Assembly (NCBI GenBank): GCA_020630975.1
Contig: JAHDID010000060.1
Span: forward strand, 1 to 34,732
DNA: 34,732 bases
Reading direction: 5' to 3'
DNA from: Verrucomicrobiota bacterium
Lineage (GTDB): Bacteria; Verrucomicrobiota; Verrucomicrobiia; Verrucomicrobiales; DEV007
Shown here piece by piece: positions 1 through 34,732 of this stretch. The notes below the pieces were generated by a model that saw nothing but the letters and a program-made list of their open reading frames with translations, did not search any database and was not told where the DNA came from. Each line of letters opens with the position of its first letter. The stretch's first letter is position 1. A program made the translations under genes and the position numbers.

Positions 1-149
1 AAAAGCTGAAACTCCTTTAAAACAGGGGCTCAGAGCCTTATCCTGACGCCAATGGTATCGTTGGTATTATCGTTGTTTGACTTGCCCTGTCTTGCTTTAG
101 TTCTGGACATGGTTTTTTGATCATGGTAGATAGATGATGGATAGAACTG

Positions 150-521
150 ATGAGTCGATTGGAAGTGTTTGTTTTAGTCATTATTTTCGCCTTATTGTCG
201 GTGATCGTGGGCTCCGTATTTGTGATCGAACAGAAAAAGGTAGGATCTAAGAATTATCCGGAGGAGGGAATGGTCAGTATTGAAAATTACCGAGAATGGC
301 TTGGTGATGAGTACTCCGGGACTCGGTTCTTCTCCAGGGATGGTTTGGTCTATGCTGTAGTGACGGGGAAACCGTGCAGAACGTTTTCTTCTGGACCGGT
401 TGCATTCATCTTTAGTCCCGAAGGTTTGTTTATTGACTGGACGAGGGATATTGGGGATTTCCCAACAGAGAATCTTGGTTGGTTATTTAGCCAGGGTAAT
501 GTTGCATGGAGGTCGGATTGA
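150..521 (+). CDS. Small membrane-anchored protein, unknown function
   Basis: The 123-residue product has a hydrophobic N-terminal segment at about residues 5-26 (VFVLVIIFALLSVIVGSVF), which reads as a signal anchor, followed by a soluble domain rich in Gly, Phe and Trp. I recognise no family. It is the only plus-strand gene in the left-hand small-gene array and is followed by the first copy of the repeat that separates these genes. Base composition is AT-rich compared with the core genes to the right. The ATG at 150 is chosen because it places the hydrophobic segment at the N-terminus; no strong ribosome binding site is visible. The 149 bases before it hold nothing I can name. Confidence 0.6.
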   Translation: MSRLEVFVLVIIFALLSVIVGSVFVIEQKKVGSKNYPEEGMVSIENYREWLGDEYSGTRFFSRDGLVYAVVTGKPCRTFSSGPVAFIFSPEGLFIDWTRDIGDFPTENLGWLFSQGNVAWRSD

Positions 522-584
522 GGATGAGGCTGTGTAAAAAAACTTGCCTGTTTCTGGTGTATTTCGGATGGTCCATCTGTATAG

Positions 585-640
585 TCAACTGATAAATAGA
601 GGCACGCTAGCAGGTTATCCAGTCGCATCTTGTTCGGTGA
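585..640. repeat. Cassette-boundary repeat, copy 1 (attC-like?)
   Basis: The segment starts TCAACT, has TAGCAGGTT 23 bases from the start, and CTTGTTCGGT 21 bases after that. It aligns without gaps over 54 bases (37 identical by hand count) with the reassembled copy at 1483-1526 plus 2928-2960, and with small gaps to the copy at 3356-3420. Each copy lies between short unrelated genes. A 7-bp hairpin (CGGTGAT/ATCACCG, 635-655) abuts its right end. I infer a recombination-site-like spacer; canonical attC core sites are not clearly visible. Confidence 0.5.
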
Positions 641-649
641 TTGGCGAGA

Positions 650-997
650 TCACCGTTCACTGGTACGCTTCACGAGAATGTTCGGTCGAGCCGATATGGT
701 TGAATGGTAGCGATCGTCTTCAATGATTGTGATTCGATCTTGGATCTCGTCAAAAGCAATGTCAGCTGCGGCCAAAATATGCCAATCCAGCAATAAGGCA
801 GAAGCGTGGCTGACAGTGATCCGGCAATCTTTGTGTATAGGGTGCAGCGCGAAGCTAAGTTTTACTCCTGTTTGGTCAGTCCATTCGTAAACTGAATCAC
901 TGTCTTGCCAGTCAACTCCGTAAGCTCTGGAAACGTGCTCCGACTCAAAAAATCGATACAGGTTTATTTCTTTGATAGTTGGGAACATGTTCTTCAT
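650..997 (-). CDS. Hypothetical protein, 115 aa
   Basis: Soluble, acidic protein of no family I recognise, beginning MKNMFPTIKEINLYRFF. The open frame extends upstream to 1276, but that part overlaps the cREC gene and reads like non-coding sequence. The ATG at 997 is preferred because AAGG lies a few bases upstream on the minus strand; 988 is an alternative start. The C-terminal tail (ARPNILVKRTSER) runs into the hairpin and repeat region at 635-655, which is typical of genes whose 3' end is formed by a cassette recombination site. It sits in the same orientation as the next three small genes. Function unknown; being a real gene is likely but not certain. Confidence 0.55.
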   Translation of the reverse strand: MKNMFPTIKEINLYRFFESEHVSRAYGVDWQDSDSVYEWTDQTGVKLSFALHPIHKDCRITVSHASALLLDWHILAAADIAFDEIQDRITIIEDDRYHSTISARPNILVKRTSER

Positions 998-1015
998 TCT
1001 GCACCTTACGTAGCT

Positions 1016-1053
1016 AGCACAGCCAACCCGTAATGTCGAGGGGTGGCTGTGCT
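1016..1053. repeat. Stem-loop between small genes
   Basis: AGCACAGCCA at 1016-1025 pairs perfectly with TGGCTGTGCT at 1044-1053, and the stem can continue as CCC/GGG past a single bulged A. No T-run follows on either strand, so it does not look like an intrinsic terminator. It occupies the spacer between the 1104-1403 and 650-997 genes. A long stem with an extrahelical base is compatible with a folded cassette recombination site, but the flanking conserved boxes are not evident. Confidence 0.5.
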
Positions 1054-1103
1054 GAGTCTGATGTTGAGACTTCGGTTGATGCGTGGTATTATGGTAAGCA
1101 AAA

Positions 1104-1403
1104 CTAGGGGTGCTGCTGTGTAAGCTGTTGTATGGCTTCGATTCCTCTCTCCATTTTCTCCCGTGCTGAACTGTTTGCTGAGTGCACTCTAATAACTGGT
1201 GGCGTGAAATCTGAGGTTGCCACAGCCTCTTCAATCCAAAGAATAACGTCATATCCCGTGCCACGATCGTCATCACCTAGATCATGGTCTAGACTGATCT
1301 CTTCTACATTTCCGTTTGCCAGTAGATCGATTGCTTCATCAGGCCAGTAAACTCGTATCCACCCTTCAGGAGTGTCTCGCTCATCATCAAGGTATACTTT
1401 CAT
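1104..1403 (-). CDS. Cyclic-phosphate processing receiver (cREC) domain protein
   Basis: The 99-residue protein is essentially a single receiver-like domain. It starts MKVYLDDERDTPEGW, followed by ISLDHDLGDDDRGTGYDV and ending VIRVHSANSSAREKM. This LDDER / LDHDLG / VHSAN pattern is characteristic of the cREC family, a divergent response-regulator-like fold proposed on genomic grounds to act in cyclic-phosphate or nucleotide signalling. The acidic LDDE and LDHD clusters correspond to receiver metal- and phosphate-binding positions. It is a stand-alone domain with no linked kinase. It sits in the minus-strand small-gene array, downstream of the IS-split repeat. Family assignment is confident; the biochemical role is inference. 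Confidence 0.85.
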   Translation of the reverse strand: MKVYLDDERDTPEGWIRVYWPDEAIDLLANGNVEEISLDHDLGDDDRGTGYDVILWIEEAVATSDFTPPVIRVHSANSSAREKMERGIEAIQQLTQQHP

Positions 1404-1482
1404 CGTTGTGTTCTATCTGATTAATGGTTATGCTCTGGGATCTGCTAGCCAGGAAGCGCCGAGATGGTCACATGATAAACGG

Positions 1483-1526
1483 TCTAGCTGCCAAATCAAC
1501 TTGCAACAAGATGCTGGGTAGCAGGT
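1483..1526. repeat. Cassette-boundary repeat, copy 2, left part (split by IS)
   Basis: TCTAGCTGCCAAATCAACT followed by TAGCAGGT at 1519-1526 matches the repeat at 3356-3420 almost base for base in its first 19 positions. The copy is cut by the insertion sequence at 1527-2917 and resumes at 2928. Removing the IS and one target duplication restores a continuous copy whose spacing equals copy 1 exactly. Confidence 0.6.
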
Positions 1527-2917
1527 CATTGGCGTCAAGCTAAGGCTGCAATACCTGTAGCGAAGCGGGTTGGAGCCTTTCGTTTATCCCTTACAATGTG
1601 CCTTGGATCAATCCTAATGGCTAGGATATCCTCTAGCTGGGTAGCACCTATATGATGCCCCGATAGAATGTCAGCTACCTTCTCGAAGCTGATGCGTTCC
1701 AGAGTGAGAGTCTTGGCGAATATCCGGCCTACGATGACCGATATCAAATGTCCAATCATGGCCCCAAGAACAAGGCAGTTCATATGGTTTTCACTACTCG
1801 TTCGATTCATACAAGAGAGAAGATTTGAGGCCTGTTTCCATGCTCTAAATTGAATCTCGATACCCCATCGAATACGATAGATTGCAGCCAGATCTTTTGC
1901 GGTAAAACCCTCTTCAAGATTGGTCAGCATTATATGCCAACCGTCTCGAATGAGCGATTTTTGTTTAGGCGTTTTGCCGTTATATTTGGCAGCTTCTTTT
2001 CGGTCGCGACGTCGTTTTTCAGCTACCTTAGAGTCTGCTCGGACTGCAACTAGTCGGCATTTTTTCTTCTCACTATCACCTGCAATGACGCCGAGATCAA
2101 CGACGTTCCCGGTGCTTGCTTCGAGGTGATCTTCTAGGCAAGATCCGTCAGGTAAATTTACATCTGTTGTGAGTGGGAGGCGAGTTAGCCAGGATGCTCC
2201 AATTGATTCAATATGAGTCAGTTCAGCTAAGGAAAAGTAGCCCATATCACGGACTGAAAGATCACCTTCTTGAAGGTCTATCACAGATTCTTTACCGATA
2301 GATTTATCCTGTTCAGTGGCTCTATGGAGCGTGTGATTGAGGACGGTATGGTTCAGAATATCGTAAGCGAAATTGACTTTAACCCCAGCCGTTTTCCCGT
2401 GGTGATTGCCGTGGGCGGGAAAGTGATGCGCGTTGGATTTTGGCATCCATATTCCTGATGAATCTTCGATAACAACCCTTTCGATTCGGCATTTCAGCAG
2501 AGGCTCTTCTACTGCCAAAATTTGAGCTTCGACCAGGGCGTCATGAGTTGAAGTGAGAAACTCAATACATGCTACATTTTTGAATCGGTCCTTCATGCCT
2601 TGACGACTCATGGGATGCCCTGTTCTCTGCCCTAAACCATGGGCTAACTGATTGTAAGAAGCCTTACCGGAAATGGCGGCTGCAACTATGGTTTGGACAA
2701 ACATTGATGCATCCATTTTCAATGAATCCCGAATAATAAATCCGGTTTTGATTGCTAAATCCTTGAGGTTTGGGAATGTGAAATTGGAGAGGTCGGCAGG
2801 TGAATTAACTAGCATAAAAAACCTGCTGGCCGCCTCCAAAAATCAAGCGGTTTTTCAGGTTTTATCAGTTATTAATAACTCATTATTAGCTAGTTACGGA
2901 TTAGATTGACGCTAATG
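1527..2917 (-). mobile_element. IS4-family insertion sequence, apparently intact
   Basis: The left end reads CATTGGCGTCAAGCTAA (from 1527) and the right end, read on the minus strand from 2917, reads CATTAGCGTCAATCTAA. These are terminal inverted repeats with 15 of 17 bases identical. The element is flanked by a perfect 10-bp direct repeat GGTAGCAGGT at 1517-1526 and 2918-2927, extendable to 12 bp (TGGGTAGCAGGT) if the end bases are counted. A duplication of this size is usual for IS4-family elements. The single transposase gene fills the element. Perfect duplication and an intact reading frame suggest a recent insertion. Confidence 0.9.
1535..2815 (-). CDS. IS4-family DDE transposase
   Basis: The 426-residue transposase has the first catalytic Asp in VIEDSSG, the second in VRDMGYFS, and the catalytic Glu in YRIRWGIEIQFRAWK, which matches the Y-x2-R-x3-E-x6-K signature of the IS4 family. 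It should cut and paste the surrounding 1391-bp element. A longer frame starts at a TTG at 2839, but the ATG at 2815 is preceded by AGCAGG at suitable spacing and is preferred. No frameshift or premature stop is visible, so the gene is probably functional. It is transcribed in the same direction as the neighbouring small genes, but its insertion into a repeat shows it is not part of their operon. Confidence 0.93.
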   Translation of the reverse strand: MLVNSPADLSNFTFPNLKDLAIKTGFIIRDSLKMDASMFVQTIVAAAISGKASYNQLAHGLGQRTGHPMSRQGMKDRFKNVACIEFLTSTHDALVEAQILAVEEPLLKCRIERVVIEDSSGIWMPKSNAHHFPAHGNHHGKTAGVKVNFAYDILNHTVLNHTLHRATEQDKSIGKESVIDLQEGDLSVRDMGYFSLAELTHIESIGASWLTRLPLTTDVNLPDGSCLEDHLEASTGNVVDLGVIAGDSEKKKCRLVAVRADSKVAEKRRRDRKEAAKYNGKTPKQKSLIRDGWHIMLTNLEEGFTAKDLAAIYRIRWGIEIQFRAWKQASNLLSCMNRTSSENHMNCLVLGAMIGHLISVIVGRIFAKTLTLERISFEKVADILSGHHIGATQLEDILAIRIDPRHIVRDKRKAPTRFATGIAALA

Positions 2918-2960
2918 GGTAGCAGGTTGTTTAGCCGTGGCTTGTGCGGTAGTTGCCGCT
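2918..2960. repeat. Cassette-boundary repeat, copy 2, right part
   Basis: The segment starts with the target duplication GGTAGCAGGT, then continues to CTTGTGCGGT at 2941-2950, which lies 21 bases from TAGCAG exactly as in copy 1. It completes the copy interrupted at 1526. Confidence 0.55.
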
Positions 2961-2965
2961 GATCT

Positions 2966-3289
2966 CTATACGCTCATGGCTGCGTAGAATGTATAAGGCC
3001 ATATAAAGCCAAGAACCAATCCGCCTAACGCTGATAAACCGTGCCATCTGCGCTCTGATCTCCTTATTGCGAGAACTAAGCCTAAGATGGTAATCCAAAT
3101 AGGACCAATCCAGCCAAGTAGTAGCCATCCAAGGGGCGATAAGGCGACCATCGAAGGAATGTCTTTAAGGGACTCTGGCCCATATGATACTATTACTTTG
3201 ACTGCCATGCTCGAGGTCGATGCAAACAATGTCACAAGGAACCGTTCGAAGTAGATCCTTATTGAGCGAAAGCCTGTGTTCATCGCCAT
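2966..3289 (-). CDS. Small integral membrane protein, unknown function
   Basis: The 107-residue protein has an amphipathic N-terminus and at least three hydrophobic stretches: FLVTLFASTSSMAVKVIV, LGWLLLGWIGPIWITILGLVL and LSALGGLVLGFIWPYTFYA. It therefore appears to be a polytopic inner-membrane protein. No family is recognised. It is a single-gene unit bracketed by repeat copies 2 and 3, with no strong ribosome binding site. AT-rich composition suggests acquisition. Confidence 0.55.
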   Translation of the reverse strand: MAMNTGFRSIRIYFERFLVTLFASTSSMAVKVIVSYGPESLKDIPSMVALSPLGWLLLGWIGPIWITILGLVLAIRRSERRWHGLSALGGLVLGFIWPYTFYAAMSV

Positions 3290-3355
3290 GAAAAATTTGG
3301 ATGCATAATCTCAATACTGAATGTAAAAGCGCTAAGTTGACTGGATGTTAGGCGA

Positions 3356-3420
3356 TCTAGCTACCAAATCAACTGACAACAGTGGCGGTTAGCAGAGTAT
3401 CTAGATGCGTTGTGTTAGGT
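3356..3420. repeat. Cassette-boundary repeat, copy 3
   Basis: The copy begins TCTAGCTACCAAATCAACT, has TAGCAG 21 bases after the TCAACT start, and ends near GTTGTGTTAGGTTG. GATCTAG (3354-3360) and CTAGATGC (3400-3407) form an inverted pair with one unpaired base. GTTAGGC at 3347-3353 fits the GTTRRRY integron core consensus, but no matching partner box is clear. Confidence 0.5.
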
Positions 3421-3702
3421 TGGTGGGTCCTGAGGTGATTTACCGAAGGCCAATAAAACACAGCCAATTATAGCAGTAATTAAGGCTCCCCCAAATGGAT
3501 TAAAACTTGATCCTCCCAGCCACGCACTCCCCATGCTGATGATTAATGATGTGAAGAATCCAAGAACTGAAATCCCAGTGATGAAGAGAACTGAAAAAAA
3601 TATGAATATTTCTTTATCCGTGGTTCGAATTGCTGCCCAGTAAAAAAGTAACGTAATCAGCAAGGAGGAAATTGCGATAATGTAGAATAGTGTTGTGCTC
3701 AT
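3415..3702 (-). CDS. Small integral membrane protein, unknown function
   Basis: The 95-residue protein has three predicted membrane segments (about residues 4-24, 32-56 and 70-88) and a short hydrophilic tail ending PQDPPT. No family is recognised. The start MSTTLFYIIAISSLLITLL places the first helix at the very N-terminus. It is the rightmost member of the minus-strand small-gene array and its stop codon overlaps repeat copy 3. Its size, topology and AT-rich composition resemble the 2966-3289 product, but no sequence similarity is obvious. Confidence 0.6.
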   Translation of the reverse strand: MSTTLFYIIAISSLLITLLFYWAAIRTTDKEIFIFFSVLFITGISVLGFFTSLIISMGSAWLGGSSFNPFGGALITAIIGCVLLAFGKSPQDPPT

Positions 3703-4074
3703 TCTGTAGTTCTCTTGGCTGCGTTGTTATTGTTCGGTCATGGCATCATTCGATCCATTGCCATTTCCACGGGTTGCTTGAGTCGAAACGAGCTTCTGAA
3801 TCTTTGCGTCAATTTCCATATGCTTTTCTCGACCGAGCGTAGTAGCACACAGAGCCGACTGGGCTAGCCAGCTGGCAACAGAATAGATCGTCGAGAGGGC
3901 TGGGGACAACCGAAAAAACAGGAGATGTTAAGCCTGATTCTGTGGTGATGTGGGCGTGCAGGCTGGGTACGGAGACGGTCCCGATGGGTGGGTGAGTCGG
4001 ATACCCCGCCGATTGATTTGGCGAGGAAGGAGAATGATTGGGATGATGATTGAGTTTCGTAGGTGGTCCGGCTC

Positions 4075-4255
4075 GAAGGTTGGCTTGGGTAGCTGGGCGA
4101 CGAGACGGCGCCCCTCCTTGAGCGTGATGCTTTTGGGCTCGAATTATGATGGATTCGACTGAAGTCGAATCTACGGCTTTTGATTTGGTTTGAAGGATGG
4201 CTTTGGTAGCCGGGCAGTTGAAAACAGCCCCTCCCAGTTCTGGGTGCTTTTGGGT
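4075..4255. repeat. Two degenerate ~65-bp direct repeats
   Basis: Copy 1 spans 4075-4140 and copy 2 4192-4255. Both run GAAGG-TGGCTT-GGTAGC-GGGC, then CCCCTCC, and end GTG(AT)GCTTTTGGG, with a variable middle. Each contains a GGGC...GCCC inverted pair in that middle. The GTAG-headed hairpin at 4152-4175 lies between them. Confidence 0.5.
4152..4175 (-). repeat. REP-like hairpin with GTAG head
   Basis: GATTCGAC/GTCGAATC form a perfect 8-bp stem with loop TGAA, followed on the plus strand by TACGG. On the minus strand this reads GTAG directly at the foot of the hairpin, as in REP elements mobilised by RAYT (Y1) transposases. It is one of several such hairpins in this window. Confidence 0.5.
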
Positions 4256-4296
4256 GAATAGGCTGGGATTGTCTTGGGTTAGTGACGATATGAGCA

Positions 4297-5424
4297 TCAA
4301 CCCAAGTGCCCCCTCAGAGACTGCACATTGTCAGCACTATGCGCTGCTGATAGCGTGATTCGCAGCCGAGCGCTGCCTCTCGGGACGGTGGGGTAGCGGA
4401 TGGCGGGGACGTAATAGCCGGCGGCCAGTAGGTCGGCTGCTAGGGCTAGGGTGGGTTCGTTTTCGCCGACGATGTGGGGGATGATTGGGGTCGGAGAGTC
4501 GGGGGCTAGGTGATCGATGTGACTGCGGAGATTGGTGCGGAGTTGGTCGCCCTCAGGGCTAGCGATCAGGTCGATGGCTTCGGTGATGGTGTGGGCTAGA
4601 GCTGGGCTGGGGGCTGTGGAGTAGATGAAGCTGCGGGCGCGATTGATCAGGCAATCGATCCAAGCTCGACTCGCACATAGGTAGCCGCCGGATAGGCCTG
4701 CGGCTTTGCTAAAGGTGCCCATGAGAAAGTCGATGCGGGTCTCGACGCCTAGCTCTGCGGCGAGGCCTCGCCCTGCGGGGCCGAGTACGCCTAGTGCGTG
4801 GGCTTCGTCCACCCAGAGGAGGGCGTCGTGAGAGTCTTTTAGCTCGACGATCTCTGCTAGGGGTGCCAGATCGCCGTCCATGCTGAAAACCGATTCGGTG
4901 AGCACCAGTATGCGGCTGTCGGCGCTGGCTTTGGCCGTGGCCCATTGCAGATGGCTCTCGAGTTTGCCGAGGTCGTTGTGGGGAAAGACGCGCATGGTCG
5001 CGCCGCTAGCACGGGCTCCGTCGACCAGGCAGGCGTGGCATAGCTTGTCGAGGATGATGTAGTCGTCCTTGCCAAACAGCGCTGGGATGGCTCCCGATGC
5101 GGTGGCGAATCCGGATGAAAATGTCAGAGCGGCTTGGTGGCCTTTGTGGGCTGCGATGGACTCCTCTAGCCGCTGGTGGGGCTGCTGGGTGCCGCTGATC
5201 AGTCGGCTGGCTCCCGAGCCGACCCCGTAGTTATCGATCGCCTCGGAGAAGGCTGCTTTTAGCCGTGGGTGTTGGGTCAGGCCCAGGTAGTCATTTGACG
5301 AGAAATTGACGACGGTCTGACCGCCTAGCTCGATACTCGCGCCCTGTGGGCTGTCGAGGACTTTGAGCGAGCGCAGTAGTCCGCGCTGCTCTAGGTCTGC
5401 TAGCTCGTCTGTGGGCTGTCTCAT
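4297..5424 (-). CDS. bioF: 8-amino-7-oxononanoate synthase (biotin synthesis)
   Basis: The 375-residue PLP enzyme belongs to the alpha-oxoamine synthase family and is expected to condense pimeloyl-ACP/CoA with alanine in the first committed step of the biotin ring pathway. Visible landmarks are NFSSNDYLGLTQHP, GSGASRLISGT, DEAHALGVLGPAGRG, the PLP lysine K240 in GTFSKAAG, and the C-terminal YPTVPRGSARLRITLSAAH. That C-terminus is more like BioF than like glycine C-acetyltransferase. Length is normal for the family. No other bio gene is in the window. The minus-strand gene stands alone, with a REP-like hairpin 25 bases upstream and no obvious ribosome binding site. A related acyl-CoA:amino acid condensing enzyme cannot be fully excluded. 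Confidence 0.88.
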   Translation of the reverse strand: MRQPTDELADLEQRGLLRSLKVLDSPQGASIELGGQTVVNFSSNDYLGLTQHPRLKAAFSEAIDNYGVGSGASRLISGTQQPHQRLEESIAAHKGHQAALTFSSGFATASGAIPALFGKDDYIILDKLCHACLVDGARASGATMRVFPHNDLGKLESHLQWATAKASADSRILVLTESVFSMDGDLAPLAEIVELKDSHDALLWVDEAHALGVLGPAGRGLAAELGVETRIDFLMGTFSKAAGLSGGYLCASRAWIDCLINRARSFIYSTAPSPALAHTITEAIDLIASPEGDQLRTNLRSHIDHLAPDSPTPIIPHIVGENEPTLALAADLLAAGYYVPAIRYPTVPRGSARLRITLSAAHSADNVQSLRGHLG

Positions 5425-5448
5425 GAAGTGGGCTGATGCATGGATGTC

Positions 5449-5470
5449 GGAATTTTAGCAATTCCGCTAC
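5449..5470 (-). repeat. REP-like hairpin with GTAG head
   Basis: GGAATT/AATTCC with a 5-base loop, then G and CTAC on the plus strand. On the minus strand it is GTAG, one base, then the hairpin, the same arrangement as at 14191-14213 and in the array at 22665-22984. It lies between bioF and the DUF2071 gene, where it could also affect transcript stability. Confidence 0.5.
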
Positions 5471-5508
5471 ATTTGCTAATAGTGATTGAACTTCTGTGCA
5501 ATCACGGA

Positions 5509-6255
5509 TTACTCAGCTGGCTCTGTCTCGCTGGTGATCGAGGGGCGGGTCTGCCACTCGTGATCGATGTCGCGCATCAGTAGGGCGTGGTCGAGCTGGA
5601 TCTGGTCGGCAGGGAAGAGCGATGTGTCGCCGAAGTAGGCGGACTGAGCGTGATGAACTTTCAGCGGCGATACCTGCCAGTTAGGCACCTTTAGTAGCAG
5701 GCCTTCGAGTACGCAGGAGTTAGGTCGTGCGGAGTAGCCCAGGCTGCCGTTTTCAAAAAAACGCGAAGACTCTTCTATCGATGAGAAGATAGAGTCTTCT
5801 GGAAAGTGGTCGGTCTCTTCTAGCTCTAGGCTCAGCAGTGGTTTCTGTTCGCCTCTAGGGGTGATATGGAAAGAAATCTCGCCATCTTGATCTTGGATAT
5901 CAAAATCACAATAAGAATGGACTCCGGGGAATACCCTACCTCCGGTTAGGAGTATGAATTTTGACTGGGTGTCTCTTCTGGGTACATAGACACCTTCCCG
6001 CGTCTGCCCCGTATCATCCTCCCATTCCACGGCAAAGCGGTGCGCCGAATTATCACTCGAGAGCCCAAAGAGTTTTGGGAAGCCTTTGGGGCGAACTTCC
6101 TCCAAGCGTATCAAGCAAATGCCCGCGATGGTCTGCCCATTCACTAGCTTGGGCCGAAAGGGTTTGGGTAGCAGCTTTGCCACAGTCTCTGGAGCCACAC
6201 GGTAGTTTAGCAATACACGGCGGCGAATGATACCTGTGATAGCGGGGAGCTTCAT
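5509..6255 (-). CDS. DUF2071 (YqjF-like) family protein
   Basis: The 248-residue protein opens with IIRRRVLLNYRVAPE, PFRPKLVNGQTIAGICLIRL and VRPKGFP, then has SAHRFAVEWED, VYVPRRDTQSK and GGRVFPGVHSYCDFD. This matches the DUF2071 family, which is structurally related to the acetoacetate decarboxylase fold but has no established activity. There is no signal peptide, so it is probably cytoplasmic. The tail after about residue 225 is hydrophilic and variable. The gene starts 4 bases after the stop of the upstream secreted-protein gene (6260-6799), so the two are likely co-transcribed. Family call confident, function unknown. Confidence 0.8.
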   Translation of the reverse strand: MKLPAITGIIRRRVLLNYRVAPETVAKLLPKPFRPKLVNGQTIAGICLIRLEEVRPKGFPKLFGLSSDNSAHRFAVEWEDDTGQTREGVYVPRRDTQSKFILLTGGRVFPGVHSYCDFDIQDQDGEISFHITPRGEQKPLLSLELEETDHFPEDSIFSSIEESSRFFENGSLGYSARPNSCVLEGLLLKVPNWQVSPLKVHHAQSAYFGDTSLFPADQIQLDHALLMRDIDHEWQTRPSITSETEPAE

Positions 6256-6259
6256 AATT

Positions 6260-6799
6260 TTACCATGGGTTAACGACCACCGTGTAGTTTATGGAAACCG
6301 AATATTCTAAGTTAGACATTGCTACCACCTCTATGGTTACTAACACGGAATCTGTGGGGGCTTGTACTAAGTCGCCATCGGTTGTGGGGATATTTTGAGA
6401 AATAATGTTTTGTCTCGAGTAAGTATTGCTATTAAGCCCTTCAGGTGTTTCCACTTCGTAATGGTGGGAGCGGTCGTTTATAGGCAGGTCAAGAGTCTGA
6501 ATGAGTTTGAGTTTTATCTTTTCAGAAATTTGACTAGCGCTCAATTTTTTGTCACTTTGATAAATCGTATAGCAGCTGGCAGTTTCGACTTCGGTCTTGC
6601 GCACAAAAGCGTTGGTATAATATCCATCATTCCAAGATCTATCGCCTCTGTCATACTTGAGCTGAGGAACTGCCGAAGTACAAATTTTTTGAATGTCTGA
6701 ATTCCACAGGATTTTACATCGGTCTTTGTTTGCTAGAGATAGGGAAGGAAAGCAAATGGTTGCTAATGTCAGGCTCAAGATGAAGAAGGAAATTTTCAT
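6260..6799 (-). CDS. Secreted protein, unknown function
   Basis: The 179-residue product has a typical Sec signal peptide, MKISFFILSLTLATICF, with likely cleavage after SLSLA near residue 23. The mature part has three cysteines (in RCKILW, KICTSA and SCYTIY) and ends in a beta-rich stretch. No family is recognised. It is placed just upstream of the DUF2071 gene (4-base gap) and in the same direction. AT-rich composition contrasts with the ABC exporter genes on its right. The 78 bases separating it from the permease gene show no clear terminator. Confidence 0.6.
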   Translation of the reverse strand: MKISFFILSLTLATICFPSLSLANKDRCKILWNSDIQKICTSAVPQLKYDRGDRSWNDGYYTNAFVRKTEVETASCYTIYQSDKKLSASQISEKIKLKLIQTLDLPINDRSHHYEVETPEGLNSNTYSRQNIISQNIPTTDGDLVQAPTDSVLVTIEVVAMSNLEYSVSINYTVVVNPW

Positions 6800-6877
6800 T
6801 CTAAAGCAACCCTAAACATTTTCTGGCTGATATTCTACTCTAAACTCTGTAGCTCGTAGAATGACGGGTTTAAAGTT

Positions 6878-9481
6878 CTACTGCGATCGATCCGATGCTA
6901 GCACCGCCACTTTTTTACCCACCAGCCATGCGACGATGCCTCCCGTCGCCACCATGGCCGCAGATAGCAATACAAACGAGAGCCACGGCACACGGAAAGT
7001 CAGGGTCCAGCCAAAGCTCTGCACATTCACCACATACACCAGTAGCCAGCCTAGCAGTAGGCTGAGCACCAAACCTCCGACGACTCCGACCAGGCTCAGC
7101 CCCACACCCTCCCACATCGCGGCGATGGCGATCTGCTGGCGGGATAGGCCTAGCTCCTTGAGCGTGCTCAGCTCGGCGCGGCGCTCGAGTAGTAGGCCGA
7201 CCATGGCTAGACCGAGGCCGGTGACGGCTATGATCACGGCGATCGCCTCTAGGGCGTAGGTCACGCTAAAGGTTTGTTTGAATAGCAGCAGGGTATCGTC
7301 GCGTAGTTTTCGATTGGTACGAGCTACGATGCTTGGATAGGCTTTTTTGAAATCGGCTAGCCAGCGATTTTCATCGGTGCCAGGTGCGAGGTAGACGGCT
7401 ATATTGTTTACCGAGGTGTCGGCATACCACTCGGTGGTGTAGTCGCGCGAGACGAGCACGGTGCCACGCTCGCTGCCGTAGTCGGCATAGATACCGGCGA
7501 TGATGACAGTCTTTTCGCCCGCTGGAGTGGGTAGCTGTAGCTGATCGCTTTTGCCTACCTGAAAGCGGCGGGCAAAAGACTCGCTGACCCAGGCGGGGTA
7601 GAGATCGCCCTGCATGGTGCGTAGCGCATTGGGGGCTAGATCTGTGGGGGGATCTATCCAGATGAGCTGTAGGTGTCTGCCCGATTCGCTATAGTCGCTA
7701 CCGGCTAGCCAGGTGTCGCGGCCTTGGTAGTCGATCCCGTAGCGACGCAGGCGATCGTAGCCCTCGATACCTGGTGTCTGGATGATTTTCTGCCAGATGG
7801 GTTCGGCTATTTTGTTATCGCTGACTACAGATTGATCGCCAGCTGCGGCTATATAGATATCGGCTTTGAGCATCTGCTGGATCCAGGCGGTGAGGGTGTG
7901 CTGAAAGCTACAGATCAAAATACCCATGGCAGCCGACATACCAAAGGCTGTCAGCAGTCCGGCAGCGGCAAGCCGGTGCCTGCCCTCGGGTAGGCGAAAC
8001 TGACTGGCTGCATACCTGCGGGTAGCCGAGCGAGTCGAGTGTAGTAGTCGGGTGACGACTGGGAAAAGCCAGCCTGCTAGGATGCTCAGCCCGACTAGGA
8101 AGAAAAAAGCACTCAGGTAGCCACCAATAGGGATCAGGTCGCCCGAGCTCGAGGTGAAAGGTGGTAGCTTGGCCGATAGGTAGGCTAGCGCTGTGACGAC
8201 TAGTCCCAGCCATGGGTGGCGCAGTATCGGTAGGCCGCCACCACGAGTGCCCTGGTTCACCGCGTGGGCGGGCGACACCCGAGATGCCTCGCGAGCGGGT
8301 AGCCAGCCAGCGACGAGACTGATGATCATGCCGTAGCCAAATGCGATCGCCGCCTCGCTGGTGTCGAATGCCGCCGAGCTGGCGGTGGTCTCGTAGTAGA
8401 GCGTATTCACCGTCGCAGATATCGCGCGTACCATACCTTGGGCTAGACCACAGCCGATCGCGATACCGAGCAGGCTACCGATCGCGCCTAGCATGAGACT
8501 CTCGGTCAGCCAGGCGTGGTGGATCTGTCTAGGTGTCACACCTAGGCAGCGCAGGATGGCGATCTCGGAGCGGCGTTTGATCACCGATGCTTCCATGGCC
8601 TGTAGGATGAGGTAGGCGCCGACGACTAGAGCTAGAGTGGAGAGGATGGTCAGGTTTAGCCGAAAGGCGGCGCTCATCTGGGTGGCCGATTCCTTCCTCT
8701 GGCCGGGAGTTTCCACCACGTAGCGCTCGCCTGCCCACTGGGTGAGCTGTGCCTGCGCTATTTCGAGATTTTTTTGAAAGTCTGGACCCGGTGGTATGCG
8801 CACCTCTAGGCGAGAGAGGTAGCCGGTATGGCCAGTCAGTCTTTGTGCGCCGGGTAGATCTAGTACCAGTAGATTGTCCGGTAGGGGAGGGCGCAGGGGA
8901 TCGCTCTGCAGCACTCCGGCTACGGTGAGCTGCAGAGCGATCCCCTCTACCGATAGGCTCAGAGTCTCTCCGGTGTCCAGACCTAGGGCTGGGCTCACAT
9001 AGGCCTGATCATCGCGGCCGAGGACCTCGGCGAAGCTCTCGCTATCTCCAGCGATAGCGGCAGTGCTATCGTCGTCGGTGAGGTAGATGCCATTCGACAG
9101 AGCGACAAAGTCGGTGCCGATGATGCGGTAGATGGCTGAATCGGCTGCCGTGGTGGCGGCCGCCGTGGTATCGAGCACTGGATAGATGACTGCGGGAGTC
9201 GATCCCACTGCCTGTCGCAGGGTAGCCAGATCGGTCTCGGGAAATGTCCCAGCTCTGGGGCGCACCAGCAGATCGCTATCGCCAGAGATCGATTCGGTGA
9301 AAAGTGAAAAGCCCGTGACGGCGGCGCGATTGGCCAGTCGGATGGAGAGAAAGACGGCCACTCCTAGGGATAGGATCAGTATGAGGACTAGTGGCACTTT
9401 GGGCTGACAGCGCCATTGCCGCCAGATCACGCGCGACCAGATCAGCGAGGTGGGGCTCTGTGGTAGGGCGGGCTGGCTCAT
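6878..9481 (-). CDS. ABC exporter permease, two FtsX domains
   Basis: The 867-residue permease begins with a membrane segment (VPLVLILILSLGVAVFLSI, about residues 29-47), then an extracytoplasmic MacB-like periplasmic region. A first FtsX membrane domain follows at about 275-405 (with EIAILRCLGVTPRQI), then a middle hydrophobic region, a second extracytoplasmic region, and a second FtsX domain at about 745-860 (LSTLKELGLSRQQIA). This 'long' FtsX architecture is found in exporters of lipids, lipoproteins or hydrophobic metabolites; the substrate here is unknown. It is the second gene of a two-gene operon: its ATG lies 3 bases after the stop of the ATPase gene at 9485-10162. No frameshift is seen. 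Confidence 0.9.
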   Translation of the reverse strand: MSQPALPQSPTSLIWSRVIWRQWRCQPKVPLVLILILSLGVAVFLSIRLANRAAVTGFSLFTESISGDSDLLVRPRAGTFPETDLATLRQAVGSTPAVIYPVLDTTAAATTAADSAIYRIIGTDFVALSNGIYLTDDDSTAAIAGDSESFAEVLGRDDQAYVSPALGLDTGETLSLSVEGIALQLTVAGVLQSDPLRPPLPDNLLVLDLPGAQRLTGHTGYLSRLEVRIPPGPDFQKNLEIAQAQLTQWAGERYVVETPGQRKESATQMSAAFRLNLTILSTLALVVGAYLILQAMEASVIKRRSEIAILRCLGVTPRQIHHAWLTESLMLGAIGSLLGIAIGCGLAQGMVRAISATVNTLYYETTASSAAFDTSEAAIAFGYGMIISLVAGWLPAREASRVSPAHAVNQGTRGGGLPILRHPWLGLVVTALAYLSAKLPPFTSSSGDLIPIGGYLSAFFFLVGLSILAGWLFPVVTRLLHSTRSATRRYAASQFRLPEGRHRLAAAGLLTAFGMSAAMGILICSFQHTLTAWIQQMLKADIYIAAAGDQSVVSDNKIAEPIWQKIIQTPGIEGYDRLRRYGIDYQGRDTWLAGSDYSESGRHLQLIWIDPPTDLAPNALRTMQGDLYPAWVSESFARRFQVGKSDQLQLPTPAGEKTVIIAGIYADYGSERGTVLVSRDYTTEWYADTSVNNIAVYLAPGTDENRWLADFKKAYPSIVARTNRKLRDDTLLLFKQTFSVTYALEAIAVIIAVTGLGLAMVGLLLERRAELSTLKELGLSRQQIAIAAMWEGVGLSLVGVVGGLVLSLLLGWLLVYVVNVQSFGWTLTFRVPWLSFVLLSAAMVATGGIVAWLVGKKVAVLASDRSQ

Positions 9482-9484
9482 GGT

Positions 9485-10162
9485 CTACTCCGTGTCTCCT
9501 GCTGCGTCTGCCGGCTGGACCTGGCCATCGCGCATGTGCACGGTGCGGTGGCAGATGTGGGTCACATCGTCGCTATGGGTCACGAGGAGCATCGCGGTTT
9601 TGTGCCGATCGCTGAGAGTCTGGAGTAGCTCTAGGATGGCCGTCCCAGTGGTCGAGTCGAGATTGCCAGTGGGCTCGTCGGCCAGGATCAGCTGTGGTCG
9701 AGTGGATAGGGCGCGGGCGATGGCTACGCGTTGGCGCTCGCCGCCGCTCAGTTCCTCGGGCATGGCGTCGGCTCGATGGCTGAGCTGGACTTCATCGATG
9801 AGTTCATCGATTCGCTCTTGGCGCTCAGCTTCGGAGAGCCCGATCAGTTGCATGGGAAACTCGATATTCTCCCTAGCGGTCAAAGTGGGTAGGAGATGAA
9901 AAAACTGAAAGATGGTACTGATCGAGTCGCGGCGCAGCTGGCACAGCGCGCGCTCATCCATCGCTACGATCGAGTCGGTGCCCAGCAGGATATCGCCAGA
10001 GTCAGGGCGGTCGATGCCACCTACGCAGTTGAGCAGCGTGCTTTTGCCCGAGCCAGATGGCCCCATCAGGGCTACGCGCTCTCCGGCCTCCATCGACAGG
10101 GAGACGCCGCGCAGTACTTGGTGGGAGTCGTAGGCTTTTTCCAGATCAGTGATCGTGAGCAT
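9485..10162 (-). CDS. ABC transporter ATP-binding protein, LolD/MacB type
   Basis: The 225-residue nucleotide-binding subunit has Walker A GPSGSGKST at residues 34-42, Q-loop IFQFFHLLP near 84, signature LSGGERQRVAIARAL from 138, Walker B LILADEPTGNLD from 158, and an H-loop in LLVTHSDD. The LLPTLTARENIEFP pattern after the Q-loop is typical of the LolD/MacB/FtsE-like group that partners FtsX-type permeases, agreeing with the permease gene immediately downstream. It should energise export rather than import. Transcription is divergent from the prepilin-like gene, and the 94-base AT-rich gap probably holds both promoters. Confidence 0.92.
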   Translation of the reverse strand: MLTITDLEKAYDSHQVLRGVSLSMEAGERVALMGPSGSGKSTLLNCVGGIDRPDSGDILLGTDSIVAMDERALCQLRRDSISTIFQFFHLLPTLTARENIEFPMQLIGLSEAERQERIDELIDEVQLSHRADAMPEELSGGERQRVAIARALSTRPQLILADEPTGNLDSTTGTAILELLQTLSDRHKTAMLLVTHSDDVTHICHRTVHMRDGQVQPADAAGDTE

Positions 10163-10256
10163 AGTTGGGAGAGGTTACGCTGCAGAATGGCTTAGGTTTG
10201 AAGATCTTCTGTAAATTAGAGATTTATAAATTATGGTAATTATGATAAGTTAAACC

Positions 10257-11369
10257 ATGAATCCCCAAAAATCGTCCGGTTTCGGACCAAATCCCCGTGC
10301 AGGTTTTTCATTGGTAGAGATGCTAGTCGTCATCGCTGTGATCGGTACCATAGCTGCGATCGCCGTGCCCAGTGTCGGCAGAATCAACAACAATGCGAAG
10401 GAGGCCAAGAGCAAGCGCAACGCCCAGAACCTAGCGTCCATCGCAGAGTCTGCCTCGGCAGCTGGTCATGACTTTGTGAAAGAAGCTGGCATCGGTAACA
10501 CTAGGAATCCGACTGAGATTCGGTTCGTGGTAGATGCTATCACCAAAGGTGTGGTCATCGATGACTCCGACAGCATGTTTAATGGCAGCCGCTTCAGCGT
10601 GCCAGGTATGAAATATGACGAGCGTGAGGAAGCCTCGCGCTATCTCGAGATAAAAAGCGGCGTGCTGACATTCACCTCGGAGAAGGGGGACAACGCAGCG
10701 GATTTTGCCCAAAAGCACAAGAAAGCGATCTGGGACTCCATGACGGTAAAGAATGAGGAGGGCGGCAATGCCAATGGAGTCGGGGCTGATGTGTTCGATG
10801 CACCAGTGGCGAGCTTTGAGTTCGACAAGACTTACGAGAACAAGGCGTGGTATCGTGACTACCAAAACGGCACCGCGACGTGGACGACAAAAGCAGACAA
10901 CATCGACGGCTGGCAGACGACTGCTACCGATCAGATGTTTCAGGTCTTCACCGCTGGTGCTGAGAATATCGCCTCCAGCTCTGGCAATGCCTACATCGAG
11001 CTGAATGCAGCGGAGCGCTCTACGGTTTACAAGGAAGTCGACGTATCGAAAATCGATGAGTTGATGATCTCTTTTGCCCACGCCAAGCGCAGTCGCAAAT
11101 CGGAGCAACTGGCACTCTACATCGGCCACACCAAGCCAGAGCACAATACCGCTCGGAATAAAATCGTAAGTCTGGAGGGGCAGGGCTTTCAGAAGCTGAT
11201 CATCACTGACACGGAGGATCTCAAAAAGTGGGAGCGCTACATCGAGAGCTACGAAGTGCCCGATGGTGCTGAGAGCATGTACATCGCTTTTGAGAGTCTA
11301 GGTGGGCACAATGTGGTGGGCAATCTGCTCGACGATGTGCAGGTGAGAGCCGCAGCGGTGCGCGAGTGA
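10257..11369 (+). CDS. Prepilin-type protein with extracellular beta-sandwich-like region
   Basis: The 370-residue protein has a class III leader ending in Gly (NPRAG) followed by the methylated Phe and conserved Glu5 in FSLVEMLVVIAVIGTIAAIA, the standard type IV pilin/pseudopilin signal. The leader should be cut by PilD-type peptidase. The N-terminal helix ends near residue 60. Residues ~225-365 look like a secreted beta-sandwich: GWQTTATDQMFQVF, AYIELNAAERSTVYKEVD, SFAHAKRSRKSEQLALYIG and a final GNLLDDVQVR. I know such a pattern from surface-exposed binding modules in other bacteria; calling it lectin-like is inference. It stands alone with a strong terminator behind it, not in a pilus operon. 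Confidence 0.8.
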   Translation: MNPQKSSGFGPNPRAGFSLVEMLVVIAVIGTIAAIAVPSVGRINNNAKEAKSKRNAQNLASIAESASAAGHDFVKEAGIGNTRNPTEIRFVVDAITKGVVIDDSDSMFNGSRFSVPGMKYDEREEASRYLEIKSGVLTFTSEKGDNAADFAQKHKKAIWDSMTVKNEEGGNANGVGADVFDAPVASFEFDKTYENKAWYRDYQNGTATWTTKADNIDGWQTTATDQMFQVFTAGAENIASSSGNAYIELNAAERSTVYKEVDVSKIDELMISFAHAKRSRKSEQLALYIGHTKPEHNTARNKIVSLEGQGFQKLIITDTEDLKKWERYIESYEVPDGAESMYIAFESLGGHNVVGNLLDDVQVRAAAVRE

Positions 11370-11408
11370 TGTCTCACTAGATTTATTTTTTTACGGTTAC
11401 CATCTGAG

Positions 11409-11442
11409 GCCCGCTCCATGTCGACATGGATGCGGGCTTTTT
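11409..11442 (+). terminator. Rho-independent terminator of the prepilin-like gene
   Basis: GCCCGCTCCATG (11409-11420) pairs with CATGGATGCGGGC (11425-11437) with one bulged T and a TCGA loop, and is followed by TTTTT. It lies 40 bases after the stop codon. Confidence 0.85.
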
Positions 11443-11495
11443 CGTGCCCTGATGAGGCGGTGAATCTGGGCTTTCCTGCAAAAATTCGAAAACTG

Positions 11496-11524
11496 TTGCT
11501 GTATTTTTCACCGACCCATACTAT
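11496..11524 (+). promoter_or_regulatory. Possible promoter of the HerA-like gene
   Basis: TTGCTG and TACTAT are separated by 17 bases, ending 17 bases before the ATG. Matches to the sigma-70 consensus are only partial, so this is a weak candidate. Confidence 0.25.
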
Positions 11525-11541
11525 CTACCCCATAGAACGTT

Positions 11542-13989
11542 ATGGAAATTCGCACGGAAGATTACGAGTTGCTGGGTAAGTTTTATCTGGGTCGAGAGTA
11601 CAGCCTTCAGGAAAAGTCGCTGGAAGACGAGCTGGTGCTCTACGATTCCAAAGATCTAGTGACGCACGGTGTGGTCCTAGGTATGACGGGCTCGGGTAAG
11701 ACTGGTCTGTGTATCGGCCTGCTCGAGGAGGCTGCCATGGACAATATCCCGGCTATCGTCATCGATCCCAAGGGCGACATCGCCAACCTGCTGCTGACCT
11801 TTCCCGAGCTGTCTGGCCAGAACTTTCGCCCCTGGATCAACGAGGACGATGCCTCGAAAAAAGGCATCACACCTGATGAGCACGCACAAGCCCAAGCCGA
11901 CCTGTGGAAAAAAGGTCTCGGCGAGTGGGGCCAGAGCGAGGAGCGGATCCGCCAGTTTCGCGATAAGGTAGACCTGACCGTGTACACGCCGGGCTCGAAT
12001 GCTGGTCTGCCAGTATCGATCCTCAGCTCTCTGGATGTGCCAGAGTTTGAGGTGCTCGACGATGCCGAGGCGCTCGCAGAGCGTATCGAGTCGACTGTGT
12101 CTTCGCTGCTCTCGCTAGTCGGTGTGAATGCCGATCCGATCCAGAGCTCCGAGCACATCCTGCTTTCCAATATTTTCAGTCATGCCTGGCGTGCGGGCAG
12201 TGGCGTCACGCTAGAGAGCCTGATCACCCACATCCAGGTTCCGCCATTCGACAAGATCGGGGTGATGGATCTCGACACTGTCGTGCCGGAAAAAGATCGC
12301 CGCTCTCTGGCGATGAAACTGAACAACCTGCTCGCGTCTCCCGGCTTTGCCACCTGGCTACAGGGTGAGCCGCTCGACATCAAGCGGATGCTGCATACCG
12401 AGGCAGGTCAGCCACGGATCTCGATTTTTTCCATCGCACACCTGAGCGACTCCGAGCGCATGTTCTTTGTCTCACTGCTGCTCAACCAGATGCTCGGCTG
12501 GATGCGCTCACAGAGTGGTACCACCAGCCTGCGCGCCATGCTCTACATGGATGAGATCTACGGCTACCTGCCACCGACGGCGATGCCACCATCGAAGAAA
12601 CCACTGCTGACCATGCTCAAGCAGGCGCGAGCCTTTGGTCTAGGAATCCTGCTGGCTACGCAGAACCCAGTGGACCTCGACTACAAGGCACTGTCGAATA
12701 TCGGTACCTGGTGGCTCGGCCGCCTGCAGACCGAGCGAGATAAAGCTCGAGTGCTAGATGGTCTCGAGGGGGCGGCTGCCGAGGGCGACAAGGTCTTTGA
12801 TCGAGGCCGGATGGAGCAGCTACTCGCCGGACTGGGGAGCCGAGTGTTTTTGATGAATAATGTCCACGACGATGGGCAGACGATTTTCCACGTGCGCTGG
12901 GTGATGAGTTACCTGCGTGGGCCGCTAGCTCGCATGCAGATCAAACAGCTCATGGATGGCAAGCGTGCCAGTGCGGCTGCTACCCAGGTATCGCACGCTG
13001 CTGCCGCTAGTCCCGCCAGCTCGCCATCGCAGAGCGCGGCCAAGCCGCAGACACTGCGCCCGCGCCTGCCTAAGGGGGCGGATGATTACTTCATCCCAGT
13101 CGGTGCTGGCACTCCACCCGATGAGGTGAACTACGTCCCAGCCATCCTCCGCATCGGCGAGGTGCGCTACAGCGATCCAAAAAAGAAGATCAACGGAGTC
13201 GAGACCGTGGCGATTCTCAACCACATCGATATGGACTCGGGCGAGCCCGACTGGAATGTGAATGCCGAGCTACCGCTCAACCTGACTGTCAGCCAGCTCG
13301 GACGCGAGCCGATCGCAGGCACGTCTTTTTCCAATCTGCCTCAGTCGATGATTGACTCGAAGTTTTGGTCGAATCTCGGCAAAGACCTAGTAGACGAGCT
13401 CTATGCCCAGCACTCGCTGACCATCTACAACAGCCCGCTCACAGGTGCCTACTCCAAGCTCGGCGAGAGCGAGGGAGATTTCCGCGCTCGTCTGGTGCAC
13501 TCCGCACACGAGCTGCGCGATGAAAAAGTCGCCGAGCTGCAGAAGAAGTATCAGAAAAAGATCGAGGCCCTCGAGGATCGTATCGAGGCCGCCATGGATG
13601 AGGTAGCCGAGCAGAAGTCGCAGGCCAACCGCGCCAAGATGGACACTGCGATCCGCGTAGGCGGTACCATCCTCGGAGCGATCATGGGGCGCAGTATCAG
13701 CCGCCGGAGCAGCAGTGCGATGAGTGGTGCTAGCCGCGCCTGGAAAGAAGGCCGCGACGTGGCCCGAGCTGAGGAGAAAGTCATCGACCTACAGGGCGAC
13801 CTCGACATCCTCGAGCAAGAGGCCGAGCGCGAGCTGCAGGAGCTAAAGGATGCGATGGATCCGATGAAGGAAGAACTCGCCGAGGTGGTGCTGACTCCGT
13901 ATAAGAAGAACTGCTCCGCCAAGTCAGTCGGTATCGTCTGGATGCCCTACCGCGTCGAGGACAAGCCGGCTCTAGGGGCTGCCTGGTAG
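11542..13989 (+). CDS. HerA-like AAA ATPase with C-terminal coiled coil
   Basis: The 815-residue ATPase has Walker A GMTGSGKT at residues 47-54, DPKGDIANLL as the next conserved strand, and Walker B AMLYMDEIYG with D337/E338. LLATQNPVDLDYKALSNIGTWWLGRL corresponds to the sensor region of the HerA/FtsK superfamily. After an Ala/Pro/Ser linker (about 475-515) comes a second domain. A Lys/Glu-rich coiled coil follows at about 660-705, then a Gly-rich GGTILGAIMGRSISRRSS patch, another coiled coil, and a conserved-looking end. These hexameric ATPases pump DNA or act as helicases. No NurA nuclease or Sir2-like partner is adjacent, so it appears as a single-gene unit with its own terminator. Role unknown: DNA repair, plasmid/phage defence or DNA translocation are possible. 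Confidence 0.85.
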   Translation: MEIRTEDYELLGKFYLGREYSLQEKSLEDELVLYDSKDLVTHGVVLGMTGSGKTGLCIGLLEEAAMDNIPAIVIDPKGDIANLLLTFPELSGQNFRPWINEDDASKKGITPDEHAQAQADLWKKGLGEWGQSEERIRQFRDKVDLTVYTPGSNAGLPVSILSSLDVPEFEVLDDAEALAERIESTVSSLLSLVGVNADPIQSSEHILLSNIFSHAWRAGSGVTLESLITHIQVPPFDKIGVMDLDTVVPEKDRRSLAMKLNNLLASPGFATWLQGEPLDIKRMLHTEAGQPRISIFSIAHLSDSERMFFVSLLLNQMLGWMRSQSGTTSLRAMLYMDEIYGYLPPTAMPPSKKPLLTMLKQARAFGLGILLATQNPVDLDYKALSNIGTWWLGRLQTERDKARVLDGLEGAAAEGDKVFDRGRMEQLLAGLGSRVFLMNNVHDDGQTIFHVRWVMSYLRGPLARMQIKQLMDGKRASAAATQVSHAAAASPASSPSQSAAKPQTLRPRLPKGADDYFIPVGAGTPPDEVNYVPAILRIGEVRYSDPKKKINGVETVAILNHIDMDSGEPDWNVNAELPLNLTVSQLGREPIAGTSFSNLPQSMIDSKFWSNLGKDLVDELYAQHSLTIYNSPLTGAYSKLGESEGDFRARLVHSAHELRDEKVAELQKKYQKKIEALEDRIEAAMDEVAEQKSQANRAKMDTAIRVGGTILGAIMGRSISRRSSSAMSGASRAWKEGRDVARAEEKVIDLQGDLDILEQEAERELQELKDAMDPMKEELAEVVLTPYKKNCSAKSVGIVWMPYRVEDKPALGAAW

Positions 13990-14031
13990 AGGCTGGTTCG
14001 TTTGATATAGCTTTATATATCGATATTAGGA

Positions 14032-14059
14032 TAGCTCACCCATTGGGTGGGCTATTTTT
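14032..14059 (+). terminator. Rho-independent terminator of the HerA-like gene
   Basis: TAGCTCACCC pairs with GGGTGGGCTA (one G-T wobble) across an ATT loop and is followed by TTTTT. It begins 43 bases after the stop. Confidence 0.85.
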
Positions 14060-14190
14060 GATTGAGGGCGGGCGCTGACTGGCTAGGCGGGAGTCTTATG
14101 CAGTCGGGCGGCAGGAATGCCACCCCTACGAGGGAGTGTTTTTCGTAGGGAGATTTGCGAAAATTCCAAAAGCGACGGGTTTTGAAAATC

Positions 14191-14213
14191 GGAAGATTCG
14201 CATCTTCCGCTAC
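14191..14213 (-). repeat. REP-like hairpin with GTAG head
   Basis: GGAAGAT/ATCTTCC with loop TCGC, then G and CTAC on the plus strand. Its stem is the same as that of the second hairpin in the 85-bp tandem units at 22665-22984. A more degenerate relative (GGCA/TGCC then CTACG) lies at about 14111-14130. The surrounding 14060-14339 stretch has no gene. Confidence 0.55.
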
Positions 14214-14339
14214 GTAGGGTCAGCATTCAGATGACCGACCTGCTGAGACCGTTCGGAGCGATCTGCCAAAAAAATTGGCCTTAATTCCGTGAACCGTAGG
14301 CTTGTGTGGGTGGGGGAGCTTTTGGTAATTTTTTTGGTC

Positions 14340-15629
14340 ATGAAGCAGTCATCCTCAGATCGTCGTAATTTCTTGAAGAAAACCGCTCTTTTCGCAGGAG
14401 CTCCTATGATCGTGCCCGGCTCCGTGCTGGGGAAAGATGGTGCCGTGGCGCCGAGTAATCGCATCGTGGTAGGGGGGATCGGGCTCGGTCCGCGTGGGCG
14501 AAAGGTGCTGACTTCTTTTCTGGCTCAGCCCGATAGCCAGTTTGTCGCGATAGCGGATCCACAGAAAGAGCGCCGCGAAATCATCAAGCGCATGGCCGAT
14601 CGAAAGAATGAAAATACCGACTGCGTGACTTATGACGACATGTCTGGCGTGCTCGAGAGAGATGATATCGATGCCGTCGTCATCGCTACCGGTGACCGCT
14701 GGCATACGACCGCGTCGGTTTACGCCGCTAGAGCTGGCAAGGACATCTACTGCGAAAAACCCTGTGCCATGAACATGCAGGAGTGTCGCGAGCTCGACGA
14801 AGAGGTGACCAAGAACAATCGAGTCTTTCAGGCCGGCACTCAGCGCCGCAATGTGGGGAATTTTGAGCTAGCTCACGAGCTGGCTACGACAGGGAAATTG
14901 GGCAACATGAAATCTGTCCATGCTGGTATCTTGGCCCTTCAAGAGTACCTGCCCGCTCTACCTGAGCAGCCGCTGCCCGATCCTGCAGAGATCAATTGGG
15001 ACAAGTGGGTCGGACCTGCACCGATGAAGCCCTTTAATGAAGACTACTGCAAAGGTCGTTGGAGAAATCATTCAGGCTTCTACGCGGCGTGGCGCCTACC
15101 AGAGTGGGGTGCCCACACCATCGATCTCTGCCAGTGGGCAGCTCAGGCCGACGATACCGCGCCAGTCGAGTATGAGGCCGTCGATGATAATACCATCCAC
15201 GCGACCTATGCCAACGGGGTGAAGCTAGTGATGCGTCTGTCTGGCTTCAAAGGCGAAGGCGAGTGGTCCGAGGGATTGGGCTCTTGCCCTGTCCGCTTCG
15301 AGGGCGACGAAGGCTGGGTCGAGGCTGGCGATTTTGAGGTGCTAGCGGTTAGTGATGAAAAGCTGATCAAAGGCAGAGACTACGAGAAGCTAGCCGGCAC
15401 GGATCCGATCAACCACGTTCGCGATTTCCTCAACTGTGTGAAATCTCGCGAACAGCCTCGGTGTAACTCGACTGTGACGAGAAATGGCCATCTAGCCTGC
15501 TTCGCTGCCGCGACCAGTTGGAAGCTGGGGCGCAAGCTCACCTTCGATCCTGTGAAGGAAGAATTCGTCAACGACGACGAGGCAAATACCTACCGCAGCT
15601 ATGAGCGTCGGGCGGGGTATACGATATAA
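14340..15629 (+). CDS. Gfo/Idh/MocA family oxidoreductase, Tat-exported
   Basis: The 429-residue product starts with a twin-arginine signal, DRRNFLKKTALFAGAPMIVPG, so it should be folded with its cofactor and exported by Tat. The Rossmann fingerprint GIGLGPRG is at residues 46-53, the family EKP motif (YCEKPCAMN) at 139-141, and the later GAHTIDLCQWA carries the conserved His region. The family uses NAD(P) to oxidise or reduce sugars and sugar derivatives; exported members are abundant in Verrucomicrobiota and Planctomycetota and often act in polysaccharide or glycoside breakdown. The substrate is unknown. A GTG at 14289 would give a longer protein but would bury the Tat signal, so the ATG at 14340 is chosen. 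It is an isolated gene. Confidence 0.9.
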   Translation: MKQSSSDRRNFLKKTALFAGAPMIVPGSVLGKDGAVAPSNRIVVGGIGLGPRGRKVLTSFLAQPDSQFVAIADPQKERREIIKRMADRKNENTDCVTYDDMSGVLERDDIDAVVIATGDRWHTTASVYAARAGKDIYCEKPCAMNMQECRELDEEVTKNNRVFQAGTQRRNVGNFELAHELATTGKLGNMKSVHAGILALQEYLPALPEQPLPDPAEINWDKWVGPAPMKPFNEDYCKGRWRNHSGFYAAWRLPEWGAHTIDLCQWAAQADDTAPVEYEAVDDNTIHATYANGVKLVMRLSGFKGEGEWSEGLGSCPVRFEGDEGWVEAGDFEVLAVSDEKLIKGRDYEKLAGTDPINHVRDFLNCVKSREQPRCNSTVTRNGHLACFAAATSWKLGRKLTFDPVKEEFVNDDEANTYRSYERRAGYTI

Positions 15630-15652
15630 GTGAGGCATTGCCTTTCCGAGGA

Positions 15653-16060
15653 ATGATTGAGGAGCATATTTCGGCAATCTTTGCAGGGCAAGACGTTGAT
15701 GGAGATGTCGATGTTGATGGGGTTCTTGAATCCTTTGAGGAACTAAATTCGATAGTAACTGAAAAGAATTTGCCTAGACTTATCGAGGCGATCCAGTCTC
15801 CCGAGAATAATTTCTGGACTCGGGAGTTGTTATCTGAACCTATTGCAAACTTAGGAGGTGTAAGCAGCCTGGAAGTTCTATTTCAGGCTGCTCAGCTGGG
15901 TAGTGAAGAGGGGCACGATAATGATAGTTTGAATTTTTTTCTCATCGAGATGGCTGAATCGGAGCCCGATAAGTGTAGAGCTGAGTTAGGACGCATGCTT
16001 AGTGTTAAGGGCTTTAAATTTCGTGATCATGCCGAATGGTTGATGGAATTTTGTGAGTGA
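15653..16060 (+). CDS. Small acidic helical protein, possibly HEAT-like
   Basis: The 135-residue protein is acidic and appears all-helical, with repeating helix pairs such as NLPRLIEAIQSPENNFWTR and SSLEVLFQAAQLGSEEG that resemble HEAT-type repeats. That resemblance is weak and by eye. The DVDGDVDVDG stretch near the N-terminus is notable. The ATG at 15653 is preferred to a TTG at 15638; GAGGA lies directly before it but is closer than usual. Composition is AT-richer than the oxidoreductase upstream, and a membrane-protein gene follows 30 bases later. Small HEAT-like proteins next to membrane proteins are sometimes immunity factors, but nothing here proves that. Confidence 0.6.
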   Translation: MIEEHISAIFAGQDVDGDVDVDGVLESFEELNSIVTEKNLPRLIEAIQSPENNFWTRELLSEPIANLGGVSSLEVLFQAAQLGSEEGHDNDSLNFFLIEMAESEPDKCRAELGRMLSVKGFKFRDHAEWLMEFCE

Positions 16061-16090
16061 GAGGCAGGCCTTAAACTGCCCGTTATCGAT

Positions 16091-16492
16091 ATGAAAACTT
16101 TCCTCCTGTTCCTCCCTTTTTGGATTTTGTTCTTCATTTATCTATTCCAAGGTCTCTTTGGCGATAGGCACACGTGGTTCTTTGGAAGGTACTCTGGGGG
16201 AGCGTCAATTTCTGTCGGAGGGGGATCCGCTAATATCAAATGGGAGCGGTCTTTGGTAACGGCTCTGATGGATAAGCCAATTTACGAAAAGCAAAAAAGC
16301 CTCGAAACGCCGGTTGCGAGGTTTTTCAACAAAGCAGCGATCTTTCCATATTATTCTCCACCTCCCGGGCCACGTTCATTGAGATTACCGCTTTGGATCC
16401 CATTGCTCTTGGTGTTTCTATTATTGAGCTTCATCCGGATGCGCAAGCGCAAGCTGGTGGCAGGAACGGTTCAAGCGGCTCTTGAGGAATAG
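16091..16492 (+). CDS. Small two-helix membrane protein, unknown function
   Basis: The 133-residue protein has an N-terminal hydrophobic segment (FLLFLPFWILFFIYLFQGLF) and a C-terminal one (PLWIPLLLVFLLLSFI) followed by basic RMRKRK. Between them is a Gly/Ser-rich stretch and a hydrophilic loop of about 75 residues, probably outside the cytoplasm. No family is recognised. It is 30 bases downstream of the HEAT-like gene in the same direction, so they may be co-transcribed. Confidence 0.55.
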   Translation: MKTFLLFLPFWILFFIYLFQGLFGDRHTWFFGRYSGGASISVGGGSANIKWERSLVTALMDKPIYEKQKSLETPVARFFNKAAIFPYYSPPPGPRSLRLPLWIPLLLVFLLLSFIRMRKRKLVAGTVQAALEE

Positions 16493-16510
16493 GGTAGGGA
16501 AACACTGAAT

Positions 16511-16546
16511 TGTACCCTATTGAATCAAAACTGTACCCTATTGAAT
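16511..16546. repeat. Two direct repeats with 21-bp period
   Basis: TGTACCCTATTGAAT occurs at 16511-16525 and again at 16532-16546, separated by CAAAAC. It is placed directly after the small membrane-protein gene. It could be a protein-binding iteron-like pair or chance duplication. Confidence 0.6.
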
Positions 16547-16580
16547 TCTGTGCTTTTGGTATAGAAAACAATGGGATGCG

Positions 16581-16848
16581 CCAGCGAGTGGCGTTTCATC
16601 GTGGTGGGGTTGTCCTTCGGCCGATTGCTCTGCAGTCCACTCGCTGACGCTCGCCGCCACTTTTATGGATGGAACATGGATTGCATGGATTCTATCGAGC
16701 CTGGTGACTGGAATGTTTCTCTAGTATAAGAAAGCGGGAAGCATGTGGCGGCGAGCGTCAGCGAGTGACGTTTCATCGTGAGGGAGTAGGTGTGGCGGGT
16801 TGCGAATACAAGGAGTGGCCGATCCCTCTGCAGTCCACTCGCTGCCAC
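16581..16848. repeat. Two copies of a dispersed inverted-repeat element
   Basis: Copy 1 (about 16581-16660) has CCAGCGAGTGGCGTTTCATC at its left end and GCAGTCCACTCGCTGACGC near the right. Copy 2 (about 16744-16848) has GTCAGCGAGTGACGTTTCAT at the left and GCAGTCCACTCGCTGCCAC at the right. The ends of each copy are inverted relative to each other (CAGCGAGTG/CACTCGCTG). A related end, GTGGCGGCGAGCG followed by GCGAGTGGA, occurs at 26639-26667. No gene is seen in 16493-16876. Confidence 0.65.
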
Positions 16849-16876
16849 TTTTAGATAGCAGATTGCAGAATTTTGC

Positions 16877-17410
16877 CTATTCAGCAGCCGTCGGCGAGAT
16901 GCCTAGCTCTTTGAGCTTGGCGACTGTGTCAGCACCGGCTTTGCCTGCTTTCACGGCTTTGTCGATGGCTAGGATCTTGCCATCGGCTCCGATGTAAAAG
17001 GTCCAGCGCTGAGGGAATGGGCGCACGCCGCTGACGACGCCGAAGGCTTTGGCGGCATCTTTTTCTGGATCGCTGAGGATCGGGTAGTTTAGCTCCAGTT
17101 TCTTGGCAAATTTGGTGTTGGTCTCGACCGAGTCACAGCTGGCTGCGAAGTAGGCGATATCATAGTTGGCTAGCTCTGCGCCACTCTCACGGAGCGACTC
17201 ACACTGCTTGGTTCATCCTCCGGTGAAGGCCTTGGGGAACCAAGCGATCACAATCGGCTTTCCTTTGAGATCGGCTAAGGTGTAGGTCTGGCCATCGCTG
17301 CCGGTCAGTGAAAAATCTGGGGCATCGTCGCCGACTTGGAGCTGTGCTTTAGCAAACATAGGAGCTAGGAAAAGTAGAACGGCGAATGATACGCCTAAGG
17401 TCGATCTCAT
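16877..17410 (-). CDS. Secreted selenocysteine peroxiredoxin (TGA read as Sec)
   Basis: A conventional reading stops after 65 residues at a TGA (17213-17215). The same frame continues uninterrupted to TAG at 16877, giving a complete thioredoxin-fold peroxiredoxin of 177 residues if TGA is read as selenocysteine. Residues 1-22 are a signal peptide ending MFAKA. Then come VGDDAPDFSLTGSDG, IAWFPKAFTGG-U66-TKQC70, NYPILSDPEKDAAKAFGV and RWTFYIGADGKI. U66 falls exactly at the peroxidatic cysteine of the AhpC/TSA family, and C70 is a plausible resolving residue. It should reduce peroxides in the envelope. A SECIS-like hairpin follows the TGA. Peroxiredoxin is an established bacterial selenoprotein family. 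A nonsense mutation or sequencing error is possible but less likely. Confidence 0.88.
17180..17198 (-). promoter_or_regulatory. Bacterial SECIS-like hairpin
   Basis: On the minus strand GUCGCUC pairs with GAGUGGC (7 pairs, two of them G-U) around the loop CGUGA. The loop begins 21 bases after the UGA, inside the distance range for bacterial SECIS elements read by SelB. An A-G mismatch and two further pairs can extend the stem. Found by hand folding. Confidence 0.6.
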
Positions 17411-17479
17411 GGACGTACCTGTCGGGAATCTGAGCCAAAGGTCAAAACCCGCGATAGCGCATAATGGATTTATCCCTGC

Positions 17480-20305
17480 CTATTCGCTATACTCCTCCAT
17501 GCCCGCACAGGTGCACACCAGATTTCTATCGCCGTAGACATTGTCGATGCGGGAGACGCTGGGCCAAAACTTGCGCTCGCGGACCCAGGCTATGGGGTAG
17601 GCGGCTTGCTCGCGGGTGTAGGCGCGCTGCCAGTTGTCGGCTACGATGTTTTCAGCGGGATGAGGGGCGTGCTTTAGTGGATTGTCGTTGGCGTCGAGTT
17701 GGCCGGTGCGCACGGCTTCGATCTCGGCGTGGATGGCGATCATGGCATCGCAGAAGCGATCTAGCTCGTCTAGGTCTTCGCTCTCGGTGGGCTCGATCAT
17801 CAGGGTGCCGGGCACGGGCCACGACATGGTCGGTGCGTGGAAACCAAAGTCGATCAGGCGCTTGGCGATATCTTCCACATCGATACCGGTTTGCTCTTTG
17901 AGCGGGCGGGTATCGATGATGCACTCGTGGGCGACGTAGCCGTTTTTCCCCCGGAATAGCACGGGGAAGTGGTCGCGCAGCCGATGGGCGATGTAGTTGG
18001 CATTTAGGATCGCTCGCCGAGTCGACTCGGTGAGCCCATCGGGGCCCATCATAGCGATATACATCCACGAGATGGTGAGAATGCTGGCGCTGCCGAGTGG
18101 TGCGGCGGAGACGACACCTGCGGCATCGCTCGAGTCGCCATAGCGGTGGCCGGGTAGGAAAGGTACTAGCTGCTCGGCCACACCGATGGGGCCGACACCG
18201 GGACCACCACCACCGTGTGGTATACAGAAAGTCTTGTGTAGATTCAGGTGACAGACATCGGCACCGATACCGCCGGGCGAGCATAGCCCGACCTGAGCAT
18301 TCATATTGGCGCCATCCATGTAGACCTGGCCGCCGTGCTGGTGAATGGTCTCGCAGATGGCTTTGATATCCTCCTCAAAGACGCCGTGCGTCGATGGGTA
18401 GGTGATCATGAGAGCCGAGAGCTGGTCGGCGTGTTTTTCGGCTTTTTCGCGGACATCATCGATGTCGATATTGCCCTCATCGTCGCAGCGGATCGGCACC
18501 ACGCGCATGCCACACATCACTGCGCTGGCGGGATTGGTACCATGGGCAGAGGTCGGGATCAGGCAGACGTCGCGCTGGTCGTCGCCCCGCGATAGGTGGT
18601 AGCGGCGGATCGCCAGTAGGCCAGCGTACTCGCCCTGCGAGCCAGCATTGGGCTGTAGGCTCACTCCGGCAAATCCGGTGATCTCGGCCAGCCATGTCTC
18701 GAGCTCGTCGACCATCTCGCGATAGCCTGTGGTCTGCTCGGCTGGGGCAAAAGGGTGCAGCCCATTGATACTGGGCCAGCTGAGCGGCAGCATTTCGGAG
18801 GTGGCATTCAGCTTCATGGTGCACGAGCCGAGGGGGATCATGCTCCAGTTTAGCGCGATGTCTTTGCCCTCTATGCGGCGCAGGTAGCGCAGCATGCGGC
18901 TCTCTGTGTGGTAGTCGCTAAAGACGGACTGCTGGAGAAAGTCGTCGCCGCGTAGCAGGTCTGCTGGCAGGGCGGTCTCGGCAGATAGGCTCAGCTCGCC
19001 ATCTAGCCCAAAGATCTCGGCCAGCTCCAGCCAATCGCCGGACTCGACAGCGGCCTCGTCTAGCGAGATGCCGATGCGGCCAGGCTCCTCGCGAAAGTTG
19101 AATGTATCCGAGGTAAAGGTCTGGTCGGTCTCGATAAAGATCGTGTCGAAGTAGCTGCCCTCGCTGGCGAGTGTGTAGCCCTTTGCCGATAGGGCATCGG
19201 CCAGTGCTCGAGTGGCTCCGGCTACGCGACGTGCGATGTGCTGTAGCCCATCGCGCCCGTGGTAGGTGGCGTAAAAGCCAGCTATGACAGCCAGTAGCAC
19301 CTGAGCGGTGCAGATATTCGATGTGGCTTTCTCGCGGCGGATGTGCTGCTCGCGAGTCTGTAGCGATAGCCGCAGGGCGGGGCGGCCGTCGGCATCTTTA
19401 GACACGCCTACCAGTCGACCGGGGAGGCGGCGTTTGTGCTTGTCGGTGCAGGCGATGTAGGCGGCGTGCGGACCACCAAAGCCCATCGGCACGCCGAATC
19501 GCTGAGCGCTGCCGATCATGATGTCGACGCTGGGTGGCTTCAGTAAAGTGAGTGCCAGTATATCTGCGGCAGCTATAGCGATGCCTTTCGCGGCCTGCAC
19601 GGCCTCGATAGTGGCGGTGTGATCGTGCACCTGGCCATCGTCGCCAGGGTACTGGATGATCGCGCCGATGAGAGTCTCTGCCTCGGCGGCAAAGTCGATG
19701 CTGGCCAGATCTGCGACGACTAGCTCGATGCCGACTGGCTCAGCTCGGGTCTGCAGGATGTCGATGGTCTGAGCAAAGCACTGATCGCTGACGTAGAATT
19801 TTTTACCCTTTGGCTTGGCGGCAGCGGCCATGGCCATCGCTTCGGCGGCGGCGGTGCCCTCGTCGAGTAGCGAGGCATTGGCTACAGGTAGGCCAGTGAG
19901 CTCGGTGATGAGTGTCTGGTAGTTGAGCAGGGCCTCGAGCCTGCCTTGAGAAATTTCCGCCTGGTAGGGGGTGTAGGCGGTGTACCAGCCGGGATTTTCC
20001 AGTACGTTTCGCTGGATGACTGGTGGCAGGATAGTGTCGTAGTAGCCGCGGCCGATCAGAGAGCGGCGTACTTCGTTGCGATCGGTCTTTTCTCGGAGAT
20101 CGGCCAGGGCTCGGTACTCGGACCTGGCTGCGGGGAGATCCAGAGGGCTGCTCGCTCGGATGCTGGCTGGGACGACTTGGTCGATCAGGCTATCCATGGA
20201 CTCAAAGCCCAGGGCAGATAGCATGGTGTCGACTTCGTGGCTGGCGGGGCCGAGGTGGCGGCCAGCGAATAGGCTATGTTCAGGAGATATGGCTTCGGTA
20301 TGCAT
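17480..20305 (-). CDS. gcvP: Glycine dehydrogenase (decarboxylating), P protein
   Basis: The 941-residue single-chain P protein contains both halves that some bacteria split into GcvPA and GcvPB. The N-terminal half has FAGRHLGP and [32 protein letters not shown] (written in parts: [26 protein letters not shown]). The C-terminal half has [20 protein letters not shown] and the PLP lysine K691 in [16 protein letters not shown]. It decarboxylates glycine and passes the aminomethyl group to the lipoyl arm of GcvH. Its start overlaps the 3' end of gcvH by 26 bases, implying translational coupling. Length is normal. gcvT is not in the window. Confidence 0.97.
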
Positions 20306-20660
20306 CGGCGTTCATCAGGGATTCGAGTTCGCCGCTATCCGAAGGTTTGATGGCGAGCATCCAGCCTTCGCCGAATGGGTCGCTATTCACAGGTTCAGGA
20401 GATTCGCCGAGAGGCTCATTGATCTCGACGACTTCTCCGCTGATAGGGGCGTAAATATCGTTGGCCGCTTTGACTGACTCGATCACCGCGATGGGCTCGC
20501 CTTTCTCCACTGTCCGCCCGACTTCTGGCAGCTCTAGGTAGACGATGTCAGTTAGCTCGGCTTGAGCGTGGTCTGAGATGCCGATCCGGCAGGCATCTTC
20601 GGTAGAGGCATCTACCCACTCGTGAGATTCAACAAAACGCAGATGATCGGGAATGTTCAT
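20280..20660 (-). CDS. gcvH: Glycine cleavage system H protein
   Basis: The 126-residue lipoyl carrier has the family opening [11 protein letters not shown], then [22 protein letters not shown], and the lipoylated lysine K64 in [16 protein letters not shown]. It shuttles the aminomethyl group from GcvP to the T protein and electrons to the L protein. Length is typical. It is the first gene of a gcvH-gcvP pair, with only 69 bases before the response-regulator gene upstream. I see no glycine-riboswitch-like structure in that gap. Confidence 0.96.
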
Positions 20661-20729
20661 GAATCTTAATAGTTAATTCACAAACCGATCATCATGCAAT
20701 GTTTTGTTGATCCGAAAGCGAGCTAGAGA

Positions 20730-21347
20730 TTAACCGCAGGTGAGAGCGATCATTTGCTCTTCATCCTCTTCATCTGTATCGAAATCGAAGAGGCTATCGG
20801 TGGGTGCGTAGTTGTTGAGGATCGCCTCGACTCGCTTTTTCTTCTCATCAGCATGGACCTCGCCATTGATGTCATGTACGTCGTGATCGAGTCGGCTGAC
20901 TTGATCTAGGATCGACTGCACTTGGGCTGTCTGAGCGACAAATTGTTTTTGCAGCATGCGCATCTGCAGGGCGTTTTTGATGCGGATCAGGGCCTCGCCA
21001 GCGTCGATGGGCTTGGCGATAAAGTCATTGGCACCGCTGGATATAGTCTTTTGGCAGGTCCGCTCATCCGCCAGACCGGTGATCATGATGACGGGGAGGT
21101 CAGCGTAGGCGGCACGGATTTTTTGGCATACCTCGATGCCGCTGGTGCCGGGCATATTCACATCTAGCATGACGACGTCGACATCGTGCGATGCGATGAG
21201 ATCCAGAGCGGCATCAGGTTCGCCACATAGCACAGATTGGAGTCCGGCACCGTCGAAGATCTTGCCTAGCTGCATACGAACCATAGGCTCATCATCGATT
21301 ACTAAGACTGTTCCTCTCTGACTGGTTGTTTCTGTTCCTTGCCCCAT
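20730..21347 (-). CDS. Stand-alone response regulator with coiled-coil tail
   Basis: The 205-residue protein has one complete receiver domain: acidic pair D18/D19 in VLVIDDEP, phosphoacceptor D62 in MLDVNMPG, T90 in MITG and K112 in FIAKP. After about residue 125 comes a helical, probably coiled-coil segment (RMLQKQFVAQTAQVQSILDQ) and an acidic end (DTDEEDEEQ). There is no DNA-binding or enzymatic output domain, so it likely works by protein-protein contact, like CheY-type or diguanylate-partner regulators. The cognate kinase is not in the window. Only the ATG at 21347 precedes the first beta strand, and a strong promoter sits immediately before it. Confidence 0.9.
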   Translation of the reverse strand: MGQGTETTSQRGTVLVIDDEPMVRMQLGKIFDGAGLQSVLCGEPDAALDLIASHDVDVVMLDVNMPGTSGIEVCQKIRAAYADLPVIMITGLADERTCQKTISSGANDFIAKPIDAGEALIRIKNALQMRMLQKQFVAQTAQVQSILDQVSRLDHDVHDINGEVHADEKKKRVEAILNNYAPTDSLFDFDTDEEDEEQMIALTCG

Positions 21348-21358
21348 AATATAAAAAT

Positions 21359-21388
21359 ATTATAAAAACCATAAATAACAACCGTCAA
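21359..21388 (-). promoter_or_regulatory. Strong sigma-70-like promoter of the response regulator
   Basis: On the minus strand TTGACG (21388-21383) and TATAAT (21364-21359) are separated by 18 bases, a near-consensus pair in AT-rich DNA. The expected start of transcription is about 5 bases before the ATG at 21347, so the message would be almost leaderless. Confidence 0.65.
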
Positions 21389-21550
21389 AATCAATAAGAG
21401 GGGCGTATTTTCTTATTTATTTTTTACAAATTTCATATTTATGATAATTTACTAGGTCAGATTCCCCCGGTCTGTAAAAAAACCCGGTCATCGATACAGC
21501 CTCCCCACCCTGTATCAATTTTACAGAATACCGAAACAGAAAGACCACTA

Positions 21551-22567
21551 ATGGAAACCCAAACAGGTTGCAGGGGCATCATGGGATGCTTGCTCGCTGC
21601 AACGATCGCGACACTCGTCAGCACGGCTCACGCCATCGTGCTGCCCGAGGAATCTGAGGAAACAACCGCTTCCTATGCAAGGCTACCCGAGGGGCATACC
21701 ACCGACTCGGGAGAGAAATATGACTCGACCAAGATGTCTGCATCGCACCCGAGCCTGCCTTTTGGCACCGTGCTGCGCATCCAGAATCAAGAAACCGGAG
21801 AGTCGATCGACGCAAAGGTGAACCACCGCTGCCAGAAAGATCTGCAGCTCTCATTCATGGCAGCCAAGGAGCTGGGCCTGACGAGCGACTCGCAGAAGCT
21901 CAGTGTGCTGGCCACGCCTGTCGGTATGACGACCGCTCAGATCGAGCCACAGCACCGCTACCAGAAAGATGCTATCATGGTAGCTTTTGGGGCGAATGAC
22001 TACGATCCGAGTGCCTTCACTCCAGAGGAGCAGGCCGCTATGGAGCGCAGCCGTGCAGAGGCTGAGCAGCGCTCTGCTCAGATGGCGCGGATCGGTGCCG
22101 CACAGCGCGCTGCGACTGGCGGGGCCGCCTATCCCGAACTGACTTTTGGCAATACGATCAATGCCAGTGCCAGCTACACTTCTAGTGAGACGACTACGAC
22201 TCTAGCTTCCACTACGGCTAGCGCTGGCGCATCGCCGCGGAAGCTAGATATCCGTCCCTACCAGGGTAGCACTAATGATCCAGGCCGGATCCGCTACTCT
22301 GGCGCAGAATTACCCTCACCACAGTCGGCGACACCACGCATGCCGAGCCCGCTGAGAGCGCAGTTTGGCGCTTACAATAGCGCTCAGCATGCCGACCTAG
22401 TGAGTCGGGAGTTAAACCAGATCGGTTTTGAAACCGTCGTGATGCCAGTGGGCTCTCTCCACTGTGTCGTCACCAGAGGTACTTTTCCAGACTCTGACAC
22501 CGCCCGTAGATGGGCGTCTGATGTTCGCACCAACCACCACAGGGACCTGACGGTCGTTAGGCTTTGA
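21551..22567 (+). CDS. RlpA-like double-psi barrel protein with SPOR domain
   Basis: The 338-residue secreted protein has a signal peptide (CLLAATIATLVSTAHA, cleavage near residue 28). It then has an RlpA-like double-psi beta barrel: TTDSGEKYDSTKMSASHPSL, PFGTVLRIQNQET and AKVNHRCQKDLQLSFMAAKEL. In active RlpA transglycosylases the corresponding motif is N-D-R-G-P followed by D-L-S; here it is N-H-R-C and L-Q-L-S, so the catalytic Asp appears lost. A Ser/Thr/Ala-rich linker leads to a C-terminal SPOR domain (about residues 265-338, LRAQFGAYNSAQHADLVSREL), which binds denuded septal glycan. I infer a division-site peptidoglycan-binding protein that may not be enzymatic. It is monocistronic with a terminator after it. 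Confidence 0.78.
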   Translation: METQTGCRGIMGCLLAATIATLVSTAHAIVLPEESEETTASYARLPEGHTTDSGEKYDSTKMSASHPSLPFGTVLRIQNQETGESIDAKVNHRCQKDLQLSFMAAKELGLTSDSQKLSVLATPVGMTTAQIEPQHRYQKDAIMVAFGANDYDPSAFTPEEQAAMERSRAEAEQRSAQMARIGAAQRAATGGAAYPELTFGNTINASASYTSSETTTTLASTTASAGASPRKLDIRPYQGSTNDPGRIRYSGAELPSPQSATPRMPSPLRAQFGAYNSAQHADLVSRELNQIGFETVVMPVGSLHCVVTRGTFPDSDTARRWASDVRTNHHRDLTVVRL

Positions 22568-22604
22568 TTCAAGGCCCGCAGCGGACATTGCCACTCGACC
22601 GAGA

Positions 22605-22634
22605 CGAGGGGTTCCTACGGGGACCTCTCGTTTT
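22605..22634 (+). terminator. Probable terminator of the RlpA-like gene
   Basis: CGAGGGGTTCC pairs imperfectly with GGGGACCTCTCG, followed by TTTT, 38 bases after the stop codon. The T-run is short. It also resembles the hairpins of the repeat array that follows. Confidence 0.55.
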
Positions 22635-22664
22635 GGGTACTGGGGGGGAGGCAGGTGAATGGTA

Positions 22665-22984
22665 GGAACTCTGGGGAGTTCCACTACGGGAGGGCAACTC
22701 GGTAGAGGAAGATCCCAATCTTCCAGCGTTCGGTACTAGGGGCATGGCCGGAACTCTGGGGAGTTCCACTACGGGAGAGTAACTCGGTAGAGGGAGATCC
22801 CAATCTTCCAGCGTTCGGTACTAGGGGCATGGTGGGAACTCTGGGGAGTTCCACTACGGGAGAGCAACTCGGTAGAGGAAGATCCCAATCTTCCAGCGTT
22901 CGGTACTAGGGGCATGGTGGGAACTCTGGGGAGTTCCACTACGGGAGAGCAACTCGGTAGAGGAAGATCCCAATCTTCCAGCGT
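22665..22984. repeat. Tandem array of paired REP-like hairpins (3.8 x 85 bp)
   Basis: Units start at 22665, 22750, 22835 and 22920, an exact 85-bp period; the last unit is cut at about 65 bp. Each unit has hairpin 1 GGAACTC/GAGTTCC followed by A-CTAC, then a spacer, then GTAG-A and hairpin 2 GGAAGAT/ATCTTCC. The GTAG tetranucleotide therefore heads hairpin 2 on the plus strand and hairpin 1 on the minus strand: two REP-like elements in inverted orientation, the layout of a BIME. Units differ by only a few bases, so amplification is recent. No gene is seen in 22568-23020. Confidence 0.85.
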
Positions 22985-23020
22985 CAGTTTAACCGCAATC
23001 CGACGGGAAGAGTAAGAAGC

Positions 23021-23206
23021 TCAATCCTCGAGCCCATACGCCTCTACTGACACGCCATCCAGCTCATCGCTCCAGCACTGGATCATCATTGGTCGGCAGC
23101 AGACCTCGCAGTCGTAGTCGAGCTCGCAGGGCACTTCGCTAGAGGCTGGCAGTGGCACGGAGAATACTTCGAAACAGCTGGGGCAGGTCACTGGGGCGAT
23201 ATCCAT
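23021..23206 (-). CDS. CPXCG-motif small cysteine-rich protein
   Basis: The 61-residue protein has CPSCFEVF near the N-terminus and DYDCEVCCRPMMIQCW later, two Cys pairs that should form a single zinc-ribbon knuckle. This matches the family annotated as CPXCG motif-containing cysteine-rich protein; the first motif here is CPSCF rather than CPYCG. Function of the family is unknown. Its start overlaps the end of the upstream membrane-protein gene by 19 bases, implying coupling. Confidence 0.8.
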   Translation of the reverse strand: MDIAPVTCPSCFEVFSVPLPASSEVPCELDYDCEVCCRPMMIQCWSDELDGVSVEAYGLED

Positions 23207-23601
23207 TGGTTGTTTTTCAGTCTACGCCTCTCGAGCCAAAAGCAAAGCACCACTAGCAGCAGGCACAGCAGGGCGACCTGCCAGTAGGGGAGGATGATCA
23301 GGAATAGTCCTTGGCCCAGTTTTAGATTTGGCCATTGAGCTAGCCAGCGCATTTTGTCACCCCAGACGGGATCGGTATTCACAAAGGACGACCAGCGGTG
23401 CTCATGCATCATGAACTGCGCGCCCACACCGAAGATGGAGGACTCGCTTTGTACTTTTAGGATACCCACGGGAGTCTCGGCATCCCAGGCGAGCCATTCG
23501 CGAGTGCTGTGCCACCAGCCGACTAGCGAGAGCGCCAGCGGGATCAGGGCCAGGTAGGTGAAAAAGTGGCGTCGCCAGTTGGATTTTGGTGATGAGTTCA
23601 C
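23188..23601 (-). CDS. Two-helix membrane protein, unknown function
   Basis: The product has a hydrophobic segment near the N-terminus (FFTYLALIPLALSLVGWW) and one near the C-terminus (WQVALLCLLLVVLCFWL) followed by RRRLKNN. The intervening ~65 residues contain many Trp and should lie outside the cytoplasm. No family is recognised. The open frame also allows a GTG start at 23661 (157 residues), but that leaves only 10 bases to the divergent phosphoesterase gene; the GTG at 23601 leaves room for promoters and is preferred with low certainty. It overlaps the CPXCG gene by 19 bases. Confidence 0.6.
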   Translation of the reverse strand: MNSSPKSNWRRHFFTYLALIPLALSLVGWWHSTREWLAWDAETPVGILKVQSESSIFGVGAQFMMHEHRWSSFVNTDPVWGDKMRWLAQWPNLKLGQGLFLIILPYWQVALLCLLLVVLCFWLERRRLKNNQWISPQ

Positions 23602-23671
23602 GAGATCTAGTCTAGCACGTGTCCGGTGTTGTGTCGGCTGAGTGGCTATGTTCTGTTCCACACACTCATTT

Positions 23672-25447
23672 ATGCATTTTCGATATATCGTATATTCCTG
23701 CTGTCTGCTACTCGGGCATATTGCCGCTGTAGCGGTGGAGGCTCAGGCTGCACCTGTGGAGAGCTCCGCCATCATCGAGCAGCAGTCGGAGTGGCAGTAC
23801 CGGCTAGCTCCAAAAGACTCGCCTGCCAAGTATAGTGCCTATGCGTACGACGCCAGCGACTGGGAGAGCGGTTGGGCAGGCTTTGGCTATGGGGATGATG
23901 ACGATAAGACAGAGGTCGACATGCGTGGGCGCACCACTCGGCTCGCCATCCGCCACCGATTCGAGCTGAGCGATGGCGAGGATCCTGCGCAGCTATGGTT
24001 AGCGATCCGCTACGACGATGCCTTCGAGCTCTGGATCAATGGGAAGCGCTTGTTCGCCAAAGGGGTAAGCCACAAAGATGGCAAACGAAAAGTCGATAGT
24101 CATGAGGCGAAAGATTGGGAGTATTTCTCGCTCGCTGAGTATGCTGATGTGTTCACCGAGTATCGCAACTGCATCGCCATCCTCGGGTACAATGTCGGTG
24201 CGGGGAGTAGCGACTTCACCCTCGATCCTAAACTAATCCTAGGCACTCCGGCGCCTGGATCTCAGTCGAGGATGAATAAATTTCGCGTGGTCTGGTCTGC
24301 TGATCCCACTACTGAGGCGACGATCGTCTGGAATCAGGCAAAGGGCAAACCAGGCACCGTCCACTACGGCACGGTCGATCATCTGCAGGAGGTGGCAGCC
24401 TACGAGAGCAGCCTGGCCCCGCAGCGAGTGGTCGATCAGTCGCCGATGACGACGTGCATGGCCCATCTCACAGGGCTGCAGGCTGATACCGAGTATTTCT
24501 TCTGCCTAAAGGACGAGTCCGAGACCAGTCAGCGCTTCAAGTTTCGCACGGCACCGAGCGATCCTGCCGCATCATTCACCTTCATCGCTGGTGGTGACTC
24601 GCGCAATGGGCGCAAAGTGCGGGTCGATGCGAATCGCACCGTGGCCAAGCTGAGGCCGCTCTTCGTTGCCTTTACTGGAGACATGATCGTCACCGATAGG
24701 ATCGATAAGTGGGAAGCGTGGTTGGATGACTGGCAGCAGACGATCTCTGAGGATGGCCATATCGTTCCCCTAGTGCCGCATCGGGGCAATCACGAGGGCA
24801 ATCCACTCTCCATGTACCAGACCTTTGGCACCCCGCGAGATGCCTACTATGCGTTTTCCATAGGTGGTGATCTATTTCGCTACTACGCGCTCAACTCCGA
24901 GATCCCAGCCAATGGGGCGCAGGGTGAGTGGTTAGATGCCGACCTAAAGAGCCACCACGATAGTGTGACCCATCTGGTAGCAGGCTATCATAAGCCGATG
25001 CGCCCGCATGTGGAGGGGAAGCCCGAGGGTAGCAACCCGTTTCGCTGGGCTGACAGTTTCTACCGCTATGGGCTGGACCTAGCGCTCGAGTCCGATTCGC
25101 ATGTGATGAAGCGGACTCTGCCACTGCGCCCAGATAAAGATGGCGAAGAAGGCTTCTCCCACGCTGCGGATGATAGCAATGCCACTGTCTACATCGGCGA
25201 GGGCTGCTGGGGCGCACCGCTCCGAGCTGCCAATGATGGCAAGTCATGGACATTGGCTAAAGGCTCATTCAATGGCTTCGACTGGATGCATGTCACCCCT
25301 GAAAGCATCGAGATCAAGACCGTGCGAGTCGGTGATCCCGCGCAGGTAGAGCAGGTGCAGAGCGGTGCGATCTTTCAAACGCCTAAAGGTCTACAGCTAT
25401 GGGAGCCAGAGGGTGGCACGGTACTGGTGGTGCCTGCGGATAAGTAA
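23672..25447 (+). CDS. Secreted metallophosphoesterase, purple-acid-phosphatase-like
   Basis: The 591-residue protein has a signal peptide (YIVYSCCLLLGHIAAVAVEA, cleavage near residue 27). It then has a beta-rich N-terminal domain with RYDDAFELWINGKRLF, a fibronectin-III/PAP-N-like domain (RVVWSADPTTEATIVWNQ), and a calcineurin-like phosphoesterase domain. Metal-binding motifs are GGDSRN near residue 306, FTGDMI near 334, GNHEGN near 371 and YHKP near 439. DSHVMKRT near 474 stands where family members have GHxH. It should hydrolyse phosphate esters outside the cytoplasm. The ATG at 23672 is chosen because the upstream start at 23642 would precede the signal peptide with ten polar residues. 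The next gene starts within 6 bases of the stop. Confidence 0.85.
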   Translation: MHFRYIVYSCCLLLGHIAAVAVEAQAAPVESSAIIEQQSEWQYRLAPKDSPAKYSAYAYDASDWESGWAGFGYGDDDDKTEVDMRGRTTRLAIRHRFELSDGEDPAQLWLAIRYDDAFELWINGKRLFAKGVSHKDGKRKVDSHEAKDWEYFSLAEYADVFTEYRNCIAILGYNVGAGSSDFTLDPKLILGTPAPGSQSRMNKFRVVWSADPTTEATIVWNQAKGKPGTVHYGTVDHLQEVAAYESSLAPQRVVDQSPMTTCMAHLTGLQADTEYFFCLKDESETSQRFKFRTAPSDPAASFTFIAGGDSRNGRKVRVDANRTVAKLRPLFVAFTGDMIVTDRIDKWEAWLDDWQQTISEDGHIVPLVPHRGNHEGNPLSMYQTFGTPRDAYYAFSIGGDLFRYYALNSEIPANGAQGEWLDADLKSHHDSVTHLVAGYHKPMRPHVEGKPEGSNPFRWADSFYRYGLDLALESDSHVMKRTLPLRPDKDGEEGFSHAADDSNATVYIGEGCWGAPLRAANDGKSWTLAKGSFNGFDWMHVTPESIEIKTVRVGDPAQVEQVQSGAIFQTPKGLQLWEPEGGTVLVVPADK

Positions 25448-25453
25448 GTGAAA

Positions 25454-26272
25454 ATGATCGGCGTGGCACTGCGATTGTGCGTCAGCATCACTCTGCTGGC
25501 GCGCGGCTGGCTGACCTATCGATGGGATAGCCCGATCCGGGGGCTCTGCTGGCACGAGGAGGCGCTGACTCCGCTGATCGAGGCATGGGCTGGTGTCAGC
25601 TGGGAGTACTATGCGGCCCACTCAGATGCAGCGATCACCACCGGCCTGCAGCTCGGTGGGCTGTGTCTCATGGTCAGTGCTATTTTGCCCTGGTTACCAC
25701 TGGGTAGGCGCTGGCTCACGCTATTGGCTTTGCCAGCTATGCTCGTGCTAGGTCTAGATGCCTGGGCACGTATCGTAGCCAGTGGTTATCAGCACGGTTC
25801 ATTTCTCGAGAAAGCCATGCAGTGCGGCACCCCATGGGTATGGCTACTGGCATTGCATCGGTCCGAGGCCACACGCGCGCTGAGTCTAGTCATACGGCTG
25901 CTCGCAGCTGCGACCTTTATCGGGCACGGGCTCTACGCGGTAGGTTATCACCCGGTGCCGTGGCACTACCAGTCGATGACCTATGACATCACCGGTATGA
26001 GCACCGAGTCGACTCTGCTCTTTCTCCGTGTGGCTGGGTATCTGGATTTTGCCGTCGCAGTGGCCATCTTTATCCGGCCTGCAGAGCGATGGGCTCTCGG
26101 GTACATGGTCCTATGGGGCGGCGCTACGGCCCTAGCCCGATACCTATCCCAGCCCGGTAGTCCTGATCCGTGGCTAGTAGAGACACTAGTGCGGACGGCT
26201 CACTGGCTGCTGCCATTGATTTTACTGGGCTGCTGGCGACTCAAACTGGCGCAGTCTTCGGTCGAGCCATAG
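25454..26272 (+). CDS. Polytopic membrane protein, unknown function
   Basis: The ~272-residue protein is almost entirely hydrophobic, with roughly seven membrane segments. Distinct stretches are LLARGWLTYRWDSPIRGLCW near the start and FIGHGLYAVGYHPVPWHYQS in the middle; the latter, with its conserved-looking His and Pro, recalls DoxX-like quinone-associated membrane proteins, but I do not assign a family. A GTG at 25448 abuts the stop of the phosphoesterase gene; the ATG at 25454 has GGATAAG at good distance and is preferred. It is likely co-transcribed with the phosphoesterase. Its 3' end overlaps the convergent DUF3817 gene by 51 bases. Confidence 0.7.
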   Translation: MIGVALRLCVSITLLARGWLTYRWDSPIRGLCWHEEALTPLIEAWAGVSWEYYAAHSDAAITTGLQLGGLCLMVSAILPWLPLGRRWLTLLALPAMLVLGLDAWARIVASGYQHGSFLEKAMQCGTPWVWLLALHRSEATRALSLVIRLLAAATFIGHGLYAVGYHPVPWHYQSMTYDITGMSTESTLLFLRVAGYLDFAVAVAIFIRPAERWALGYMVLWGGATALARYLSQPGSPDPWLVETLVRTAHWLLPLILLGCWRLKLAQSSVEP

Positions 26273-26527
26273 TGGAGCAAATGGGATGAGCGCACAGATG
26301 AAGGTGAGCACACACCACCAGAAGGGGAGTCGGCCTAAGACAAGTGCCAAGAGCAAGGCCAGACATAGTGCCACCCACAGCACGCCATGCGCCATGCCTA
26401 CGATGCTGACTGCCATCGGAAAATCGGCCAGATACTTCAGAGGCATGGCGATAAATAGTAGGATGAGGTAAGAGATGCCATCTAGCAGCGAGGCTAGTCT
26501 GAGGCGGCCGATGGTGGTGGTGAGCAT
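26222..26527 (-). CDS. DUF3817 family membrane protein
   Basis: The 101-residue protein has three membrane helices and the family hallmarks RLASLLDGISYLILLFIAMP, LKYLADFP and VGMAHGVLW, ending with IPFAPLWLDRRL. DUF3817 is a widespread small integral membrane family of unknown function. The gene converges on, and overlaps by 51 bases, the preceding plus-strand membrane-protein gene. Confidence 0.85.
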   Translation of the reverse strand: MLTTTIGRLRLASLLDGISYLILLFIAMPLKYLADFPMAVSIVGMAHGVLWVALCLALLLALVLGRLPFWWCVLTFICALIPFAPLWLDRRLRQFESPAAQ

Positions 26528-27202
26528 AGCGAGCCAAGTGGAGCACGGTATTTCCTCCGTTACAAAGCTAAGTCAACTTTGCATTGTTCACGATCTATCG
26601 GGAAAAATCCACTAAACACCAAATGTGGCAAGATCAAATGTGGCGGCGAGCGCCGTAGCGAGTGGAGCTCAGGTTGCTAAAATCAAAGCAGCCAATCGCG
26701 CCACAGGTTTGCCTTCAAGCACGATAGATGCCCACCAAGATCCACTGAATCACTCTTTCGCCATCTGTGCTGTCAGGGCCTCGGCCATAGGGCACGGCTC
26801 CGGCGAGATGAGTTGGCACGGTATCGGAGCAGTATGAAGCGGGGCAAAATGGCAGCGTGTTGCCATTCCTCGAGGCTGCTGTTCTTTTATTCGATTCTTT
26901 ATCTCAGGTTCGGTCGCATCGATGAGGTCGAAAAAGTCGCGAGCCTCTTTGCTCATGTCGAGGGAGATGAAACTTCCTACGTGGAGAACATTAGACAGCG
27001 GTCTCGGGATCTTGCGTACGCCTTGGATACATACAGGGACAGCATGCGAGGTTTGACTTCCTAGTAGTCTGTTGGGTTTACCTCGCGAAGGGGAATTTCG
27101 TGATTTTTGAGGAGTTTGTTGGTAATTTAGTGTTTGTTAGCCAAAACTTCCTCAGCTATTATTTTGTCTGACAGGTCACTCTGTGCTACCCTCTCGGTGA
27201 CC
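26528..27202. other. Region without a convincing gene
   Basis: It contains one end of the dispersed inverted-repeat element (GTGGCGGCGAGCG near 26639). Frames are open on both strands; the longest is a minus-strand frame of about 120 or more codons from about 27108 to 26750, including MSKEARDFFDLIDATEPE. It reads like it could be coding or a decayed gene, but I recognise nothing and no start or ribosome binding site stands out. Confidence 0.45.
26639..26667. repeat. Partial copy of the dispersed inverted-repeat element
   Basis: GTGGCGGCGAGCG followed by CGTAGCGAGTGGA resembles the left end of the element copy at 16744. The other end was not found nearby, so it may be a solo or decayed copy. 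Confidence 0.45.
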
Positions 27203-27748
27203 ATGAGACCCACCCTGAATTACTTTTGCTGGACCGCAGCAATCGCTATTCTATCCATAGCTGTTGGCTATGGGATCAATGCTGCTCGGCCCGATTCTGT
27301 ACCTCTGAGTTACGTCTCAGCTGGTACCCGACTTACCGAGGAGATCGTTCAGTTTTTAGCTGGAGAACCCTCTGGCCAGCCTGCTGTTGCTCCGGGGCAT
27401 ATCACTCGTATCTCTCTGCAGCAGTTCGATTCCCTCGTCGCGACTGGTGATGTTCTAGTCGTTGATGCGAGACCGGATTTGTTCTTCCGTTTTGGCCATA
27501 TCCCCGATGCGATTTCACTCCCTCGCAAAGACTTTGTTGAGCATTACCCCACAGCGGGACCTCGTATTGATCAGGCTGTCCAGGCAGGTCATACCATTTG
27601 TTTGTATTGTGCCGACGAGCACTGCCCCGATGCAGGCTACGTAGCTGCGGGTTTGGTACAGATGGGTGCCCCCATTCAGCAGATTGTTGTCTATGAGAAT
27701 GGTTGGGCAGAGTGGGAGTCAGAAGGCCGTCAGGTCATTAGCGAGTAG
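27203..27748 (+). CDS. Membrane-anchored rhodanese-like protein
   Basis: The 181-residue protein has an N-terminal anchor (YFCWTAAIAILSIAVGYGI) followed by a rhodanese domain facing the periplasm. VLVVDARPDLFFRFGHIPDAISLP is the first half, ICLYCADEHCPDAGYVA holds the catalytic Cys (C136), and VVYENGWAEWESEG is the terminal motif. The Cys-x4-Cys loop is the type often paired with MauE/DoxX proteins. It should transfer sulfane sulfur or handle persulfides. A longer frame begins at 27134 (TTG), but the ATG at 27203 places the anchor at the N-terminus. It is the first gene of a tight plus-strand cluster; the next gene begins 3 bases after its stop. Confidence 0.85.
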   Translation: MRPTLNYFCWTAAIAILSIAVGYGINAARPDSVPLSYVSAGTRLTEEIVQFLAGEPSGQPAVAPGHITRISLQQFDSLVATGDVLVVDARPDLFFRFGHIPDAISLPRKDFVEHYPTAGPRIDQAVQAGHTICLYCADEHCPDAGYVAAGLVQMGAPIQQIVVYENGWAEWESEGRQVISE

Positions 27749-27751
27749 TTG

Positions 27752-28192
27752 ATGAAGATTTGTTTAGGGATTAGTTGGTTGTGCAGGTTGGCGTTAGCTG
27801 TGGTGTTTGTGGCTGCAGGTATTTTCAAGCTACTGGAGCCGCAGGACTTTGCTGATGCAGTTCATGCTTTCCAGATCGTTTCAGGAGTGCCTTGGTTGAT
27901 CACTCTCATTGCCTTGGCTTTACCTGTCTTCGAGATCATTACCGGTATCGCTATTCTTATCCCCCGTTGGAGCCTGTTTTCATCGGTTAATCTGATATTC
28001 CTTAACCTCGGCTTCATCGGCTTGCTCATCGCTACCAAGGTTAGAGACATCAGCGTCAGTTGTTCCTGTTTTGGTAGTTTTTTTAAGACCGACTCACTCG
28101 ATGTGGTTATCTGGCGAGATGTTGTCTTCGTTCTTATGGCGGGATTTGTAGTGTTTGCCGCTCTTCGGTCGCACCGTTCGTTGGTTGGATGA
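27752..28192 (+). CDS. MauE/DoxX-like redox-associated membrane protein
   Basis: The 146-residue protein has four predicted helices. LALAVVFVAAGIFKLLEPQDFADAV is the typical start, LALPVFEIITGIAILIP the second helix region, and SCSCFGSF after the third helix carries the paired cysteines that mark the MauE/DoxX group. Such proteins are thought to move electrons or thiol equivalents across the membrane, and they are frequently encoded beside a rhodanese as here. The ATG at 27752 follows the rhodanese stop by 3 bases, and the last four bases (ATGA) overlap the start of the hydrolase gene, so the three genes are translationally linked. Confidence 0.8.
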   Translation: MKICLGISWLCRLALAVVFVAAGIFKLLEPQDFADAVHAFQIVSGVPWLITLIALALPVFEIITGIAILIPRWSLFSSVNLIFLNLGFIGLLIATKVRDISVSCSCFGSFFKTDSLDVVIWRDVVFVLMAGFVVFAALRSHRSLVG

Positions 28193-29010
28193 TTCGTGTT
28201 GTTTCAGTGCTTAGTTTTTTTGTCTGTCAGTGGTGTGTGGCAGTAGAGCCATTCGAACAGCATGTGGTGGCTTCTGGGTACACTGCACCTATCAAGCGAG
28301 CAGAGTTCTTTTTTTGGAGCGAGACCGAGCAGCCTCGAGCTGTCATGGTTCTCTGCCCTGGGGGGAATGGCAATGGTTATCATATGCTCAACGATACCTG
28401 GAAAGCCTTTGCTAGGGCTAATGATTTGGCTCTTTGCGGGGTCTGGTTGCAGTCGGTGCGGCAGCCTCGAGATTACGCAGATGCATCTCTTCAGAGTGGT
28501 GGTTTATTACTCCAGGCTGTTGATTCCGTTTATGCGGACTTCCCTCAGCTCATTCTTACGGGCATATCGGCAGGAGCGGTTTTCACTGGTAGCTTTGTCG
28601 AGTGGCGGCCAGATCGAGTGCTTACCTTTGCGGCTCAGGGTGGTGGGTATTGGGTTCCGCCGAGTCCAGATGCGGTAGATGTCCCTCTAGGTATCGTATC
28701 GTCGGGAGAGTACGATACTCATTGCTGGTTACTTAGTTTGCACCACTTTCAGTCGGGTCGTCGATTGGGTAGAGATTGGACTTGGGTCTCTATTCCAGAT
28801 ACTGGGCACGCCAGAAATGCCACCTACGAGGCATTTACCCGTAAGTTTTTCCAAGCCGTTTTGGATAAAGAATTTGAGCCTGTGGTTTATGATATTACCA
28901 CCAAACAAAAGTTGACCGGTGGCTTATCCGGCATTGATCAGGTCGATTTCACTTCTTGGACCCCCAATCAACAGATCGCAAAGGAATGGATGCTCCTCCA
29001 CACGCCATGA
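28189..29010 (+). CDS. Secreted alpha/beta hydrolase
   Basis: The 273-residue protein has a short signal peptide (VVSVLSFFVCQWCVAVE, cleavage near residue 18) and an alpha/beta hydrolase core. VMVLCPGGNGNGYHM is the oxyanion-region strand, GISAG (S127) the nucleophile elbow, and DTGHAR (H207) the catalytic His. It resembles secreted esterases of the feruloyl-esterase/PHB-depolymerase type, but the substrate is unknown. It overlaps the MauE-like gene by 4 bases (ATGA) and is followed after 30 bases by a large protein containing the same type of hydrolase domain. Confidence in the fold is high, in the activity moderate. Confidence 0.8.
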   Translation: MIRVVSVLSFFVCQWCVAVEPFEQHVVASGYTAPIKRAEFFFWSETEQPRAVMVLCPGGNGNGYHMLNDTWKAFARANDLALCGVWLQSVRQPRDYADASLQSGGLLLQAVDSVYADFPQLILTGISAGAVFTGSFVEWRPDRVLTFAAQGGGYWVPPSPDAVDVPLGIVSSGEYDTHCWLLSLHHFQSGRRLGRDWTWVSIPDTGHARNATYEAFTRKFFQAVLDKEFEPVVYDITTKQKLTGGLSGIDQVDFTSWTPNQQIAKEWMLLHTP

Positions 29011-29040
29011 CTTGTTCACTCCTCACATTTTGATTGTAGT

Positions 29041-31833
29041 ATGACTCCAGATCACTCCAGCGAAGACCAATCTGACAAGACATGGATCTATGTCGATGAT
29101 GATGGCAATTATGTTGACGAAAATGGCTCTCCTATCAGCCCTCGATTGGTCAAGGCTATCCAGGAGGGCGATAAAGAGGCTGAGTGGGTTGACTTAGCTG
29201 CCGAAAGCGATGCAAGCGCTACTGAAGAGGGGGGCTGCGAAGCTATCGAAACCGAGGCAGAGCAGGAGAGTACCGATATTACTGAGGATCAGGAGCAATG
29301 GCTTTATACCGATGCAGAGGGCAATCCCATTTCAGAGGAGGACTACCAAGCCGCCTTGTTACAAGAGGAGGATGAGGTGCAGAGTGGTGAGACGAGTTCG
29401 GAGAGGGCTGAGGAATCCGTTGAGGAGGTGCCTACACCCGAGTCAGAAGAAAATTGGCAGTTTCTCGATGCCGATGGCAATGTGATCAGCGAGGCTGAGT
29501 ATTATGCGGCTTTGGAGCAGGCGGCAGACAGCGCTACCGATTCCCTTGAGGACTCTGGCGAGCCTGAGCAATCTCCGTCCGAGCGCTCATCGCTGCCGCC
29601 GCTTTCTACGGCTAAGCCGAAACTCGCTAGTCCAAAAAAGAAGGCTTCAGCCTCAAATCTGACCAAAAAGAAGCCTACTCTGGCTACGAGTGCAGTTCCT
29701 TCAGTCGCTACGTCGAGGAAAAAATCGCCCACGACTGCAGTGTCGACACGGGCTAGCTCATCGACTTCGGGGCGGGCAGCGGGGCGATACCCTGCTAGAC
29801 CGGGAGCCCAGCAGGCATCCAGTAGCAAGCTCATACCCATCATTGGCACCGTGTTTACCTTGGTGCTTTGTGGTGCCGCATTTTTCATCTACAAAAAAAA
29901 TCCCGATCTCAATGGCTCTGGCGATGTTGCGAGTAGCCGCCCTGTAGATTCTCAATCGCCAACCCAGTCCAAGCCTACTGTGGACCCGCGTTTCGTGGTC
30001 GCAGACGATGCGGCTTCGCCTCAGACTGATCGGCCCCGAGGGGCGCAGGCTGCTGCTACACCCCAGCCACGGCCTCAGCCCGAGGTGCAGGTAGCCGCAG
30101 CAGAGCCGCAGCGGGAGCAGCCTCAGCTTCGGCCTCGTCGCCAGCCGCCTCAGTTAGCCCAGTCGGGGCAGGCAGCGCAGCGGAAAAAACAGCCCACCAC
30201 CAGCCCGCCAGGGCCCACACAGGTAGCTCGACCCGAGCTTGCTCACGAGTATGCTTTCAATGAGTTTGTTGGCGACGATTTCTCGGAGTGGACGTTGAAG
30301 GTGGGGTTCGCTACCTCTGGTGATGCCCCGCCAGATCATTTGGTACTGCGCATTGCCGACGAGGGCATGGGCCGTGTGACTGATTTCGGCTTTGGCGATT
30401 CCGAGATGTGGGCAGTCGTGCCAGAGTCGTATGAGACGCTCGAGCAAGAGGCCCGCGTTGATTTCGTGGTGGCCAATGTTTTCAATGCGATCAAAAATCA
30501 CTTTGGCGAGGCTATCCCGGTCGGTTTGTTTTGCGAGCACGATCATTCTAGCTGGACGCTAGATCTGCTACATGCTCGCCCCAAGGCATTCTCCGCATAC
30601 TACCTCGGCCATGCTAAAGGTGTCGCTAGGCCCGATATGCGCACCCTATATCCTCCCGGCCTCATTCATTCCCCAGTGCAGGATCGAGCCGGTATGGAGT
30701 ATGCCAACAAGCAGCGCAAACAAAACCAGCGCGTCGCTCGATTTAGCCCCTCTCAGTCAGCCAGCTCGGCTGCCATTGGTGAGTTGTTCCTCACTTTTCT
30801 TGGCGATGCCATTTCGTCGACCGTAGAGTCGCAGTGGATCGATATTACCACTCTAGATCCCATCGAGAGCATGGATGGGCTCCTGCGCAATCCTGCCCAA
30901 TACACTTGGCAGCCCTCCGAGGCTTGTTACGATCAGTGGCGAGCGATTACCAATCCCATGGATGGCATCGATGCCGGGCGCATTCGTAATTTCGCAGTCG
31001 AGACCGGAGTGCCAGTGCAGCCAGAGCTCAAGTTTCTCCTGCGTTTACCGCCTCAGGGAGTCGAGGCACAGGGCGTGATGTGCTACAGCCTTTGGGCCGG
31101 TGCGGACCGTTTGGGGATTTTGGAGAATGATCAGCATTTCATCTGCAAGCTTGCCGATGCTTATCAGTTAGCCGTGCTCACCTGGAATACCAAAAACCTA
31201 TGGCCAAAAGACTCCGCCCCCGCTGAGGTGTTTGAGAGGACCGGCCATGAGTTCGATTTGGTGTCAGATGTCTGGGGGGGAGCTATCGATACCTACCTGC
31301 CACAGTTCGGTCTGCCCACAGAGGATCTGTACATGATAGGCCTGTCAGCAGGATCCAGTTATGGGCTGCGTTTGGGGGTTAGGCAGTCTTACCGGTTCGC
31401 GGCTATCCATGTGCATATTCCGGGTTTTTACGTGCCGCCTATCCCCGAGGGCAAAGATGCCGTCTGGCTTCTTTCTACTGGCGAGCTGGATGCTGGTTTT
31501 CGCGGAGCCAAACGCTTTTTTGCGGATGCTCGTAGGCAGCAGTATCCCATTATGATCAAGGCAGGTGCAAGTCTGGGGCATTCCTGGTCACCAGCTATCG
31601 AGGATTTGAGTTGGGCCTTTATCGATGAGGTGGTTCACCAGCGCGAGACCCATCCAGACCAGCCGCTTTCCAGCCACTTTCTCTCCCTGTTGCAGGACCC
31701 ACCCTTTGTTGGCGATTTCATCAATCACGAGATTTTCGCCACCACCCACAAAGAAGATTACGATTGGATTCCCAAGCCTCAGCTAGTGCCGCTCCCATCG
31801 CCAGAGGTAGCAGCCGCCTGGGGCAAAAACTAG
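29041..31833 (+). CDS. Giant membrane-anchored alpha/beta hydrolase with acidic N-terminal repeats
   Basis: The 930-residue protein has four parts. Residues 1-170 are very acidic and hold three copies of a Trp-aromatic-x-Asp-x-x-Gly-Asn motif (WIYVDDDGNYVDENG, WLYTDAEGNPISEEDYQAAL, WQFLDADGNVISEAEYYAAL). Residues ~190-262 are a basic Ser/Thr/Lys/Ala-rich linker. A single membrane helix lies at about 264-286 (PIIGTVFTLVLCGAAFFIY). A Pro/Gln/Arg-rich spacer (~310-400) leads to an extracytoplasmic region with a hydrolase domain carrying GLSAGS (S769) and a GHSW His (H847), like the smaller neighbour's elbow. The acidic part should be cytoplasmic. I know no protein with this full layout. Confidence 0.75.
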   Translation: MTPDHSSEDQSDKTWIYVDDDGNYVDENGSPISPRLVKAIQEGDKEAEWVDLAAESDASATEEGGCEAIETEAEQESTDITEDQEQWLYTDAEGNPISEEDYQAALLQEEDEVQSGETSSERAEESVEEVPTPESEENWQFLDADGNVISEAEYYAALEQAADSATDSLEDSGEPEQSPSERSSLPPLSTAKPKLASPKKKASASNLTKKKPTLATSAVPSVATSRKKSPTTAVSTRASSSTSGRAAGRYPARPGAQQASSSKLIPIIGTVFTLVLCGAAFFIYKKNPDLNGSGDVASSRPVDSQSPTQSKPTVDPRFVVADDAASPQTDRPRGAQAAATPQPRPQPEVQVAAAEPQREQPQLRPRRQPPQLAQSGQAAQRKKQPTTSPPGPTQVARPELAHEYAFNEFVGDDFSEWTLKVGFATSGDAPPDHLVLRIADEGMGRVTDFGFGDSEMWAVVPESYETLEQEARVDFVVANVFNAIKNHFGEAIPVGLFCEHDHSSWTLDLLHARPKAFSAYYLGHAKGVARPDMRTLYPPGLIHSPVQDRAGMEYANKQRKQNQRVARFSPSQSASSAAIGELFLTFLGDAISSTVESQWIDITTLDPIESMDGLLRNPAQYTWQPSEACYDQWRAITNPMDGIDAGRIRNFAVETGVPVQPELKFLLRLPPQGVEAQGVMCYSLWAGADRLGILENDQHFICKLADAYQLAVLTWNTKNLWPKDSAPAEVFERTGHEFDLVSDVWGGAIDTYLPQFGLPTEDLYMIGLSAGSSYGLRLGVRQSYRFAAIHVHIPGFYVPPIPEGKDAVWLLSTGELDAGFRGAKRFFADARRQQYPIMIKAGASLGHSWSPAIEDLSWAFIDEVVHQRETHPDQPLSSHFLSLLQDPPFVGDFINHEIFATTHKEDYDWIPKPQLVPLPSPEVAAAWGKN

Positions 31834-31843
31834 GTCACTCGAT

Positions 31844-33466
31844 ATGCGCGACTACTACTACGATGGCCTCGTTCGTCTTGATTGGGGGTTGGGCAATCCC
31901 AACATCACCGCAGCGCTTATCGTCTCTTTGTTGTTGGCGAGTTTTGTATTTGCTTTCCTTTGGCGACCACTTTTTTGGCTTTCCTTGCCCCTTGCTACTG
32001 TCTTCGCCTGTTCTGCGATGATGACAGCGTCTCGAGGTGGTTTCATTGCCATGCTCGTTGGAGTTGGTTTCCTCATACTTTATCATCGCCGCTGGTGGCG
32101 GCGCTCTGAGTGGATCGGTTTAGCCGTAGCGGCCGTGTTGGTGGCTGGGGTTTCCCACTATCAGGGCTACTCGGGGCGCTATACCGAGGCGATTTCCGGC
32201 AGCGATACCTCAGTGTCCAATCGGTGGCAGATCTATCAGACCGTGCCTCAGTTGATCGTAGCCTCACCCCATGGCTGGGGAGTGGGCGAGACCGGTAGGA
32301 CCTACCGCAAGTATTTTCAGGATCCCGATCGGTCTCAGATTTACTCAGATCTTCACAGCACACATTTCACCTGGATGGCTGAGCGCGGCTGGTTATTTAG
32401 CGCAGTCTATCTCGCTGCCTGGCTCCTAGCTTTCTGGCTCACGTGGCCATTAGGCCGTTGGCGCTGCTTGTCAGTTGGTTTTGCTGTTCTTCTCGCCTAT
32501 GCGTTATCTAGTAGTTTTTCATTGGTCGGCAATGCTCCGATTAATTGGCTGGTGCCAGGTGTGGCCACATTGCTAGGGTTAGTGTCTCGGCTTAAATATC
32601 GATCTTTGGCTGCCTGGCGGCAGTTGGTTTGGCTACTGCCACTGGTCTCAGTACTTGCGGTTATTGGCTTGTTTGCAGCATCGTTGTGGCAGGCCCATCG
32701 CTCGGGTATTCAGCTTTCTTCTGGGCGCGATTGGGTTCAGTTAGGGCAGGCACCGTCGGTGGGACTATTTCGCCCCTCTCAGCAGATTTTAGGCGACCGC
32801 TTTGGGTCCCAGCTCCGGATCAGAGGATACGACAGTTTGCAGTTCCGTTCGATAGATCGGGCAGAGCGTTACCTTGACACTCTCGACACACTCATTCTTT
32901 CAGGCTCCGGTCATCCAGAGTCAGACATCGCCTCACTACTACAGCTATCACCCAGCCTTAGACTCGTTTGGATCAATCCGAGCCCCAGCGATACCTCAAA
33001 TATCACTACTTTAGCAGGTCACTTTCGCGAGCCCGAAGTCATTTTGGGGAAATCTTTGCGCGATATTCCAATCGTAGAGGGGGTAGCTGTGCGCCGAGTC
33101 GCCGGAGCGGAGTTTATGGCGGGTTGGGTAGCGGAGGTGTTTGATGAAAAGACAGAATTTGTCCTGCCCGCTATGGCTGTTTCTGAGGCTCGTCTCAAAC
33201 AGGACTCACACATTTTTATCGATACCCGCAATCGCTTGGCCAAAGCCTTCGGCGAGATTGAGTCATCTTACGATATGGATTACTTCACCGAGCAAGCCCC
33301 CGACCTCCAGCAAGCTTTCATCTTTTATGGCGAAGCCACCGAGCCCCCTTCTGAGCGGGTTCAGTCGTTTGCGGAGACCATTTCAGCGGCAGGCGGCAGC
33401 GTCTATTGGCTCTCAGGCGGTTGGTCGGCCTGGTCCTCAGTCGATACTTCAGGTTCAGGTGGGTAG
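31844..33466 (+). CDS. O-antigen-ligase-like protein fused to Cys-less rhodanese-like domain
   Basis: The 540-residue protein begins with about seven membrane helices (residues ~20-285) with O-antigen ligase/polymerase-type features: GLGNPNITAALIV, MMTASRGGFIAM and DLHSTHFTWMAERGW (the H-x-x-W/Y...E-x-G loop). Ligases usually have 10-12 helices, so the N-terminal part looks shortened. Residues ~285-440 are soluble and unassigned. Residues ~450-530 read like a rhodanese: SHIFIDTRNRLAKAFGEIES, FIFYGEATEPPS and VYWLSGGWSAW. The catalytic Cys position is Gly (G496), compared with LYCADE in the 27203 gene. It starts 10 bases after the giant hydrolase. Its 3' end overlaps the convergent HTTM gene remnant. 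Confidence 0.7.
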   Translation: MRDYYYDGLVRLDWGLGNPNITAALIVSLLLASFVFAFLWRPLFWLSLPLATVFACSAMMTASRGGFIAMLVGVGFLILYHRRWWRRSEWIGLAVAAVLVAGVSHYQGYSGRYTEAISGSDTSVSNRWQIYQTVPQLIVASPHGWGVGETGRTYRKYFQDPDRSQIYSDLHSTHFTWMAERGWLFSAVYLAAWLLAFWLTWPLGRWRCLSVGFAVLLAYALSSSFSLVGNAPINWLVPGVATLLGLVSRLKYRSLAAWRQLVWLLPLVSVLAVIGLFAASLWQAHRSGIQLSSGRDWVQLGQAPSVGLFRPSQQILGDRFGSQLRIRGYDSLQFRSIDRAERYLDTLDTLILSGSGHPESDIASLLQLSPSLRLVWINPSPSDTSNITTLAGHFREPEVILGKSLRDIPIVEGVAVRRVAGAEFMAGWVAEVFDEKTEFVLPAMAVSEARLKQDSHIFIDTRNRLAKAFGEIESSYDMDYFTEQAPDLQQAFIFYGEATEPPSERVQSFAETISAAGGSVYWLSGGWSAWSSVDTSGSGG

Positions 33467-34732
33467 ATTTTGATTCTTTCGATGGGTTTATTCGGGTAAA
33501 AGCTATCCATCAGCATAAAGTACACCTCCAGATCTTCACCGACTTTGGGATCTTTGGCTTGGAGCTTTTCTTTTAGTGGCTAGATAGGTGACCGGGTTTC
33601 TGCCAGGTTGCTCTCGCCTGGGTTATCGCATCGCATCCATTTGTTCCCCGTCGCTGCTCGTGTACGGGGCCACATACCACCCGTCAGTCGATCGTGGGCG
33701 CGGCGCGAATAGCTTCCAGTTCTGCTGAAAGCTTAGCACCTTTTCAAGCCGATCAAACGGAAAGACCAAAGCCCCTTTAGTCGGAGAGAATTGCGAAAAG
33801 CTAGACAGAACGATGACGACCAGCAAGACTCCCAGACCGCCTATTTGCGTTCGCCCCCAATTGCTCAGGCCCGTTTCGGCAAAATCGATTCCCTCATCTT
33901 TTACCCCGACAGCTTGCCAAAAGTTAGGTGGCAAAAACAATACCCACGCCGCAGCACACACAAATGGAAAGCAACCTATCCGGAAAAACAGAAAAATTCC
34001 AAGCATATGAAAACCAACCATCGTCAGCACAGCGGCGCATCGCACCCTCCAGTTCCAAAATGGAATCAACAAGCACAGCGGGGCCATTTCCTCTAGGATT
34101 AGCACGCTGTGCGACATGGCGCTTAAGAGCCCTTCTGGGGCCTTGAGCAGCACCGGGGCTAGGCTTGTCGCGTACGATTCCACCTTTAGGGCTGCTATCA
34201 CCCCTAGTCCGTCATGCTGCCAGATCGGATGATATTTACTCACTGCAGCTATCCAGTAGAGCGACAGCATTACGAAAAAGCAAACAACAGTCGCTAGCTG
34301 AAACACTGGGCGAGCAAACGATGGCTCTCTTCCTAGGCTAAAACGCTGCGTGATCGGTAGAAAAAACGACAGAAACATCAGCTGCAGAGCCAAATGGTTG
34401 CCCGCATTCACCACTAGTGGGTTTGCATCGTAGATCAGAGTGGTCGTTGCCCATCCTGTCAACCAGATCCACCTCTTTCCCAAGCCTAGCGTGTAGGAGA
34501 GACTGCCGATCAGCGACACCCCGAACAGTGCTACGCCCCCCCCATTGACTCTGACAAATCCATCCTGCCAATCCATTTCTTTCGGAAAAAGCCTCCAGAA
34601 TCTCCACCCTGTAGAGTTCATGCGCCCCTGCCATCCGGGCTACCATATCCCCCACCAAAGTTAACCCCAAGGACCACCGAAACACCCCAAACGATGTTCT
34701 GGAAAAAGACTGCCACCAAAAATTGAAAAAGT
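33403..34732 (-). pseudogene. HTTM-type membrane protein gene, frame-disrupted and incomplete
   Basis: The main open frame (33623-34621, 332 codons) encodes a polytopic protein with DANPLVVNAGNHLALQLM, GVIAALKVESYATSLAP and QQNWKLFAPRPRSTDGW, matching the HTTM (vitamin-K-dependent carboxylase-related) family. At the 5' side a different frame from 34685 carries the expected N-terminus (FRWSLGLTLVGDMVARMAG) and runs to the window edge. At the 3' side the continuation (DNPGESNLAETRSP, then EKLQAKDPKVGEDLEVYFML) is in another frame after a GATGC tandem slip near 33625, and is interrupted by an in-frame TAG at 33580-33582. It ends at 33403. Either a decaying gene or sequence errors near a contig end. 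Confidence 0.65.

What the first reader, a model, noticed from the sequence alone, without database searches (positions are those of the whole stretch)
16877..17410. Secreted peroxiredoxin with selenocysteine at the peroxidatic position
Seen: an in-frame TGA at 17213-17215 lies between AFTGG and TKQCESLRE. The frame stays open after it for 111 more codons that complete a peroxiredoxin, and the TGA is exactly where the family has its catalytic Cys. Seen by hand folding: a 7-bp hairpin with loop CGUGA starting 21 bases after UGA. Known: peroxiredoxin is one of the bacterial selenoprotein families, and bacterial SECIS elements lie just downstream of UGA. Inferred: the host decodes Sec and exports this enzyme. 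Automated annotation would truncate it at 65 residues and miss the gene. An exported Sec-containing peroxiredoxin is unusual because it must pass the Sec translocon before use.
Basis: partly seen in the sequence, partly recalled or inferred. Interest (0 to 1): 0.78.

Follow-up and report, generated by a model that had tools for sequence, protein, structure and literature searches.

The report
Exported selenocysteine peroxiredoxin in Verrucomicrobiota
A gene that looks broken by a stop codon is almost certainly an intact, exported antioxidant enzyme that carries selenium in its active site; such enzymes were known in bacteria, so it is a well-supported new example rather than a new kind of thing.

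Summary
The TGA sits at the peroxidatic position of a PrxQ/BCP-like AhpC/TSA protein. The host genome has tRNA-Sec (anticodon TCA), selA, selB and a SelD fused to an oxidoreductase. Of 92 distinct subfamily loci, 29 have TGA at this codon and 63 have Cys. All 29 TGA loci lie in genomes with selA, against 37 of 63 Cys loci. The 7-bp hairpin behind the TGA is kept by compensatory changes in TGA copies (97.5% of cells paired) and mostly lost in Cys copies. So this is very probably a UGA-decoded selenoprotein with a bacterial SECIS. A signal-peptide-like N-terminus is present in 86 of 89 complete members, so Sec and Cys forms alike look exported. Two details are less familiar: a Cys at +4 from Sec/Cys in all 92 loci, where PrxQ has its resolving Cys at +5; and at least 12 Sec/Cys changes on the best gene tree (6 forced by well-supported branches). 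Sec-containing Prx (TxxU) is a long-known selenoprotein family, so this is a new member, possibly an exported variant. Protein-level proof is missing.

The parts
16877..17410 (-). Complete gene of a probably exported PrxQ/BCP-like peroxiredoxin, 177 residues with UGA read as Sec at codon 66, stop TAG
17345..17410 (-). Predicted signal peptide, residues 1-22 (MRSTLGVSFAVLLFLAPMFAKA / QL); cleavage site inferred by eye and a simple pattern
   Evidence: hydropathy heuristic, not SignalP
17213..17215 (-). In-frame TGA, Sec66, at the peroxidatic position (PxxxTxxU)
17201..17203 (-). Codon for Cys70 (TGT), +4 from Sec; proposed resolving Cys, present in 92 of 92 subfamily loci
17180..17198 (-). Bacterial SECIS-like hairpin: 7 bp, loop CGUGA at 17191-17187

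Best explanation
This is a functional selenoprotein gene. SelB carrying Sec-tRNA(Sec) binds the hairpin that starts 15 nt after the UGA, and UGA at codon 66 is decoded as selenocysteine (supported by genomics, not yet by protein). The product has a signal peptide and is probably moved by the Sec system, unfolded, into the periplasm (inferred). There Sec66 reduces peroxides as the peroxidatic residue of a PrxQ/BCP-type peroxiredoxin (strong inference from alignment and fold). The selenenic acid is probably resolved by Cys70, four residues on in the same helix, giving a selenenylsulfide that a periplasmic thioredoxin-like protein reduces (inferred, untested).
For: Full Sec machinery in the same genome: tRNA-Sec 58.6 bits against a gathering score of 47, anticodon TCA; selA 522 bits, cut-off 268; selB 272.6 bits, 296.5 with its neighbouring stretch, cut-off 242.25; selD 301 bits, cut-off 125. 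29 of 92 distinct subfamily loci, in Verrucomicrobiota, the class of a Blastopirellula relative, Acidobacteria and a proteobacterial single-cell genome, have TGA at this codon; the other 63 have Cys. selA is present in 29 of 29 TGA genomes and 37 of 63 Cys genomes, Fisher p 8.9e-6. Hairpin over 29 TGA sequences: 97.5% of cells paired, 4 of 7 pairs with changes on both sides (7 of 500 shuffles as high), 19 such cells and covariation score 0.349 (0 of 500 each), above every slid version. All five inner pairs form in 26 of 29 TGA loci and 3 of 63 Cys loci. Codons +7 to +9 are synonymously identical in every comparable pair of 18 TGA sequences (1.00) against a mean of 0.49 elsewhere. AlphaFold model pLDDT 89.4, best folds BCP/PrxQ/AhpE. 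Signal-like N-terminus in 28 of 28 complete TGA members.
Against: No protein or RNA data. Single-sequence folding of the hairpin is not significant. On the tree, independent pairs that differ in Sec/Cys differ in selA the same way in only about 1.8 of 6, with about 4.2 showing no difference and none the other way, so the selA association is not significant once relatedness is allowed for. Cys copies also pair more than a codon-shuffle null (42 pairs against a mean of 26 in 8 sequences, 0 of 5000 as high), so that null is too lenient. The signal peptide rests on a hydropathy heuristic with only two cytosolic controls (GcvP 0.48, GcvH -0.14). The resolving role of Cys70 and the reducing partner are not tested.
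Confidence: 0.96

Rival explanations
1. The TGA is a true nonsense mutation or a sequencing error in a Cys peroxiredoxin, and the gene is dead or misread.
For: Table 11 gives only a 65-aa ORF; 63 of 92 subfamily loci have Cys there.
Against: The same codon is TGA in 28 other distinct loci from other assemblies and several phyla; the 111 codons downstream stay open and are conserved; the hairpin covaries; all 29 TGA genomes carry selA.
Confidence: 0.02
2. UGA is read by another route, as a reassigned sense codon or by near-cognate suppression, giving Trp or Cys at position 66 with no selenium.
For: UGA read-through without SECIS is known in general (own knowledge).
Against: TGA ends 5 of the 16 frames of 250 codons or more in the window (not all 16 need be genes); a full Sec system is present; the homologous residue is Cys, not Trp, in 63 of 63 non-TGA loci.
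Confidence: 0.01
3. It is a Sec peroxiredoxin, but the N-terminal hydrophobic stretch is an uncleaved membrane anchor, or the enzyme works like a 1-Cys peroxiredoxin without Cys70 as resolver.
For: Only composition supports cleavage; Cys70 lies one position away from the PrxQ resolving Cys.
Against: An A-x-A box precedes the mature domain in the window protein, and 85 of 89 complete members have an AxA-like box by a loose pattern; Cys70 is present in 92 of 92.
Confidence: 0.2

Closest known systems
Bacterial selenoprotein family Peroxiredoxin (Prx), TxxU, COG1225/PF00578 (Sargasso Sea and GOS surveys; PMC1088965, PMC2398784, PMC9312934)
   Same: AhpC/TSA fold, PxxxTxxU with Sec at the peroxidatic position, bacterial SECIS just after the UGA, Cys homologues at the same site.
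   Different: The passages I saw say nothing of a signal peptide or of the +4 Cys in this family; I could not see their alignments, so some of their sequences may well be this subfamily.
PrxQ/BCP atypical 2-Cys peroxiredoxin (e.g. C. glutamicum PrxQ Cys49/Cys54, PMC5811025)
   Same: Best fold and sequence matches are BCP/PrxQ-type proteins; two redox residues close together at the start of one helix.
   Different: Second Cys at +4 instead of +5; probably exported; below the NCBIfam cut-offs for BCP (88.5 of 140) and for the PrxQ model NF053650 (65.4 of 260).
PrxU (NCBIfam NF040737 peroxi_PrxU; Sec-Prx of Eubacterium acidaminophilum recalled as its type)
   Same: A peroxiredoxin family in which Sec at the peroxidatic position is known.
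   Different: Scores 41.7 against a cut-off of 270 over a longer, 233-position model.
Prx-like thiol:disulfide oxidoreductase selenoproteins (UxxC)
   Same: AhpC/TSA domain with Sec; a likely member with WUPFC is in the same genome (L070).
   Different: Sec lies in a thioredoxin-like UxxC motif, not in TxxU.

Membership tests
Bacterial selenoprotein (UGA-decoded) | In-frame UGA aligned with a catalytic Cys of homologues | tested here: met
   63 of 63 non-TGA subfamily loci have Cys at this codon
Bacterial selenoprotein (UGA-decoded) | SECIS stem-loop just downstream with a G in a small apical loop | tested here: met
   loop starts CGU in 29 of 29, CGUGA in 28 of 29, covarying stem; bSECISearch itself not run
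Bacterial selenoprotein (UGA-decoded) | selA, selB, selC, selD in the host | tested here: met
Bacterial selenoprotein (UGA-decoded) | Sec shown in the protein | not testable with these tools
   needs 75Se labelling or mass spectrometry
Peroxiredoxin selenoprotein (Prx, TxxU) | AhpC/TSA domain with PxxxTxxU | tested here: met
   P59-KAF-T63-GG-U66; columns P59, T63 and 66 invariant in 10 of 10 aligned
PrxQ/BCP | BCP-like fold and sequence | tested here: met
PrxQ/BCP | Resolving Cys at +5 from the peroxidatic Cys (in members that have one there) | tested here: not met
   Cys at +4 in 92 of 92 subfamily loci, at +5 in 12 of 12 more distant homologues; reference spacing from PMC5811025 (passages)
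PrxQ/BCP (NCBIfam NF006960 equivalog) | Score over the curated cut-off of 140 | tested here: not met
   88.5 bits
NCBIfam PrxU (NF040737) | Score over the curated cut-off of 270 | tested here: not met
   41.7 bits
Exported protein | N-terminal signal peptide | tested here: inconclusive
   Hydrophobic core in 86 of 89 complete members; no trained predictor and no experiment

The most novel reading that the evidence does not exclude
The gene belongs to an undescribed exported subfamily of PrxQ-like peroxiredoxins, spread over Planctomycetota, Verrucomicrobiota, Acidobacteriota and Pseudomonadota, in which the second redox Cys has moved from +5 to +4 and the peroxidatic residue has switched repeatedly between Sec and Cys. 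A Sec/Cys pair one helical turn apart (U-x3-C) would resolve by a local selenenylsulfide, and the subfamily would be a natural series for asking when a periplasmic enzyme keeps or gives up selenium.
Probability: 0.45. Interest if true: 0.55.

Novelty: new member of a known kind. Interest (0 to 1): 0.42.

Why it matters
Standard gene calling turns this enzyme into a 65-residue stub, so a probably exported antioxidant of several environmental phyla would be missed wherever the Sec form is used. The subfamily gives 29 Sec and 63 Cys versions of one enzyme in known genomic settings, with at least 6 switches forced by well-supported branches. That makes questions about the benefit of Sec over Cys outside the cytoplasm, and about the U-x3-C spacing, open to direct test.

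Tried and rejected
Looked for an operon link with the glycine cleavage genes just upstream (GcvP, GcvH on the same strand): a tblastn of GcvP and of the 133-aa ORF downstream against 27 loci (L017-L025, L031-L048) matched only L031, the window itself, so no conserved neighbour was found (flanks were 3 kb or 1.5 kb at most, less where contigs end).

Single-sequence folding energy was not informative. In a phylum-wide sample (387 genomes, host included) 4 matched at E 1e-26: the host and three others of 36-39% identity, which I did not examine further; so the subfamily seems rare in Verrucomicrobiota outside the host's family, though L018 (Verrucomicrobiales UBA12295, family not told) has it. 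In the class of G058, 69 of 198 genomes had a match at E 1e-30; I examined the best match in 68 of the 69 (the 69th, G061, is the genome of L022, already counted) and left three weaker second matches of 38-40% identity unexamined.

Rows dropped before counts: L026 (29% identical, set aside), L036 (taken as the same locus as L017: G034 and G056 give the same selA place), L092 and L110 (genomes of L019 and L020), and L049-L060 (31-38% identical, TGC at 66, Ala at 70, Cys at 71), set apart as other PrxQ proteins. In the first set Cys70 was the feature that I used to separate the close group, so its invariance there is partly by selection. L047, L046 and L150 were left out of the signal-peptide count because the contig ends within the gene. 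In one search my script took the nearest ATG and gave truncated N-termini for several loci; replace it. L048 (G014) is a divergent, probably frameshifted or misassembled copy and was kept in the counts. G439 was counted as selA-positive although its partial match (243.6 bits) is below the cut-off; without it Cys is 36 of 63. In one search two genus genomes (G003, G018) and those of other families in the order were not given to the selA search. One search aligned the window stretch with its own copy and adds nothing.

Literature searches for an exported or periplasmic Sec-Prx or for a CXXXC peroxiredoxin gave nothing relevant in the listings, but the library holds open-licence papers only. Papers: passages seen by term search of PMC1794560, PMC1088965, PMC13188914, PMC4807772, PMC2398784, PMC9312934, PMC5811025; all others only as search listings.

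Full report
WHAT IS THERE. The gene is on the minus strand of the window. It starts at ATG 17410, meets TGA at 17215-17213 (codon 66) and ends at TAG 16879-16877. With TGA read through, the product has 177 residues: a hydrophobic N-terminus (MRSTLGVSFAVLLFLAPMFAKA/QL) and an AhpC/TSA domain over residues 26-147 (Pfam E 5.8e-32). The sequence around the TGA is P59-K-A-F-T63-G-G-U66-T-K-Q-C70. It aligns with the peroxidatic loop of solved BCP/PrxQ-type proteins, with their peroxidatic Cys over residue 66. An AlphaFold model from an alignment of ten sequences has mean pLDDT 89.4, with residue 66 in the first turn of helix 64-75; its best PDB matches are Sulfolobus Bcp1, M. tuberculosis BcpB and other BCP/PrxQ/AhpE structures.

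THE HOST CAN MAKE SELENOPROTEINS. The window is contig C84 of a 7.14-Mb assembly, 95.8% complete. One genome of its family (G034) is the genome of L017, recorded as a Verrucomicrobiia MAG, which places the host in Verrucomicrobiota. The same assembly holds tRNA-Sec (58.6 bits, gathering score 47, anticodon TCA), selA (522 bits, cut-off 268), selB (272.6 bits, 296.5 with its neighbouring stretch, cut-off 242.25) and selD (301 bits, cut-off 125). The selD frame gives 754 aa from its first start, with a pyridine nucleotide-disulphide oxidoreductase domain (residues 21-321, E 2.6e-34) in front of the AIRS domains and an HCGGCG motif. This fits the Ndh-SelD fusion with CxxC described in PMC2398784 (passages). 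Of 19 AhpC/TSA stretches listed in the genome, one other has an in-frame TGA, within YWUPFC behind what look by eye like three membrane segments (L070:1423-2184). The Sec system therefore probably serves at least two clients; a SECIS was not looked for in the second.

RELATIVES AND THE SEC/CYS PATTERN. Relatives came from three searches: genome contigs (10 relatives, 9 of them close), 56 genomes near and including the host and 198 genomes of the class of the Blastopirellula relative G058, of which 69 had a match at E 1e-30. After removing duplicates and the more distant homologues there are 92 distinct loci including the window. All 92 have Cys at position 70. At codon 66, 29 have TGA and 63 have TGC or TGT. 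The TGA loci are 12 in the host's genus (host included), L018 (Verrucomicrobiales UBA12295), 12 in the class of G058 (G058 included), three Acidobacteria and one proteobacterial single-cell genome. In the host's genus the form varies between species: 12 TGA, 5 Cys among the genomes with a member. selA is present in 29 of 29 TGA genomes and in 37 of 63 Cys genomes (Fisher p 8.9e-6). The Fisher test ignores relatedness; with independent pairs on the tree the trend has the same direction but is too thin to be significant (about 1.8 same, 0 opposite, 4.2 no difference, of 6). On the 92-row tree the fewest Sec/Cys changes are 12, of which 6 are forced by starred branches (shuffled labels need 24.8 on average). 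The tree was a quick one with many weak forks, and the direction of change cannot be read from it.

THE HAIRPIN. In the 29 TGA loci the 7-bp stem at +15 to +33 after the UGA is formed in 97.5% of cells. Four of seven pairs show changes on both sides (19 cells; such as C-G to U-A, G-C to A-U, and in L102 the closing C-G to G-C). The covariation score and the number of such cells exceed all 500 shuffles, the number of such pairs was reached by 7 of 500 and the number of further pair types by 2 of 500, and every slid version has a lower covariation score (18 sequences, where pair types were reached by 158 of 500). The loop starts CGU in 29 of 29 and reads CGUGA in 28 of 29. All five inner pairs form in 26 of 29 TGA loci but only 3 of 63 Cys loci, and the loop codon is CGT in 9 of 63 Cys loci. 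In 18 TGA sequences the Leu/Phe, Arg and Glu codons at +7, +8 and +9 are synonymously identical in every comparable pair (1.00), against a mean of 0.49 (sd 0.16) for codons outside the hairpin; in 8 Cys sequences the same three give 0.78, 0.24 and 0.55. Against a codon-shuffle null both sets exceed expectation (TGA 123 against 61; Cys 42 against 26; 0 of 5000 each), which shows that this null is lenient and that some Cys copies keep traces of the stem. Surveyed bacterial SECIS elements share a small apical loop with a G close behind the UGA (PMC1088965 passages); this hairpin fits. I could not run bSECISearch.

EXPORT. A 10-residue core of hydropathy 1.8 or more lies in the N-terminus of 86 of 89 members with a complete 5' end, including 28 of 28 TGA members (24 of 24 in the first set). 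GcvP and GcvH, the only controls, give 0.48 and -0.14. This is a heuristic, and the script took the best of several possible starts, but its consistency over several phyla makes export the natural reading. Export of Sec enzymes is not in itself rare (own knowledge: FdnG, [NiFeSe] hydrogenases).

THE SECOND REDOX RESIDUE. C. glutamicum PrxQ uses Cys49 and Cys54, five residues apart (PMC5811025 passages), and 12 of 12 more distant homologues from the host's order have the same +5 spacing (such as C-TKQA-C). In the subfamily the Cys is at +4 (U/C-x3-C) in 92 of 92. In the 68 loci this was not a selection criterion; in the first set it was the feature by which I separated the close group (47% identity or more) from the rest. 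Cys92 is not invariant.

KNOWN OR NEW. Sec-containing peroxiredoxin with TxxU is an established bacterial selenoprotein family: 43 sequences in the Sargasso Sea set and 253 in the GOS set (PMC1088965, PMC2398784; passages). The NCBIfam PrxU and BCP models do not claim this protein at their cut-offs. Searches for an exported Sec-Prx or a CXXXC Prx found nothing relevant in the held library. So it is a new member of a known kind, perhaps an undescribed exported variant; whether earlier surveys already contain this subfamily I could not see.

VERDICT. What is shown: the frame, the position, the machinery, conservation, covariation. What is inferred: Sec in the protein, cleavage and export, peroxidase activity, the role of Cys70.

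Noticed in passing
L070:1423-2184 (minus), G000:C101: Second likely selenoprotein of the same genome: AhpC/TSA domain with WUPFC behind an N-terminus that looks membrane-spanning by eye, one in-frame TGA.
   Followed up: partly
L028:1387-3651 (minus), G000:C77: selD is fused to an N-terminal pyridine nucleotide-disulphide oxidoreductase domain (Ndh-SelD type) with a CGGC motif.
   Followed up: yes
window 16578-16853: REP-like palindromic repeats between the end of the peroxiredoxin gene and the ORF at 16091-16492; 61 matches to a 96-bp piece were counted genome-wide (itself included), the search having scored 40 of 124 candidates.
   Followed up: partly
L018:2483-2824: Just upstream of the Sec peroxiredoxin of UBA12295 lies another AhpC/TSA-like stretch with an in-frame TGA in DW*PFC: two neighbouring likely selenoprotein genes.
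   Followed up: no
L048 (G014:C222): TGA-form copy with a long branch and a shortened frame, either decaying or misassembled.
   Followed up: no
host genus, genomes G001 G005 G009 G010 G015 G020 G022 G032: 8 of the 31 host-genus genomes searched (host included) gave no selA; none of the 8 showed the TGA form, two (G001, G015) have the Cys form. Some of these assemblies are incomplete.
   Followed up: partly
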